From NCBI GenBank assembly GCA_945903545.1, contig CAMDOO010000016.1, forward strand, positions 1 to 48,731: a stretch of DNA of 48,731 nt. The letters are read 5' to 3'. Below, one piece after another: positions 1-48,731 of this stretch (positions are counted from its first letter, which is position 1; each line of letters starts with the position of its first letter). Both the position numbers and the translations under genes were made by a program. The notes below the pieces were generated by a model. The model was not told where the DNA came from and ran no database searches. It saw only the letters and a program-made list of their open reading frames with translations. This DNA is from Opitutus sp. GAS368. GTDB taxonomy: Bacteria > Verrucomicrobiota > Verrucomicrobiia > Opitutales > Opitutaceae.

Positions 1-651
1 GGCCGTGCTGGAGGCGAGGCCGCCGAGGAGGCTGGTGGCAAAGATGCCCGCGCGCTCGCCGACCAGGCGCATGGCGATGTAACCGGCGAAGCTGAGGCCC
101 GAGATCAGCACGACCATGAGCCAGGTGGAATAGGGATTGAAGGCGTCGAACGGCCCAAAACTCCGGTTGGGGACCAGCGGCAGGATGACGCCCGTGATGG
201 CAGCGAACTGCAGGGTTGCCCGGATGTCGTCCGTCGTGAACCCACGGGTCCAGGCGTGGAGCGAGTCCTTGATCCCGAGCATGACCATGGTCAGCGCCGC
301 CACGACGATCGCGGGCTGGGTCAGGCCTTGGCTCACCATCGCCCCGGCGAGGCAGGTCAGCAGCGCGGCCACGAAGGTGGTGTTGCCCGGCCGGTTCGGA
401 CCCGGGTCGCGGAGCGCGATGGCCGTGAGGTAAATGCCGACCAGCACGAGCACGACCGGCAGCACGGCGGGGGAGAACTCCGCGGAGAGGTTCGCCCCCA
501 CGCAGCCGAGCAGCGCCCAAAGCGAGAAGGTCCGCACGCCGCCGAAGTCACCTTCGCCCGCCGCCTGCCGCTGGTCGCTCCACTGCCGGATCAGGCCGAC
601 GAGCGCGCCGAGGCAGACGCTGACGATGAGGGAGGGCAGGAGGTCTGACAT
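1..651 (-). CDS. MgtC/SapB family membrane protein with DUF4010 (C-terminus beyond window)
   Basis: The first 217 codons of a polytopic membrane protein are visible, read leftward from an ATG at 651; the rest lies outside the window. Residues 1-60 resemble the MgtC/SapB N-terminal region, with GLIRQ at 19-23 and GGVRTFSLWALLGCVGA at 37-53. Further hydrophobic helices lie near 60-80, 92-130 and 148-160. Residues 160-217 resemble DUF4010, including LPNRSFGPFDAFNP and SGLSFAGYIAMRLVGERAG. The larger MgtC-DUF4010 proteins are uncharacterised membrane proteins; the Mg2+ link applies to short MgtC only and should not be transferred. No strong Shine-Dalgarno sequence is visible. No partner gene is seen in the window. 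Confidence 0.85.
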   Translation of the reverse strand, partial: MSDLLPSLIVSVCLGALVGLIRQWSDQRQAAGEGDFGGVRTFSLWALLGCVGANLSAEFSPAVLPVVLVLVGIYLTAIALRDPGPNRPGNTTFVAALLTCLAGAMVSQGLTQPAIVVAALTMVMLGIKDSLHAWTRGFTTDDIRATLQFAAITGVILPLVPNRSFGPFDAFNPYSTWLMVVLISGLSFAGYIAMRLVGERAGIFATSLLGGLASSTA

Positions 652-707
652 GGGAGTGTGGTAGAGGGAGATTCGCCAGACTGCAAATCACCGATACGAA
701 AGCCGGG

Positions 708-847
708 GGAACGCTGATCTTAGCTAATTAATTTTCAATGGGCGAAGGCGGCCATGCAGGCCGAAGATCGAGGACGCGGCAGGCAAGAGCCCTGATTGTT
801 TTCCCAATCGGTCCTCATCAGCTCAGATCAGCGAAAATTAGCGTTCC
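708..847. repeat. Inverted pair of GGAACGCTRAT repeats
   Basis: The plus strand at 708-730 and the minus strand at 847-817 both begin GGAACGCTRATYTT and continue with alternating CGCTGAT/AGCTAAT units. The pair lies back to back in the 279 bp between the MgtC-family gene and the polymerase gene. A third copy (GGAACGCTAATCTGAGC) is at 8069-8085. No gene is seen in this interval. Confidence 0.6.
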
Positions 848-930
848 TCATCCGGTTTCAAGGGCCGGCTTGCGGCCCGAGGTGGGTATTCTAGCGTGAA
901 TTTCCATGTTCCTCGTCCCGAATCCGCGCC

Positions 931-3129
931 ATGCCGCTTGATCCCCAATTTACCGGCGGGATCTGCGGCCTGTGGGTCGATGCTGAGGGACGGGTACATT
1001 GCTCGGTCGCGACGCCGGACGGAGGACGCGTGGAGAAGACGGAAAACCTCCGGCCCTTCGCGTGGCTCAACGATGTCCCGATGGTTGACGAACTGGCCGG
1101 GCTGAAGATCGAGGCCCTGCGCGGGGCGGGACCGTTCCGGCGGCTGGCCCATGCGGACGACTACGCAACGTTCGAGTCGTTGCTCAAGCTCGGCCGCGAG
1201 GGCGGCGGGATCGATGTGATCCGTCCGCTGGAGAGCCAGTTCCTGCTGCAGAACCGGGCGCGGCTGTTTGCGGACCTGCATTTCAACCAGGTGCGGCGCT
1301 GCCAGCTCGATATCGAGACAGGCTCGACCGGCGGGCATTTCAGTGATGCCTCGCAGCCGGACGACCGGGTGCTGGCGATCGGGCTGCGGTTTAACGGGGC
1401 GAATCGGCTGCTCGTGCTGGAGGAGCTGACGGATGCGGCGGAGAAGAAGCTGCTGCTGGAGTTCAATACGGTTCTCGCGGCGGAGGATCCCGACGTGATC
1501 GAGGGTCACAACCTGTTCAAGTTCGACCTCGATTACCTGCGGCAGCGTTGCAAGCGCCACAAGGTGCCCTGCGCGTGGGGACGCTTCGGGCGCAACGCGA
1601 CCTTTCGCAACAGCCGGCTGAAACTCGCGGAGCGCTGGCTGGACTTCCCGCGGTGCGACCTGCCGGGGCGCACGGTGGTCGACACCTACCTGCTGGTGCA
1701 GCAGCACGACATCACGGCCCGCGAGATGACGGGCTACGGCCTGAAGGAGGCGGCGGTCTATTTTGGCATCACCGCCGAGGAGGGTGCGGAACGGACTTAC
1801 ATTGCAGGCGACCGGATCTTCGAGACGTACCGGGAGGACCGCGCAAAGTTCCTCGCCTACCTCGGTGACGACCTGCGGGAGACGCAGGGGCTGGCGGACC
1901 TGCTGCTGCCGACCTATTTCGAGCAGGCCAAGACCTTCCCGATCCTCCTGCAGGAAGCGACGCTGCGGGGCACGACCGGGAAGATCGACCTGCTGTTCCT
2001 CGAGGAGTACTACCATGCGCGGCACGCTTGCCCGGTGCCGCCGGAGATCCAGCCCTTCGAGGGTGGCTACACGCGGAGTTTCCAGGAGGGCGTGTTCCGC
2101 CATGTGCTGCACTTCGACGTGGCGTCGCTTTACCCGAGCCTCCTGCTGCACATCAACCGCAACCCCGACAACGACCCGCTGGGGGTGTTCATCCCGCTGC
2201 TGGCCTCGCTGCGCGAGTACCGGCTGCGGTTCAAGCAGCTGGCGAAGTCCGCGCCGACCGCGGCGGAGCGCGCGGAGGCGCACGCGCGGCAGGCGAACTT
2301 CAAGATCCTGATCAACTCGTTCTACGGCTACCTGGGTTTTTCCGGGGCGCGGTTTGGCGACGGGGAACTGGCGGCGGAGGTCACGCGCCGGGGCCGGGAG
2401 CTGCTGCAGGCGCTGATCGAGGCCTTTGGCCGGCAAGACTGCACGATCCTCGAGGCCGACACCGACGGCATCTATCTCTCCTCGGAGAAGCATTTCGCGA
2501 ACCCGGAGACGCTGCTCGGCCTCGTGGCTAAGGTACTGCCGCCGGGAATCGAGCTGGAGTACGATGGCAGTTACGACGCGATGTTCTGTTACAAGTCCAA
2601 GAACTACGCGCTGCGCGACGGCGACCGCGTGATCCTGAAGGGCAGTGCACTGCGCTCGCGCGGCACCGAGCCGTTTTTGAAGCAGCTCAGCGACCGCTTG
2701 ATCAAGCACCTGCTGGGCCTGGAGCCGGAGTCACCCGCGGCCCTGGTGGAGGATTACCGGACGCGCCTGGCGACGGCGGCGGTCCCGGTGGCGGAGCTGG
2801 CCCGGAGCGAGACGCTCGGCCAGAATCCCGAGGCCTACGAGAAGTTCATTGCGGGCGGCGGCAAACCGCGGCGCGCGGCGGCGGAGGTGGCGCTGCAGAT
2901 GTCGCCGCAGCCGCGCATGGGCGACCGCGTGAGCTATTACATCGGGCCGAAGATGAAGGGGCAGACGAGCGACTGGCAGCGGGCGCGTCCCCTGGCGGCC
3001 TACGATGCGGCGAAGGCGCCGTACGACCCGAAATTCTACGCCGAGAAGCTCGACGACTGGGTCGAGCGGTATGGGGGTTTTCTCGGGATGAAGCCGCTGC
3101 CAGCGGCGCAGGGGGAACTGGGATTCTAG
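931..3129 (+). CDS. Family B DNA polymerase with 3'-5' exonuclease domain
   Basis: A 732-residue DNA polymerase of family B (the Pol II / archaeal PolB superfamily). The proofreading exonuclease motifs are present: Exo I DIET at 127-130, Exo II with N194 and D199 in NLFKFDLDYL, and Exo III YLGDD at 310-314. The polymerase motifs follow: motif A DVASLYPS at 396-403, motif B KILINSFYG around 458-466, and motif C ADTDG at 509-513, where glycine replaces the usual serine. All catalytic acidic residues are retained, so both activities are plausible. It is slightly shorter than E. coli Pol II (783 residues). The ATG at 931 was chosen because homology-like sequence begins soon after it. It stands alone, consistent with an accessory repair or translesion polymerase, but the sequence does not show its role. 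Not clearly orthologous to E. coli polB, so no symbol is given. Confidence 0.92.
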   Translation: MPLDPQFTGGICGLWVDAEGRVHCSVATPDGGRVEKTENLRPFAWLNDVPMVDELAGLKIEALRGAGPFRRLAHADDYATFESLLKLGREGGGIDVIRPLESQFLLQNRARLFADLHFNQVRRCQLDIETGSTGGHFSDASQPDDRVLAIGLRFNGANRLLVLEELTDAAEKKLLLEFNTVLAAEDPDVIEGHNLFKFDLDYLRQRCKRHKVPCAWGRFGRNATFRNSRLKLAERWLDFPRCDLPGRTVVDTYLLVQQHDITAREMTGYGLKEAAVYFGITAEEGAERTYIAGDRIFETYREDRAKFLAYLGDDLRETQGLADLLLPTYFEQAKTFPILLQEATLRGTTGKIDLLFLEEYYHARHACPVPPEIQPFEGGYTRSFQEGVFRHVLHFDVASLYPSLLLHINRNPDNDPLGVFIPLLASLREYRLRFKQLAKSAPTAAERAEAHARQANFKILINSFYGYLGFSGARFGDGELAAEVTRRGRELLQALIEAFGRQDCTILEADTDGIYLSSEKHFANPETLLGLVAKVLPPGIELEYDGSYDAMFCYKSKNYALRDGDRVILKGSALRSRGTEPFLKQLSDRLIKHLLGLEPESPAALVEDYRTRLATAAVPVAELARSETLGQNPEAYEKFIAGGGKPRRAAAEVALQMSPQPRMGDRVSYYIGPKMKGQTSDWQRARPLAAYDAAKAPYDPKFYAEKLDDWVERYGGFLGMKPLPAAQGELGF

Positions 3130-3148
3130 GCGGCCAATTTCAGGAGGG

Positions 3149-3475
3149 TTGGCACGCCACGACGCAACGACGCCAAGGTCGGAGGAGAACCGGGCGGGAT
3201 TTTATCGGTTTCGTGCCGAACCCGATAAAAGCAACTTTCCGTCGCAGGTCGCGGATCTACGCTGCGCGTGAGGACAATCCACCGGCAGAGGTCTGCCGGT
3301 GCTACAGTCGGAATCCTACAGTCGGGGCAAACCTCTGCCCCGGGGAGCGAAAGGCCGCGAAGCGGAGATCCGCCGATGGCGGGGGACACCGTGCTTTTGA
3401 TGGGGCGCAACGCGAACCGTCAAAAGCACTGTCTTTCTCTTCCGACCTTGGCGTCGTTGCGTCGTGGCGTGCCAA
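3149..3475. repeat. MITE-like element with 35-bp perfect terminal inverted repeats
   Basis: The 370 bp between the convergent polymerase and lipoprotein genes holds a perfect 35-bp inverted repeat at 3149-3183 and 3441-3475, starting TTGGCACGCCACGACGCAA. It extends inward to 41 bp with one mismatch. Inside are smaller hairpins: TTTTATCGG-type arms near 3200-3235, a TGTAG-family hairpin at 3280-3301, CGGGGCA/TGCCCCG arms at 3323-3342, and GTGCTTTTGA/TCAAAAGCAC arms near 3389-3429. A direct repeat CTACAGTCGG occurs at 3302 and 3316. No target-site duplication was recognised and no protein is encoded. It may be a non-autonomous mobile element or a nest of several repeats, and could act as a bidirectional terminator. 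Confidence 0.7.
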
Positions 3476-3499
3476 ACTTCCGGCTCCACTCGAACGCGA

Positions 3500-4417
3500 T
3501 CACTTCGCGGTGACGCTGACCGGGATCACGATCTCGCCGGCGCCGAAGCCCTTCACAAAGAGGTTGCCGGAGCCGGGGCGGCCGCCCTCGACGGTGATCG
3601 TCGCGTTGACCTGGCCCTGGGGCACGATGACCTCGGGCATGATCACGCTGTCCGGCACGTCGGTCTGGACGTCGATGAGGACGCCACCGATGGGGGCCGG
3701 GCTCGGGATGGTGAAGGAGAGGCTGGTCCTCTGGCCGGTGCGGAGGGCCAGGTTGGAGGGCGAGACCGAGAGGTTCGACGGGTCGACGCGCAGGGAGCCG
3801 AGCGGGGTGGTGGTGCCGGCGCCGCCGAGGGCGACGCGGTAGGTTTTGCCGGCGTCGAGGGCGGGGACGAAGAAGCTGATGGCGTTGACCGACTCGAACA
3901 CGGTCTTGGCCTGCGTGCCCTCGACATAGATCACGTCCTGCGGGGTGAAACCGCGGCCGCTGACGCCGATGCGCGCGCCGACGGGGCCGCGGTTGGCGAG
4001 GAGGGAGGCGCCGCGCTTGAGGATCTTGGTGTGCTGCACCTCGGTGTAGATCTCGCGGTCTCGGACCGAGCCGTTGCTCTCCACCTTGTAGTGGACGATG
4101 AAGTAGTACGCGATCTCGTCGCGGCCGGACGGAAGCTGGTAGTCGAGCTCGTAGAGGCCCTCGCCGAGGGTGCTGGTGTTGAGCTTGAACTCCTGGCCGT
4201 CGATCACGAGGCGCGGGTCGACGCTGCCCTTGACGATCGTGGCGGCCTTCGGGACGGCGCGGGCCTGGATCGTGTAGATGCTCGAGGGGTTCTCGGGGAT
4301 CGAGGCGGGCGTCAGGTTCGCGAGGGTGAAGTCACAGCCGGTCAGCAGGAAAAGTCCCAGCGTGGAGCCGAGCCAGAAGAGGATTTTCCTCGCGGGTGAA
4401 ATTCGGTTGGTGTGCAT
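3500..4417 (-). CDS. Putative lipoprotein with Ig-like beta-sandwich region
   Basis: A 305-residue predicted lipoprotein. The chosen ATG (4417) starts a typical signal: basic residues, a hydrophobic run, then lipobox LLTGC with Cys28 as the acylation site. The mature part is polar and beta-rich. Residues about 155-230 (GPVGARIGVSGRGFTPQDVIYVEG, AISFFVPALDAGKTYRV) resemble an IPT/TIG-type fold, and the C-terminus resembles a second beta-sandwich domain. The longer reading frame (from 4546) overlaps hemW and lacks signal character, so it was not used. It is divergent from hemW with only 43 bp between starts, so promoters must be compact or overlapping. The role is unknown; envelope location is inferred. 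Confidence 0.8.
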   Translation of the reverse strand: MHTNRISPARKILFWLGSTLGLFLLTGCDFTLANLTPASIPENPSSIYTIQARAVPKAATIVKGSVDPRLVIDGQEFKLNTSTLGEGLYELDYQLPSGRDEIAYYFIVHYKVESNGSVRDREIYTEVQHTKILKRGASLLANRGPVGARIGVSGRGFTPQDVIYVEGTQAKTVFESVNAISFFVPALDAGKTYRVALGGAGTTTPLGSLRVDPSNLSVSPSNLALRTGQRTSLSFTIPSPAPIGGVLIDVQTDVPDSVIMPEVIVPQGQVNATITVEGGRPGSGNLFVKGFGAGEIVIPVSVTAK

Positions 4418-4460
4418 TGAAACAATAGGTGACGAGCTGTCCGTTAATTCCGCGTTAGTA

Positions 4461-5651
4461 ATGACCCACGTCGAGACAGAGCAAGCCAAAGGTGAGGCGG
4501 CGCCCCGGCCGGGTTTGTACATGCATGTCCCGTTCTGTGCGTCCACTTGCGACTTTTGCGCGTTCTACCAAATCAAGCCCACGCCGGGGATGATCGAGCG
4601 GTACTTCGACGGGGTGGAGCGTGAGTTGGAACTGATCCAGCCCGCCCGGACCTACGGCACGGTCTTTTGGGGCGGCGGCACGCCCGGGTTGCTGACCGCG
4701 GGACAGCTGCGCAGGCTCGGTGGCTTGGTGGAAAAGTATCTGGGTGGTCGGCGGGCGACGGAGTGGACCGTCGAATTGGCGCCGGGTTCGGTCACTTCCG
4801 AGCGATTGGAGGCTTTGCGTGAAATCGGTGTCACCCGGGTCTCGCTCGGCGTGCAGAGTTTCCAGCCGCGGCTGCTGGACGCGCTGGGCCGCCAGCACAA
4901 CCGGGGGCAGATCGACCGGGCCTACGAGCGGGTGCGGTCGGCGGGCTTTGCCAGCGTGAACCTTGACCTGATGTTCGCCCTGCCCGGGCAGGAGGAAGCC
5001 GAGTGGCTGGCCGACATCGACACGGCGGTGGGCCTCCAGCCGGACCATCTCTCGACCTACTGCCTGACCTTCGAGGAGGACACGGCGCTCTGGGTGAAGC
5101 TGTCGCAGGGCCGGGTGAAGCTTGATCCTGAGCGGGAGGCGCAGCTCTACGAGGCGACCTGGGCGCGGCTGGCGGAGCGCGGATTTGCGCAGTACGAGGT
5201 CTCGAACTTCGCGCGGCCCGGCCATGCCTGCGTGCACAACCTGAACACCTGGCACATGCACGAGTGGGTGGGCATCGGGCCGTCGGCCGCCTCGCAGCAT
5301 GATGGCTGGCGCGGGCAGAACGTGTCGGATCTCGAGGCTTGGGCGGCAGCCGTGGACCGCGGCGAGCGCTTGACCGCGGAAAAGACCTGCCTGAGTCCGG
5401 CCCTGCTGGCGGAGGACGCGCTGATCTTTGGCTTGCGCATGAATGCCGGGGTGGATCTGGCCCGTTGGCAGGCGGTGAGTCCCGCGGCGCCGTGGGGCGG
5501 GGTGAACGCCTTGCTCGACCGGATGGTGGCGGATGGCCTGGCCCTCCGGGAGGGCACGCGCGTGCGGCTGACCGATCGCGGGCGGTTGCTGGCCGACTCG
5601 ATCGGGGCGGAGGTCATGGCGGCATTCACCGCGGAAGAGGTGGTTCGATGA
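4461..5651 (+). CDS. hemW: Radical SAM HemW-like protein (coproporphyrinogen III oxidase family)
   Basis: A 396-residue radical SAM protein of the HemN/HemW family. The cluster motif is Cys26-x3-Cys30-x2-Cys33 in MHVPFCASTCDFCAFY. The usual HemW blocks follow: TVFWGGGTPGLL, VTRVSLGVQSFQPRLLDALGRQH, INLDLMFALPGQ-like FASVNLDLMFALPGQ, and LSTYCLTFEEDT. The C-terminus carries HNLNTWHMHEWVGIGPSAAS and a winged-helix-like end. HemW proteins are generally heme chaperones rather than true oxidases, and the length fits HemW (about 380) better than HemN (about 455). The ATG at 4461 is preferred over the upstream extension, which overlaps the divergent lipoprotein. The TGA stop overlaps a possible ATG of the next gene (ATGA). 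Confidence 0.88.
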   Translation: MTHVETEQAKGEAAPRPGLYMHVPFCASTCDFCAFYQIKPTPGMIERYFDGVERELELIQPARTYGTVFWGGGTPGLLTAGQLRRLGGLVEKYLGGRRATEWTVELAPGSVTSERLEALREIGVTRVSLGVQSFQPRLLDALGRQHNRGQIDRAYERVRSAGFASVNLDLMFALPGQEEAEWLADIDTAVGLQPDHLSTYCLTFEEDTALWVKLSQGRVKLDPEREAQLYEATWARLAERGFAQYEVSNFARPGHACVHNLNTWHMHEWVGIGPSAASQHDGWRGQNVSDLEAWAAAVDRGERLTAEKTCLSPALLAEDALIFGLRMNAGVDLARWQAVSPAAPWGGVNALLDRMVADGLALREGTRVRLTDRGRLLADSIGAEVMAAFTAEEVVR

Positions 5652-6646
5652 CACACACGACGGCGACGCGGATTCCGGGTGGGGGCACCCGGACTACAGT
5701 GGGAAAGAGATTTGATGTAGCCCGGGTGCCCTCACCCGGGGGATTGAGGCGCATCCTCTGGGCCGCGCTCCTCATCGCGCTCGGCCTCTCCGCCGCCCAT
5801 GCCGCCGACCATGCGCTGGTGCTGCAGACCGATTTCGGCACAAAGGACGGCGCGGTCGCGGCGATGCACGGGGTGGCCTTTGGGGTCAGTGCGAGGCTGA
5901 CGGTTCGCGACCTCAGCCACGAGAACACGCCCTACAACATCTGGGAGGCGGCCTACCGCCTGAGGCAGACGGCGCCGTTCTGGCCGGTGGGCACGGTATT
6001 TGTGTCGGTGGTTGATCCGGGCGTCGGCACCGAGCGGAAGTCGATCGTGCTGCGGACGAAGAGCGGGCACTACTTCGTCGGGCCCGACAACGGCACTTTC
6101 ACCCTGGTGGCCGAGGACCTCGGCCTCGCGGAGGTGCGCGAGATCGATGAGAAGGCCAACCGGCGCGCCGGCTCGGAGAAGTCCTACACCTTTCACGGCC
6201 GCGACGTCTACGCGTTCGTGGGAGCCCGGTTGGCGGCGGGGGTGATCAAGGATGCCGGCGTCGGCCCGTTGCTGCCGCCGAAGATCGTGATGCTTTCCTA
6301 CGAAAAGCCGCGCCGCGACGGCAACGCGCTCGTGGGCAACATCCCCGCGCTCGACTACCAGTACGGGAATGTCTGGACGAATCTCGACGACACCCTGTTC
6401 CGCGGCCTTCAGCCGAAGGTCGGTGAGAAGTTCCGCGTCGTGATCACCCACGGGGCCGAGGTGGTTTACCGCGGCGAGGTGCCCTACGTGAACACCTTTG
6501 GCGACGTGCCGGAGGGCGCGCCGCTGCTTTACCTGAACAGCCTGATGAATGTGTCGTTCGCCCTGAACATGGGCGACTTTGCGAAGAAGCACGGGGTCAG
6601 CTACGGAGCCGAGTGGAGCGTGCGCTTGGAAAAGGCGGGACCGTGA
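5648..6646 (+). CDS. S-adenosylmethionine hydroxide adenosyltransferase (SAM hydrolase) family protein
   Basis: A protein of the DUF62 / SAM hydroxide adenosyltransferase family, which cleaves SAM to adenosine and methionine and is related to fluorinase/chlorinase. Visible blocks are LQTDFGTKDGAVAAMHG, VSVVDPGVGTERKSIVLRT, YFVGPDNGTFTLV and the C-terminal LDYQYGNVWTNLDD. The start is uncertain. ATG at 5648 overlaps the hemW stop (ATGA) and gives 332 residues, but residues 8-32 are then encoded by two repeat hairpins (5674-5698 and 5716-5740). A TTG at 5744 begins MRRILWAALLIALGLSAAHAA if read as Met, a convincing signal peptide, giving 300 residues and suggesting export. I consider the TTG biologically more likely, but report the larger frame. 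Confidence 0.85.
   Translation: MTHTTATRIPGGGTRTTVGKRFDVARVPSPGGLRRILWAALLIALGLSAAHAADHALVLQTDFGTKDGAVAAMHGVAFGVSARLTVRDLSHENTPYNIWEAAYRLRQTAPFWPVGTVFVSVVDPGVGTERKSIVLRTKSGHYFVGPDNGTFTLVAEDLGLAEVREIDEKANRRAGSEKSYTFHGRDVYAFVGARLAAGVIKDAGVGPLLPPKIVMLSYEKPRRDGNALVGNIPALDYQYGNVWTNLDDTLFRGLQPKVGEKFRVVITHGAEVVYRGEVPYVNTFGDVPEGAPLLYLNSLMNVSFALNMGDFAKKHGVSYGAEWSVRLEKAGP
5674..5740. repeat. Head-to-head pair of TGTAG-family hairpins
   Basis: Copy one is on the minus strand: stem TCCGGGTG, loop CCCC, stem CACCCGGA, preceded by TGTAG (CTACA at 5694-5698 on plus). Copy two is on plus: TTGATGTAG at 5712-5720, stem CCCGGGTG 5721-5728, loop CCCT, stem CACCCGGG 5733-5740, then GGATTG. The pair sits after the hemW stop, inside the longest reading frame of the SAM hydrolase. 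The TTG candidate start at 5744 lies within the 3' flank of copy two. Confidence 0.8.
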
Positions 6647-6657
6647 TTTCCCAATCC

Positions 6658-6901
6658 TTTGAACCACTGATTTCACGGATGACACAGATTGCCAAGCCAT
6701 CGGCGGATCTTTTTACAGGAGGGCACGAAGGGCATGGAGGGTTTCAAACCCTCGAACCGTTTTACACGAAGGACCAACGCCAGCGAAGCGACGGACTCTA
6801 CATTGCCGCCTTCGCTCTCTTCGTGTAAATCCATCCTCCGTGCTCTCCGTTCCCTCCTGTAAAATCATCCCCGTCCCCATCCGTGAAACCCGTGGTTAAA
6901 A
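6658..6901. repeat. Nested inverted-repeat island upstream of the M23 peptidase
   Basis: Three nested arm pairs fill the gap between the SAM hydrolase and the peptidase gene. Outer arms are 6658-6681 and 6878-6901 (TTTGAACCAC...TTTCACGGATG type, 21 of 24 paired). Middle arms are 6705-6740 and 6835-6870, about 30 of 36 paired and including a perfect TTTTACAGGAGGG. Inner arms are TTTACACGAAG at 6761-6771 and its complement at 6819-6829. A small hairpin GAGGGTTTCAAACCCTC lies near 6738-6754. The right outer arm contains the GTG start of the peptidase at 6883. Confidence 0.7.
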
Positions 6902-7908
6902 TACTCCGGTGGTTCGTCCTCCTCGCGGCTTCATCTGTGGTGCTCTCCGCCGCTGAGCGCATCGCGATCTCCTGGCCGACGCCGAGCACGGCGTTTGCCC
7001 GCGGGCTTTCGTACACGGAGTTCCTGCAGCACGCGGGGTCGGGTGATCCGGCCTCGGGTGGCTTTGGCTGCGTGCGGACCAACGACACGCAGTTTCACGA
7101 GGGCATCGACATCAAGGCGGTGGGCCGCGATCGGGCGGGCGAGCCGACCGACAAGATCTTCGCGGCGATGGATGGCGTGGTGCGCTACGTGAACACGCGG
7201 CCCGGGGCGAGCAACTATGGCCGGTACATCGTGATCGAGCATCCCGACCAGACGCCGGCGGTGTTCACGCTTTACGCGCATCTTAGCAAGGTGGAGGCCG
7301 GCATTGCGGCGGGCTCACGGGTGACGCGTGGACAGACGATCGGGACGATGGGACGTTCGTCGAGTGGCTCGGCAATCCCGAAGGACCGGGCGCACCTGCA
7401 TTTCGAGATCGGGGTGGTGGTCACGCAGGAGTTCCAGTCCTGGTACACCGCGAGCAAGTTCGGCAGCGCCAACGAGCACGGGGTCTACAACGGCATGAAC
7501 CTGATGGGCATCGACCCGCTGGACTTCATGGCGCAGAACCGCGCGGGCCGGGTGGCCAGCTTCCAGGATTACCTGCAGCGGCAGGTGGCGGCGGTGCGGG
7601 TGCGGATCGCGACGCCGAAGACGCCGGATTTCGTCCGGCGTTATCCCGCGCTCCAGACCAAGGCGGCCCCTTTCATCGTCGGCGGCTGGGAGGTTAAGTT
7701 CAGCTGGTCGGGCCTGCCGGTCGCTTTCACGCCGCTGACGCCGGCCGAGGTGGCGGGACTTTCCGCGAACAAACCCACGGTCATTGCCGCCGACACCGCC
7801 GAACTGCGCCGCCAGAAGTGCAAGAGCCTCGCGGTTTCACGCCGCAATGTTTGGACGATCGGCAAGGACCTGGAGACGGTGCTGCAGCAACTGTTCGGAT
7901 TAAGGTAG
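6883..7908 (+). CDS. Secreted M23 family metallopeptidase (LytM type)
   Basis: A 341-residue peptidoglycan hydrolase-like protein. Residues 1-24 form a signal peptide (hydrophobic run about 8-23). The M23 fold covers roughly 65-180. Zinc ligands are His72 and Asp76 (FHEGID) and His173 of HLHFE (171-175); His133 (YAHLS) and His171 are likely catalytic. The C-terminal 160 residues are not recognised. The start is GTG at 6883, which lies inside the right arm of a repeat island; an alternative GTG follows at 6892. The stop TAG at 7906-7908 is itself the first TAG of a hairpin repeat (GTAGGGCGGA), so both ends of the gene touch repeats. Active-site residues are complete, so activity against cell wall or a pilus/spore-like coat is plausible. 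Confidence 0.88.
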   Translation: MKPVVKILRWFVLLAASSVVLSAAERIAISWPTPSTAFARGLSYTEFLQHAGSGDPASGGFGCVRTNDTQFHEGIDIKAVGRDRAGEPTDKIFAAMDGVVRYVNTRPGASNYGRYIVIEHPDQTPAVFTLYAHLSKVEAGIAAGSRVTRGQTIGTMGRSSSGSAIPKDRAHLHFEIGVVVTQEFQSWYTASKFGSANEHGVYNGMNLMGIDPLDFMAQNRAGRVASFQDYLQRQVAAVRVRIATPKTPDFVRRYPALQTKAAPFIVGGWEVKFSWSGLPVAFTPLTPAEVAGLSANKPTVIAADTAELRRQKCKSLAVSRRNVWTIGKDLETVLQQLFGLR

Positions 7909-7964
7909 GGCGGACTCGGTGAGTCCGCCGTGACCGTGGCCTGCATAGCTCGAAGAGCGACGCA
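7905..7964. repeat. Tandem hairpin repeats at the end of the M23 gene
   Basis: The first hairpin is GTAG followed by stem GGCGGACT 7909-7916, loop CGGTG, stem AGTCCGCC 7922-7929. The second is GCCTGC...GCAGGC around 7939-7968, with an inner pairing GCTC/GAGC. The first supplies the TAG stop of the peptidase gene and could terminate its transcript, although no U-tract follows. Confidence 0.65.
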
Positions 7965-7992
7965 GGCTTATTTCCGATCCTCGGATTTGGTT

Positions 7993-8199
7993 TCACGCAG
8001 AGAAGTCCCGCGGACGCGGGACAAGGCAGAGGGCGCGGAGCTCAGAACCAGACCTCAAACTCGGAGAGGGAACGCTAATCTGAGCTGATCTATGGATCTC
8101 GATCCAGTAGTACCCGCCGATGGCCACCGCCAAGGTCAGGGAACTGACGAGGGTGATCAGCAGCGTCAGACGCCAATGCAGGGGAAGGCCTCGCGACAT
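7993..8199 (-). pseudogene. Remnant of a membrane protein gene (sensor-kinase-like N-terminus)
   Basis: A 68-codon frame from ATG at 8199. Residues 1-36 (MSRGLPLHWRLTLLITLVSS then LTLAVAIGGYYWIEIH) look like the first transmembrane helix of a HAMP-containing sensor kinase or similar inner-membrane protein. From residue 37 onward the frame is made of dispersed repeats: the GGAACGCTAATCTGAGC repeat at 8069-8090, a TTTCACGCAGAG-type repeat near 7991-8030, and a GTCCCGC/GCGGGAC hairpin at 8005-8022. I read this as a 5' gene fragment truncated by repeat-rich DNA. A small real membrane protein with a repeat-derived tail cannot be excluded. The 182 bp upstream hold no gene. Confidence 0.5.
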
Positions 8200-8381
8200 G
8201 TGTGACGGCAGGGGAGGGAAAATGGGATGTCGGCGGGAAACCAATTAATCCGAAACGACCAAGGGCAATGGAGGATTATTACGTAACGGCACGAACCTCC
8301 GGAGGTAAGGCCGCAATAATCGCTGCGTCAAACTATTGTCGGGCAACGGTGACTGCGATTCCCGCCGCCGCCGCTGGCATT

Positions 8382-9083
8382 TCAATTCCGACCCGCCGGC
8401 CTGTGGCCGGTGTAGGTGATCGTCATGTTCTGATCGAGGGATTTGACCCAGAACGCGCGACCGCGGACGCGGAGGGTGACCTGCTGGAGCAGGCTGGGGC
8501 GTCCGTCCCCGGGCAGGCTGTAGGTCATCACGGTCCGGGATTCGGCGATCCTGATCCCGATCACCGGGGAGTAGGCCTCCCGGCTGGCGATTTCTACCGT
8601 GGTCACGGTGAGGGTGGGAAGATGAAAGCCGAAGGTGACCGCGAGGTGTGCCGCCGAGCTGTCGTCGGCCCCGCCGGGCTGCATGGCGAAGCGCCACCAG
8701 ACGAGGTCGCCCTCGGCCCGGACCTGGGTGGCGCTGGCGGGGGCGATCTGGTCCTGTAGGCGCGGGGCGGTCGCCCCGCCGGCACGCCGGGATTTACCCT
8801 CGCGGTAGACCTTCACCTCGTCGGGAGTGGGAGCGCGGCCATCCCGGGCGAGGAGGACCCAGCGGTCGGACTCCGGGCGGGCTGGGTCGAAGCTTTCCTC
8901 CATGCTCTCATTGCCCGACGCGGTGGTCTGGGTGTAGATCCAGCCCTTGGGTCCGTCAGCCCGGAAGGCGTTGAGCGCGCCGGCGAGATTCGCTGGCAAG
9001 GTGTCCGCCCGGGCCCCCGCGGCGCCGAGGCAGACGGCGGCCAGCAGCGCGCCCCAGGAAACGAGGAATCGGCGGGAAAACAT
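8382..9083 (-). CDS. Secreted protein of unknown function
   Basis: A 233-residue protein starting at ATG 9083, beginning MFSRRFLVSWGALLAAVCLG with a signal peptide ending near ARA (residues 24-26). The mature protein is soluble, with WIYTQTTASGNESMEESFDP early and a central basic segment (REGKSRRAGGA). I do not recognise the family. It could be a beta-rich periplasmic protein. It follows the GreA/GreB-like gene by 56 bp on the same strand and may be co-transcribed. The longer upstream frame overlaps the Gre-like gene and was rejected in favour of the signal peptide start. Confidence 0.7.
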   Translation of the reverse strand: MFSRRFLVSWGALLAAVCLGAAGARADTLPANLAGALNAFRADGPKGWIYTQTTASGNESMEESFDPARPESDRWVLLARDGRAPTPDEVKVYREGKSRRAGGATAPRLQDQIAPASATQVRAEGDLVWWRFAMQPGGADDSSAAHLAVTFGFHLPTLTVTTVEIASREAYSPVIGIRIAESRTVMTYSLPGDGRPSLLQQVTLRVRGRAFWVKSLDQNMTITYTGHRPAGRN

Positions 9084-9139
9084 GTGGGCCGGAACCATGG
9101 GACCCCGGACGGGCGCGGCAAACCTTGTCGCACGCCTCC

Positions 9140-9610
9140 TCAAAGAATGCGGCCGATCCGGCCTGATCCCTTGGGTGGCAGCGGGACCGTGTCGCCGGTG
9201 CGCTTGCCGAGCAGGGTGCGCCCCAGTGGGGACTGGGGCGTCAGCACGAGGATGGGCCTGCCCTCGTGCGCGACCTCCAAGCCGCCCGCGGCCGGAGCCA
9301 GAAAAAACCACGCCGGGCGGCCCTCCCGGAGGACCTCCAGCAGCGAGCCCATCGCGGCGGGGCTTCCGTCCGCGGCCGGCGGCAGCTTCAGCGCCAGGCA
9401 GCGGGCGATGTCGGCCTCGATACCACCGGCAATGCGCGCCTGCCCCTCGGCGAGGTAGGCGGCCTCCTGGCTGTGGGTGTCGTATTTGCTTTCCGGCCGG
9501 CTCTCCTCGCTGATGGCCTCATCGCGGGCGAGGGCGGCGGCGCCGGTCTGCAGCAGGAGCTGGGCGCGCAGCCGGTGGCAGATGGCGTCGCGCAGGGTCT
9601 CTTTGTTCAT
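9140..9610 (-). CDS. GreA/GreB-like transcription factor domain protein
   Basis: A 156-residue protein from ATG 9610 (MNKETLRDAICHRLRAQLLL). The N-terminal half is helical and includes ESRPESKYDTHSQEAAYLAEGQ, as in Gre-like N-terminal coiled coils. The C-terminal half holds the Gre signature: VLTPQSPLGRTLLGKRTGDTV. Classical GreA has acidic residues at the coiled-coil tip that reach the RNA polymerase active site; here the tip region is shorter and altered, so cleavage activity is uncertain and it may be a Gre-factor homolog that binds the secondary channel with another effect. It probably begins a two-gene unit with the secreted protein downstream. Not assigned greA because length and N-terminus differ. 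Confidence 0.75.
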   Translation of the reverse strand: MNKETLRDAICHRLRAQLLLQTGAAALARDEAISEESRPESKYDTHSQEAAYLAEGQARIAGGIEADIARCLALKLPPAADGSPAAMGSLLEVLREGRPAWFFLAPAAGGLEVAHEGRPILVLTPQSPLGRTLLGKRTGDTVPLPPKGSGRIGRIL

Positions 9611-9768
9611 GAGGGTGGGGGTGTGATGGGGCAGTCGGCAGGAGGATGCGGTGATCACGCCGCGATTGCAAAAAAACGGTCAAGCGCGGGATCTTTTTTT
9701 GACTCGCGCCCTGTTTGGGGCTCGGCATTGCATCAGCCGCCGCATCAGACTGGCAATCACCGCATTCC

Positions 9769-10668
9769 ATGGCCCGTAAGATCGCATTCATCAACTACAA
9801 GGGCGGGGTCGGCAAGACCTCGCTGATCGTGAATGTTGCCGCCTGCCTGGCGAAGATGGGGAAGCGCGTGCTCCTCTGCGATTTTGACACGCAGTCCAAT
9901 GCCAGTATCTGGCTGCTCAAGCTTGACCGCTGGAACAAGATCAACTCGACCGGCGAAGGCGCGGTTTACTCGCTCTTCGATCCGGGCAAGGCACGGATCA
10001 AGGACCTCATCATCAAGGATGTCGTCGAGGGCAAGGCGGGCGAAAAGCTGCTGCCGGGTCTCGACCTGGTCCCGACGACGTTCAACTTCGTCGACTTGGA
10101 GAACGAATACACCGGCGACCCGAAGCGCCCGGCCTACGTGATTTTCTACGAGAACCTCGCGGAGGTGGAGGCGAATTACGATTTCATCCTCTTCGACTGC
10201 CCGCCGAACATCCTGCGCGGTTCCCAGCTCGGCGTGTTCTCGGCCAACGAGGTCTACGTGCCGTCCAACCCGGACGCCCTCAGCCTCATCGGCTTCACGC
10301 TCTTGGTGGAGAAGCTCGGCAAGTTCCACCAGCTCTCGGCCAGCTTCCGGCGCACCGCGATGGGCCCGGCCGCCCAGGTGCAGGGCATCATCTTCAACTC
10401 GATCAAGACCGGCGTGGACATCGAGGTGCCGAAGATGCGGATGCAGCTCCGGATGAACCAATTCCGCTCCGCCAAGCGCGTCGGGCAGAATGCCAAGATC
10501 TTCGACACCCAGATCCGTGACGCCATGGTCGTGCGCCGCGCCGTGACGCTCGGCCTGCCCGTGAACCTGGTGGGCGAGGGGGCCGACGAGTCGGTCCAAC
10601 AGGACAACGTGGTGAACGACTACCGCAAGCTGGCCGCCGAGATCATCGCCCAGGGCGCGAAGCTCTGA
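9769..10668 (+). CDS. ParA/MinD-family ATPase
   Basis: A 299-residue P-loop ATPase. It has the deviant Walker A motif KGGVGKTS at 11-18 (both lysines K11 and K16 present), the A' motif DFDTQSNAS at 38-46, and a Walker B segment FILFDCPPN near residue 140. These features define the ParA/MinD/Soj group, which forms ATP-dependent dimers and positions cargo on nucleoid or membrane. It is longer than Soj (about 255), with extra segments between motifs. ATG 9769 is chosen because MARKIAFINYKGG begins exactly at the fold. No ParB gene or parS-like site is next to it. Two unknown proteins follow at 12 bp and 5 bp spacing, so all three are probably one operon and one functional unit. Confidence 0.9.
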   Translation: MARKIAFINYKGGVGKTSLIVNVAACLAKMGKRVLLCDFDTQSNASIWLLKLDRWNKINSTGEGAVYSLFDPGKARIKDLIIKDVVEGKAGEKLLPGLDLVPTTFNFVDLENEYTGDPKRPAYVIFYENLAEVEANYDFILFDCPPNILRGSQLGVFSANEVYVPSNPDALSLIGFTLLVEKLGKFHQLSASFRRTAMGPAAQVQGIIFNSIKTGVDIEVPKMRMQLRMNQFRSAKRVGQNAKIFDTQIRDAMVVRRAVTLGLPVNLVGEGADESVQQDNVVNDYRKLAAEIIAQGAKL

Positions 10669-10680
10669 GCCCCGCACCCT

Positions 10681-11520
10681 ATGCCCGTCAAATACACCAT
10701 CCGCGATTGGGACGAGACCCGGGCTGCCTTCGCGAGCTCGATCATGGTCAACACCGCGATCAGCAGCCTGGCGCAAAACCTGGACGGCCCCGACTGGCCC
10801 CTGAAGGGCAAGGATGAGACGCCCGCCAAGTACATCGACCTGGCCTACGAGGAGGTCATCGAGTATCTCGCGCTCAAGGGCCAGCCGCCCGAGCGCATCG
10901 ACCAGCTGATCGGCATCCTCAAGGACACGCTTTCGTTCGACGATCCCTTCGGCGACATGGTCTCGCAGACAGCGCAGACGGAGAAGAAGGACAATCAGAT
11001 GCTGCGCAACCTGGCGCGTCTGGAGATCCCGGAGAGCTTCCCGATCGCGATGACGGCGCTGAGCAAGGAGACGCAGGAGTTCTGCCGGCTGGAGAAGCTC
11101 GGCACGCTCGGCGAGTTCGCCATCTTCGCCCAGGGCATGGCCCAGAACGTGATTGTCGGCGGCGATTTCCGGAAACTCCTCAACGCCCTCTCGCATGTCG
11201 ACGAGCAGGCGTTGTCCGAGGTGCTGCCTTTCCGCCGTGGCGCCAAGGGCCTGCACCTGATCGAGGCCCTGGGCCTCGCCGCCGGCGCCGCCGTCCCGGC
11301 CGACCGCGTCAACGCCGCCCTCGAGCAGTTCCGGGCGGAGTTCGCCGCGTTGAAGACCGATGTCGCCGCCGGCGGCGACTTGGCCCGCCATCTCATGGTC
11401 CTGGGCAACCCCGGGCGCGAGGCCCGGGTCGCCGAGTTGCTGAAAGATCATCTCCGGCTGGGAGCCGGTGCCGAAGGGTTGCGCAAGGGCGGATTCTTCT
11501 CCCGTCTGTTCAAGAAGTAG
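10681..11520 (+). CDS. Unknown helical protein in ParA operon
   Basis: A 279-residue protein with no recognised domain, 12 bp after the ParA-type gene. The composition suggests an almost entirely alpha-helical soluble protein. It ends GGFFSRLFKK, a short hydrophobic and basic tail after a glycine-rich linker (LGAGAEGLRKGG). By analogy with the MinD C-terminal amphipathic helix this could bind membrane, but that is inference. There is no signal peptide and no transmembrane helix. Operon position suggests a partner, cargo adaptor or regulator of the ATPase. Confidence 0.8.
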   Translation: MPVKYTIRDWDETRAAFASSIMVNTAISSLAQNLDGPDWPLKGKDETPAKYIDLAYEEVIEYLALKGQPPERIDQLIGILKDTLSFDDPFGDMVSQTAQTEKKDNQMLRNLARLEIPESFPIAMTALSKETQEFCRLEKLGTLGEFAIFAQGMAQNVIVGGDFRKLLNALSHVDEQALSEVLPFRRGAKGLHLIEALGLAAGAAVPADRVNAALEQFRAEFAALKTDVAAGGDLARHLMVLGNPGREARVAELLKDHLRLGAGAEGLRKGGFFSRLFKK

Positions 11521-11525
11521 CTCCC

Positions 11526-12209
11526 GTGGCCGACGACCCCACGCCTCCCAAGCCCGCCATCAAGTTTCCCGTCCGGCCGACGTCGGCGGCCCCGGCCCTT
11601 GTCCTCACGCGTCGCCGCCCCGGGGCGACGATGCCGCCGATGGCGCTCTCCGAGGCCTCCGCCGAGGCCCGCAAGCAGATCGCGAATATAGTTTCTGCCA
11701 CCCGCTCGCCATGGTCCACGGGCAAGGAGGTCGATCCCGAGCAGGCCTCGCAGCTGGAGAAGTCCCTGCGCGAACTGGAAGTCGGGCTGGAGGTCCGCGA
11801 GCGCCTCGTGACCGAGGCCGAAGCCCGGCTCGCCGATCGCGAGCGCGACCTAGCCGAGGCCGAGGCCCTCGTCGTGGCCCGGCAGAAGTTGCTCGACGCG
11901 AGCCGGCTGCGCTCCCCGGCCAAGGCGGGCCTGTCCGCCGAGGAAAAGGCCGCCCTGGAGCAGCTCAAGGCCGAGCTCGACCGGCAGGAGGAGTCCCTCC
12001 GCGAGCAGAAGGCCGCCATGCTCGAGCGGGAGAAGTTCATGGAGGACAACGAGACCAAGCTCTTCGAGAAGATGATGGCGCAGCAGCAGCTCGAGACTGA
12101 GCTGGAGCAGAAGAGCGAGGACCTCGCCAACCTGGAAAAGCGGCTTCGCGGGCAGGGCGTGATCCCGCCCGCCGCCCCCGCCGCCCCCCGGGACGAGTTC
12201 AATGAATAG
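11526..12209 (+). CDS. Coiled-coil protein in ParA operon
   Basis: A 227-residue protein with GTG start at 11526, five bases after the previous stop. Residues 1-55 are proline-rich and probably disordered. From about 72 to 210 it is highly charged with heptad-like patterning (QLEKSLRELEVGLEVRERL, QLKAELDRQEESLREQK, EKMMAQQQLETELEQKSEDL), which indicates a long coiled coil. The tail is proline/alanine rich. There is no signal or membrane segment. The family is not recognised. Together with the ATPase and the helical protein it could form a scaffold positioned by ParA, comparable in architecture but not in sequence to polar scaffold systems. Confidence 0.8.
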   Translation: MADDPTPPKPAIKFPVRPTSAAPALVLTRRRPGATMPPMALSEASAEARKQIANIVSATRSPWSTGKEVDPEQASQLEKSLRELEVGLEVRERLVTEAEARLADRERDLAEAEALVVARQKLLDASRLRSPAKAGLSAEEKAALEQLKAELDRQEESLREQKAAMLEREKFMEDNETKLFEKMMAQQQLETELEQKSEDLANLEKRLRGQGVIPPAAPAAPRDEFNE

Positions 12210-12272
12210 TCCCGAACTTTGTGTTGAACAAACCGGGGTGAACCCCTGTCTTGGCCGGGCCCCCCTTTATCC

Positions 12273-13472
12273 ATGAAGCACCGCCTGCTCGCTCTTTTCC
12301 TGCTCCCTGCCGCTGTCATGGCTCAGGCGGATCCCCAGATCCCGTCGAACCTGTTTTTCGACACCGACCTCGTGGCGATCATCCCGAAGTGGACGCTGCA
12401 GTACGGCGTCCGCGGGCTCGTCGGCGCCTCCTCCTCCTTCCGCGGCACGGGTTATGTCGATTCCGTCCAGCTGCAGGGCGACTTCACTGCCAAGACCATT
12501 GCCCGGACCTACCATGACGGCGCGGTCGGCGTGGACTCCCGCCGGGCGACAATCGACGACGGCACCGGGCGCAGCATCACGGTCCCGGTCACGCCGGACG
12601 GCAAGACCGACACGTGGTCTTACACCAACACGAGCCAGGCGCAGCCCGATGGCACCATCGACCTGCACACCTACAAGGCGGAGGTGGCCGACAGCGGCGT
12701 GCGGTCCAAGAAGGCCGAACCCGGCTACGGCATGGAAGTGGCCTTCCGGTTCGACACGGGCAAGACGCTGCGCAAGGCCAGCTTCGACCTGGTCGGCGGC
12801 CTCGGGCTGAACGGCATCAATTCATTCCTCAACTCCCCGGAGACGGCCAAGATCTCGACCGTGACCGACACCTACTCAGTCAACGGCCTGGACGCCCCCG
12901 AGGCCCCGTACTCGGCGCCGTCCGCCAGCACGACCACGCTGGTTGATTCCAACGGCCGGGCCGTCATCGGCTCCGATGGCGGTTCCCAGAGCACCAGCCG
13001 CGACACCACGGTCCCGCTTTCCCAGGATCCCTCCGAGCGCGTCGAGAGCTCCGCGACGGACGGCACGAGCGTGAGCAACCGCTACCACCTGAAGGGCGCC
13101 TACTTCACGGCCCGTGTCGGCCCGAGCATGTCGGTGCCGATCGGCAACCGCTTCCGCGCCACGGTCAGTGCGGGCGCCGCCCTGGTCTACGCCGGCACCA
13201 CCTACACGGTGCAGCAGGATTTCAGCCCCGGGACCGGTGACATCCTCACCTCCACCGTGGAGCGTTCCGAGGCGAATTTCCTCCCCGGCCTGTACGCCGA
13301 TGCGAACCTGGAAATGACTCTGACCGATCGCGCCGGAGCCTTTCTCGGCGTCGCCTACCAGAACAGCGGCAGCTTCAACCAGAGCATCAACGACGGCCAA
13401 GTGAACTACGCCACCAAGGTGAAGCTGAACAACCTGTCCGGTGTGCGCATGGGCCTGAACGTGCGGTTCTGA
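12273..13472 (+). CDS. Putative outer-membrane beta-barrel protein
   Basis: A 399-residue exported protein: signal peptide residues 1-20 (MKHRLLALFLLPAAVMAQAD). The rest alternates polar and hydrophobic residues as in beta strands, with aromatic residues, and ends VRMGLNVRF; a C-terminal phenylalanine is the common BAM recognition feature of outer-membrane barrels. A low-complexity Ser/Thr-rich stretch lies near 210-265, probably a surface loop. The family is not recognised. It starts 63 bp after the coiled-coil gene, with a small GGGGTGAACCCC hairpin between them (around 12235-12247), so co-transcription with the ParA operon is possible but not shown. Confidence 0.75.
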   Translation: MKHRLLALFLLPAAVMAQADPQIPSNLFFDTDLVAIIPKWTLQYGVRGLVGASSSFRGTGYVDSVQLQGDFTAKTIARTYHDGAVGVDSRRATIDDGTGRSITVPVTPDGKTDTWSYTNTSQAQPDGTIDLHTYKAEVADSGVRSKKAEPGYGMEVAFRFDTGKTLRKASFDLVGGLGLNGINSFLNSPETAKISTVTDTYSVNGLDAPEAPYSAPSASTTTLVDSNGRAVIGSDGGSQSTSRDTTVPLSQDPSERVESSATDGTSVSNRYHLKGAYFTARVGPSMSVPIGNRFRATVSAGAALVYAGTTYTVQQDFSPGTGDILTSTVERSEANFLPGLYADANLEMTLTDRAGAFLGVAYQNSGSFNQSINDGQVNYATKVKLNNLSGVRMGLNVRF

Positions 13473-13528
13473 GCTGGCCGCCTTTTGGACTTTGTCCGCA
13501 CGCGGCCAGAAACCAAAATGGTTCCGCG

Positions 13529-13810
13529 ATGAGAGACTTCCCCGCTGTAGCCCTGCTCGCCAACCAGTTGATGAGCTATTTCGGCGACGCGGACGACGAC
13601 GAGGCGATCCCCCTGATCCGCGAGGACATCCGCTCCCACTCCGAGACGAAGCGCGCCTTCCGCGAAGGGTTGGCGCAGGCTCTCGCCGATCCCGGCGTGG
13701 ACCGGGTCGGGCTCATGCGGGGCTGCGCGAACCGCCGGGCCGAGTCCGATGGCCAGGCGCGGTGCTGGCTGGAACGACTCCGGGACGTGCTCGCTGACCA
13801 TCCGCGCTAG
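13529..13810 (+). CDS. Small hypothetical protein
   Basis: A 93-residue acidic protein (MRDFPAVALLANQLMSYFGD, then many D/E residues). It has no signal peptide or membrane helix. The segment YFGDADDDEAIPLIREDIRS is loosely like small immunity-type proteins, but I cannot assign a family. It lies 56 bp after the barrel gene. Codon use resembles that of its neighbours, which supports a real gene. Confidence 0.55.
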   Translation: MRDFPAVALLANQLMSYFGDADDDEAIPLIREDIRSHSETKRAFREGLAQALADPGVDRVGLMRGCANRRAESDGQARCWLERLRDVLADHPR

Positions 13811-13892
13811 TCGTGCGTTTGATCGCTCGGCCGCAATCGGCGGCGTAGCGAACATGTCTCCGGCTTGGTCGCGGGCCGCGAAGGGAACGGGC

Positions 13893-15608
13893 TCAATCCG
13901 CCTTGGGCGGTTCCAAACTAGCCAGCACGGCGTCGAGCGGCCGCAGAGCCGCCGACGGGAACATCCCGTTGATCCGATCGATGATCTGCTGGATGATGCC
14001 GTCGGGGCACGAGGCGCCGCCGGTGATCAGGAGCCGTTTCGGCGCCGAGTCACCGGGTGCCCAGAGTAGTCGTTCCTCGATCCCACCGCCGCCCTCGATG
14101 CCGTAGTGATAGTGGCGCACCTTTCCGCCCGGGAGGAGGTCCTCCTCGGACGAGATGTAATGGGCGCGGTCCCCGAGCTTCTGCGCGCAGAGCCGGTACA
14201 GCTGGTAGGTGTTGGAGGAGTTGCGGCCGCCAACCACGAGGGCCGCGTCGAGGGGCGCCTCCAGGGCGCGGGCCAGAGCGTCCTGGTTGACCTGCGTGGC
14301 GTAACAGAGGGTGTCGCGTTTGCCGCCGCCGCCCACGCGGTCGTCATCGCCATGGCGGGTACGGTAGAGTCCGCGGAAATAATCAATGATCTCCACGGTC
14401 TCGTTCATCAGCAGCGTGGTCTGGTTCACGACGGCGATGCGCTCGAGGTGGCGGGTCGGATCGAAACCCGGGGTGAAGCGCCCCGCGTATTTTGCCAGCC
14501 AGGCGGCGCGGGTGGCGGCGTCGGCCCCGGAAACGAGAGCGCCGAGTTCCCGGGCTTCCGCGAGATTGCGGATGATCACGGCGTGAGCGTGGCGCCGCGT
14601 GTGGGAGAAGGTGGCCTTCGTCTCCTCGTGCTCGTGCTTGCCGTGGATCACGATCGTGCGGCCCTCGCGCCCGTAGGCGCGGGCGGCACGCCAGACTTTT
14701 TCGACGAGCATGCAGGTGGCGTCGTACTGCCGCAGCGGGAGGCCCTTGCGGACCAGGCGGGCCTTGTCCTCGTCGGTGGCGCCGAAGGCCGGGATGATCA
14801 CGACGTCCTCGGGTGTGAGCGAATCCCAGAGCAGGGGCTGGCCGGAGCCGGCCTCGTGTCCGTCGAGGCCGAAGGGTTTGCCCTTGTCACTCTGCAGGTA
14901 GCGCAGTCCGCGCCGGTGCAGGTCCTGGTTCACGAAGGGATTGTGGATCAGCTCGGACAGCATGAACACCCGGCGGCCGGGCTGCTCGGCCAGGGTCTCG
15001 TAGGCGCGCTCGATGGCGTTCTTCACGCCCAGGCAGAAGCCGAAGTGACTGGGGATGACGTACTGCACGGGGCCGAAGTCCAGCGGCACCGCGGCCCCGG
15101 CGCTGCGCTCGTGCACGCGGGCGAGCGCCTTGATCGCGGTGCAGAGCCGGCTCTGGTACAGGGCGCGCGCCGACTGGTCCTGGCCGTAGATCGCGTCGTT
15201 GCGCTCGGCGGCCGGCCGGAAGCGGTAGATGAAATCGGACTCACCCAGCTCGAGGTAGGGCACCTCCGCCAGGTAGGGCTCGAGCCCGGCCAGCACCGCC
15301 GCCAGCGCGGCGTCGGGCGCGATTTGGTCCAGCGGCGCAAAGCGCAGGCCGGTCGGCGCGGGGGGCGCGCCGACTTGGGTGAGAAAGACGCGGACCGGGC
15401 CGCTGGGAGTGGTCGCGGTGAAGTATTCGGCGGGCGGCGTATGGACGGGAAACGGCGCGGTCAGGGCCGCCGCGGCTGCGGCTGGATCGGCTCCGGTCAA
15501 CGCGAATCCCGCGGTCGCGGAATTCGCGGTCACGGCCAGTTGGTTGCGCCCGTTGAAGGCGAGGACCACGCAGGTCGCCCCGGGGTCGGCAGGACTCGTC
15601 GGCATCAT
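13893..15608 (-). CDS. ispH: 4-hydroxy-3-methylbut-2-enyl diphosphate reductase, plant/cyanobacterial type, with N-terminal extension
   Basis: IspH catalyses the last step of the MEP isoprenoid pathway, converting HMBPP to IPP and DMAPP with a 4Fe-4S cluster. Cluster cysteines are Cys192 (GFCLGVKNA), Cys299 (YDATCMLV) and Cys435 (TLCYATQ). The HGKHEHEETKATFSH block (322-336) carries the catalytic glutamate. HGKxxHEET, VVNQTTLL and VVGGRNSSNT match the plant/cyanobacterial branch rather than the short E. coli form (316 residues). The protein is 571 residues if started at 15608; about 180 residues precede the IspH core and I do not recognise them. They could be a real extra domain. The start at 15608 or the adjacent ATG at 15605 is the first in frame; an internal start cannot be excluded. 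Confidence 0.9.
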   Translation of the reverse strand: MMPTSPADPGATCVVLAFNGRNQLAVTANSATAGFALTGADPAAAAAALTAPFPVHTPPAEYFTATTPSGPVRVFLTQVGAPPAPTGLRFAPLDQIAPDAALAAVLAGLEPYLAEVPYLELGESDFIYRFRPAAERNDAIYGQDQSARALYQSRLCTAIKALARVHERSAGAAVPLDFGPVQYVIPSHFGFCLGVKNAIERAYETLAEQPGRRVFMLSELIHNPFVNQDLHRRGLRYLQSDKGKPFGLDGHEAGSGQPLLWDSLTPEDVVIIPAFGATDEDKARLVRKGLPLRQYDATCMLVEKVWRAARAYGREGRTIVIHGKHEHEETKATFSHTRRHAHAVIIRNLAEARELGALVSGADAATRAAWLAKYAGRFTPGFDPTRHLERIAVVNQTTLLMNETVEIIDYFRGLYRTRHGDDDRVGGGGKRDTLCYATQVNQDALARALEAPLDAALVVGGRNSSNTYQLYRLCAQKLGDRAHYISSEEDLLPGGKVRHYHYGIEGGGGIEERLLWAPGDSAPKRLLITGGASCPDGIIQQIIDRINGMFPSAALRPLDAVLASLEPPKAD

Positions 15609-15626
15609 GGGAAGCTCGCCGGCCCG

Positions 15627-17849
15627 TCAGATGCGGTTCGCTCGCTGCGTGCGGGCCGGGTCGGGCGGCGGGAGGGACCGCAGCTTCTCCAGCCGGGATT
15701 TAGCCACCCAAAACTCGGCCACGCGCGGCTGGTTTGTCGCCACGCAGGCGGCCAGGTAACGGCGTTCCTCCTCGGTGTTTCCCGCCACCCGCGCCATCTG
15801 GGACAGGTAGAAGTTCGCCTCGCAGGAGTGCCAGCCGATCTCGGTCGGGTCGCCCTGGGTCGCCATCTGCAGCAACTGGTCGGGCGGGACAATGCCGAGG
15901 ACAAAGCTGATCACGGTGGCCGGCCAGTCCTCGAGTCCGTCCGCGCTCAGGAAGTAGTTGCGCAGGCGTGACTGGTCGGGGCGGCCCGAGAGCAGGGCGG
16001 TGAAATGCTGGAAGAGCGGGGCGTAACCCTCCTTCGGGTCCAGCACCGTCGCGGCGATCAGGTCCGAGTCGGTAGGCAGGCGGAAATCCTCCTCGCCGTA
16101 GCGCATGATGCCGCGGAGCAGCAGCAGCTCGGCCGCCGGCTGGTCGGCCAGTGCCGCCTCGATGGCGATTTCCGCGCCCTCGGGGTCGCCGAGGTACCAG
16201 CGCACCCAGGGCAGGCGTTGCCGCGACTCGGCGCCCTCGGGGTAGTCGGTGCCGGCTGCATTGAGGTAATCGATCTCGGCGTGGGCGTAGTCGTCCTGGT
16301 TGAAGTAGGCCCGCGCGCGCAGCGCCTGCAGGTTGGCGAGCGTGCGACCCTGGGCCGTCTCCATCTGCCGGGTGTATTCTTTCACGGCCAGTTCGGGGTT
16401 CTGCTCCGCGAGGCCCGGGTCGATCTCGAAGTCGGCGGCCACAGCCCCGCCATCCTCGGCCGGCTGCAGCCCGTGCTCCTGGGCGAAGATGGCCCCGCGG
16501 TGGGCGACCTCCCGGTCGGTGTGCTCGCACACGGCCTGGAGCGAGGCGACGGTGAGGCTGGCTTCGCTCCGCTGGCGCAGGGCCTCGAGGCCGGTGAGGC
16601 CCAGGGTGCGGGAGCGGTATTTGAAGATGGAGGTGGGGACGGCCTGCTTGGGATCGAGGAGCGCGGCGGCGAGCGTCAGTGCCGCGAGGTCCTGCCCATA
16701 GGGTTTCTGCCCGTTGAGGGATGAGATCAGTCCGCGGGCCGAACGGTCACCGCGCTTGGCCAGCCAGAGGACGGCGGCGAAGCGCAGGCCGGGCTCCTCG
16801 AGGTTGATGGCGGAACGGTCGAAGGGGATCGCATAAGGGTAGGTCCGTTTTCCGGCCGCGATATCCTTGAGAAAATTGGCCGGCTCGTCGCCCGGCAGCC
16901 CGGCCAGGTACTCGAGCACGGTGTGCTTGTCGTCGTTGCGGCCGGTGCGCAGGGCGAAGTCCGCGAGGCGGACCGCGAGGGTCCCGCCGGCCGGACCCAT
17001 GGCGTTGAGCACCTTGTGGCGGAAGAGGAAACGGGCCGCGCCACGGCGGGCGGCATCATCCTCGGGCAGGCGTTGCAGCACCGTCTGCAGCACGCCGGTG
17101 TCGACCTCGAGCAGGGCGGATTGCACGGCGGCGGCGGGCCAGTCGTCCTCGAGCCAGCGCCCGGGGGTTTCCGCGAGCCCGCGGAAGGCGGCGAAGACCA
17201 GCTCTTCCTTGTTCGGGTAGAGCCGGCCGAGGGGGGAGGCGACGCGCCGGACCTGGCTGCCGGTGTAGCTTACCGGATCGGCGGCGGCGAAGACCCGCTG
17301 GGCGGCAGGTGTGAAGGCCTGAAGAAACTTGCGGGCGGCGTCGGTGGTTTGCTTCGCCTCCTGCTCGCCGAGCTGGCGCACGACCGCCGTGATGTCGGCG
17401 CCCGATTGCTGGCACCATTGCTGGAGCTTGCGGTAGGAGGTGACGGTGATGACGGCGTCGCCGTCCCAGGGACCGCCCTTCCAGCTCAGGTGATCGAGGC
17501 GCCGCTGGGAAAGTTCCACCAGCACCTTGTCTCCCTTGGAGAAGGTGTACACGGCGTCGGCCTGGGTGTCGTAGCGGACCGGACCGTAGGACTCGTCGAT
17601 CTCAAGGTTGTCGAGGAATTCAGTGACGAGGGCGGCGGTTTCGAGGACCACCGGCGCGGGCGCCTTGCCGGAAGGCACCTGCGGGGCGATGGTCACACGG
17701 TCGGCCTGCGCCAGCGCGGCCTTCAGCTTGGCCAGGCGGCCGGACGGGGCGGCGGGGGACCGGTTGGCGGCGGCCGCGGGGAGCAGCGGGACGGCGGCGA
17801 GGAGGCAGAGGGCGACACCGGCCAGCCGGAGACGGAAAGAGGGGCGCAT
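15627..17849 (-). CDS. Secreted TPR/HEAT-like repeat protein
   Basis: A 740-residue exported protein: signal peptide MRPSFRLRLAGVALCLLAAV ending near AAA (about residue 28). The mature part is helical throughout. The C-terminal third contains TPR-like units, for example NLQALRARAYFNQDDYAHAEIDYLNAA and AELLLLRGIMRYGEEDF, consistent with a periplasmic scaffold. No catalytic motif was seen. ATG 17849 is preferred because it begins the signal sequence; the longer frame adds 30 non-signal residues. It sits 18 bp upstream of ispH on the same strand and may share a transcript, though no functional link is evident. Confidence 0.75.
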   Translation of the reverse strand: MRPSFRLRLAGVALCLLAAVPLLPAAAANRSPAAPSGRLAKLKAALAQADRVTIAPQVPSGKAPAPVVLETAALVTEFLDNLEIDESYGPVRYDTQADAVYTFSKGDKVLVELSQRRLDHLSWKGGPWDGDAVITVTSYRKLQQWCQQSGADITAVVRQLGEQEAKQTTDAARKFLQAFTPAAQRVFAAADPVSYTGSQVRRVASPLGRLYPNKEELVFAAFRGLAETPGRWLEDDWPAAAVQSALLEVDTGVLQTVLQRLPEDDAARRGAARFLFRHKVLNAMGPAGGTLAVRLADFALRTGRNDDKHTVLEYLAGLPGDEPANFLKDIAAGKRTYPYAIPFDRSAINLEEPGLRFAAVLWLAKRGDRSARGLISSLNGQKPYGQDLAALTLAAALLDPKQAVPTSIFKYRSRTLGLTGLEALRQRSEASLTVASLQAVCEHTDREVAHRGAIFAQEHGLQPAEDGGAVAADFEIDPGLAEQNPELAVKEYTRQMETAQGRTLANLQALRARAYFNQDDYAHAEIDYLNAAGTDYPEGAESRQRLPWVRWYLGDPEGAEIAIEAALADQPAAELLLLRGIMRYGEEDFRLPTDSDLIAATVLDPKEGYAPLFQHFTALLSGRPDQSRLRNYFLSADGLEDWPATVISFVLGIVPPDQLLQMATQGDPTEIGWHSCEANFYLSQMARVAGNTEEERRYLAACVATNQPRVAEFWVAKSRLEKLRSLPPPDPARTQRANRI

Positions 17850-17919
17850 CGGGCGGGATTCGGCCACAGCGCCGCCCGGCACGCAAAGCGAAAGAGCGTA
17901 ACGGGACGGTGCGGCGGGC

Positions 17920-18384
17920 TCAGTCCAGCCCCGGATCAAACCGGAACGGCTCCGGCGCCAGGAGGCGGACCCGGGCGAAGTCGGGGTGGGCGGGGTTCAG
18001 CAGGTAGTTGAACTCGCCGTGGACGACCACGCTGGGGACCCGCAACGCCGCGGTGCGGGCCGTGGCCACCCAGCGCGCGCCGTATTCCTGGGTTTCGCGC
18101 GGCGGCGGATTGTCCTGCCAGTTTGCCGGGATGCGAGCGGGACGTTCGATGGTATCCGACGGGAGCACCGCGGCAATCATGACCCATTTTCGTCCCAGCA
18201 GCAGTTGGGAGTCCCGCACGTTGACGAGGATTTCCAGGGCGGCGAGGGAGCGCGATTCCGCGCAGTACACCACGCAGGTGCCCGGCAGGTTCCAGCGGCC
18301 GGGGCGGCGGGCGGAACCCTTGCCGGCAAACGCCGCGGGTGAATATCCGCGTTCACAGATGCGCCAGACGACGGCCTCGCTCAC
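17920..18384 (-). CDS. RES-domain toxin
   Basis: A 154-residue RES-domain protein. The start is GTG at 18384, overlapping the antitoxin stop as GTGA. RES features are the early VWRICERGYSP, then GRWNLPGTCVVYCAESRSLAALE (29-51), with conserved Arg30, Tyr40 and Glu51, and a later VPSVVVHGEFNYLLNPAHPDF. RES toxins of this group (MbcT, ParT) degrade or transfer NAD+ as ADP-ribosyl-type enzymes and halt growth unless bound by an Xre/ParS-type antitoxin. The length matches the family (about 150-190). The translational overlap couples toxin expression to the antitoxin. Confidence 0.88.
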   Translation of the reverse strand: MSEAVVWRICERGYSPAAFAGKGSARRPGRWNLPGTCVVYCAESRSLAALEILVNVRDSQLLLGRKWVMIAAVLPSDTIERPARIPANWQDNPPPRETQEYGARWVATARTAALRVPSVVVHGEFNYLLNPAHPDFARVRLLAPEPFRFDPGLD

Positions 18385-18800
18385 GAGAAGATGCCTTCCT
18401 CGATCCGCCCGACGAGGTTCTCGACCTCGCGGGCCCCCTGCTCGGTGCGGGCGAAGTCCAGCGGCGTGCGCCAGCCGAGGGCCGGCAGCTCGGTGTTCAG
18501 CCACTGGCGGGTATTGGCGTGGGTGACAAAGAGCTCCTTGGCCCGGTCGTAGAGGCGCATGATGCGCACGGCGCGCTCCCCCTCGGGGATCCCCAGGCGG
18601 GCCTTGGCGGCGATGCGGCGGGCGTAGGTGCGGGCGGGGATGTGGACCAGCCGGGCGAGCTCCTCGGTGGTGAACCCCGCCTCGCGACCAAACGCGACCA
18701 GGTCGAGGATGGGCAGGCCTTCCTCGACGCGGAGCGCCATGCCGGCGTGGTCATGGAGCGAAGGGGCCGGCTTGGCGGGCGGGACCTTCTTTTTCTTCAT
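18381..18800 (-). CDS. Xre/MbcA/ParS-type antitoxin (DUF2384)
   Basis: A 139-residue antitoxin upstream of the RES toxin. Residues 38-70 form a helix-turn-helix-like region (REAGFTTEELARLVHIPART). Residues 100-139 hold the DUF2384 toxin-binding end: WLNTELPALGWRTPLDFART, then GAREVENLVGRIEEGIFS. The start ATG 18800 (MKKKKVPPAKPAP) is preferred because the upstream in-frame ATG at 18878 would make the operator-like palindrome coding. The protein should neutralise the toxin and, by family precedent, repress its own operon. Confidence 0.87.
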   Translation of the reverse strand: MKKKKVPPAKPAPSLHDHAGMALRVEEGLPILDLVAFGREAGFTTEELARLVHIPARTYARRIAAKARLGIPEGERAVRIMRLYDRAKELFVTHANTRQWLNTELPALGWRTPLDFARTEQGAREVENLVGRIEEGIFS

Positions 18801-18845
18801 GGCCCCAATCTGCCCGGTGCGGACCGACCTGAAAGAAAGTTGGCG

Positions 18846-18869
18846 TTTGGCATAAATAAAAATGCCAAA
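18846..18869. promoter_or_regulatory. Operator-like palindrome upstream of the RES-Xre operon
   Basis: Perfect 8-bp arms TTTGGCAT (18846-18853) and ATGCCAAA (18862-18869) flank an AT-only spacer AAATAAAA, 46 bp upstream of the antitoxin ATG. In this GC-rich genome an AT-rich palindrome at the head of a toxin-antitoxin operon is a strong candidate for the autorepression site. It also lies 12 bp downstream of the alkylation repair gene stop. Confidence 0.65.
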
Positions 18870-18881
18870 TGGCGTCACGGT

Positions 18882-19967
18882 TCACCGCTGCAAAGTGAAC
18901 ACCGCGCGGGCGACGACCCGGCCGTTGGCCTGCAGCTCGACCTCGTGGCGGCCGGCATGGTGGCGGCGGGTGCTGAAGTCGCGGATCGTCTGCCGCTTCG
19001 CGAGCCGGAGCTCGCCGCCGGTGGCGAGCAGGACTTCCTTCCACTTGAAGACCTTGCGGTGGGTTTTCCCGCCGGCCTTCACGTAGCGGATCGCGTAATC
19101 GAGGACGAGGCGCTGGGGCTTCGCGGCGCGCGAGGCCAGATCGGCGGTGATCGTGAGAGTGTCGCCGAGGGAGAGCCGCGCCGGGGAGACCTTGAAGGCA
19201 CGGACCTCGATCCGCGGTTTTGCTCCGGCACCCAGCACGCCGAGCGCACCGTCATGGCCCTGCTTGACCAGCGTGCGCAGGCCGCGGCGGGCGATCCACG
19301 CGGTGTGAAGGTTCGTGCCTTCCCAGCGGGCGAGGCGGGCGAGCACCTCGTCGGGGTGGTCCTTGGTGATGTCGTTGAGGTGATTGGCGACCGACTTGCG
19401 GACGTAGAGGCTGGGGTCGGCCCGGAGGTTCTCGAGGATCGGCCACACCGGGCCCGGGTCGGCGACCAGGGCCTCGAGACGGAACGACCACGGCAGGCGC
19501 GGGCGGCAGCCCTCGCTGGCGAGGCGGCGGACGTGTTCGTTGTCGTCGCGCGACCAGCGTTCCATCACGACGAGGGTGCCGGGCAGGTCACGTTTGAGGA
19601 ATTCCCGGATGGCGAACTCGCCCGAGGAAAAACGGGTGAGGAAATGCAGGGCAGCGAGGGACGCGGCGGGGTGTTCGCGGCCGTATTGGCCCACGTAGTC
19701 GGGCAGCATCAGGCCGACGAAATTGTGGCCAATGCGTGGGGCGACATCGCGGAGCACGGCGACGGCCACCGGGTAGTTATCGGGCAGCGTGGCGCGCAGA
19801 GCCTCGGTGCCGCGGCGCAGGCGCTGGAGGAGGCTGAGTTCGGCGAGGCCGGCGGTGGCGATGTGGAGGAAACGCCGCCGGTCGAAACCAGCCAGCGCTC
19901 CGGCAAAAAGATCCGCGAGCTGCGCGAAGCGCGCGGCGTCGAACATCTCCTTGAGGGCGTCAGGCAT
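18882..19967 (-). CDS. DNA alkylation repair / HEAT-repeat protein
   Basis: A 361-residue protein from ATG 19967 (MPDALKEMFDAARFAQLADL). Residues about 1-240 are HEAT-like helices of the AlkD/DNA-alkylation-repair type, including FAIREFLKRDLPGTLVVMERWSRD, EHVRRLASEG, and DPSLYVRKSVANHLNDITKDHPD. The C-terminal 100 residues are beta-rich (KPRIEVRAFKVSPARLSLGD, YAIRYVKAGGKTHRKVFKWKEV). AlkD-type glycosylases remove N3- and N7-alkylated purines; glycosylase activity is not proved here. It follows alaS on the same strand after 35 bp that consist of a GATCCGACC-type repeat. Confidence 0.8.
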   Translation of the reverse strand: MPDALKEMFDAARFAQLADLFAGALAGFDRRRFLHIATAGLAELSLLQRLRRGTEALRATLPDNYPVAVAVLRDVAPRIGHNFVGLMLPDYVGQYGREHPAASLAALHFLTRFSSGEFAIREFLKRDLPGTLVVMERWSRDDNEHVRRLASEGCRPRLPWSFRLEALVADPGPVWPILENLRADPSLYVRKSVANHLNDITKDHPDEVLARLARWEGTNLHTAWIARRGLRTLVKQGHDGALGVLGAGAKPRIEVRAFKVSPARLSLGDTLTITADLASRAAKPQRLVLDYAIRYVKAGGKTHRKVFKWKEVLLATGGELRLAKRQTIRDFSTRRHHAGRHEVELQANGRVVARAVFTLQR

Positions 19968-20005
19968 CGGACGGATCCGACGGATTGGACCGATCGGTCG
20001 GATCA
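19968..20005 (-). repeat. GATCCGACC repeat bridging alaS stop and next start
   Basis: On the minus strand the alaS stop TGA is the first three bases of TGATCCGACCGATCGG, and the repeat runs on as TCCAATCCGTCGGATCCGTCCG directly into the ATG of the alkylation repair gene when read in pieces of four to six bases. The identical 16-mer overlaps the lysR stop at 45825-45840. Confidence 0.75.
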
Positions 20006-22729
20006 GGGGAGAAGCATGACCTCGGCAAGCTTGGTCGCGTCCTTGCCCCCGCCCATGGCGAAGTCGGGTTTGCCGCCGCCCTTGCCGCCGAGCTTGGCGC
20101 TGAGTTCCTGCACGAGCTTGCCGGCTTGGAAACCGGCCTGGTTGGCGGCCGGGGAGCAATAGGCGACGAGGGACGGGCGGTCGTTGAGGACCGCGCCGAG
20201 CGTGACCACGCCCTCGCCGCCGAGCTTGGCGAGGATCTGGGAGCCGAGGGAGCGGAGCGCCTCGGGGGTGTCGGCGGGGACGACGGCGGAGACGAACTTG
20301 AGGCCCTCGCGCGTCACGGCCTTGGCCGCGAGCTCGTCGGCGAGGCCGGAGGCGGCCTTTTGCTCGAAGACCTTCAGCTTGCGCTCGGTCTCCTTCTGGT
20401 GGGCGAGGAGGGCCTCGAGCTTCTTGGCGACGTCAAGCGGGCCGGCGGAGAGGTGGGCGCTGACCGCGGCGAGGGCGGCCTCGCGGGCGGTGATGAATTC
20501 AAGGGCGGCCTGGCCGGCGACGGCCTCGATGCGGCGGGTGCCGGCGGCGATGGCGCTCTCGGCGGTGATCTTGACGAACCCGATCTCACCGGCGGTGGCG
20601 ACGTGGGTGCCGCCGCAGAGCTCGCGGCTGAAGCCGCCGATGTCGACGACACGCACGATGCGGCCGTATTTCTCGCCGAAGAAGGCGAGGGTGCCCTCAG
20701 GCTTCTGGTCGAACTCGGTCTCGTAGGACTCGACCTTGGCGTTGTCGATCACGCGCTCGTTCACGAGCTGCTCGATCTCGAGGAGTTGGGCGTGGGTGAC
20801 GGCCTCGAAGTGCGAGAAATCGAAGCGCAGGCGCTCCGGCGTCTTGTGCGTGCCGGCCTGGCGGACGTGCGTGCCGAGGACCTTCCGCAACGCCCAGTGG
20901 AGAAGGTGGGTCGCGGAGTGGTGGCGGGAGATCGCGCGGCGGCGGCCGGCGTCGACAGCCAGCTCCGCTGGCTGTGATTTCAAATTTGAAATTTGAGATT
21001 TGAGATCGTCGGCCCCGCCGACCTTGTGCAGAAACCGGCCCGATTTGTCCTTCACCGTGTCAACAATGGGGAAGAGCTGGTCGTTGATCAGGGCATTGCC
21101 GGCGTCGCCGGCCTGGCCGCCCATCTCGGCGTAGAAGGGGGTTTGGTCGAAGACCAGGAAGGTGTCCTTGGCGGTCTTCACCACCTCGATGAGCTTGGCG
21201 TGGCTCGTGAGCTGGCTGTAGCCGAGGAAGTTTGTCGCCTTCTGGTCGGTGGCGGCGTCGCCCTCGGTGGCGGCGACGATGATTTCCTTCTTCTGGGAGG
21301 CGCGGCCGCGCTCGCGCTGCTTTTCCATCTCGGCCTCGAAGCCGGCGGCGTCGACCGTGAGCCCGCGCTCGGTCGCGAGCAGCTGGGTCATGTCGAGCGG
21401 GAAGCCGAAGGTGTCGTAGAGCTGGAAAGCTTGGGCGCCGCTGACGACCTTCGAGCTCGGGAAGGAGTCGAGGCCGGCCTGGAATTGGCTGAGGCCCTTC
21501 TCCAGCGTCCGGCCGAAGCTTTCCTCCTCGGACTTGATCACGCGCTGGATGATCGACTGCTGCTGCTTGAGCTCGGGAAAGACATCTCCGAGTGACTCGA
21601 TGACGGGGGCAACGAGCTGCGAGAAATCGCCAACCTTCAGGCCGATCTTTGTCCCGTACAAAATGCCGCGGCGAAGAATGCGGCGGATGACGTAGTTGCG
21701 GCCCTCGTTGCCGGGGAGGATGCCGTCGGCGATGGCGCAGCTGACGCAGCGGGCGTGGTCGGCGAGGACGCGGAAGGCGATGTCGGTGTTCTCCTGCTCG
21801 GTCAGGCCCTCGCGCTTCGTGGGGACGGTGCGCTGGTAGATCTTGCCGGAGAGGGCGGCGATCCGCGTGAAGAGGGGAGTGAAGATGTCGGCGTCGTAGT
21901 TGGACGGCTCGGCGGTGAAGTCGGTGAAGCCCTTCGTGGAGCCGTAAATGCCGGCGACGCGCTCGAATCCCATGCCGGTGTCGATGTGCTTGGCGGCAAG
22001 GGGAGAGAAGGTGCCGTCGGCGTTGGCGTTGAACTGGATGAAGACGTGGTTCCAGATCTCGATGCAGCGCGGGCTGGAGGAGTTCACGCCCTTGCGTCCG
22101 GCGACCTCGTCGTCGGACGGGAGCAGGTTGAAGTGGATCTCGGAGCACGGGCCGCAGGGGCCGGTGTCACCCATCATCCAGAAATTATCCTTCTTGTTGC
22201 CGTGGACGATGTGGATGGCGGGATCCAGGCCCTCCTTTTTGAAGATCCCGGCCCAGATGTCGTAGGCCTCCTGATCAAAGTCGGCCGGGTCACCCTTGGA
22301 CTTGTCGGGCGAGTAGACCGTGGCGAAAAGCCGCTTCGGCGGGATACCCCAGACCTTGGTGATGAGTTCCCAGCCCCAGGTGACGGACTCCTTCTTGAAG
22401 TAGTCGCCGAAGGACCAGTTGCCGAGCATCTCGAAGAGCGTGTGGTGATAGGTATCGAAGCCGACGTCCTCGAGGTCGTTGTGCTTGCCGCCGGCGCGGA
22501 TGCATTTCTGGGTGTCGGCGGCGCGGGTGTCCTTGGCGGGGCGGGCGCCGGCCCACGTGGTGACTTCGGCCGCGCGGTCGCCGAGGAAGATCGGCACGAA
22601 CTGGTTCATCCCGGCGTTGGTGAAGAGCAGGCCGGGGGAATCCGGCAGCAGAGAGGCCGAGGGCACGATGGTGTGGCCCTGTTTGGCAAAGAAATCGAGG
22701 AAGCTCTGGCGGATCTCGGCGGAGGTCAT
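20003..22729 (-). CDS. alaS: Alanyl-tRNA synthetase
   Basis: AlaRS, 908 residues, charges tRNA-Ala and edits mischarged Ser/Gly. The N-terminal class II core starts MTSAEIRQSFLDFFAKQGH and has FTNAGMNQFVPIFLG and DTGPCGPCSEIHF. The editing domain has HHSATHLLH near residue 602 and CGGTH near 705. The C-terminal part holds the coiled coil and C-Ala-like glycine-rich end. ATG 22729 gives the standard N-terminus. Unusual: residues about 575-585 (KSQISNLKSQ) are encoded by a dispersed AT-rich repeat at 20976-21007, next to a hairpin at 20955-20975, inserted just before the editing motif without breaking frame. leuB lies upstream, 371 bp away. Confidence 0.97.
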   Translation of the reverse strand: MTSAEIRQSFLDFFAKQGHTIVPSASLLPDSPGLLFTNAGMNQFVPIFLGDRAAEVTTWAGARPAKDTRAADTQKCIRAGGKHNDLEDVGFDTYHHTLFEMLGNWSFGDYFKKESVTWGWELITKVWGIPPKRLFATVYSPDKSKGDPADFDQEAYDIWAGIFKKEGLDPAIHIVHGNKKDNFWMMGDTGPCGPCSEIHFNLLPSDDEVAGRKGVNSSSPRCIEIWNHVFIQFNANADGTFSPLAAKHIDTGMGFERVAGIYGSTKGFTDFTAEPSNYDADIFTPLFTRIAALSGKIYQRTVPTKREGLTEQENTDIAFRVLADHARCVSCAIADGILPGNEGRNYVIRRILRRGILYGTKIGLKVGDFSQLVAPVIESLGDVFPELKQQQSIIQRVIKSEEESFGRTLEKGLSQFQAGLDSFPSSKVVSGAQAFQLYDTFGFPLDMTQLLATERGLTVDAAGFEAEMEKQRERGRASQKKEIIVAATEGDAATDQKATNFLGYSQLTSHAKLIEVVKTAKDTFLVFDQTPFYAEMGGQAGDAGNALINDQLFPIVDTVKDKSGRFLHKVGGADDLKSQISNLKSQPAELAVDAGRRRAISRHHSATHLLHWALRKVLGTHVRQAGTHKTPERLRFDFSHFEAVTHAQLLEIEQLVNERVIDNAKVESYETEFDQKPEGTLAFFGEKYGRIVRVVDIGGFSRELCGGTHVATAGEIGFVKITAESAIAAGTRRIEAVAGQAALEFITAREAALAAVSAHLSAGPLDVAKKLEALLAHQKETERKLKVFEQKAASGLADELAAKAVTREGLKFVSAVVPADTPEALRSLGSQILAKLGGEGVVTLGAVLNDRPSLVAYCSPAANQAGFQAGKLVQELSAKLGGKGGGKPDFAMGGGKDATKLAEVMLLP
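20955..21007. repeat. Repeat insertion inside alaS
   Basis: A hairpin ACAGCCAG/CTGGCTGT (20955-20975) is followed by an AT-rich block containing the perfect palindrome ATTTCAAATTTGAAAT (20977-20992) and direct repeats of ATTTGAGA. In the alaS frame it encodes KSQISNLKSQ. The sharp drop in GC inside a conserved gene marks it as inserted. Confidence 0.75.
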
Positions 22730-23100
22730 GCGGGTGGAGCCCACCAAAAGAAGGCAACCCGAGGGGTGACGGAAGCCGAAAAGGGGCGGTTTGGCCGGGG
22801 GGCGCGCCGGGGCAGGAGGCGCCGGGGGCAACCCGCCGCCTGAAACCGGGAAAATCCGTCCCGGAAATCCCCCGCTTCGTTGCCAGAATGCTCCCGTTGG
22901 TCGCAAAACAGCAGTGACGAACCCTGTTTTAGGCTAGGCCGTCGCCTTGGCGCCCCTCCCGGCCCATTTTCCATGACCAACGAGCCTGAACGCCCAACTC
23001 TCCGTACGCGCTGACCTCGGCTGGTACCTTCGGGGATGGCCCCGAGTTCGATGGACCGCGACTGCAGACGCCGACCTGCGCGACGCCGTCCGGCCGCGGA
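22730..23100. other. Intergenic region upstream of alaS, no gene recognised
   Basis: This 371-bp stretch separates leuB from alaS on the minus strand and should hold the alaS promoter and leader. I see no ORF with coding character, no tRNA and no T-box or riboswitch. A GC hairpin TCGGGG-atgg-CCCCGA at 23030-23045 lies 56 bp after the leuB stop and could end that transcript, although it lacks a U-tract. Confidence 0.5.
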
Positions 23101-24357
<1,257 letters not shown>

Positions 24358-24431
24358 ATCCGGGAGGCGAAGCGGCGGGCGGGACCGCACTTCGCGGTTG
24401 CGGAGGGGCGGGGTTGGGCTCTCTTGGCCGC

Positions 24432-25067
24432 GTGAACCTGCATGTCATCCCGGCCGGCCCGATCCAGACCAACGCATACCTGCTCACGGCACCGGCGCGC
24501 GGGGAGGCGGTGCTGATCGATGCGCCCGGCGAGGTCTGGGCCGAGGTGGCGCCGATTCTCACGCGGGAGAAGTGCCGGCTGACCGAACTCTGGATCACCC
24601 ACGGGCACTGGGATCACATGCAGGGGGCCGCGGAAGTCATCCGCGAGTCCGGCGCACTGTGCCGCGCGCACGAGGCGGACCGGATGCTGCTCGAGAATCC
24701 CCGGGTGATGTCGGCCTTCATGGGCGAGGACCTCGGGTTGGAGCCGGTGGCGGTCAACGCGTGGCTCCGGCCCGGCGAGCCGCTGGCCGCTTTCGGGACC
24801 GGGGTGGAGGTGCGCCCGGTGCCGGGCCATTGCCCCGGCAACGTGCTGTTTTATTTTCCCGCGGCGGCCGCGGCCTTTGTGGGCGACGCGCTCTTCAACG
24901 GCGGCGTGGGCCGCACGGATCTGCCCGGCGGCGACGCGAAGGAACTCGCGCAGTCGATCCGCACGCAGATCTACACCCTGCCGCCGGAGACGGTGGTCTA
25001 TCCCGGCCACGGCCCCGCCACGACTGTGGGTGAGGAGAAGGGCTTCAATCCCTTCGTGCGGGGCTGA
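24432..25067 (+). CDS. MBL-fold hydrolase (glyoxalase II-like)
   Basis: A 211-residue metallo-beta-lactamase-fold hydrolase. Zinc ligands are in HGHWDH (about 57-62), the VPGHCPGN block, GDALF (Asp) and VYPGHGP near the C-terminus, which completes the HxHxDH-H-D-H set. Such proteins hydrolyse thioesters or related substrates; the substrate here is unknown. The GTG at 24432 (VNLHVIPAGPIQTNAYLL, Met in vivo) begins at the domain edge and is preferred over TTG 24414. It is followed by ribD after 139 bp. Confidence 0.88.
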   Translation: MNLHVIPAGPIQTNAYLLTAPARGEAVLIDAPGEVWAEVAPILTREKCRLTELWITHGHWDHMQGAAEVIRESGALCRAHEADRMLLENPRVMSAFMGEDLGLEPVAVNAWLRPGEPLAAFGTGVEVRPVPGHCPGNVLFYFPAAAAAFVGDALFNGGVGRTDLPGGDAKELAQSIRTQIYTLPPETVVYPGHGPATTVGEEKGFNPFVRG

Positions 25068-25084
25068 GGAAGTGCCAGGCTCCC

Positions 25085-25160
25085 GCTCTTAACCATTCCC
25101 GTTCCATTCAGTCCTGATCGGGTACCCGAGAACGAGAATGAGTACGGGAACGATGACATC
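25085..25160. repeat. GAACGAGAA-type repeat upstream of ribD
   Basis: The sequence CGGGTACCCGAGAACGAGAA around 25118-25137 and flanking CCCGTTCC/GGGAACG arms resemble the CGTTCTCGTTCTC repeat upstream of leuC (46834-46918). No FMN riboswitch signature was recognised in this interval. Confidence 0.45.
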
Positions 25161-25206
25161 CGCATGGACAGCGCCCGGCGGTTGGCGCTGAATTCGGGGC
25201 ATTCCG

Positions 25207-26367
25207 ATGGACAGCCCGAACCACGAATTTTTCATGCGACGCGCCCTGGAACTGGCGCGGCAGGCGTGGGGTGCCACGCATCCCAATCCCATGGTGGGCG
25301 CGGTGCTGGTCGAGGATGGGCGCATCGTGGGCGAGGGTTTCCATGCCGAGGATGGCGGGCCGCATGCCGAGCGGCTGGCCCTGCTGGCCCGGGGCAAGCC
25401 GCCCCGGCCGGGGGCCACGCTCTACGTGACACTCGAGCCCTGCTCGACGGCGGGGCGCACCGGGGCCTGCACCGCGGCGATCATCGCGGCGGGGGTGAAG
25501 CAAGTCGTGGTCGGCGCGGTCGATCCGAACCCGGCCCATGCCGGGAAGGGTCTGGAGGTGCTGCGGGCCTCCGGGGTGGACGTGGTGGCGGGCGTCCTTG
25601 CGCAGGAGTGCACCGACCTCAACCTGATCTTCAACCATTGGATCACGCGGGAGGAACCGCTGTTCGCGGCCAAGGCCGCCGTGACGCTCGACGGCAAGAT
25701 CGCCACGCGCACGGGCGAGTCGCGCTGGATCACCAACGAGGCCTCGCGCGCCGATGTCCACCGCTGGCGCCGGCTATTCCCGGGCATCGCGGTCGGCGCG
25801 ATGACGGTGCTGAAGGACAACCCGAAGCTGACCGCGCGGACGGGCGGGACCGAGTGGTGCCCCTGGCGCTTCGTGTTCGACGGCCTGCTCCGCACCGTGG
25901 TCGAGAAGAACCTGCCGGGCGTCTACACCGACGCGTTCCGCGAGCGGACGATCGTGGTCACCACCTCGCACGGCGGCATGGGCTATGTGCGGAAGCTGCG
26001 CGACATGGGCATCAAGGTCTGGATCTTCGACTCCGGCACACAACGGGTGCCGTTTGCCGATTTCCGACGGCGCTGTGCGGCCGAGCGGATCAATGGCGTC
26101 TATTTCGAGGGCGGGTCCCAGCTGGTCAGCGAGGTGCTGCGCGCGCGCCAGCTCGACTACCTCATGGTCTACCGGGCCCCGATCCTGTTCGCGGACGAGA
26201 AAGGCCGGAGCATCTTCGGCGGAATGCGTCCGGACCGGCTCGACCAGGCGGTGCGCCTGGGCGACGTCCGCCACGAAACCTTCGGCGACGATGAACTGAT
26301 GCGCGGCCGGGTGATTTACCCGGAGAAGCTCGTGATCGACGAGACGGCCTTCGGCGGCCGGGCCTGA
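25207..26367 (+). CDS. ribD: Bifunctional riboflavin deaminase/reductase RibD
   Basis: RibD, 386 residues, performs the deamination and reduction steps that follow GTP cyclohydrolase II in riboflavin synthesis. The N-terminal deaminase has zinc ligands His53 with Glu55 (PHAE), Cys79 and Cys88 (LEPCSTAGRTGAC). The reductase domain starts near 150 with AAVTLDGKIATRTGESRWI, and carries GVYFEGGSQLVSEVL near 300. Both active sites look intact. Other rib genes are not in the window. rdgB starts 13 bp after its stop, so the two are likely co-transcribed. Confidence 0.95.
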   Translation: MDSPNHEFFMRRALELARQAWGATHPNPMVGAVLVEDGRIVGEGFHAEDGGPHAERLALLARGKPPRPGATLYVTLEPCSTAGRTGACTAAIIAAGVKQVVVGAVDPNPAHAGKGLEVLRASGVDVVAGVLAQECTDLNLIFNHWITREEPLFAAKAAVTLDGKIATRTGESRWITNEASRADVHRWRRLFPGIAVGAMTVLKDNPKLTARTGGTEWCPWRFVFDGLLRTVVEKNLPGVYTDAFRERTIVVTTSHGGMGYVRKLRDMGIKVWIFDSGTQRVPFADFRRRCAAERINGVYFEGGSQLVSEVLRARQLDYLMVYRAPILFADEKGRSIFGGMRPDRLDQAVRLGDVRHETFGDDELMRGRVIYPEKLVIDETAFGGRA

Positions 26368-26380
26368 CGTGGGTGTGCCG

Positions 26381-26986
26381 ATGAAGCTGCACTTGGCCTC
26401 GGGCAACGCCCACAAGGCGGAGGAATTCCGCGCGCTGGTGGCCGGCTCCGGGCTGCCGGTGGCCATCGTCTCCGCGCGGGAGGCCGGCGGCATGCCCCCG
26501 GTGGCGGAGGACACCGGCACCTTCGCGGGCAATGCGCGGCAGAAGGCGCAGGCCCTGCGCGCCCGCCTGCCCGCGGGTTCCTGGGTGGTGGCGGACGACA
26601 GCGGCCTGTGCGTCGCAGCGCTCGGGGGCGCCCCCGGGGTGGAGTCGGCCTACTTTGCCGGACCGGCGGGCGACGGAGCGGCGAACCTGGCGAAGCTGGT
26701 GCGGGAGCTGGCGGGCGTGCCGGACGAGCGGCGCGCGGGGCATTTTGTCTGCGTGCTACTGCTCGCCGGGCCGGACGGCCAGGAGTTCATCTTCGAGGGG
26801 CGTTGCGACGGCCGCCTGCGGCACGAGCCGCGGGGCGGGGCGGGTTTCGGCTACGATCCGCTCTTCGTGCCGGAAGGCGAGGGGCTGACCTTCGCCGAGC
26901 TGGGGGAGGCGGTGAAGAACCGCCTCAGCCACCGGGCCCGGGCGTGGGAAAAGCTCGCGGAGTGGCTCAGGGCGGCGACCGGTTAA
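26381..26986 (+). CDS. rdgB: XTP/dITP diphosphatase (RdgB/HAM1)
   Basis: A 201-residue house-cleaning nucleotide pyrophosphatase that hydrolyses ITP, dITP and XTP. Signature blocks are LASGNAHKAEEF at the start, VVADDSGLCVAALGGAPGVESAYFAG, GFGYDPLFVPEGEGLTFAEL and NRLSHRARA at the end. ATG 26381 (MKLHLASGN) is preferred over the GTG at 26369, which adds four residues. Its stop TAA overlaps the stop of the convergent pseudopilin gene within TTAA at 26983-26986. Confidence 0.94.
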   Translation: MKLHLASGNAHKAEEFRALVAGSGLPVAIVSAREAGGMPPVAEDTGTFAGNARQKAQALRARLPAGSWVVADDSGLCVAALGGAPGVESAYFAGPAGDGAANLAKLVRELAGVPDERRAGHFVCVLLLAGPDGQEFIFEGRCDGRLRHEPRGGAGFGYDPLFVPEGEGLTFAELGEAVKNRLSHRARAWEKLAEWLRAATG

Positions 26987-28395
26987 AAGTTCAGCACGGA
27001 CGCGTAGGCGGCGCGCTCCGTGGCGGACTGGAGTTCCCGCCACTTGGCAACTGCGACTCCCGAGGAGCCGCCGAGGTTCGCCAGCTGCTCGTCGTAGTGG
27101 AAGACGGAGTTCGAATCCATCTGGATGGTGTTGGCGATGACGGACCCGAAGAGGCTGCAGTTGCTGTCGATCTGGAAGCTCATGTTGGGGGCGTAGATCG
27201 GGCCGTACCAGTTCACGTTGCTGCTCAGGGTGAAGGTCTGGCTAGTGGGATTGGTCCCGTAGGTCAGGAAACGGTTCGGCTGGCCGCCGGCATTGAGGTC
27301 GTTGTTGCTGTCCAGCGAGATGTTGCCGTTGGTGTACAGCTCGAGCGTTGACGTGGTGCCGCTGAAGATGACGTCGGCGTTGCTGCTCGTGTGGATGGCC
27401 GTGACGCCGGAGTGATTCTCGAGCACCCAGACGACCGGGCCGTTGATCGTCAGGTTCTTGTTGCTGTCCATGTTGATCGCCGACCCGGAACCGAAGACGA
27501 AATAGTATTTCCCGTCGGCCGTGTTCAGCTGGTCGGTGCTGCCGTTCGGAAAGGTCCGGGGGGTCGTCACGGAGGAAGTGATGTAGTTGACCACCGTGGG
27601 GGAGGGCACGGTGATGGCCGGAAAGGTGTAGGAGAAGTCCCGGCGGATCCGGCTGGGGTCGACCTTCGGGTTGGACGGGCTGGTGGAACTGTAGATGCGG
27701 ACGTTGCCGCTGGTGCTGACCGTGCCGCCGCCGGTGTTGGCGGTGCCGTAGATCTCGGCGTTGGAGGCCATGGTGATGGCGCCATTGGTCGCGCTGACCA
27801 CCCCCACGTTGCCGTTGTCGCGCTTCACGCCCGTCGAGTAAGCGACCGCGGCGGTGGCGCTGTTGTTGTCGGGGTCCGAGTTCCAACTGTCCGAGCGCGC
27901 ATTGCTGTTCATCCGCACCGTGCTGCGGGCGACCATCCCAATGCCGAAGAGGCCCCGGCTGCGCAGCGTGACCTCGACGAACTTGCTGAGGGCGGGGCCA
28001 TCCGGGGGCGTGATCGTGGACTTCGCGACGATCAGGGGCGTGCCGCCGGTGTTGGTGTAGTAGTTGACGTAGACCCGCACGACGCCGGTGGCATTCGGGC
28101 TGGGAGTGAAGCCGGTAAAGGTCCGCGTGGCGGTCGTGCCCGACAGCGTCCAGCCGCTCCAGGCCGTGGCCGAGGCGACCCCGGTCGACTGGGTGTAGAA
28201 GGCGGCCATCGCCCGCTCGATGCCGACTTCCGCCAGGTCCACATTGCTGAGGCTGAGGAAGGAACGATTAGCTCCCTTCAGCGCCGTCGCGGCCATCTGG
28301 TAGTAGCTGACGAGCGAGATGCTGATCAGGGCGGAGAGGATGAGCGCCACGATCAGGACGGAACCGCGGTTGCGCGGGGAGGGGCGGGGTTTCAT
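26983..28395 (-). CDS. PilX-like minor pilus assembly protein
   Basis: A 470-residue protein starting at ATG 28395. It has a basic start (MKPRPSPRNRGSVLIVALIL) and one N-terminal hydrophobic helix followed by a pilin-like QMAATALKGANRSF segment, as in PilX and other large minor pilins without a classic prepilin peptidase motif. The rest is Asn/Ser/Thr-rich with repeated MxSNAxI, SxNxxxxxG and MDSNxxL-type beta-helix-like units (about 150-450), suggesting a surface beta-solenoid or passenger. It is the last gene of the pseudopilin cluster, 4 bp after the PilW-like gene. Confidence 0.8.
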   Translation of the reverse strand: MKPRPSPRNRGSVLIVALILSALISISLVSYYQMAATALKGANRSFLSLSNVDLAEVGIERAMAAFYTQSTGVASATAWSGWTLSGTTATRTFTGFTPSPNATGVVRVYVNYYTNTGGTPLIVAKSTITPPDGPALSKFVEVTLRSRGLFGIGMVARSTVRMNSNARSDSWNSDPDNNSATAAVAYSTGVKRDNGNVGVVSATNGAITMASNAEIYGTANTGGGTVSTSGNVRIYSSTSPSNPKVDPSRIRRDFSYTFPAITVPSPTVVNYITSSVTTPRTFPNGSTDQLNTADGKYYFVFGSGSAINMDSNKNLTINGPVVWVLENHSGVTAIHTSSNADVIFSGTTSTLELYTNGNISLDSNNDLNAGGQPNRFLTYGTNPTSQTFTLSSNVNWYGPIYAPNMSFQIDSNCSLFGSVIANTIQMDSNSVFHYDEQLANLGGSSGVAVAKWRELQSATERAAYASVLNF

Positions 28396-28399
28396 GGGT

Positions 28400-28981
28400 T
28401 CAAAGCGACAGTTTGTTTCGCAAAACAAACGAGGCGGAGATGGTGGTGTCAGTGGCGGCGGGCACGGTGCTGCTGCTGGAACTGATGGTGGTGGTCAGCT
28501 GAATCCGTTTGGTTTCGGCATCGGTCGTGGCCGTGACGTTGAGGCGATCAAAGCGGGAGAACGTCAGGCTGGTGACGTTGGCGATGTACCGGGTGCTGGT
28601 GGCGGTGGAACTCGCCGTGCCGGGCATCCGATAGAAATAATGGAAGGTGGTGCTGTTGGGGGTGGTGCCCCAGGCATAGGTGACCTGATTCGCATTGGAC
28701 GTGTAGTTGTCGGGCACGGTCAGCGTGATCGACGAGTTGCTGTTCCAGGTAATGCCACTTGCCATGCGGAGGTCCTGCGACAGGTCCTCGAGGGCGCGGC
28801 GGGTCTGGGCATCCATCGTGGTGTAGGCGGAGAGATTGGCTCCGCTGCGGCCCAGGAACAGAAAAGTCGAGAGCACGCCGATCAGCACGAACGAGCCGAT
28901 CGTGCCCCCGATCATCATCTCGACGAGGGTGAAGCCGGGCAGCCTTTTCCGGCCGCTAGGAACCATTGTAGATATAGTCAT
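28400..28981 (-). CDS. Pseudopilin (PilW/GspJ-like)
   Basis: A 193-residue type IV pilin-like protein. The prepilin site is G-FTLVEMMIG around residues 16-25, with Phe after the cleavage glycine and Glu at +5, which is needed for pilin docking. A transmembrane helix follows (25-45), then a Ser/Thr-rich globular part with RRALEDLSQDLRMASGITW, common in PilW and GspJ. It overlaps the upstream pilin gene by 26 bp, indicating translational coupling. Confidence 0.88.
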   Translation of the reverse strand: MTISTMVPSGRKRLPGFTLVEMMIGGTIGSFVLIGVLSTFLFLGRSGANLSAYTTMDAQTRRALEDLSQDLRMASGITWNSNSSITLTVPDNYTSNANQVTYAWGTTPNSTTFHYFYRMPGTASSTATSTRYIANVTSLTFSRFDRLNVTATTDAETKRIQLTTTISSSSSTVPAATDTTISASFVLRNKLSL

Positions 28982-29486
28982 GGAGCCCGTACCTCGCGTA
29001 GTAGGTCGTCATGCTGCGGGAAATGCTGCGGCCGTCGTAGCCGGCCCACGTGATCGTGAGCGTGATCTGGCGGATATCGGTGGCGGGGGTCGCCACCGAC
29101 CGGGTCAGGGCGAAGCGCGTGGCGACCGTGCTGCTGCCGGAAAAGATACTGTCGAGGGAGAGGGTCGTCGCGGTTTCCGGATAGGCGCTGACGGTGGCCC
29201 AATCGAGCATCCGGTACTGCTCCATCTGGCTGGTCATGATCTGGCCCGCGGTGGTGATGTTGCGGGCGGTGTCGAGCATCGCGAAACCGCGTTGGATGAC
29301 CAGGATCGAGGTGGAGATTCCCATCGCCATGATCATGGAGGCGATGCCGACCTCCAGGATGGTGAAACCGCGCCGGCTGTGATGCCGGATCCGATCCGTG
29401 AACGTTCCGGTTGACGCCTTCCCGGGTTGGACCGACGGGGGAAGGTCTGGCGGGTGATGGGCTTCGATTTCGAGCGGGCAATTCAT
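28956..29486 (-). CDS. Pseudopilin (PilV/GspI-like)
   Basis: A 176-residue pilin-like protein. The prepilin motif is RRG-FTILEVGIASMIMA with Glu at +5. Starting at ATG 29486 (MNCPLEIEAHHPPDLPP) the leader is unusually long, about 39 residues; no nearer ATG, GTG or TTG in a better position was found. Downstream the part GFAMLDTARNITTAGQIMTSQMEQYRM resembles PilV. It shares 26 bp with the next pilin gene. Confidence 0.82.
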   Translation of the reverse strand: MNCPLEIEAHHPPDLPPSVQPGKASTGTFTDRIRHHSRRGFTILEVGIASMIMAMGISTSILVIQRGFAMLDTARNITTAGQIMTSQMEQYRMLDWATVSAYPETATTLSLDSIFSGSSTVATRFALTRSVATPATDIRQITLTITWAGYDGRSISRSMTTYYARYGLHDYIYNGS

Positions 29487-29559
29487 CAGCGGGGTGGGGT
29501 GTGCCAAACCGCTGAAGCTAACAGGAATGATTCGTTGCACCCAGTGCGCCATGGTCCCC

Positions 29560-29610
29560 AATCCGGCCCTAGGGAGAGGGGCCTGAACAGGCCTAGTGCC
29601 TTCAGGCTCC
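29560..29610. repeat. GGCCTAG palindrome cluster between pseudopilin genes
   Basis: Within the 239-bp gap separating the first and second pilin genes are GGCCCTAGGG and GGGCCTGAACAGGCCTAG, giving small hairpins near 29565-29595. The 10-mer ACAGGCCTAGT recurs upstream of the cluster at 30582-30592, next to a TATAGGCCT complement. Nothing coding is seen in the gap. Confidence 0.4.
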
Positions 29611-29725
29611 CCGGTGCATCAGGGGAGCGGCGCGTTCACGAGGCCGGCCGGCCGCAACGCGCCCAGCGGACTTCAGCCGGGATCCGGCTGGGCCGGGGAC
29701 TGGCCCAGCGGCAGGAGCCGATCCG

Positions 29726-30540
29726 TCAGAGCGCGGCGACCTTCGCGGCGTAGGCGGCGGCGTTCAGGATGTAGCTAAAGTCGACGCGCCGGTAGGAGAT
29801 CACCTGCGGGCAGATTGGCGGGTACTTGCCGTTGGCGAACGTCTGGTCGAAGCCCCATCGCCGGATCGGCGGCTGGTAATAGGAGATGGACCAGTCGGCG
29901 GTCTGGATGCGCGAGCTGAACATGGAGACCAAGGAGCCGCGGATGGCGACGGTGTTGGCTCCCCAGTTCTCAAGGAAGCGGGGCAGGTTGTGCACGCCGC
30001 CGCTGAAGATCTGGGTGCCCGACGCGGTGGGTGAGGTGGTGGTGGTCCCGGTGATGAGCGCGGCGGCGACCTCGGTGCTGCCGGAGGCCGAGGGAGCGGC
30101 GGTGGTGAAGCTGCCCCGGGCCGAACTGGCCACGTTGGCGGCCGGCGCGAGCTTCGTGCCGGAGCCGGTGCCGAAATAGTTCGGCGAGAGGATGGTCACG
30201 GCATCGGCCGCAATGGCCGAGGGCGCCTGGATGCTGGCGGTGATGGCGGTGCCCGGCGAATCATCGGGATAGAGGGCGGAGTTGTCCTGGGATCCGTGGC
30301 GTCGGCGTTGATGAAATTCTGCAGGGGGATGTTCTTCAGCTGCTCGATGTAACCCTGCACAATCGTGACGGCGCAGTTCTGGGACACGCTGGCCGCGGCG
30401 AGGCGTCGGGTCTGGACGAAGGACGCGAGGACGGCCGTCATGATCACGGTCATCAGCCCCATCGCGATGAGGACCTCGAAGAGGGAGAACGCGGCCGTGC
30501 GGCGCGGAAATGGCGGGGAATGGGGACTGGTGGGACGCAT
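29726..30540 (-). pseudogene. Frameshifted pseudopilin gene (first of cluster)
   Basis: Two reading frames make one pilin. The first, from ATG 30540, has the prepilin segment AFSLFEVLIAMGLMTVIMTA (Phe-Ser-Leu-Phe-Glu) and runs through IEQLKNIPLQNFINADATDP. At the GGG run 30289-30291 (CCC on minus) the pilin-like sequence moves to another frame, continuing QDNSALYPDDSPGTAITASI to a stop at 29726. One C missing from that run restores a single frame (ADATDPQDNSALYPDD), giving about 271 residues. It may be a real loss-of-function mutation, phase variation at a short homopolymer, or a sequencing error. The leader has no ordinary Gly before Phe (TAA|FSLFE), so processing may be atypical. Confidence 0.78.
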
Positions 30541-30693
30541 GGCGGTTCGATTTCACAAAACGCTAGCAGTAATAGTCGGACAGGCCTAGTCTTATATAGG
30601 CCTGAGTTAGCCCCTATCTCGATAGGTCCTAACGGATCTATTGCCGCAGGCGCAGGGATAGACCGGCGCCGTCCTGCCACCCGAGCCCCGTAG

Positions 30694-32277
30694 TTAAAGG
30701 ACGGGCGTCTGGGCCGCCGCGAGGCTTTCGGGCGGTACGTGCAGGAGGATGGTGGTGCCGCGGCCGGGGGCGGACTGGATTTGCAGCTTGGCCCCGAGCT
30801 CACGCGCGCGGGCGGCCAGGTTCCGCTGGCCCTGCCGGCCTTCCGGGACCCCGGCCGGGTCGAATCCCACGCCGTCGTCGGCCACCTCGAGCCGGATGCC
30901 GCCGCCCTCGGCTTGCAGCGACACGCGGAGCGTCTTTGCGCGGGAATGGCGCAGGACGTTGCTGATTGCCTCACTCGCAAAAAACATCAGGTGGCTGCGT
31001 TGCCGCGGATCGAGGCGGTCGGCGAGGGCATCGTCGATCGCCACCTCGGTGTGCAGCTTCGGGTCGACCGGCTCGAGGAGGGCGCGGAAGACGGCGGACA
31101 TCCGCCGGTTGGCGGCCGGCTCCGGCTCAAGGCGGTGGATGAAGGTGCGGAGCTCACCGATCACCTCGTTCACGACCACGAGCGACTGGCCGAGCATTTT
31201 GTCCGCCGCCGCGGGATCGGTGCGCAGCAGTCCCCGGGCCGAGGCCATGTTCATGCCGAAGGAGTAGATCTTCTGGATCGCGCCATCGTGCAGGTCGCGG
31301 CCGAGCCGCACCCTTTCATCCAGCGCCTCGCGCAGGAGCAGCCGCTGGTCCTGTGACTCCCCGACCAGCAGGGCGAGCAGGCCGATCTCATCGCGCTTGG
31401 TCTGCAGAGGTACCAGAATATGGTCGTCATCGCGCGCGATGCTTTCGCGGAGCAGGTTGAGTGGTTCCAGCACCCAGCGACGGAGGCAGGCCCAGAAGGC
31501 CAGCAGCGCGATGAAGCCGATGATCGCAATGGCGATCAGTTCGTAGGAGTCCTGGGTCTCGATCTGATCCAATTCCGGGGGCATGAACTGCAGGCCCAGC
31601 CAGGCCACCGGAGTCCCGTTGGGACCGTTGAGGGGAAAGGTCGCGAGGTCGTCGGGCAGGGAGGCGCGGTCCGGCACCGGGCCGAGCATCAGGGTGCCTT
31701 GGGTGATCGGCTCCAGGGCGGTGAGCCGCGCCCGGTCCCATTCCTTCGCGATCAGGAGGTGACCGACGGGGGGCTTGGCGCGCTCGCTGTCGTCGGAGGG
31801 CACGATGGCCGCGCCGTGAACCTCGTAGACCTTGCCGCCCTTGGTGACGAAGAAATCAAACGTGGGGCGGCGCAGCAGGGACTGGAGCTCCGTGAGTTCG
31901 AGCAGGGGGGAGTTGGCTTCCCCCTTGTCCGGCCAGCAGGCGTTGTAGAGCACCGTGCCGGCGGGGCTGAGCACCCACGCGCAGGTGATCTTGAAATCCT
32001 CGATTGAGTCGTCGATGTTCACCTCGGCCCACTTGGGGTTCGGTTTGGCGACAAACTCCACCATCTCGTCCCTCTGCGAGTAGTCGTCGGCAAAGTGGCG
32101 CCCGGCCTCGGTCTCCCGCTTGACCAGTTCCCGGAGCAGCGTCTCGCGTTCCTTGGTCTCGGATTTGGCGACCTCGCTCTGATGGGTTTTCTGCCAGCGG
32201 TCGATGCCGTAGATGGAAAGCAGCAGCCCCCCGAACAGGACGAGGAAGAGCAAAGAGAATCGGAGCCGCAGGTTCAC
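30694..32277 (-). CDS. Membrane sensor histidine kinase (NarX/DesK-type)
   Basis: A 527-residue sensor kinase. TM1 is at 7-24, a large extracytoplasmic CHASE-like domain at 30-240, TM2 at 245-265, and a HAMP-like region follows. The HisKA_3 dimerisation block has the phosphorylatable His330 in RDLHDGAIQ. The HATPase_c domain has SHLMFFASEAISNVLRHSRA and DDGVGFDPAG. It is encoded 88 bp after the response regulator gene and should phosphorylate that NarL-type regulator. It lies just downstream of the pseudopilin cluster start (minus strand), suggesting a link that is only positional. Confidence 0.92.
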   Translation of the reverse strand: MNLRLRFSLLFLVLFGGLLLSIYGIDRWQKTHQSEVAKSETKERETLLRELVKRETEAGRHFADDYSQRDEMVEFVAKPNPKWAEVNIDDSIEDFKITCAWVLSPAGTVLYNACWPDKGEANSPLLELTELQSLLRRPTFDFFVTKGGKVYEVHGAAIVPSDDSERAKPPVGHLLIAKEWDRARLTALEPITQGTLMLGPVPDRASLPDDLATFPLNGPNGTPVAWLGLQFMPPELDQIETQDSYELIAIAIIGFIALLAFWACLRRWVLEPLNLLRESIARDDDHILVPLQTKRDEIGLLALLVGESQDQRLLLREALDERVRLGRDLHDGAIQKIYSFGMNMASARGLLRTDPAAADKMLGQSLVVVNEVIGELRTFIHRLEPEPAANRRMSAVFRALLEPVDPKLHTEVAIDDALADRLDPRQRSHLMFFASEAISNVLRHSRAKTLRVSLQAEGGGIRLEVADDGVGFDPAGVPEGRQGQRNLAARARELGAKLQIQSAPGRGTTILLHVPPESLAAAQTPVL

Positions 32278-32365
32278 TTCCCGGAGACTGGGCGCGATCG
32301 GCGCGGACGCGAAAAAAAACCACTAGGCCCGAACGCACGGGGTGGAGGGCCGTCGGACGTTGGGG

Positions 32366-33031
32366 TCAGTTGCTGCGCGGCTTGTCCTGCGCGTAAAGCG
32401 CCGCGGCCTGCGCGCGGCGCGAGACGTTCAGCTTGTCGAAGATGTTGCTGAGGTAGTTTTTGACCGTCTTCTCGCTGAGGTGGAGCTCGGAGCCGGCCTC
32501 CTTGTTGGTCCGCCCCTCGGCGATCAGCGCGAGCACCCGTTTTTCCTGCGGCGACAGCGCGGCGAGTGCGGCCCGCTCGTTGTTCGCGCCGCCGGTCCGG
32601 ACCAGCTCGATCACGCGCGCGGTGACCGCTGGGTCGATGATGGACTTGCCGGCGGCCACCTCGCGGATCGCCTGCACGAGGCCCTGGCCGTTGATTTCCT
32701 TCAGCAGATAGCCGTGCACGCCGGCGCGGATCGCCTCCGCGATCAGGGCGTCGTCGGCCACCGAGGTGAGGATCAGGACGCGGGTCGTGGGCGAGGCCAC
32801 TAGGATCTGCCGGCAGGCATCGAAGCCCGTGCCGTCGGGCAGGCGGATGTCGAGCAGCACCACGTCGGCCTTGCCCTTCGCGCAGGCCGGCGCGGCGCCG
32901 GCCACGGTACCGGACTCGCCGACCAGCTCGAGGCCGGGGTCGCCCGCCAGCAGCGCACGCAGGCCCATGCGCACGACTTCGCTGTCGTCGACGATGGCGA
33001 CGCGGATCCGGGGGACGGCGGCGGATTTCAT
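32366..33031 (-). CDS. NarL/FixJ-family response regulator
   Basis: A 221-residue DNA-binding regulator. The receiver domain has acidic pair Asp15-Asp16, phosphoacceptor Asp61 (LLDIRLPDGTGFD), and Lys111 in GYLLKE. The LuxR-type helix-turn-helix is LSPQEKRVLALIAEGRTNKE then HLSEKTVKNYLSNIFDKLNV. It overlaps the upstream kinase by 4 bp (ATGA) and is followed by the second kinase, so it is likely co-expressed with both. Confidence 0.94.
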   Translation of the reverse strand: MKSAAVPRIRVAIVDDSEVVRMGLRALLAGDPGLELVGESGTVAGAAPACAKGKADVVLLDIRLPDGTGFDACRQILVASPTTRVLILTSVADDALIAEAIRAGVHGYLLKEINGQGLVQAIREVAAGKSIIDPAVTARVIELVRTGGANNERAALAALSPQEKRVLALIAEGRTNKEAGSELHLSEKTVKNYLSNIFDKLNVSRRAQAAALYAQDKPRSN

Positions 33032-34272
33032 GTCGGCGGGAGGATGGGGAGCGTGACCAGCAGGCGCGCGCCTTCCGCCGGGCGGCTTTCGAGCCGCAGG
33101 TGGGCGCCGAGTTCGGTGGCGCGGGCGCGCATGTTGCCAAGGCCGTGGCCGCTGCTGCGCCGCGCCGGGTCGAAGCCGGCGCCGTTGTCCTGCACGAGCA
33201 GGCAGACCTCGTGGTCGCTGTGGTGCAGCCGCAGGGTCACGGCGCTCGCCTGACCGTGGCGGAGGCTGTTGCTGACCGCCTCGCGCGCGATCTGGAGGAG
33301 CTCGGCGCTCTGGGCCTCGGTCAGCAGGCCGGTGGCATCCTCGTCAATCCGCAGGTTGAACGCCACCTCACGCCCGGCGCGAAGCTCCTCGATGAGGGCC
33401 GCCACGGCCTGGGTGAAACCGGCGTGCCGCAGGTTCTCGGGGGCCAGACCCGTGATATAGGTGCGCACCTCGCGGATGGTGGCGTTGAGACTGTCGAGAC
33501 ACTGCCCGAGCCGCCGATCGGCCTCGGCCGGATCGGTGCGGGCGAGGTTGCGGGCGGACTCAAGCGTGAGGCCAACCGCGTAGAGCGATTGGATGATGCC
33601 GTCATGCAGGTCGCGCCCGAGGCGGATTTTTTCCTGCAGCGACTGGCCGAGCCGGCGCTGGTTGAGCAGCGCGTCCTCCTCGGCCCGCCGGCGCTCGTCG
33701 CGCTCGCGGTTGAGTTCCTGTCCTTGGGCGACCGAGGTGCGGGCGAGATGTTCAAGGGTGCCGGTTTCGGCGTGGCTCTGGGTGGCGAAGGTCGCGCCGG
33801 TGCCGGCGCGGCTATGACCGAGTAAAACGATGCCGACGAGCAAGGCCGCCACGGCCGGGACAACGACGACGAGTCCGAGGAGGAGGCGTTCGTTGACCAT
33901 GGCCTGGCGCAAGGTGGGGGACATGGAGACGGTCACGTGGGCCGTACCATCCTGGGGCGCAAGCGGCCGCACGGAGTAGTCGAATTCCAGATCGGTCGGG
34001 ACCCGCAACAAGCCGCCCGGGTTGGGCGTCACGACGATTTGCACCCCGAGCAACTTGGCGTGGACGGGCAGGGAGCGGTCGAAACCCGGCGCCTTGGGAT
34101 CGACCGGCAGCGCAGCCAGCAAGTCCGCGAACTGCTGCCGCTTTTCGTCCACCAGTTCCGTCCGGATCTGCGCCGTCTGGCGCTGCAGCCAGCCCCGGGC
34201 GAGCAGGCCCGCCCCGACCAATCCGAGCAGGAGCAGGACCGAGTAGCCGATGAGGCGGGGAAGGGAGTTCAT
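33028..34272 (-). CDS. Membrane sensor histidine kinase (NarX/DesK-type)
   Basis: A 414-residue kinase with TM1 at 8-25, a short periplasmic region (30-128), TM2 at 131-152, a coiled linker (165-215), the HisKA_3 motif with His223 (RDLHDGIIQ), and HATPase_c with LLQIAREAVSNSLRHGQA and DNGAGFDP. Its sensor region is shorter and unrelated to that of the partner kinase. Overlap with the regulator start implies translational coupling. The gene is divergent from metG with 98 bp between starts. Confidence 0.92.
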   Translation of the reverse strand: MNSLPRLIGYSVLLLLGLVGAGLLARGWLQRQTAQIRTELVDEKRQQFADLLAALPVDPKAPGFDRSLPVHAKLLGVQIVVTPNPGGLLRVPTDLEFDYSVRPLAPQDGTAHVTVSMSPTLRQAMVNERLLLGLVVVVPAVAALLVGIVLLGHSRAGTGATFATQSHAETGTLEHLARTSVAQGQELNRERDERRRAEEDALLNQRRLGQSLQEKIRLGRDLHDGIIQSLYAVGLTLESARNLARTDPAEADRRLGQCLDSLNATIREVRTYITGLAPENLRHAGFTQAVAALIEELRAGREVAFNLRIDEDATGLLTEAQSAELLQIAREAVSNSLRHGQASAVTLRLHHSDHEVCLLVQDNGAGFDPARRSSGHGLGNMRARATELGAHLRLESRPAEGARLLVTLPILPPT

Positions 34273-34370
34273 GCCGGCTGGACCATCGGCTGTCAGGCTG
34301 CACGGGTTCGGGTCACCGTCAAAACTTTCGACATTTGCCCCGGGGCACCTTTCGCTGGCCGGCCCTGACC

Positions 34371-35924
34371 ATGAAACCGTTCTATATCACCACCGCGATC
34401 GACTACGCGAACGGTTCGCCGCACCTCGGCCATGCCTACGAGAAGGTGCTGACGGACGTGATTGCCCGTTTCCGGCGACAGATGGGCGACCAGGTCCACT
34501 TCCTCACCGGCACCGACGAGCACGGCCAGAAGGTCCAGGCCACCGCCCGCAAGCAGGGCGTCTCACCGCAGGAATTCGTCGACGGCATCAGCGCCCAGTT
34601 CGAGGCGCTGCTGCCGCGCCTCGGCGTGACCAACGACGACTTCATCCGCACCACCGAGGAGCGCCACAAGGCCGTGGTCTGCCGCCTGCTCCAGCAGCTC
34701 TTCGACCAGGGCGACATCTACCTCGCGGAGTACAAGGGTTACTATTCAACCCGCCAGGAGCAGTTCCTGCAGGAGAAGGACCGCCAGTCCGACGGCTCGT
34801 GGCCGGAGCTTTTCGGCGAGGTCACCGAGATCACGGAGTCGAATTACTTTTTCCGCCTGAAGAAATACCAGCCATGGCTGCAGGAATTTCTCGCGGCCCA
34901 TCCCGACTGGATCTTTCCGCGTTTCCGCCACGCGCAGGTCGCTGAGTTCCTCAAGGAGGACCTCAACGACCTCTGCATCTCGCGACCGCGCGAACGCCTC
35001 GAGTGGGGTATCACGCTGCCGTTCGACGCGAAGTACGTGACCTATGTCTGGTTCGACGCGCTCGTGAACTATTACTCCGCGGTGGCCGACCGCCCCGGCG
35101 TCTGGCCGGCGACGTGGCACGTCATCGGCAAGGACATCCTCGTGCCGCCGCACGCCGTCTACTGGCCGGCCATGCTTCATGCGTTGGGGCTCCCGCTGCC
35201 GGGCGGCATCATTGCCCACGGCTGGTGGTCGATCCGCGGCAGCAAAATGTCCAAGAGCACCGGCAACGCCCTCGACCCGCTGACGCTGGTCGACGAGTTC
35301 GGCGCCGATGCCTTCCGCTATTTCCTCATCCGCGAGATGAACGTTGGCCAGGACAGCGACTTCACGCGCGAGCAGTTCCTCGTGCGCTACAACAGCGAGC
35401 TGGCGAACAATCTCGGCAATCTCGTCAACCGCACGCTGAACATGACGACCCGCTTCGCCGGCGGCGCCGTGCCGGCCGCGGCCGACCTGCTGGATCTCGA
35501 CCGCGAGCTGCGCGCGCTGTGGGACAAGACCCGCGACGAGTTCCTCCCGCTTTGCGAGGGCTTCCAGTTCCATACGGCGCTGGAGCGGGCGATGTTTTTC
35601 CTGACGGAGACCAACGCCTACATCGAGAAGCGCGCGCCGTGGAAACTCGGCAAGTCGGCCGAGCCGGCCGACCAAGCCCTGCTGCGCACCACGCTCGCCA
35701 CGATGGCCGAGGCGCTGCGCCTCGCGGTCTCGCTCATCCGGCACGTCACGCCCGCCTCGACGGAGCGTATCCACGCCGTGCTCGGCTACACCCCGGGCCC
35801 GGTCTGGCGCGACGAACTCGTCTGGGGCGGCAAGCTCACCGGGGCCAAAGTCGCGGAGGCGCTCGTGCTTTTCCCGCGGCCCGCGCCGCCGACGGCGTCG
35901 GCCAAGCCGGAGAAAAAAGGGTAG
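34371..35924 (+). CDS. metG: Methionyl-tRNA synthetase
   Basis: MetRS, 517 residues. The class I signatures are present: HLGH at the start (NGSPHLGHAYEKVL) and KMSKSTGN near residue 300. The expected zinc-knuckle cysteines of the E. coli type are absent (AEYKGYYSTRQEQFL), so it belongs to the short, zinc-free MetRS class. No C-terminal tRNA-binding (Trbp111) domain is present. The ATG 34371 (MKPFYITTAIDYANG) is standard; the frame extends upstream only by non-homologous residues. The TAG stop is part of a GTAGGGG hairpin repeat. Confidence 0.96.
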   Translation: MKPFYITTAIDYANGSPHLGHAYEKVLTDVIARFRRQMGDQVHFLTGTDEHGQKVQATARKQGVSPQEFVDGISAQFEALLPRLGVTNDDFIRTTEERHKAVVCRLLQQLFDQGDIYLAEYKGYYSTRQEQFLQEKDRQSDGSWPELFGEVTEITESNYFFRLKKYQPWLQEFLAAHPDWIFPRFRHAQVAEFLKEDLNDLCISRPRERLEWGITLPFDAKYVTYVWFDALVNYYSAVADRPGVWPATWHVIGKDILVPPHAVYWPAMLHALGLPLPGGIIAHGWWSIRGSKMSKSTGNALDPLTLVDEFGADAFRYFLIREMNVGQDSDFTREQFLVRYNSELANNLGNLVNRTLNMTTRFAGGAVPAAADLLDLDRELRALWDKTRDEFLPLCEGFQFHTALERAMFFLTETNAYIEKRAPWKLGKSAEPADQALLRTTLATMAEALRLAVSLIRHVTPASTERIHAVLGYTPGPVWRDELVWGGKLTGAKVAEALVLFPRPAPPTASAKPEKKG

Positions 35925-35981
35925 GGGCCGACCTCCGGGCGGCCCGGTCTCGAACCCGGCCCGCCGGGACGTCGGGCCCTA
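35921..35981. repeat. GTAGGG-type long hairpin overlapping the metG stop
   Basis: GTAGGGGCCGAC at 35921-35932 pairs with GTCGGGCCCTAC near 35970-35981 with one mismatch, and inner arms CGGGCGGCCCGG / CCCGGCCCGCC pair around an asymmetric loop. The repeat provides the metG TAG stop (35922-35924). It could terminate the metG transcript before menF. Confidence 0.65.
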
Positions 35982-36030
35982 CCGGCTTTTTCCGCCCACC
36001 GCCCTCGGTCCACCGTCCACCGCCTACCGC

Positions 36031-37452
36031 ATGACCATCCTCCCGCTCGATCCCGTCGCCAACGCGACCCCGGAGGCGTTGCGGGCATTCCTCGGTGAAT
36101 GCGCAGCGGCGGCGCAACGCGCGGGCCGGCCGCGGCTCGTCAGCATTTCCCTCCAGGTCGGGGCGCTCGATCCCTTGGCCGTGCTGGAGTCCATCTTCGA
36201 GCCGGACCAGCCGCATTTCTACGCGGAGCGGCCTGACCTGGAGACGGCGATCGCCGGGGCGGAGGTGGCGGCCGAATTTGAGACGCAGGGTCCGGACCGC
36301 TTTCGAGCGGTGCAGGGCTGGGTGGATGACGTGCTCGAGCACGCGATCGCTGTGGGCGATGTGAACGCCCCGTTTGGCGGGCCGCATTTTTTCACCGCCT
36401 TCACGTTCCTCGATGAAACCGAGCCTGGGGAGGAGTTCCCGGCCGCCCGGGTGTTCGTCCCGCGCTGGCAGGTGGCGCGCGCGGGTGGAGTCACCACGGC
36501 GGTCGCGAACTTGCTGGTCGCCCCCGGGGCCGACCTGGACCAGCTCGCCGCCCGGGTCTGGCGGGCGCATGGCCGATTCCGCGCGTTCGATTTCCGGTCC
36601 AAGGAATCCGGCCCGGCCGGCGTGGGCGTTTCGCCTGCGATCCGATCCGGGGAGACGGGTGATTATCGTAACGCCGTAGCCCGGGCATTGCCCCTGATCG
36701 AATCAGGCGCCCTCGGGAAAATTGTCCTCGCGCGGGCCATTGATCTGGCGGCGGGCACGGCCCTGCATCCGCTGGAGTTGCTCAATGGCCTGCGGCAGCG
36801 CTTTCCCAGCTGCTACGCCTTCTCCTTGGCGAACGGGCGCGGGCAAAGCTTCATCGGCGCGAGCCCGGAACGCCTGGTGCGCGTCAGCAAGGGCCTGCTT
36901 GAGACCGAGGCACTGGCCGGCTCGATCCGGCGCGGCACGGGCGCCAGCGAGGACGCCGGCCTGGCGGCGGAGTTGGCGCACAGCGACAAGGACCAGCGGG
37001 AGCACAGCCTGGTGCTGGAGGCCGTCGCGGGCCGGCTTAAGGCGCTCGGCCTGATCCCGGAATTCCCCGCGGTGCCGGGCCTGTGCAAGCTGGCCAATGT
37101 GCAGCATCTCCACACTCCGGTCCGTGCCGCACTCGGCGACAAGGTGCGGCTGCTCGATGCGGTGGCGGCGCTGCACCCGACGCCGGCGGTCGGCGGCTGG
37201 CCGGTGGACGCGGCCGTGGCCCGCATCCGTGACCTGGAAGGCTTTCCGCGCGGACTCTACGCCGGGGCGATCGGCTGGATGAACGCCCGCGGCGGCGGCG
37301 AGTTTTTTGTCGGCCTGCGCTCGGCCCTGATCGAGGGCAACCGGGCCCGCCTCTACGCCGGCGCCGGCATCGTGGCCGGCTCGACCCCGGAGAAGGAGTT
37401 CGCCGAGACCGAGCTGAAATTCCGCGCGATGCGCGACGCGCTCTTGGGGTGA
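36031..37452 (+). CDS. menF: Isochorismate synthase (MenF-type)
   Basis: A 473-residue chorismate-binding enzyme that would make isochorismate for menaquinone (or a siderophore). The N-terminal 200 residues are divergent. The C-terminal block has GALGKIVLARAIDL, FIGASPERLV, TEALAGSIRRG, HSDKDQREHSLVLEAV, and LHPTPAVGGWPV, all typical of isochorismate synthases including the conserved Lys, Glu and His positions. No other men gene is next to it, so menaquinone rather than siderophore use is an inference from the lineage. Start ATG 36031 follows a hairpin. Confidence 0.88.
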   Translation: MTILPLDPVANATPEALRAFLGECAAAAQRAGRPRLVSISLQVGALDPLAVLESIFEPDQPHFYAERPDLETAIAGAEVAAEFETQGPDRFRAVQGWVDDVLEHAIAVGDVNAPFGGPHFFTAFTFLDETEPGEEFPAARVFVPRWQVARAGGVTTAVANLLVAPGADLDQLAARVWRAHGRFRAFDFRSKESGPAGVGVSPAIRSGETGDYRNAVARALPLIESGALGKIVLARAIDLAAGTALHPLELLNGLRQRFPSCYAFSLANGRGQSFIGASPERLVRVSKGLLETEALAGSIRRGTGASEDAGLAAELAHSDKDQREHSLVLEAVAGRLKALGLIPEFPAVPGLCKLANVQHLHTPVRAALGDKVRLLDAVAALHPTPAVGGWPVDAAVARIRDLEGFPRGLYAGAIGWMNARGGGEFFVGLRSALIEGNRARLYAGAGIVAGSTPEKEFAETELKFRAMRDALLG

Positions 37453-37490
37453 ACAGACTTGATGGATCACGCCGCCGGCTGCTCGTGAGG

Positions 37491-37585
37491 GTCATTTACT
37501 AGATGACACGGAGACAGATGCCCGGCCGATACCGAAGCCGGCGGGCGGAGGTGGTTGGCCCGCACCACGGTCATGATTAAATGAC
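37491..37585. promoter_or_regulatory. Pair of GTCAT/ATGAC palindromes upstream of the transglutaminase-like gene
   Basis: GTCATTTACTAGATGAC at 37491-37507 and GTCATGATTAAATGAC at 37570-37585 match the ends and partly the middle of the 24291-24357 palindromes (14 of 17 for the first). They lie in the 201-bp gap after menF, 79 bp apart centre to centre. Confidence 0.45.
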
Positions 37586-37653
37586 AGTGGCAGGAGGGCC
37601 GGCGGGAATTTTTCGCGGTTTCCATCCGGGATCGTCTGGTGCAGCGTGCGGTC

Positions 37654-39462
37654 ATGTCCCGCGCGGTTTTTCTGTTTGTGGCGCTTTTGCTGCCCGTTGG
37701 GGTGCTGCGTGCGGCCGAGGCACCATCATTGGTTCCGGCCGCGGAGGCGCTGAACGTGCCGACGGCGGCGCGGGTGGCGGCGCTGGCGGCGGCGGGAGGG
37801 GAGGAGCGCTGGGGCGACGTGGCCGCCGCGGCCCGGGCCGCCGCGCTCGCGGCGTATGCGCAGGACCGGACCCAGGCGGCCGGGGCCTGGCTGAACCTGC
37901 AGCGCTGGGCCGGGCTGTTCGGCGAGCCGCAGCGCGACTTCGTCGGTCGCTGGATCCCGGTGCTGGTCGCGGTGAAGGCCAACCACCCGAACATGCCGGG
38001 GCGCTTCGCGACCAGCGAGCAGCCGATGGGGGCGTCGGTGCCGGCCGAGCTGCGGGCCTGGCTGATGGGCAATGCGGCCGTGTCGGACGAATTCTTCTCG
38101 TTGCTCTCCCCGGTCGACTACGTGCCCGGGGTCTTCGGCGTGCTTACGGACCTTTATCAGGCCGACCCGGCTCGTTTCCGCGATTACCCGTCGCTCGCGC
38201 TCGCGCTGGCCGTGGTCTACGATGTGCCGCCGCCGCCGGACTGGCCGCACGGCCAGGTCTCGGCCGGCGCGCTGCCGCGGAGGCTGCGGCCGGTGCGCGA
38301 GGCTTTCGCCTGGTGGGTGCGGGAGGACAAGGCGGGCCGGACCCACCACCGGCTCAACCGCCTCGGGGCCGACGAGCTGAAGTTTGTCGTCGACGCGGCC
38401 GCGCCCGCGGCCGAGCTCGAGTGGTCGCAGCGCACGGTCACGCTGCCGCTCGCGGACTTTGCCAAGGTTTATCCCCTCGTCCGCTACCGGATGGAGCGGG
38501 TGCAGGCGCAGGCGTACCTCTGGCCGGGCCCGACCTACCGGCTGGCCGACATCCTCCAGACCGGCGGCATTTGCGTGGACCAAGCGTACTTTGCGACGGA
38601 GGCCGGCAAGGCGCGGGGCATCCCGACGCTGCTCTTCCGCGGGGCGGGGCTCGACGGACGGCATGCCTGGTTCGGCTATCTTGATGCGGAGCAGCGGTGG
38701 CAGCTCGACGCCGGCCGCTACGCCGAGCAGCGGTTCGTCACGGGTCTCGTGCAGGACCCGCAGACGTGGACCGGCCTCAGCGACCAGGAACTCAAGTTTC
38801 TCTCAGGGCGTTTCCGGGCGCTGCCGGCTTTCGCCCAATCCCGCGTGCACAGCCTGGTCGCGGCCGAGCTGCTGCGGGGCGGGAACGCCGGTGCGGCGGC
38901 GGCGAGCGCGCGCAAGGCCGTGAATTATGAGGGCCGCAACCTCGAGGCGTGGGAGACCCTGCTGGCCGCACAGCAGGCGCAGAAGCTGCGCCCGGAGCAA
39001 ACCGAGGCGACCTTGCGCGAGGCGGCACAGGCCTTTCAGAAGGCGGGCATCCCGGACCTGGAGATCGGCTACCTGAACCGCCTCATCACCAGCCTGCGCG
39101 GCCGGGGCCAGACCAGCCAGGCCGACTTCGAGGAAAAGCAGCTCGTGCGCAAGTACCAGTCCGGGCGCACCGATCTCGCCATCCAGCAGGCCGGCGAGAT
39201 GCTGAAGCGCAGCTTTGCCACCCAGACGGTCGCCGAACAGATCAAGACCTACAACGCCGCCGTGGACAACTATGGCCGCGGGGCGGGCATCGAGTTCTTC
39301 GACGAGATCGTGGTGGTGTTCGCCGAGCATCTCCAGCAGCTGCGCGAGCCGGCCGCCGCGCTCGAGGCGGTCCAGCGCGCCCGCGGCACGCTGCGCGTCG
39401 AAGCAGGCAAGCAGCTCGAGCGCGAGATGACTGCGCTGGAGACACGGCTGCGCAGCAGGTGA
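37654..39462 (+). CDS. Secreted transglutaminase-like (papain-fold) protein
   Basis: A 602-residue exported protein. The signal peptide is MSRAVFLFVALLLPVGVLRA (1-20). A transglutaminase-like catalytic triad is visible: Cys307 (GGICVDQAYF), His337 (GRHAWFGY) and Asp352 (WQLDAGRY). Such proteins act as proteases, amidases or crosslinkers outside the cytoplasm. The C-terminal 200 residues are helical, TPR-like (AAAASARKAVNYEGRNLEAW). The ATG at 37654 is chosen over GTG 37639 because it starts the signal peptide. Confidence 0.82.
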   Translation: MSRAVFLFVALLLPVGVLRAAEAPSLVPAAEALNVPTAARVAALAAAGGEERWGDVAAAARAAALAAYAQDRTQAAGAWLNLQRWAGLFGEPQRDFVGRWIPVLVAVKANHPNMPGRFATSEQPMGASVPAELRAWLMGNAAVSDEFFSLLSPVDYVPGVFGVLTDLYQADPARFRDYPSLALALAVVYDVPPPPDWPHGQVSAGALPRRLRPVREAFAWWVREDKAGRTHHRLNRLGADELKFVVDAAAPAAELEWSQRTVTLPLADFAKVYPLVRYRMERVQAQAYLWPGPTYRLADILQTGGICVDQAYFATEAGKARGIPTLLFRGAGLDGRHAWFGYLDAEQRWQLDAGRYAEQRFVTGLVQDPQTWTGLSDQELKFLSGRFRALPAFAQSRVHSLVAAELLRGGNAGAAAASARKAVNYEGRNLEAWETLLAAQQAQKLRPEQTEATLREAAQAFQKAGIPDLEIGYLNRLITSLRGRGQTSQADFEEKQLVRKYQSGRTDLAIQQAGEMLKRSFATQTVAEQIKTYNAAVDNYGRGAGIEFFDEIVVVFAEHLQQLREPAAALEAVQRARGTLRVEAGKQLEREMTALETRLRSR

Positions 39463-39496
39463 GAAAGATCGCGGGCGCGGCGCGACGAGTCAGCGC

Positions 39497-39626
39497 GCCG
39501 GGAACTCGGGTAATGGTACAGTTTGAGGATTGGGCGCGGCTGTAGGAGCAGCTTTACGCCGCGATTCCGGCGAATATCGCGGGATAAACCCGCTCCTGCA
39601 TTCAAAATGTACCACTGCCGGGAACT
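39497..39626. repeat. MITE/REP-like element with direct repeats
   Basis: Core palindrome 39541-39602 starts TGTAGGAGCAGCTTTACGCC and ends with the imperfect complement. It is flanked by 15-nt inverted arms AATGGTACAGTTTGA (39512-39526) and TCAAAATGTACCACT (39602-39616), two mismatches. The ten bases GCCGGGAACT occur at 39497-39506 and again at 39617-39626, touching the right arm, as a candidate target duplication. Confidence 0.6.
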
Positions 39627-39725
39627 TGCCTCGATTTGTCCGAAAAAGAGATGATTGGGAGAAGGACAAGCATTGGATCTGCCGGATGCTCGGCCTTGGG
39701 CGCACCAGGGGGAGTGGCACGTATT

Positions 39726-39777
39726 GGCTATAGCCGGGTCGGTGAACCCGGTGCCGGCCTCAACGAGGCCAGCTACA
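39726..39777. repeat. Double-hairpin repeat upstream of the DUF1800 gene
   Basis: TATAGC ... GCTACA outer arms enclose CCGGGT/ACCCGG (39734-39739, 39746-39751) and GGCCT/AGGCC (39756-39760, 39766-39770). Together with the preceding element it fills most of the 498 bp between the transglutaminase-like and DUF1800 genes; no gene is seen there. Confidence 0.6.
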
Positions 39778-39960
39778 GATCCGGGAATCGTCCAAAACGT
39801 GCTGCCACCGAACCCAGGGCGCCCCGACGGGTCGGTGCCTCGCTTGGCGCATCGTTGCGCTCCGGATATTTTCACGGAATCGTGACCATCCAGTACTGGA
39901 CTTGTCTCTGGGAATCGGCATGCTGGCCTTGTCCCCGGTCACTCCCCGATCGTCCCGCCG

Positions 39961-42891
39961 ATGATTTACCCCGTGATTTCGCTGCCCCCCCGTCTGTCGT
40001 TTGCCGCGGTCATCCTTGGCCTCGTCGCCCTGTTGGCGGGCGTGCGGTCGCTTGAGGCATCCGAATACGACCAGCGGATCGCCGGGCTCTCGACGCGCGG
40101 GCTCGCCGGGTCCGGCAGCAACGTGATGATCGCCGGCTTCGTGATCCAGCAGGGGGCGCCGAAGACTGTGCTCCTCCGCGCGATCGGGCCGGGACTCGCC
40201 GCCCAGGGAATTTCGCAGGGCACGCTGGCCGATCCCCTGCTCACGCTCTTCGACAGCCGGGGCAGTGCGCTGCTTTCCAACGACAACTGGTCGGCCACCG
40301 ACGAGTCCGTGATGCGCTCGGTTGGCCTGGTGCCTCCGGTGCGCGGCAGCTTGGATGCGTCGATCGTCGTCACGCTGCCCACCGGGGTCTACACGGCGCA
40401 GGTCAGCACCGCCGCCGGGGCCACGGGCATTGTCCTGCTCGAGGTCTATGATGTCAGCGGCCCGGCGCGCCTGATGGCGATTTCCACGCGGGCGCCGGTC
40501 GGCTCGGGCGGCAACGTCCTCATCGCCGGCATGATCGTTTCGCCGGGCACGCTTTACCGGCGTTTGGTGCTGCGGGCGGGCGGGCCGATGCTCGCCCCGC
40601 TGCTGGCCCCGGGGACGGTCGTGCTTTCCAACCCGACCATGTCGGTCGTCGATTCACTCGGCCGGGTCGTGGCGACAAACGATGATTGGGACGCGGGTGG
40701 AGCGAATGCGTCCGGGCAGATTGCCGCGGCCTTCAATCAGGCGGGCATGGCCCCGCTCACCCCGGGCAGCCGCGATGCCGCGCTGGTCCTCGACCTGCCG
40801 CCCGGCACTTATACGATCCTCGCGGGCAACGTCGATGCCTCGACCGGTGTCGGCTTGGTGGAGGCCTACGACATTACCCCGGATGGCGGTCTCCCCAGCG
40901 ACGGCGGCGCGGCCGTGGGGGTGCCGACCGCCGCGCTCTTCATGGCGAACCTGAGGACGCCGGGGACGGCGGGCGCGACGGGTTACGGCACCGCGACCAT
41001 TCAGCTCTCGGCCGACGAGAAATCGGTGATCATTGGTCAGACCTTCTACAATCTATCCGGGCGGGCCACCTCCGCGCACCTGGCGATCGACGGAAACTAT
41101 ATCACGGGCCTGCCGACAACGCAGACGTCCGGCTTTGGCTGGACCATCACGGGCAGCGGGGCCTATAGCGCGGCGGACATCGTGTCGGCGCTGAAGGCCG
41201 GCCGGGTGTACGTCAGCATCGACACGGCGGCGAACCCAGCCGGCGAGTTGCTCGGCACCTTCGCGCGCACCAGCGGTGCGGCCATCTTTGCGCTCCCGGC
41301 GGCGGCCCCGGCGCTCTCCTTGGCGACCGTCTCGGCGCAGGACGCCGCCCGTTTCCTTAATCAGGCGACCTTCGGACCCACCACTGCCGAAAGCGCCGCG
41401 GTCCGCCAGCGTGGTTACTCCACCTGGATCGCCGACCAGATGGCTCTGCCCGCCACGCTCCACCGGACCGCGACCTTGGCCGACTTCGAGGCTTATACGC
41501 GCAATGCCACCACGACCAGTGCGGTGCCCACCAACCGCCAGGCCGCCTGGTGGCGGATCTCGGTCACGGCTCCCGACCAGCTCCGGCAGCGCGTGGCCTT
41601 CGCATTGAGCGAGATCTTCGTCATCTCCGACCAGAACACGACCATCAATGGTGCGACCGAGGGTGCGGCCAACTACTACGACCTGCTGGTGCAGGGCGCC
41701 TTCGGGAATTTCCGGCAACTCCTGGAGGATGTGACCCTGAGCCCGATGATGGGCATCTACCTGAGCTCGCTCCGGAACGGCAAGGGCACGTTCGATGCTC
41801 AGGGCAAAGTCCTCACTTCGGCCGACGAGAACTACGCGCGCGAGGTCATGCAGCTCTTCACCATTGGCCTGCGCCAGCTCCAGCCGGATGGCACGCTCAA
41901 GCTCGACAGCACCGGCCAGCCCATCGCGACCTACGACCAGACCACGATCTCCGAGATGGCGAAGGTCTTCACCGGCTGGGCATTCGCCTCGAACCTGGCC
42001 AACCCCAATTTCCGTTCGTCGACCGCCGACTACCTCAACCCGATGCGGCTTTACCCGGCGTTTCATGACGACACCGCGAAGACGATCGTGGACGGCCGCG
42101 TGATCCCGGTCAACCAGGGCGGCGCGGCGGACCTTCGCATGGCGCTCGACGGGCTTTTTCAGCACGCGAACACGGGGCCCTTCTTCGCGCGGCAGATGAT
42201 CCAGCGGCTGGTGACGAGCAACCCGAGCCCGGGCTATGTCTACCGGGTCGCGCAGGTTTTCGCCAACAACGGTTCCGGGGTGAGGGGTGATATCGGCGCG
42301 GTGGTGCGCGCCATCCTGCTCGACTACGAGGCCCGCTCGCCCGCGCTGCTGGCCAACGCGGCCTTCGGGAAGCTCAAGGAACCTCTGCTGCGGGCGACCG
42401 CGATGTTCCGCGCGCTCGGCGGGGGTTCCAACAGCGGGCGGATCAACATCTCCAGCCCGGACACCTTGCTGGCGCAGGCATCGCTGCGTTCTCCGACGGT
42501 GTTCAACTTCTTTGAACCGGCCTATGTCCTGCCCGGCCTGCTCAGTCAGGCTGGTATGTACGCTCCGGAGTTCCAGATCCTTACCGACACCACTGCGATC
42601 ACGGTTCCGAACTTCTACTACACTTACATCTACACGACGCGCACGGCCACCGATCCGAACTCGCAGACCATCGGGCTGACGCTCGACTTCCTGCTGCCGC
42701 TTGCGCGGACGCCGGGACCTCTGGTGGACCAACTCGACCAGCTCCTGGCGGGCGCGACCCTTTCGCAGGCCGCCAAGGACCGGGTCATCGCCGCCCTCAA
42801 TGCCGTGCCGGGTTCCACCAGCGACCTCGAGCGCGTCCGCGCCGCGGTCTATCTCATCATGACCACCGCGGGCGGCGCGGTGCAGAAATAA
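39961..42891 (+). CDS. DUF1800 protein with N-terminal repeat domains and CHRD domain
   Basis: A 976-residue exported protein (signal peptide about 1-33). Two related beta domains come first: LSTRGLAGSGSNVMIAGFVI (43-62 region) with NDNWSATDE, and ISTRAPVGSGGNVLIAGMIV with NDDWDAGG. Next is a CHRD-like domain (about 320-440, ending NPAGELLGTF). The C-terminal half is DUF1800, with ARFLNQATFGPTTAESAAVR and ENYAREVMQLFTIGLRQL. DUF1800 and DUF1501 genes are commonly paired in Planctomycetota and Verrucomicrobiota; their function is not established. The neighbouring DUF1501 gene follows after 17 bp, so they are surely one operon. Confidence 0.92.
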   Translation: MIYPVISLPPRLSFAAVILGLVALLAGVRSLEASEYDQRIAGLSTRGLAGSGSNVMIAGFVIQQGAPKTVLLRAIGPGLAAQGISQGTLADPLLTLFDSRGSALLSNDNWSATDESVMRSVGLVPPVRGSLDASIVVTLPTGVYTAQVSTAAGATGIVLLEVYDVSGPARLMAISTRAPVGSGGNVLIAGMIVSPGTLYRRLVLRAGGPMLAPLLAPGTVVLSNPTMSVVDSLGRVVATNDDWDAGGANASGQIAAAFNQAGMAPLTPGSRDAALVLDLPPGTYTILAGNVDASTGVGLVEAYDITPDGGLPSDGGAAVGVPTAALFMANLRTPGTAGATGYGTATIQLSADEKSVIIGQTFYNLSGRATSAHLAIDGNYITGLPTTQTSGFGWTITGSGAYSAADIVSALKAGRVYVSIDTAANPAGELLGTFARTSGAAIFALPAAAPALSLATVSAQDAARFLNQATFGPTTAESAAVRQRGYSTWIADQMALPATLHRTATLADFEAYTRNATTTSAVPTNRQAAWWRISVTAPDQLRQRVAFALSEIFVISDQNTTINGATEGAANYYDLLVQGAFGNFRQLLEDVTLSPMMGIYLSSLRNGKGTFDAQGKVLTSADENYAREVMQLFTIGLRQLQPDGTLKLDSTGQPIATYDQTTISEMAKVFTGWAFASNLANPNFRSSTADYLNPMRLYPAFHDDTAKTIVDGRVIPVNQGGAADLRMALDGLFQHANTGPFFARQMIQRLVTSNPSPGYVYRVAQVFANNGSGVRGDIGAVVRAILLDYEARSPALLANAAFGKLKEPLLRATAMFRALGGGSNSGRINISSPDTLLAQASLRSPTVFNFFEPAYVLPGLLSQAGMYAPEFQILTDTTAITVPNFYYTYIYTTRTATDPNSQTIGLTLDFLLPLARTPGPLVDQLDQLLAGATLSQAAKDRVIAALNAVPGSTSDLERVRAAVYLIMTTAGGAVQK

Positions 42892-42908
42892 CCGGCGGCA
42901 ACAAACCC

Positions 42909-44312
42909 ATGAAAACCCCGTCCGGACCCCATGATCCCACCCGGCGCCGTTTCGTCGGCCAATGCTGCGCCGCCGTGGGCGCCACCGGTTTGCTCTCCGC
43001 GCTGGCCCAGCTCCGCGTACTCGGGGCCGTCGCCAACCCCCCGGCCGGCGACTACAAGGCGATCGTCTGCCTCTTCCTTGCCGGTGGTAACGACGCCAAT
43101 AACCTCATCGTCCCGTCCGACACCGCGGGCTACAACGCCTACGCCGCTGGCCGCGGCGCGCTCGCCCTGCCGCGCACGGGTCTGCTCGGCGTTAATGTCA
43201 CGGCCAACGACGGCCACTCCTACGGGCTGCACCCCGCGATGCCGGAGCTGCAGGCGCTTTTCAATCAGGGGCGCTCCACGGTCATGGCGAATGTCGGCAC
43301 CCTCTGCGTGCCGACCACCAAGGCCCAGTACACCGCGCGCTCGGTCCCGCTGCCCAACCAGCTTTTCTCCCACAACGACCAGCAGGTGGAATGGCAAAGC
43401 AGCTTGCCGGACCGCGCCTTCACCACGGGCTGGGGCGGGCGGCTCGCGGACCTCGTGAACGCGTTCAACCAGAACAACGCGATCTCAATGTCGATCAGCC
43501 TGAACGGCCAGAACTCGTTCCAGGTTGGCAACACGGTCGCCCAGTACTCCGTGAATTCCACCGGCGCCGTGGCCATGAGTGGCACGGCCACGGGCACGAC
43601 CACGCTCGCGGGCGTGCGGACCAAGGCTCAGAGTGACCTGCTCGCCGCGCAGCAGCCCGGCCTGATGGAGACCGCCTTCGCTACGCAGACCACCAGCGCG
43701 ATCTCCGACAGCGCCCTCGTCTCGGGTTTCCTGAGTGGCAATCCCACCTTCAGCACGGTCTTTCCCACGACCTTTCTCGGCAGCCAGCTCCGCACCATTG
43801 CCCGCCTCATCGCCGCCGCGCCGCAGCTCGGACTCCGCCGGCAGGTTTTTTTCGCCCGGGTGGGCGGCTGGGATTTGCATGATGACCAGGTGGTGGCCGG
43901 CAACACCGGCACCGGCGCCCATGCCAATCTGCTCAGTGACGTCAGCAAGAGCCTCGCCGCCTTCTACAACGCGACCGTTGAGCTGGGCGTCGGGCAGATG
44001 GTGACGACCTTCACGGCGTCGGACTTCGGCCGGACCTTCAACACCAACGGCGACGGCTCGGACCACGGCTGGGGCAGTCACCACCTGATCATGGGCGGCG
44101 CGCTGCGCGGCGGCCAGATCTACGGGCGCATGCCGGACTGGACGATCAACGGCCCGGACGACACCGGCCGCGGCCGCTGGATCCCGAGTACCAGCGTGGA
44201 CGAGTACAGCGCGACGATGGCGTCGTGGTTCGGCGTGAGCGCGACGAACCTGCCCGTGGTGCTGCCCAACATCGGCCGCTTCGCGAATCCGAACCTGGGA
44301 TTCCTGGGCTGA
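42909..44312 (+). CDS. DUF1501 protein, Tat-exported
   Basis: A 467-residue DUF1501 (alkaline-phosphatase-superfamily-like) protein. The N-terminus has a twin-arginine motif TRRRFVGQCCAAVGATG followed by a hydrophobic stretch, so export by Tat is likely. Core blocks are FLAGGNDANNLIVPSD, LFSHNDQQVEWQSS, GWGGRLADL, DLHDDQVV and TASDFGRTFNTNGDGSDHGWGSHH, with the conserved Asp/His pattern. It is the partner of the DUF1800 protein. The stop is followed directly by a GTAGGGCGGA hairpin at 44314-44338. Confidence 0.92.
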   Translation: MKTPSGPHDPTRRRFVGQCCAAVGATGLLSALAQLRVLGAVANPPAGDYKAIVCLFLAGGNDANNLIVPSDTAGYNAYAAGRGALALPRTGLLGVNVTANDGHSYGLHPAMPELQALFNQGRSTVMANVGTLCVPTTKAQYTARSVPLPNQLFSHNDQQVEWQSSLPDRAFTTGWGGRLADLVNAFNQNNAISMSISLNGQNSFQVGNTVAQYSVNSTGAVAMSGTATGTTTLAGVRTKAQSDLLAAQQPGLMETAFATQTTSAISDSALVSGFLSGNPTFSTVFPTTFLGSQLRTIARLIAAAPQLGLRRQVFFARVGGWDLHDDQVVAGNTGTGAHANLLSDVSKSLAAFYNATVELGVGQMVTTFTASDFGRTFNTNGDGSDHGWGSHHLIMGGALRGGQIYGRMPDWTINGPDDTGRGRWIPSTSVDEYSATMASWFGVSATNLPVVLPNIGRFANPNLGFLG

Positions 44313-44447
44313 GGTAGGGCGGAGGTGTCACCTCCGCCGCGATGTTTCGGCCGATCACCGTCGGCTTACCGAAAAATCCTCCGGGCGAGGGAACGCAGAC
44401 CACAAAAGAGAATTGATGTAGGCCGGCAGACCTCTGCCGGCGGATTG
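44313..44447. repeat. Two TGTAG/GTAGGG-family hairpins
   Basis: First: GTAG then stem GGCGGAGGTG, one-base loop, CACCTCCGCC (44318-44338). Second: TTGATGTAG at 44413-44421, stem GCCGGCAG 44422-44429, loop ACCT, stem CTGCCGGC 44434-44441, then GGATTG. The 5' and 3' flanks of the second are identical to those of the copy at 5712-5746 although the stem is different. Confidence 0.75.
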
Positions 44448-44485
44448 CGGTCCGTTTCTTGCCCTCTCACCTTCGTCCTCAGCCC

Positions 44486-45031
44486 ATGCGCCGTCCTTCC
44501 ACGCCCGCCATCATCCTCGCCGTCTTCGCCCTGCTGGCGTGGTGGATGATCCGAACGAGGTCGGCGACGACACCCGTTCCGCCGAAGCCTGCCGTGGTTG
44601 CCCCAGCGGTAACTTCGTCCGGCCCGAACCCGGCTCCACCCACCGCGGCGCCCGCTGTCGCCGGTGTCGCCCAGGCCCCCGATCCCGAGCGCAGCACCCT
44701 CCTCGACGACCTCAACCAGCCCGCGGGCACGATCCAGTCCGACCTGCGCTTGGTGCAGGAGGTCTTCGTGGCGTGGCGGACGAATTTCCCGCGCGACGGC
44801 AACCCGGTGGGGGAGAATGCCGACATGACGCGGGCCCTGGCCGGCGCCAATGCGCTGAACCTGGCGCTGGTGCCGAGAGATCACTCCGCGCTCAACGCCG
44901 CGGGCGAACTCACCGACCGCTGGGGCACCCCGTTCCGCTTTCACCAACTCGCCGGCGACCGGATGGAGATCCGTTCCGCCGGGCCCGACCGGCGCTTCGG
45001 GAACGCCGATGACGCGATGTTGACGCCGTAG
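44486..45031 (+). CDS. Membrane-anchored protein with GspG-like C-terminal motif
   Basis: A 181-residue protein from ATG 44486. It has one N-terminal transmembrane helix (MRRPSTPAIILAVFALLAWW), then a proline/alanine-rich linker (35-70), then a small globular part. The C-terminal DRWGTPFRFHQLAGDRMEIRS then AGPDRRFGNADDAML resembles the DxWGxP...SxGxDxxxGxxDD end of the major pseudopilin GspG. It has no prepilin peptidase site, so it is not a pilin itself. It follows the DUF1501 gene by 173 bp with hairpins between. Confidence 0.72.
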   Translation: MRRPSTPAIILAVFALLAWWMIRTRSATTPVPPKPAVVAPAVTSSGPNPAPPTAAPAVAGVAQAPDPERSTLLDDLNQPAGTIQSDLRLVQEVFVAWRTNFPRDGNPVGENADMTRALAGANALNLALVPRDHSALNAAGELTDRWGTPFRFHQLAGDRMEIRSAGPDRRFGNADDAMLTP

Positions 45032-45037
45032 CAGAAA

Positions 45038-45814
45038 TCAATCCCGGAACAGACGGTCGAGGTACTGCTTCGGGTTGCGCAGGAAATGGCGGTACACTGA
45101 CACGCCCTCGAGGTCGTCGTAGGCGACTGGGCGGATGCCCTCGGGGCTGAATTCCAGGATCTGTGCGTCCGGGTAGCTGGCGATGATCGGCGAGTGGGTC
45201 GCGATGAGGAACTGCGAGCCGGCGGCCACGGCGTCGCGAAGCTGGAGCAGGAAGGCCAGTTGCGAGTGGGGGGAGAGCGCGGCCTCGGGCTCGTCGAGGA
45301 GGTAGAGGCCCTGCGGAACGATCCGTGACTGGAAGACCCGGAGAAAACTCTCGCCGTGCGAGACGGCGCCGAGGTCGCCGTAGCGCTCGGTCAGGCGGCT
45401 TTTCTGGCCGAGCAGGTAGCCTTTGACCCGGGGGTCGTCGGCGTGTTTGTCCGCGTAGCCCTGCAGCTCGTCGGACAACTCGCGATTGCGACGGGCGAAG
45501 TTAAAGAAGTCCTCGGCACGGAGGAAGAACCCACGGGCGGTGCGTTTGCTCCACGTGAGCTTGAGCGCCTTCGCCAGCGGCCGGATGGCGTCGAGGCTCG
45601 GGTCGCGTTTCAGGTCGGTGCCGCCGACCACGACCCGGTTGCTGGCGATCGCGAGGGCCTCGAGCAGGGAGGACTTCCCGGTGGCGTTGGCCCCGATGAG
45701 GAACGTGACCGGCGCGGTGAGCACGAGGCGGTCGAGGCTCCGGATCGTGGGCAGGGCGAAGGGGAAACCCTCGGTGCGGTCGGTGGTCTTGGCGATTTCC
45801 CGGAGGTGGAGCAT
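45038..45814 (-). CDS. AAA/ABC-type ATPase
   Basis: A 258-residue ATPase. Walker A is GANATGKSS near 41-50, an ABC-like signature SHGESF near 151-156, Walker B LYLLDEPEAAL, and a switch histidine in ATHSP. There is no membrane part. Such stand-alone proteins resemble predicted ATPases of the AAA_15/AAA_21 type; their role is uncertain. It starts 23 bp after the lysR stop and is separated from it only by a GATCCGACC repeat. The last codon is 6 bp from the convergent gene. Confidence 0.85.
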   Translation of the reverse strand: MLHLREIAKTTDRTEGFPFALPTIRSLDRLVLTAPVTFLIGANATGKSSLLEALAIASNRVVVGGTDLKRDPSLDAIRPLAKALKLTWSKRTARGFFLRAEDFFNFARRNRELSDELQGYADKHADDPRVKGYLLGQKSRLTERYGDLGAVSHGESFLRVFQSRIVPQGLYLLDEPEAALSPHSQLAFLLQLRDAVAAGSQFLIATHSPIIASYPDAQILEFSPEGIRPVAYDDLEGVSVYRHFLRNPKQYLDRLFRD

Positions 45815-45852
45815 GGGGATCGGTCCGATCGGTCGGATCAGACTGATCGGTC
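45815..45852 (-). repeat. GATCCGACC repeat spanning lysR end to ATPase start
   Basis: On the minus strand the repeat encodes the last LysR residues (SDRSV), provides its TGA stop as part of TGATCCGACCGATCGG (45840-45825), and continues with GACCGATCCCC into the ATG at 45814. Confidence 0.75.
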
Positions 45853-46776
45853 GGATGCCCGCTTTGGCGAGCCGGATTCACCGGCGACAGCCAGAAACGC
45901 GGTCAGGGCCGGATCGGGCGGGGGAGCGCCCCGCCAGCCGAGCACCAACCGGCTTTCCGGGGCTGGACCCCGGAGCGGACGGAAGACGATCTCCGGTGGC
46001 AGATGCTTCGCCTCCGACGGCGTCATGAAGGTCGCGCCCAGCCCGGCGCGCACGAGGCCCACGCCGTTGGCGCGGGGCCAGACCTCCTCGGCGATGCGCG
46101 GACTGACGCCGGCGCCGGAAAACGCCGCCATGATGCGGTCGTGGAAGCCGGGGTTGTTGGCGCGGGGGAAGAGCACGAAGGGCGTGTCCGCGAGATCGCG
46201 GAGGGAGAGGGCGGTCTTGCGGGCGAGGGCATGGTCGGCCGGCAGAAGGACGCCGTTCTTCTCGCGGAGCAGCAGACGGGTCTGGAGGCCGGGCGGCAGC
46301 GTGGCGTCGGGATGGAAAAACCCGCAGTCGATGTCGCCCGCCAGCAGGGCTGCAAGCTGGACCGAAGTGGGCGACTCGTTAAGCTCGATCCGCACGCCGG
46401 GATAGCGGCGGCTGAATTCGCGGACGATCCGGGGCAGCTCCGTCGCCATTGCGAGGCCGGTGAACGCGACGCGCAGGTGGCCCGACTGCCCGCCGGCGAG
46501 CGCGCGGATGTCGCCCGGGATGGCCGCGAGGCCGCGGAGCAGCGGCTCGATCCGCTCCAGCAGAGCCTTGCCGGCAGGGGTGATCTCGACCCGGCGCTTG
46601 GTCCGGTTGAGCAGATCGGCGCCGAGCATTTCCTCAAGTTGCGCGATGCTGCGGGAGAGGGCCGGCTGGGCGACCGAAAGCGCCTCGGCCGCCTGCCGGA
46701 AATGCAGCCGCCGCGCCACCTCGCGGAAATAGACGAGGTGCCGGAGCTCAAAGGGATACTGATACTCGCGAGGCAT
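45838..46776 (-). CDS. LysR-family transcriptional regulator
   Basis: A 312-residue LysR-type regulator. The winged helix-turn-helix is in 1-65 ([40 protein letters not shown]). The effector domain follows with [12 protein letters not shown] and [13 protein letters not shown]. It is divergent from leuC with 151 bp between starts, the arrangement usual for LysR regulators controlling the neighbour. The natural hypothesis is control of leuCD, perhaps with an isopropylmalate-like ligand as in LeuO/IlvY-like cases, but the ligand is not shown. ATG 46776 begins the HTH; the longer frame enters leuC and was rejected. Confidence 0.93.
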
Positions 46777-46833
46777 CACAGACCTTGAAACAAGTATTTC
46801 CCGGTATGACAAGACCCTGCTAGTGTTTGTCCC

Positions 46834-46918
46834 TCGTTCTCGTTCTCCTACCCGTTCTCGTTCTCCAATGATCGGAGATCGAATTCGAGAAAGAGAAAGA
46901 GTAGGAGAACGAGAACGA
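46834..46918. repeat. Long inverted repeat in the leuC leader
   Basis: TCGTTCTCGTTCTCCTAC (46834-46851) and its perfect complement (46901-46918) can form an 18-bp stem with inner TCTCC/GGAGA pairing. The right arm contains AGGAG (46903-46907) and ends 9 bp before the leuC ATG, so the structure could affect leuC translation. The same CGTTCTC-type repeat occurs upstream of ribD. Confidence 0.7.
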
Positions 46919-46927
46919 TTTAATCCC

Positions 46928-48340
46928 ATGCCCGAATCCCTCTTCCAAAAAGTCTGGAACGCCCACGCGGTCCGCACCCTGGCCAATGGCCAGACCCAGC
47001 TCCTCATCGGCACGCACCTGATCCACGAGGTCACGTCGCCCCAGGCCTTCGGCATGATGCGCGACCTGAAGCTCAAGGTCCTCATGCCGCACCGCACGTT
47101 CGCCACGGTGGACCACATCGTGCCGACCGACCAGTTCCAGGAGCCGTACCGCGACACCCTCGCGCAGGCCATGATGGACGAGATCCGGAAAAACTGCGCC
47201 GAGTTCGGCATCACCTTCTTCGACCGCGCCTCGGGCAAGCAAGGCATCGTGCACATCGTCGGTCCCGAGCAGGGCATCACCCAGCCGGGCACCACGATCG
47301 CCTGCGGCGACTCCCACACCAGCACCCACGGCGCGTTCGGCGCGATCGCCTTCGGCATCGGCACCAGCCAGGTGCGCGATGTGCTCGCGACCCAGACGAT
47401 GGCGCTCGGCCGGCTCAAGGTCCGCCGCATCGAGGTCTACGGCCAGCTGCGCCCGGGCGTTTACGCCAAGGACGTCATCCTCCACATCATCCGCCAGCTC
47501 GGCGTGAACGGCGGCACGGGCTACGCCTACGAGTACGCCGGCGAGGTCTTCGACCGCTTCTCGATGGAGGAGCGCATGACCGTCTGCAACATGTCGATCG
47601 AGGGCGGCGCCCGCGCGGGCTACGTCAATCCCGACGAGACCACCTTAGCCTACCTCAAGGGCCGTCCCTACTCGCCGAAGGGCGCGGACTGGGACGCCGC
47701 CGTGGCGCGTTGGAAGTCCTTCGCCTCCGATGCCGGCTGCAAGTACGACGATGTCGTGCGCATCAACGCGGCGGACATCGCACCGAGCGTCACCTGGGGC
47801 ATCAATCCCGGCCAGGGCATCACGATCAACGAGAACGTCCCGAGCCCGGACACCGCCACATCGGAAGACGACAAGGCCGGCATCATCGAGGCGCTGGCCT
47901 ACATGAAGCTGCCCGCGGGCGCCCCGATCAAGGGCACGAAGATCGACGTGGCCTTCCTCGGCTCCTGCACCAACGGCCGCCTCTCGGACTTCCAGGAGGT
48001 CGCCAAGTACGTCAAGGGCCGCAAGGTCGCCCCGGGCGTCAAGGCCATCGCCGTCCCCGGTTCGCAGATCGTCGCGCTCCAGTGCGCCAAGCTCGGCCTC
48101 GACAAGATCCTGGCCGAGGCCGGCTTCGAGTGGCGCGAGGCCGGCTGCTCGATGTGCCTCGCAATGAATCCCGACAAGCTCATCGGCGACCAGCTCTGCG
48201 CCAGCTCCTCCAACCGCAACTTCAAGGGCCGCCAGGGCAGTACCACCGGCCGCACGCTCCTCATGAGCCCGGTCATGGTCGCCGCCGCGGCGATCACGGG
48301 CCGGGTGTCGGACGCGCGGGAGGTCTTCGGCGTCAGCTGA
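46928..48340 (+). CDS. leuC: 3-isopropylmalate dehydratase large subunit
   Basis: LeuC, 470 residues, an aconitase-family subunit that with LeuD isomerises 2- to 3-isopropylmalate. It has [34 protein letters not shown], and the cluster cysteines in [11 protein letters not shown] and [12 protein letters not shown] (Cys-x2-Cys). Start ATG 46928 ([15 protein letters not shown]) is canonical; the upstream part of the frame lies in the repeat. leuD follows after a 100-bp gap holding an inverted heptamer repeat. Confidence 0.97.
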
Positions 48341-48345
48341 TCCCA

Positions 48346-48431
48346 GTAGCGAGTAGTGGGTAGCGAGTAGCGAGCATCACACGCGACCGCACCTCCGACC
48401 TACTCGTTACCCACTACCCGCTACTCACTAC
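48346..48431. repeat. Inverted arrays of GTAGYGR heptamers between leuC and leuD
   Basis: The left arm (48346-48373) is four tandem heptamers GTAGCGA, GTAGTGG, GTAGCGA, GTAGCGA. The right arm (48400-48431) is the inverse array: GTAGTGA, GTAGCGG, GTAGTGG, GTAACGA and a partial unit. The arms form a long stem with a few transition mismatches. It lies between two genes whose products form one enzyme and may affect their relative expression. Confidence 0.75.
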
Positions 48432-48440
48432 TTTACCACC

Positions 48441-48731
48441 ATGGCTCTCGCAAAAATCACCTCCATCTCCGGCCGCGCCGTTTACGTCCCCGGTAACGAC
48501 ATCGACACCGACCGCATCATCCCGGCGCGCTTCATGAAGTGCGTCACGTTCGACGGGCTGGGTGAGTTCCTCTTCTATGACGTCCGCAAGAACGCCGACG
48601 GCACCGACAAGCCGCATCCGCTGAACGAGGCGCGCTTCAAGGGTGCGACGATCCTGTTTTCCGGGGCCAACTTTGGCTGCGGTTCGTCCCGCGAGCACGC
48701 GCCGCAAGCGCTCCAGAAGTACGGCTTCCGG
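48441..48731 (+). CDS. leuD: 3-isopropylmalate dehydratase small subunit (3' end beyond window)
   Basis: The first 97 codons of LeuD, which partners with LeuC. Recognised blocks are YVPGNDIDTDRIIPARFMK, FSGANFGCGSSREHAPQAL, typical of the swivel domain. The ATG at 48441 follows the leuC-leuD hairpin, and the frame is open to the window edge. Confidence 0.96.
   Translation, partial: MALAKITSISGRAVYVPGNDIDTDRIIPARFMKCVTFDGLGEFLFYDVRKNADGTDKPHPLNEARFKGATILFSGANFGCGSSREHAPQALQKYGFR

Follow-up and report, generated by a model that had tools for sequence, protein, structure and literature searches.

Between the genes for a SAM hydroxide adenosyltransferase (SAM_HAT) and an M23 peptidase, the genome of Opitutus sp. 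GAS368 carries inverted repeats that lie within one another and reach into the coding sequence of the peptidase. The locus raises the questions of what kind of element this is, how it came to lie between the two genes, and whether the peptidase owes its start codon to it. The window, i.e., the whole stretch of DNA that was analyzed, has a length of 48,731 nucleotides, and the coordinates of all features are given in Table 1.

Table 1. Features of the SAM_HAT-M23 junction in the window
Feature	Position	Strand	Evidence and remarks
Upstream gene, SAM hydroxide adenosyltransferase (SAM_HAT)	5648..6646	+	PF01887, PF20257
Left outer arm A, CACGGAT-type units	6658..6681	+	Inverted-repeat search; copies of the A family; A-type arms around GxxExxY genes L134, L137, L202
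Left middle arm B, ACAGGAGG-type	6705..6740	+	11 loci of the own genome have B within A; intact GxxExxY genes L135, L188 lie in B-type arms
Left inner arm C (TTTACACGAAG)	6761..6771	+	No counterpart in the other aligned AB copies
Right inner arm C'	6819..6829	+	Inverted-repeat search, AB alignment
Right middle arm B'	6835..6870	+	Inverted-repeat search, AB copies; B'-like remnant in L009
Right outer arm A'	6878..6901	+	Contains the M23 GTG start (6883-6885); same position in sister species L009, L010
Whole AB composite with C	6658..6910	.	AB copies aligned; right end placed by eye
M23 peptidase gene	6883..7908	+	PF01551; 341-aa ORF; start codon and first residues (MKPVVKILR) in the element end

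The nested repeat and its dispersed copies

The inverted-repeat search of the window revealed the three nested arm pairs that had been described from the sequence alone, and they are well above chance. The outer arms A have a length of 24 nt and match at 88%, the middle arms B have a length of 36 nt and match at 83%, and the inner arms C match at 11 of 11 positions. The nesting is not exactly symmetrical, although it had been described as such: the spacer between the A and B arms has 23 nt on the left and 7 nt on the right, and that between the B and C arms has 20 nt on the left and 5 nt on the right. When folded, the RNA strand reached -110.1 kcal/mol, whereas 200 dinucleotide-shuffled sequences gave -67.1 +/- 4.9 (z -8.8), and none of them was as good. 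Inverted-repeat pairs with a score of at least 16 were found 79 times in 448,731 sampled bases of the own genome versus twice in the control, which consisted of one first-order Markov sequence.

Further repeats were observed in the window. A second nested palindrome at 3143-3481 has 47-nt arms (94%) of the CGCAACGACGC type and a 245-nt loop with several smaller hairpins, and a 25-nt piece of it is repeated in inverted orientation at 44423-44447. At 24288-24368 there are two tandem copies of 37 nt (81%), each with one GGNATGTCATC palindrome.

A search with positions 6640-6920 yielded 43 matches in the own genome, the query itself counted, and, thus, the recurrence of the arms that the sequence-only reading had proposed to check was verified. 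At 11 loci of the own genome B is flanked by A, and these copies align end to end, including the spacers. AB is a composite double palindrome of about 190 bp. An AB query from contig C41 had 74 matches, and by our own count near-full copies are present at 18 places of the own genome (query included), where at least 150 of the 191 query bases are covered. As a repeat, the element of the window is ordinary within its own genome. Its B' begins 131 nt after B, versus about 52 nt in other AB copies, and C is an extra palindrome inside B, which lengthens this loop by about 79 bp relative to the B loops elsewhere. Among the AB copies aligned C was seen only in the window, and an ORF-bearing cognate copy for the C arms was not found.

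Because A with B itself recurs as a dispersed composite, the comparison of the copies indicates that their nesting is probably old and was probably copied as one unit. The proposed successive insertion of one repeat into the loop of another is therefore broadly right, although it did not take the form of three separate events at this site. In all 19 AB copies tested the A arms matched better within a copy than across copies (18.7 versus 15.5, p 5e-5); for the B arms such an excess was absent (11.3 versus 11.3, p 0.52). A smaller test with 10 of the 19 copies (p 0.003) had been biased towards copies with clean arms, and it was rerun on all 19. Compact palindromes lay inside the loop of another palindrome in 9 of 111 cases and inside an arm in none, and a control with random excision gave 10 of 555 in a loop and none in an arm, which this control cannot produce by design. 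The non-ORF DNA is split into loop, arm and neither at 4329 : 3855 : 72904. The counts are only suggestive of an insertion of palindromes that prefers loops. Because the control yields no arm cases, and because of the split of the non-ORF DNA, the frequency of nesting may be only modestly above that of random intergenic insertion, and special targeting is perhaps not needed.

Insertion at the SAM_HAT-M23 junction

The GTG start of the M23 ORF falls within arm A', as had been noted before, and a further in-frame GTG at codon 4 likewise lies within this arm. The element is present at the junction in all three members of the genus. In one sister species (L009) the gap contains the A arms together with a B'-like remnant, and in the other (L010) the A arms enclose a different inner palindrome and other sequence. 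In two other genera (L011 and L026) the repeat is absent, and the stop codon of SAM_HAT shares the sequence ATGA with the start codon of M23. The gap is near zero in L030, and it comprises several hundred bases in L012, L013, L018 and L025, probably with an additional small gene in the first two; for most other relatives fetched there was no SAM_HAT match in the stretch examined. Because there are empty sites with overlapping genes in other genera, this comparison of sequences identifies the whole structure as an insertion between two ancestrally overlapping genes.

The M23 protein begins with MKPVVKILR... in the window, with (V)KSVVKLLR or (V)KSVVKKLR in the sister species, and with MRTALVVL... 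in L011. The A' arm appears to have given the M23 gene its GTG start and its Lys/Arg-rich N-terminus. As several other AB copies run on as ...GGTTAAAAACTCCGG, the right end of the composite may lie at about 6910, and the whole n-region of M23 would derive from the element. The insertion would thereby have broken the overlapping gene junction, and the terminal arm would have been exapted to provide the start codon and, in the M23 signal peptide, the n-region with its positive charges. The site is thus a traceable candidate case of a repeat that enters an overlapping gene junction and donates the downstream start codon. Elsewhere, the frames that start in A' ends were short or probably spurious, and a second convincing case was not found. 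Were the structure transcribed, the fold predicts a sequestration of the GTG, as the sequence-only reading had suggested, and the long hairpin would probably be a processing site for RNase III by analogy to the 23S rRNA intervening sequences.

The very stable fold that includes the GTG, and the outer arms kept in three species, would also fit an attenuator or other conserved RNA that regulates the M23 gene, is under selection and recruited the repeats for this role. However, the inner content is wholly different among the three species, the same element occurs at many unrelated places, the window structure had zero Rfam matches at the gathering score, and a sigma-70-like promoter was absent in 6400-7000. 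This explanation is therefore regarded as very improbable. It is also improbable that the palindromes are structural relics that owe their origin and their lasting perfection to template switching at quasi-palindromes, in the course of replication or repair, instead of to transposition, with nesting as the result of repeated foldback. The better match of A arms within a copy than across copies and the short tandem units of the arms agree with such an origin, but the same AB composite, including its spacer sequence, is found at many unrelated places, and the site without repeat in genera with overlapping genes makes an insertion necessary.

GxxExxY genes between palindromic arms

Arms of the same types were found around genes of the GxxExxY family, A-type arms at three loci and B-type arms around two intact genes (Table 1). 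Such gene-bearing versions occur within the own genome (G000) and the genus; on contig C32 of G000 an A-type and a B-type gene lie at 7231-7572 and 29630-29977, respectively. In the own genome 11 PF13366 matches corresponded to 9 loci after the merging of pieces, and inverted arms (score of at least 15 in 200-nt flanks) were present at 6 of these and missing at 3. Phylum-wide, 52 of 64 loci lay between inverted arms, versus only 7 of 633 mis-paired flanks, and 12 were without arms at this cut-off; the 64 loci comprise the 9 of the own genome and 55 from relatives and the phylum, which were the best-scoring matches rather than all. None of 28 M23 control loci had inverted arms, even at a laxer score of 13. 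Among arms of at least 20 nt a period of 8-10 was found in 45 of 51 cases, and the units pointed outward in 4 of the 52 armed loci, with 10 undecided. The GxxExxY motif was present in 63 of the 64 proteins, and PF13366 matches occurred in only 70 of 144 genomes of the phylum. Outside the phylum four plasmid genes were inspected, of which three had convincing arms (Sphingomonas, Bernardetia and Gemmatirosa, in the last with outward-pointing units) and one had none. In Sphingomonas parapaucimobilis (L289, NZ_CP155749.1 482837-483265) the GxxExxY gene with its CGCGAAG-type inverted arms lies between fabD and fabG on one strand.

The window copy has arms whose 8-10-bp units match in type those that flank GxxExxY genes. 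Because contig C16 has no PF13366 match, the copy was classed as a derivative that lacks the gene and not as a full element; at the M23 site itself no GxxExxY gene was seen. The GxxExxY-linked palindromic element is a grouping proposed here. In the literature searched, with thin coverage of subscription papers and preprints, no description of the association of these genes with palindromes was found, nor of a function of the named family.

One locus (C30) was found in three states. In the sister G002 the A arms enclose an intact, uninterrupted GxxExxY gene. In G000 this gene is split by a palindrome (L070, 15789-15917) that shows an apparent duplication of CTAG. In G001 the gene is missing, and next to the left A arm lies another palindrome. 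In the same region, L070 11881-15519 matches G001:C96:290-3926 over 3.6 kb at 96% identity, versus 81-87% for neighboring stretches between the two species; a recent transfer or a mix during binning is possible.

GxxExxY proteins match PF13366/TIGR04256. D72 and K84 (protein A1) are invariant, and the E column is conserved to 90%. The predicted structure had a pLDDT of 95.8, with PDB chain SSO0001 as its nearest match (Z 8.7, rmsd 4.6 over 105 residues); no solved structure was found for GxxExxY by sequence. With the D...ExK residues in place, the model predicts a small PD-(D/E)XK protein with a restriction-endonuclease-like fold, and, thus, a putative nuclease. The fold list also includes Holliday-junction resolvases (1gef, Z 6.6), but many rows are tied there, and nothing was drawn from this likeness.

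The arm sequences follow the lineage of the protein. A Mantel test of protein identity against arm similarity, which was limited to the 50 loci that had both arms and a clean ORF and excluded 14 of the 64, gave r = 0.38 for all pairs (p <= 0.0005), 0.386 between genomes and 0.33 between families (each p = 0.0005, the permutation floor of the test). For protein identities below 40% the mean arm similarity was 0.23, and it increased to 0.57 for those above 70%. B-type arms pair with one protein group (L135, L188, L201 and L205), to which L197 also belongs, but with a score of 10, and CGCGGAT arms pair with the proteins L134, L199 and L200. This correlation could in part stem not from recognition but from arms and gene being inherited or transferred together as whole elements. 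The coupling makes the arm units a direct, testable candidate substrate for GxxExxY.

An ordinary transposase (DDE or RAYT/Y1) might also have moved the repeats in the manner of MITEs or REPINs, with the GxxExxY gene as a passenger in some copies. The copies are indeed short, palindromic and dispersed, the genome has three Y1_Tnp genes, and the insert with the apparent CTAG duplication in C30 is a real MITE-like insert nearby. However, a passenger gene would not predict that arm sequences track the protein lineage across families, and 49 GxxExxY elements showed no excess of target-site duplication (3.69 nt versus 3.59 nt for mis-paired ends; the ends of the AB copies were viewed by eye only). 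In addition, the palindromes next to the Y1_Tnp genes are not A, B or C but others (TGTAGGAGC..., GTAGGAGCC... and AAGGGGTTGGGCCG...), and a mobilization of the A, B and C arms by RAYT was therefore rejected. The transposase explanation as a whole is considered unlikely. The three RAYT-like genes (L102, L103 and L104 on G000 C44, C18 and C46) each have a distinct flanking palindrome family.

The favored reading, to which we assign a probability of roughly two in three on the basis of these sequences, is that the window structure is a gene-less copy of a GxxExxY-linked family of palindromic repeats, which became nested by later insertions and would have spread in trans. Full-length members would carry the GxxExxY gene in the palindrome loop. 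The nuclease would recognize its cognate arm units and cut the DNA at the palindrome, either as duplex or as extruded hairpin, and element copies with or without the gene could then spread in trans. New palindromes would persist where they land in intergenic loops, which would lead to nesting. Mobility of the element was not observed, and the enzymatic step is proposed with less confidence than the reading as a whole.

IVP genes and comparison with known systems

A parallel class is formed by genes for the 23S-rRNA-intervening-sequence protein (IVP, PF05635), which were detected in 66 of 96 genomes of the phylum. Inverted arms were present at 24 of 42 fetched loci versus 8 of 618 mis-paired ones, and the arms had a period of 7 or 14 in 17 of 21 cases. 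Solved structures that match IVP by sequence are 2gsc and 2rld. In the window, hairpins of TCGTTCTC and AGTAGCG units were observed at 46834-46918 and 48345-48425, and at other places of the genome arms of these unit types surround IVP/four-helix-bundle genes (L148 and L142). A possible link of IVP to DGRs is hinted at by a weak NF033474 match, which is below the cut-off, and by a resemblance stated in PMC10053308.

Both classes can be joined in a tentative reading, which we hold to be somewhat less probable than its opposite. An undescribed class of mobile palindromes would have the GxxExxY proteins as its enzymes; each protein lineage would read its own 8-10-bp arm unit, target hairpins or palindromes, and spread ORF-bearing as well as gene-less copies that nest. 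A parallel class, with 7-bp units, would be driven by Avd-like IVP proteins, and the 23S rRNA intervening sequences would be its branch in rRNA. Element ends could come to serve as start codons and as n-regions of signal peptides.

MITEs of DDE transposons are small and non-autonomous and have terminal inverted repeats, features that they have in common with the window element. As differences from MITEs, its 49 ORF-bearing relatives showed no excess of target-site duplication over mis-paired ends, and the arms diverge between loci and match within a locus. REP/REPIN sequences with RAYT transposases (PMC3116915, PMC2817692, PMC3733652) are also short, dispersed, extragenic palindromes that are (thought to be) mobilized in trans. 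In contrast to these, the arms of the window type are longer and have several tandem units, the linked gene encodes a PD-(D/E)XK protein, and the RAYT-like loci found here carry other palindromes instead of the same palindrome flanking the RAYT gene. The intergenic heptamer repeats of Beggiatoaceae (PMC4679880) are tandem 7-bp units between genes and reminiscent of the IVP-type arms; they were reported as direct repeats, and S23, a four-helix bundle and palindromes are unmentioned in the text of this source that was searched.

The 23S rRNA intervening sequence of Coxiella, according to the accessible part of PMC4990558, has terminal inverted repeats with a 28-bp stem around the small S23/IVP ORF in its loop and replaces the tetraloop of a hairpin in helix 45; the origin of such sequences is called unclear there. 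Unlike it, the window copy has no ORF, lies outside rRNA between the SAM_HAT and M23 genes, and has arms of the GxxExxY type (8-10-bp units) instead of the IVP type (7-bp units). The likeness is that IVP genes in this phylum are also found in intergenic palindromes, and as the arrangement with the gene in the loop thus also exists outside rRNA, it suggests a framework in which the origin of the 23S rRNA intervening sequences could be understood.

Follow-up and report, generated by a model that had tools for sequence, protein, structure and literature searches.

The STRR repeats of cyanobacteria are dispersed tandem heptanucleotides. A case from Calothrix has been mentioned alongside the GGGNATC heptamer repeats of Xanthomonas and Nostoc, which are dispersed and mostly non-coding and prefer four units, with G-quadruplex formation offered as the reason (PMC4692102). 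The TAACTGA direct repeats of Beggiatoaceae, cyanobacteria and Bacteroidetes have a patchy distribution across phyla, and their in-gene copies are mostly located at protein ends (PMC4679880). Rickettsia palindromic elements form several families of approximately 150 bp that encode a conserved peptide and are found in frame in unrelated metabolic genes (reviewed in PMC10969869), while the PARCEL repeat coding elements consist of 25-residue repeats in long tracts, often in membrane proteins (PMC2996958). Dispersed heptamer arrays with a preference for four units (Xanthomonas, Nostoc) as well as selfish in-frame inserts (Rickettsia) are already known.

Here we describe a family of arrays of the heptamer ATYTSAR, one copy of which lies in the alanyl-tRNA synthetase (AlaRS) gene alaS of a 48,731-nucleotide stretch of bacterial DNA (the whole analysed stretch, hereafter the window). 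It resembles the STRR repeats in that both are dispersed tandem heptanucleotides. Like the GGGNATC arrays, the ATYTSAR arrays have a period of exactly 7 bp, are dispersed, lie mainly outside genes and prefer four units; unlike them, they lack G-tracts (the unit is without any run of G), have many copies in frame within genes and carry hairpins at their edges. As there are no G-tracts in ATYTSAR, the G-quadruplex reason for four units cannot hold. With the TAACTGA repeats they have in common that they are 7-bp direct repeats, patchy across phyla, in which one strand gives a heptapeptide repeat while the other has stops in all frames (PMC4679880), but they differ in the degeneracy of the unit at three positions and in being located inside conserved domains of housekeeping enzymes. 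Similar to the Rickettsia elements, they occur in frame in many unrelated genes (15 in-gene arrays), although they are 30-bp tandem arrays without a long conserved sequence, and the units found in a given slot differ between genera. The parallel with PARCEL elements is that of a palindromic repeat DNA coding for an amphipathic peptide in distant taxa (PMC2996958); the ATYTSAR arrays, however, are patches of 10 codons and not long tracts of 25-residue repeats. A literature search with the exact array sequence and peptide strings found no paper, nor did we come across any account of heptamer patches that recur at specific slots and are accompanied by hairpins.

Results

The array within alaS

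The product of the host gene (Table 1) contains the Pfam domains PF01411 (tRNA-synt_2c, E 2.9e-174), PF07973 (tRNA_SAD) and PF02272 (DHHA1), and its reading frame stays open across the heptamer array. Array and hairpin are both translated in frame, giving DLKSQISNLKSQPAELAV some 20 residues ahead of H604xxxH608, and the arm of the hairpin distal to the array consists of native codons for LAV. A first-pass annotation of the DNA had claimed an in-frame, repeat-derived block at this place, and this was borne out. It had seen the repeat as a palindrome, which is indeed present, but more fully the sequence is a tandem array of 7-bp units; the neighbouring hairpin that it described exists as well, but has no fixed sequence and is missing from the array-bearing alaS of a second genome of the same genus (G001). 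The chance expectation for the array motif, taken from the shuffled window, was 0 matches, and a chance palindrome is ruled out by genome counts together with reversed-pattern controls.

Table 1. Position of the array and its neighbouring features at the alaS locus of the window
Feature	Position	Strand	Description
alaS, alanyl-tRNA synthetase, host gene	20003..22729	minus	908 aa from ATG
Heptamer array (ATYTSAR)4-AT, ATTTCAAATTTGAAATTTGAGATTTGAGAT	20977..21006		four 7-bp units plus AT, 30 bp, 10 codons; codes for about residues 575-585 (DLKSQISNLKS)
Perfect palindrome ATTTCAAATTTGAAAT	20977..20992		made by array units 1-2
Hairpin ACAGCCAGC-TCC-GCTGGCTGT, 3-nt loop	20955..20975		1 bp from the alaS array

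In an AlphaFold model of the AlaRS (mean pLDDT 74.8, 18 sequences), the array peptide is placed in a loop between the predicted strands 566-570 and 587-592, before the helix with H604xxxH608. This loop varies in length among all AlaRS examined. The block is repeat-derived, as first proposed, but in a slot of variable length the array may replace residues as well as add them. Among approximately 30 aligned AlaRS, the ATYTSAR array was present only in the genome holding the window (G000) and in G001, whose AlaRS is 91% identical and carries the orthologous array LKSQISDFKS, while the other genera lack it and differ in loop sequence and length. The block in alaS is almost certainly a non-native, repeat-derived heptamer array read in frame, and it predates the split between G000 and G001 and has been inherited since.

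The ATYTSAR family in the genome and beyond

The G000 assembly (3.08 Mb, 122 contigs) contained 159 and 161 matches to the motif on its two strands with up to three mismatches, and, for three units plus AT, 125 exact matches on each strand. The reversed-pattern control gave 0 in both cases. Since matches overlap inside one array, the number of arrays is lower than that of matches. The claim that the repeat is dispersed was therefore confirmed, with dozens of other sites in G000, including in-frame copies in many housekeeping genes. A sample of 1.23 Mb of G000 stretches, of which the first 0.83 Mb were picked largely for matches so that counts per Mb do not represent densities, yielded 53 ATYTSAR arrays. 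With one mismatch per unit allowed (n = 54), arrays of 2, 3, 4, 5, and 6 units were seen 3, 7, 32, 11, and 1 times, respectively, i.e., four units in 32/54, compared with 27/68 of the exact runs. In IUPAC letters ATYTSARAT is its own reverse complement, with the S base giving the orientation, and all eight Y/S/R combinations are present among the units. The order C then G was found for 31 pairs of adjacent S bases and the order G then C for 10, and the arrays accordingly lean towards whole inverted repeats. Conservation between copies extends no further than two bases into the flanks.

When the same 1.23 Mb were scanned for short arrays of any period, period 7 gave 49 (0 in shuffles; the array of the window scored 17), and each of the other periods from 4 to 15 gave at most 16. 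Besides ATYTSAR, the scan recovered unrelated heptamers (e.g., GTTGAAR, GTGACRR, ATSGGAG, and AATCCGC). Further heptamer families were located in called genes of G000: CTCTGTC-like (L131:4203-4275), GATSGGA (L098:2567-2597), and CGTCACY (L137:6634-6663). Elsewhere in the window, the array AGTAGCGAGTAGTGGGTAGCGAGTAGCGAG is followed about 26 bp on by its inverted form CTACTCGTTACCCACTACCCG (48345-48420, no gene called), and a degenerate C-rich heptamer array, CCGCCCACCGCCCTCGGTCCACCGTCCACCGCCTACCGC (35992-36030), over which no gene was called, stands directly before a possible ATG.

Among the matches listed, the 30-bp pattern was found in Planctomycetes, Verrucomicrobia, Acidobacteria, Bacteroidetes, Chloroflexi, Nitrospirae, cyanobacteria, and candidate phyla, in genomes with a G+C content of 32-72%. 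Within the bacterial family of G000, three-unit matches were patchy (125 in G000, 45 in G024, 32 in G001, 7 in another genome of the genus, and 0 in most genera). In some loci from other phyla (L231, L147, and others), arrays of ATTTCGG, a sister unit, lie alongside, or else several ATYTSAR arrays are separated by only a few bases, which suggests diversification of unit types at a single site.

Arrays inside genes

Gene positions were obtained with a purpose-made simple gene caller (coding fraction 0.875). Despite this high coding fraction, 34 of the 53 arrays were intergenic, an over-representation outside genes, while 4 were located at gene ends and 15 within genes. All 15 in-gene arrays were in frame, and 14 of them had four units, in comparison with 18/36 outside genes (Fisher p 0.004). 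Nearly all hosts carry recognised domains, and based on Pfam and NCBIfam they were assigned to alaS, hemF, tex, an RsmB/F-like methyltransferase, a menE-like ligase, an olefin-synthesis-like acyl-CoA ligase (hereafter oleC), rlmD, a methyltransferase, sufD, mutS, recD2, purD, an ABC-F-like ATPase, and a TPR protein, leaving one without assignment. As 7 is not a multiple of 3, the three frames of one strand all give the same heptapeptide, ISNLKSQ or near, and this, together with a length of 30 bp or 10 codons, makes four-unit arrays tolerable in genes. In mutS and purD the array takes the place of native residues, and the net change in length is small or nil; for purD, the same-genus genome G002 carries the family-typical EGGRFGASG where G000 has the array.

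Most of the in-gene arrays that could be aligned were common to G000 and G001. An additional GTTGAAR array in the RsmB/F-like gene of G000 is missing in G001, and the hemF slot is occupied by ATYTSAR in G000 and by a GTTYTGR-type array in G001. No clean empty site was seen at base resolution, and no target duplication was recognised at the arrays. Orthologous arrays differed at 19/87 Y and R positions and at 7/192 framework positions (flanks 18%), a comparison in which the framework was ascertained as the G000 consensus, roughly halving its expected differences. The low divergence of the framework is suggestive, and only that, of selection on the DNA motif as opposed to neutrality.

Hairpins at array edges

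Stems of at least 7 bp starting 0-3 bp from an array edge were present at 16/134 flanks in G000 and G001, compared with 64/4000 random positions (1.6%, p 6e-10). For heptamers other than ATYTSAR, stems of at least 8 bp were found at 4/64 flanks in G000 (p 2e-4) and at 6/76 flanks in its relatives (p 8e-6), the latter set including any ATYTSAR arrays of the relatives. Array loci from other phyla had no hairpin excess (2/244 flanks). A hairpin that is a fixed part of the repeat can be rejected, as its arms are different each time and loci from other phyla do not show the link. In mutS, a hairpin accompanies the array in G000, G001, G002, and G006, its two arms having changed in concert (CAGGAGCTG/CAGCTCCTG; CATGAGCTG/CAGCTCATG; CAGGAGTTC/GAACTCCTG), and this hairpin is missing from array-free relatives. 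In alaS, sufD, and rlmD the array-side arm was plausibly copied anew from the native flank. This need not hold for every array, as both arms in mutS and in the ligase gene lie on codons that array-free relatives also possess.

Other heptamers in the same slots

The slots that hold arrays in G000 were occupied by different heptamers in other genera: GTCAGCN in alaS (G017), TTGGTCA in sufD (G039), and TTCAACY (G006), CTTGGAA (G042), or an AATCSAR-type array (G022) in hemF. Weaker heptamers were seen in the hemF slot of G003 and G023, and the hemF loop is about 10 residues shorter in most array-free genomes. In mutS, where the slot changes little in length, the arrays of G000, G001, and G002 are of ATYTSAR type and those of G005 and G006 consist of CTCTCAR. 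The oleC slot has arrays of several unit types in five genomes of other genera. Considering six genes in other-genus genomes, 12/22 period-7 arrays fell in the slots while 0.94 were expected (binomial p 1.6e-11, a value that overstates independence because the genomes are related); the control lags 5, 8, 10, and 11 gave none. The diversity of units shows that, despite this kinship, several separate events took place. An assembly artefact is unlikely, as same-slot heptamer arrays are also present in the single-contig genomes G005, G006, and G022. In G012, the 3' part of the acyl-CoA-ligase gene (L413) contains four heptamer arrays in about 60 codons, a second hot slot of this gene.

Discussion

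The arrays described here are dispersed, centre on four units, stand in frame within genes, recur in the same slots with a change of unit and have hairpins at their edges, and their presence in the same slots of related bacteria suggests that some process is writing short repeats into the coding sequence. The reading that we prefer, to which as a whole we assign a probability of roughly 45%, is that alaS carries one member of a dispersed heptanucleotide-array family written as patches. Such patches would arise where the DNA is broken or a fork has stalled, through error-prone synthesis with template switching, in which fold-back copying of the flank would generate the hairpin and iterated 7-nt synthesis the array. 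AlaRS would gain nothing from them, and purifying selection would spare only the in-frame copies in tolerant loops. Ku had no match in G000, G001, G002, or G024, thus classical non-homologous end joining is ruled out as the joiner. The main gap in this explanation is the recurrence of one degenerate unit within and across genomes, as neither local slippage nor fold-back alone accounts for ATYTSAR recurring at dozens of sites and across phyla; the missing hairpin link in other phyla and the lower divergence of framework than of Y/R positions also speak against it. A more far-reaching version is conceivable, if doubtful: the bacterial family may have a DNA-end or gap-healing activity that writes about four heptamers from a limited repertoire plus a fold-back copy of the flank, and repeatedly rewrites the same tolerant slots of essential genes, whose heptamer would switch between species as in hemF of G000 and G001.

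The arrays could instead be functional DNA sites, i.e., four overlapping near-palindromic 9-bp ATYTSARAT sequences bound by a putative chromosomal protein, kept by selection and tolerated in genes. The self-complementarity of the unit except for its central S, the bias in the order of adjacent S bases (31 vs. 10), the constrained framework and the four-unit mode would all fit such sites, but we regard them as unlikely, given the patchy distribution in the family (125 matches in G000, 32 and 7 in the rest of the genus, and 0 in most genera) and the non-palindromic heptamers that occupy the same slots in other genera. There is likewise little probability that a minute mobile element, moved by a putative trans-acting enzyme (cf. 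REP sequences and RAYT transposases), inserts beside hairpins: a fixed 30-bp mode, dispersal, lineage-specific bursts and a hairpin at the array edge are what such an element could produce, and in-frame copies are known for the Rickettsia palindromic elements (PMC10969869), yet many unrelated heptamers share the slots, target duplications were not recognised and the edge hairpins have no common sequence from site to site.

Ordinary replication slippage of local 7-mers, with the slots as the sole places that tolerate indels, appears improbable. Heptameric repeats are over-represented in bacteria, slippage has been proposed for them (PMC4692102), and the slots are variable loops; the units, however, are not local, since the same degenerate unit turns up dozens of times and also in many phyla, and array length centres on four units without decay. 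That the peptide is native to AlaRS and AT-rich by coincidence is, although the slot varies in length in all AlaRS examined, exceedingly improbable and ruled out by the AlaRS alignment, since only G000 and G001 have the peptide, the DNA repeat itself exists at many other sites, and the same peptide encoded by other DNA in many AlaRS, which the first-pass annotation had named as the refuting observation, was not found.

An AT-rich heptamer with the same preference for four units, itself present in genomes of many phyla, means that the number four has a cause other than the G-quadruplex. The in-frame patches at fixed slots of alaS, hemF, mutS, and other genes represent new protein sequence that comes from neither point mutation nor ordinary transposition. 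The pairing of array and hairpin could give searches for the responsible polymerase or element a concrete signature to work with, and peptides like ISNLKSQ in predicted proteins become recognisable as repeat-derived.
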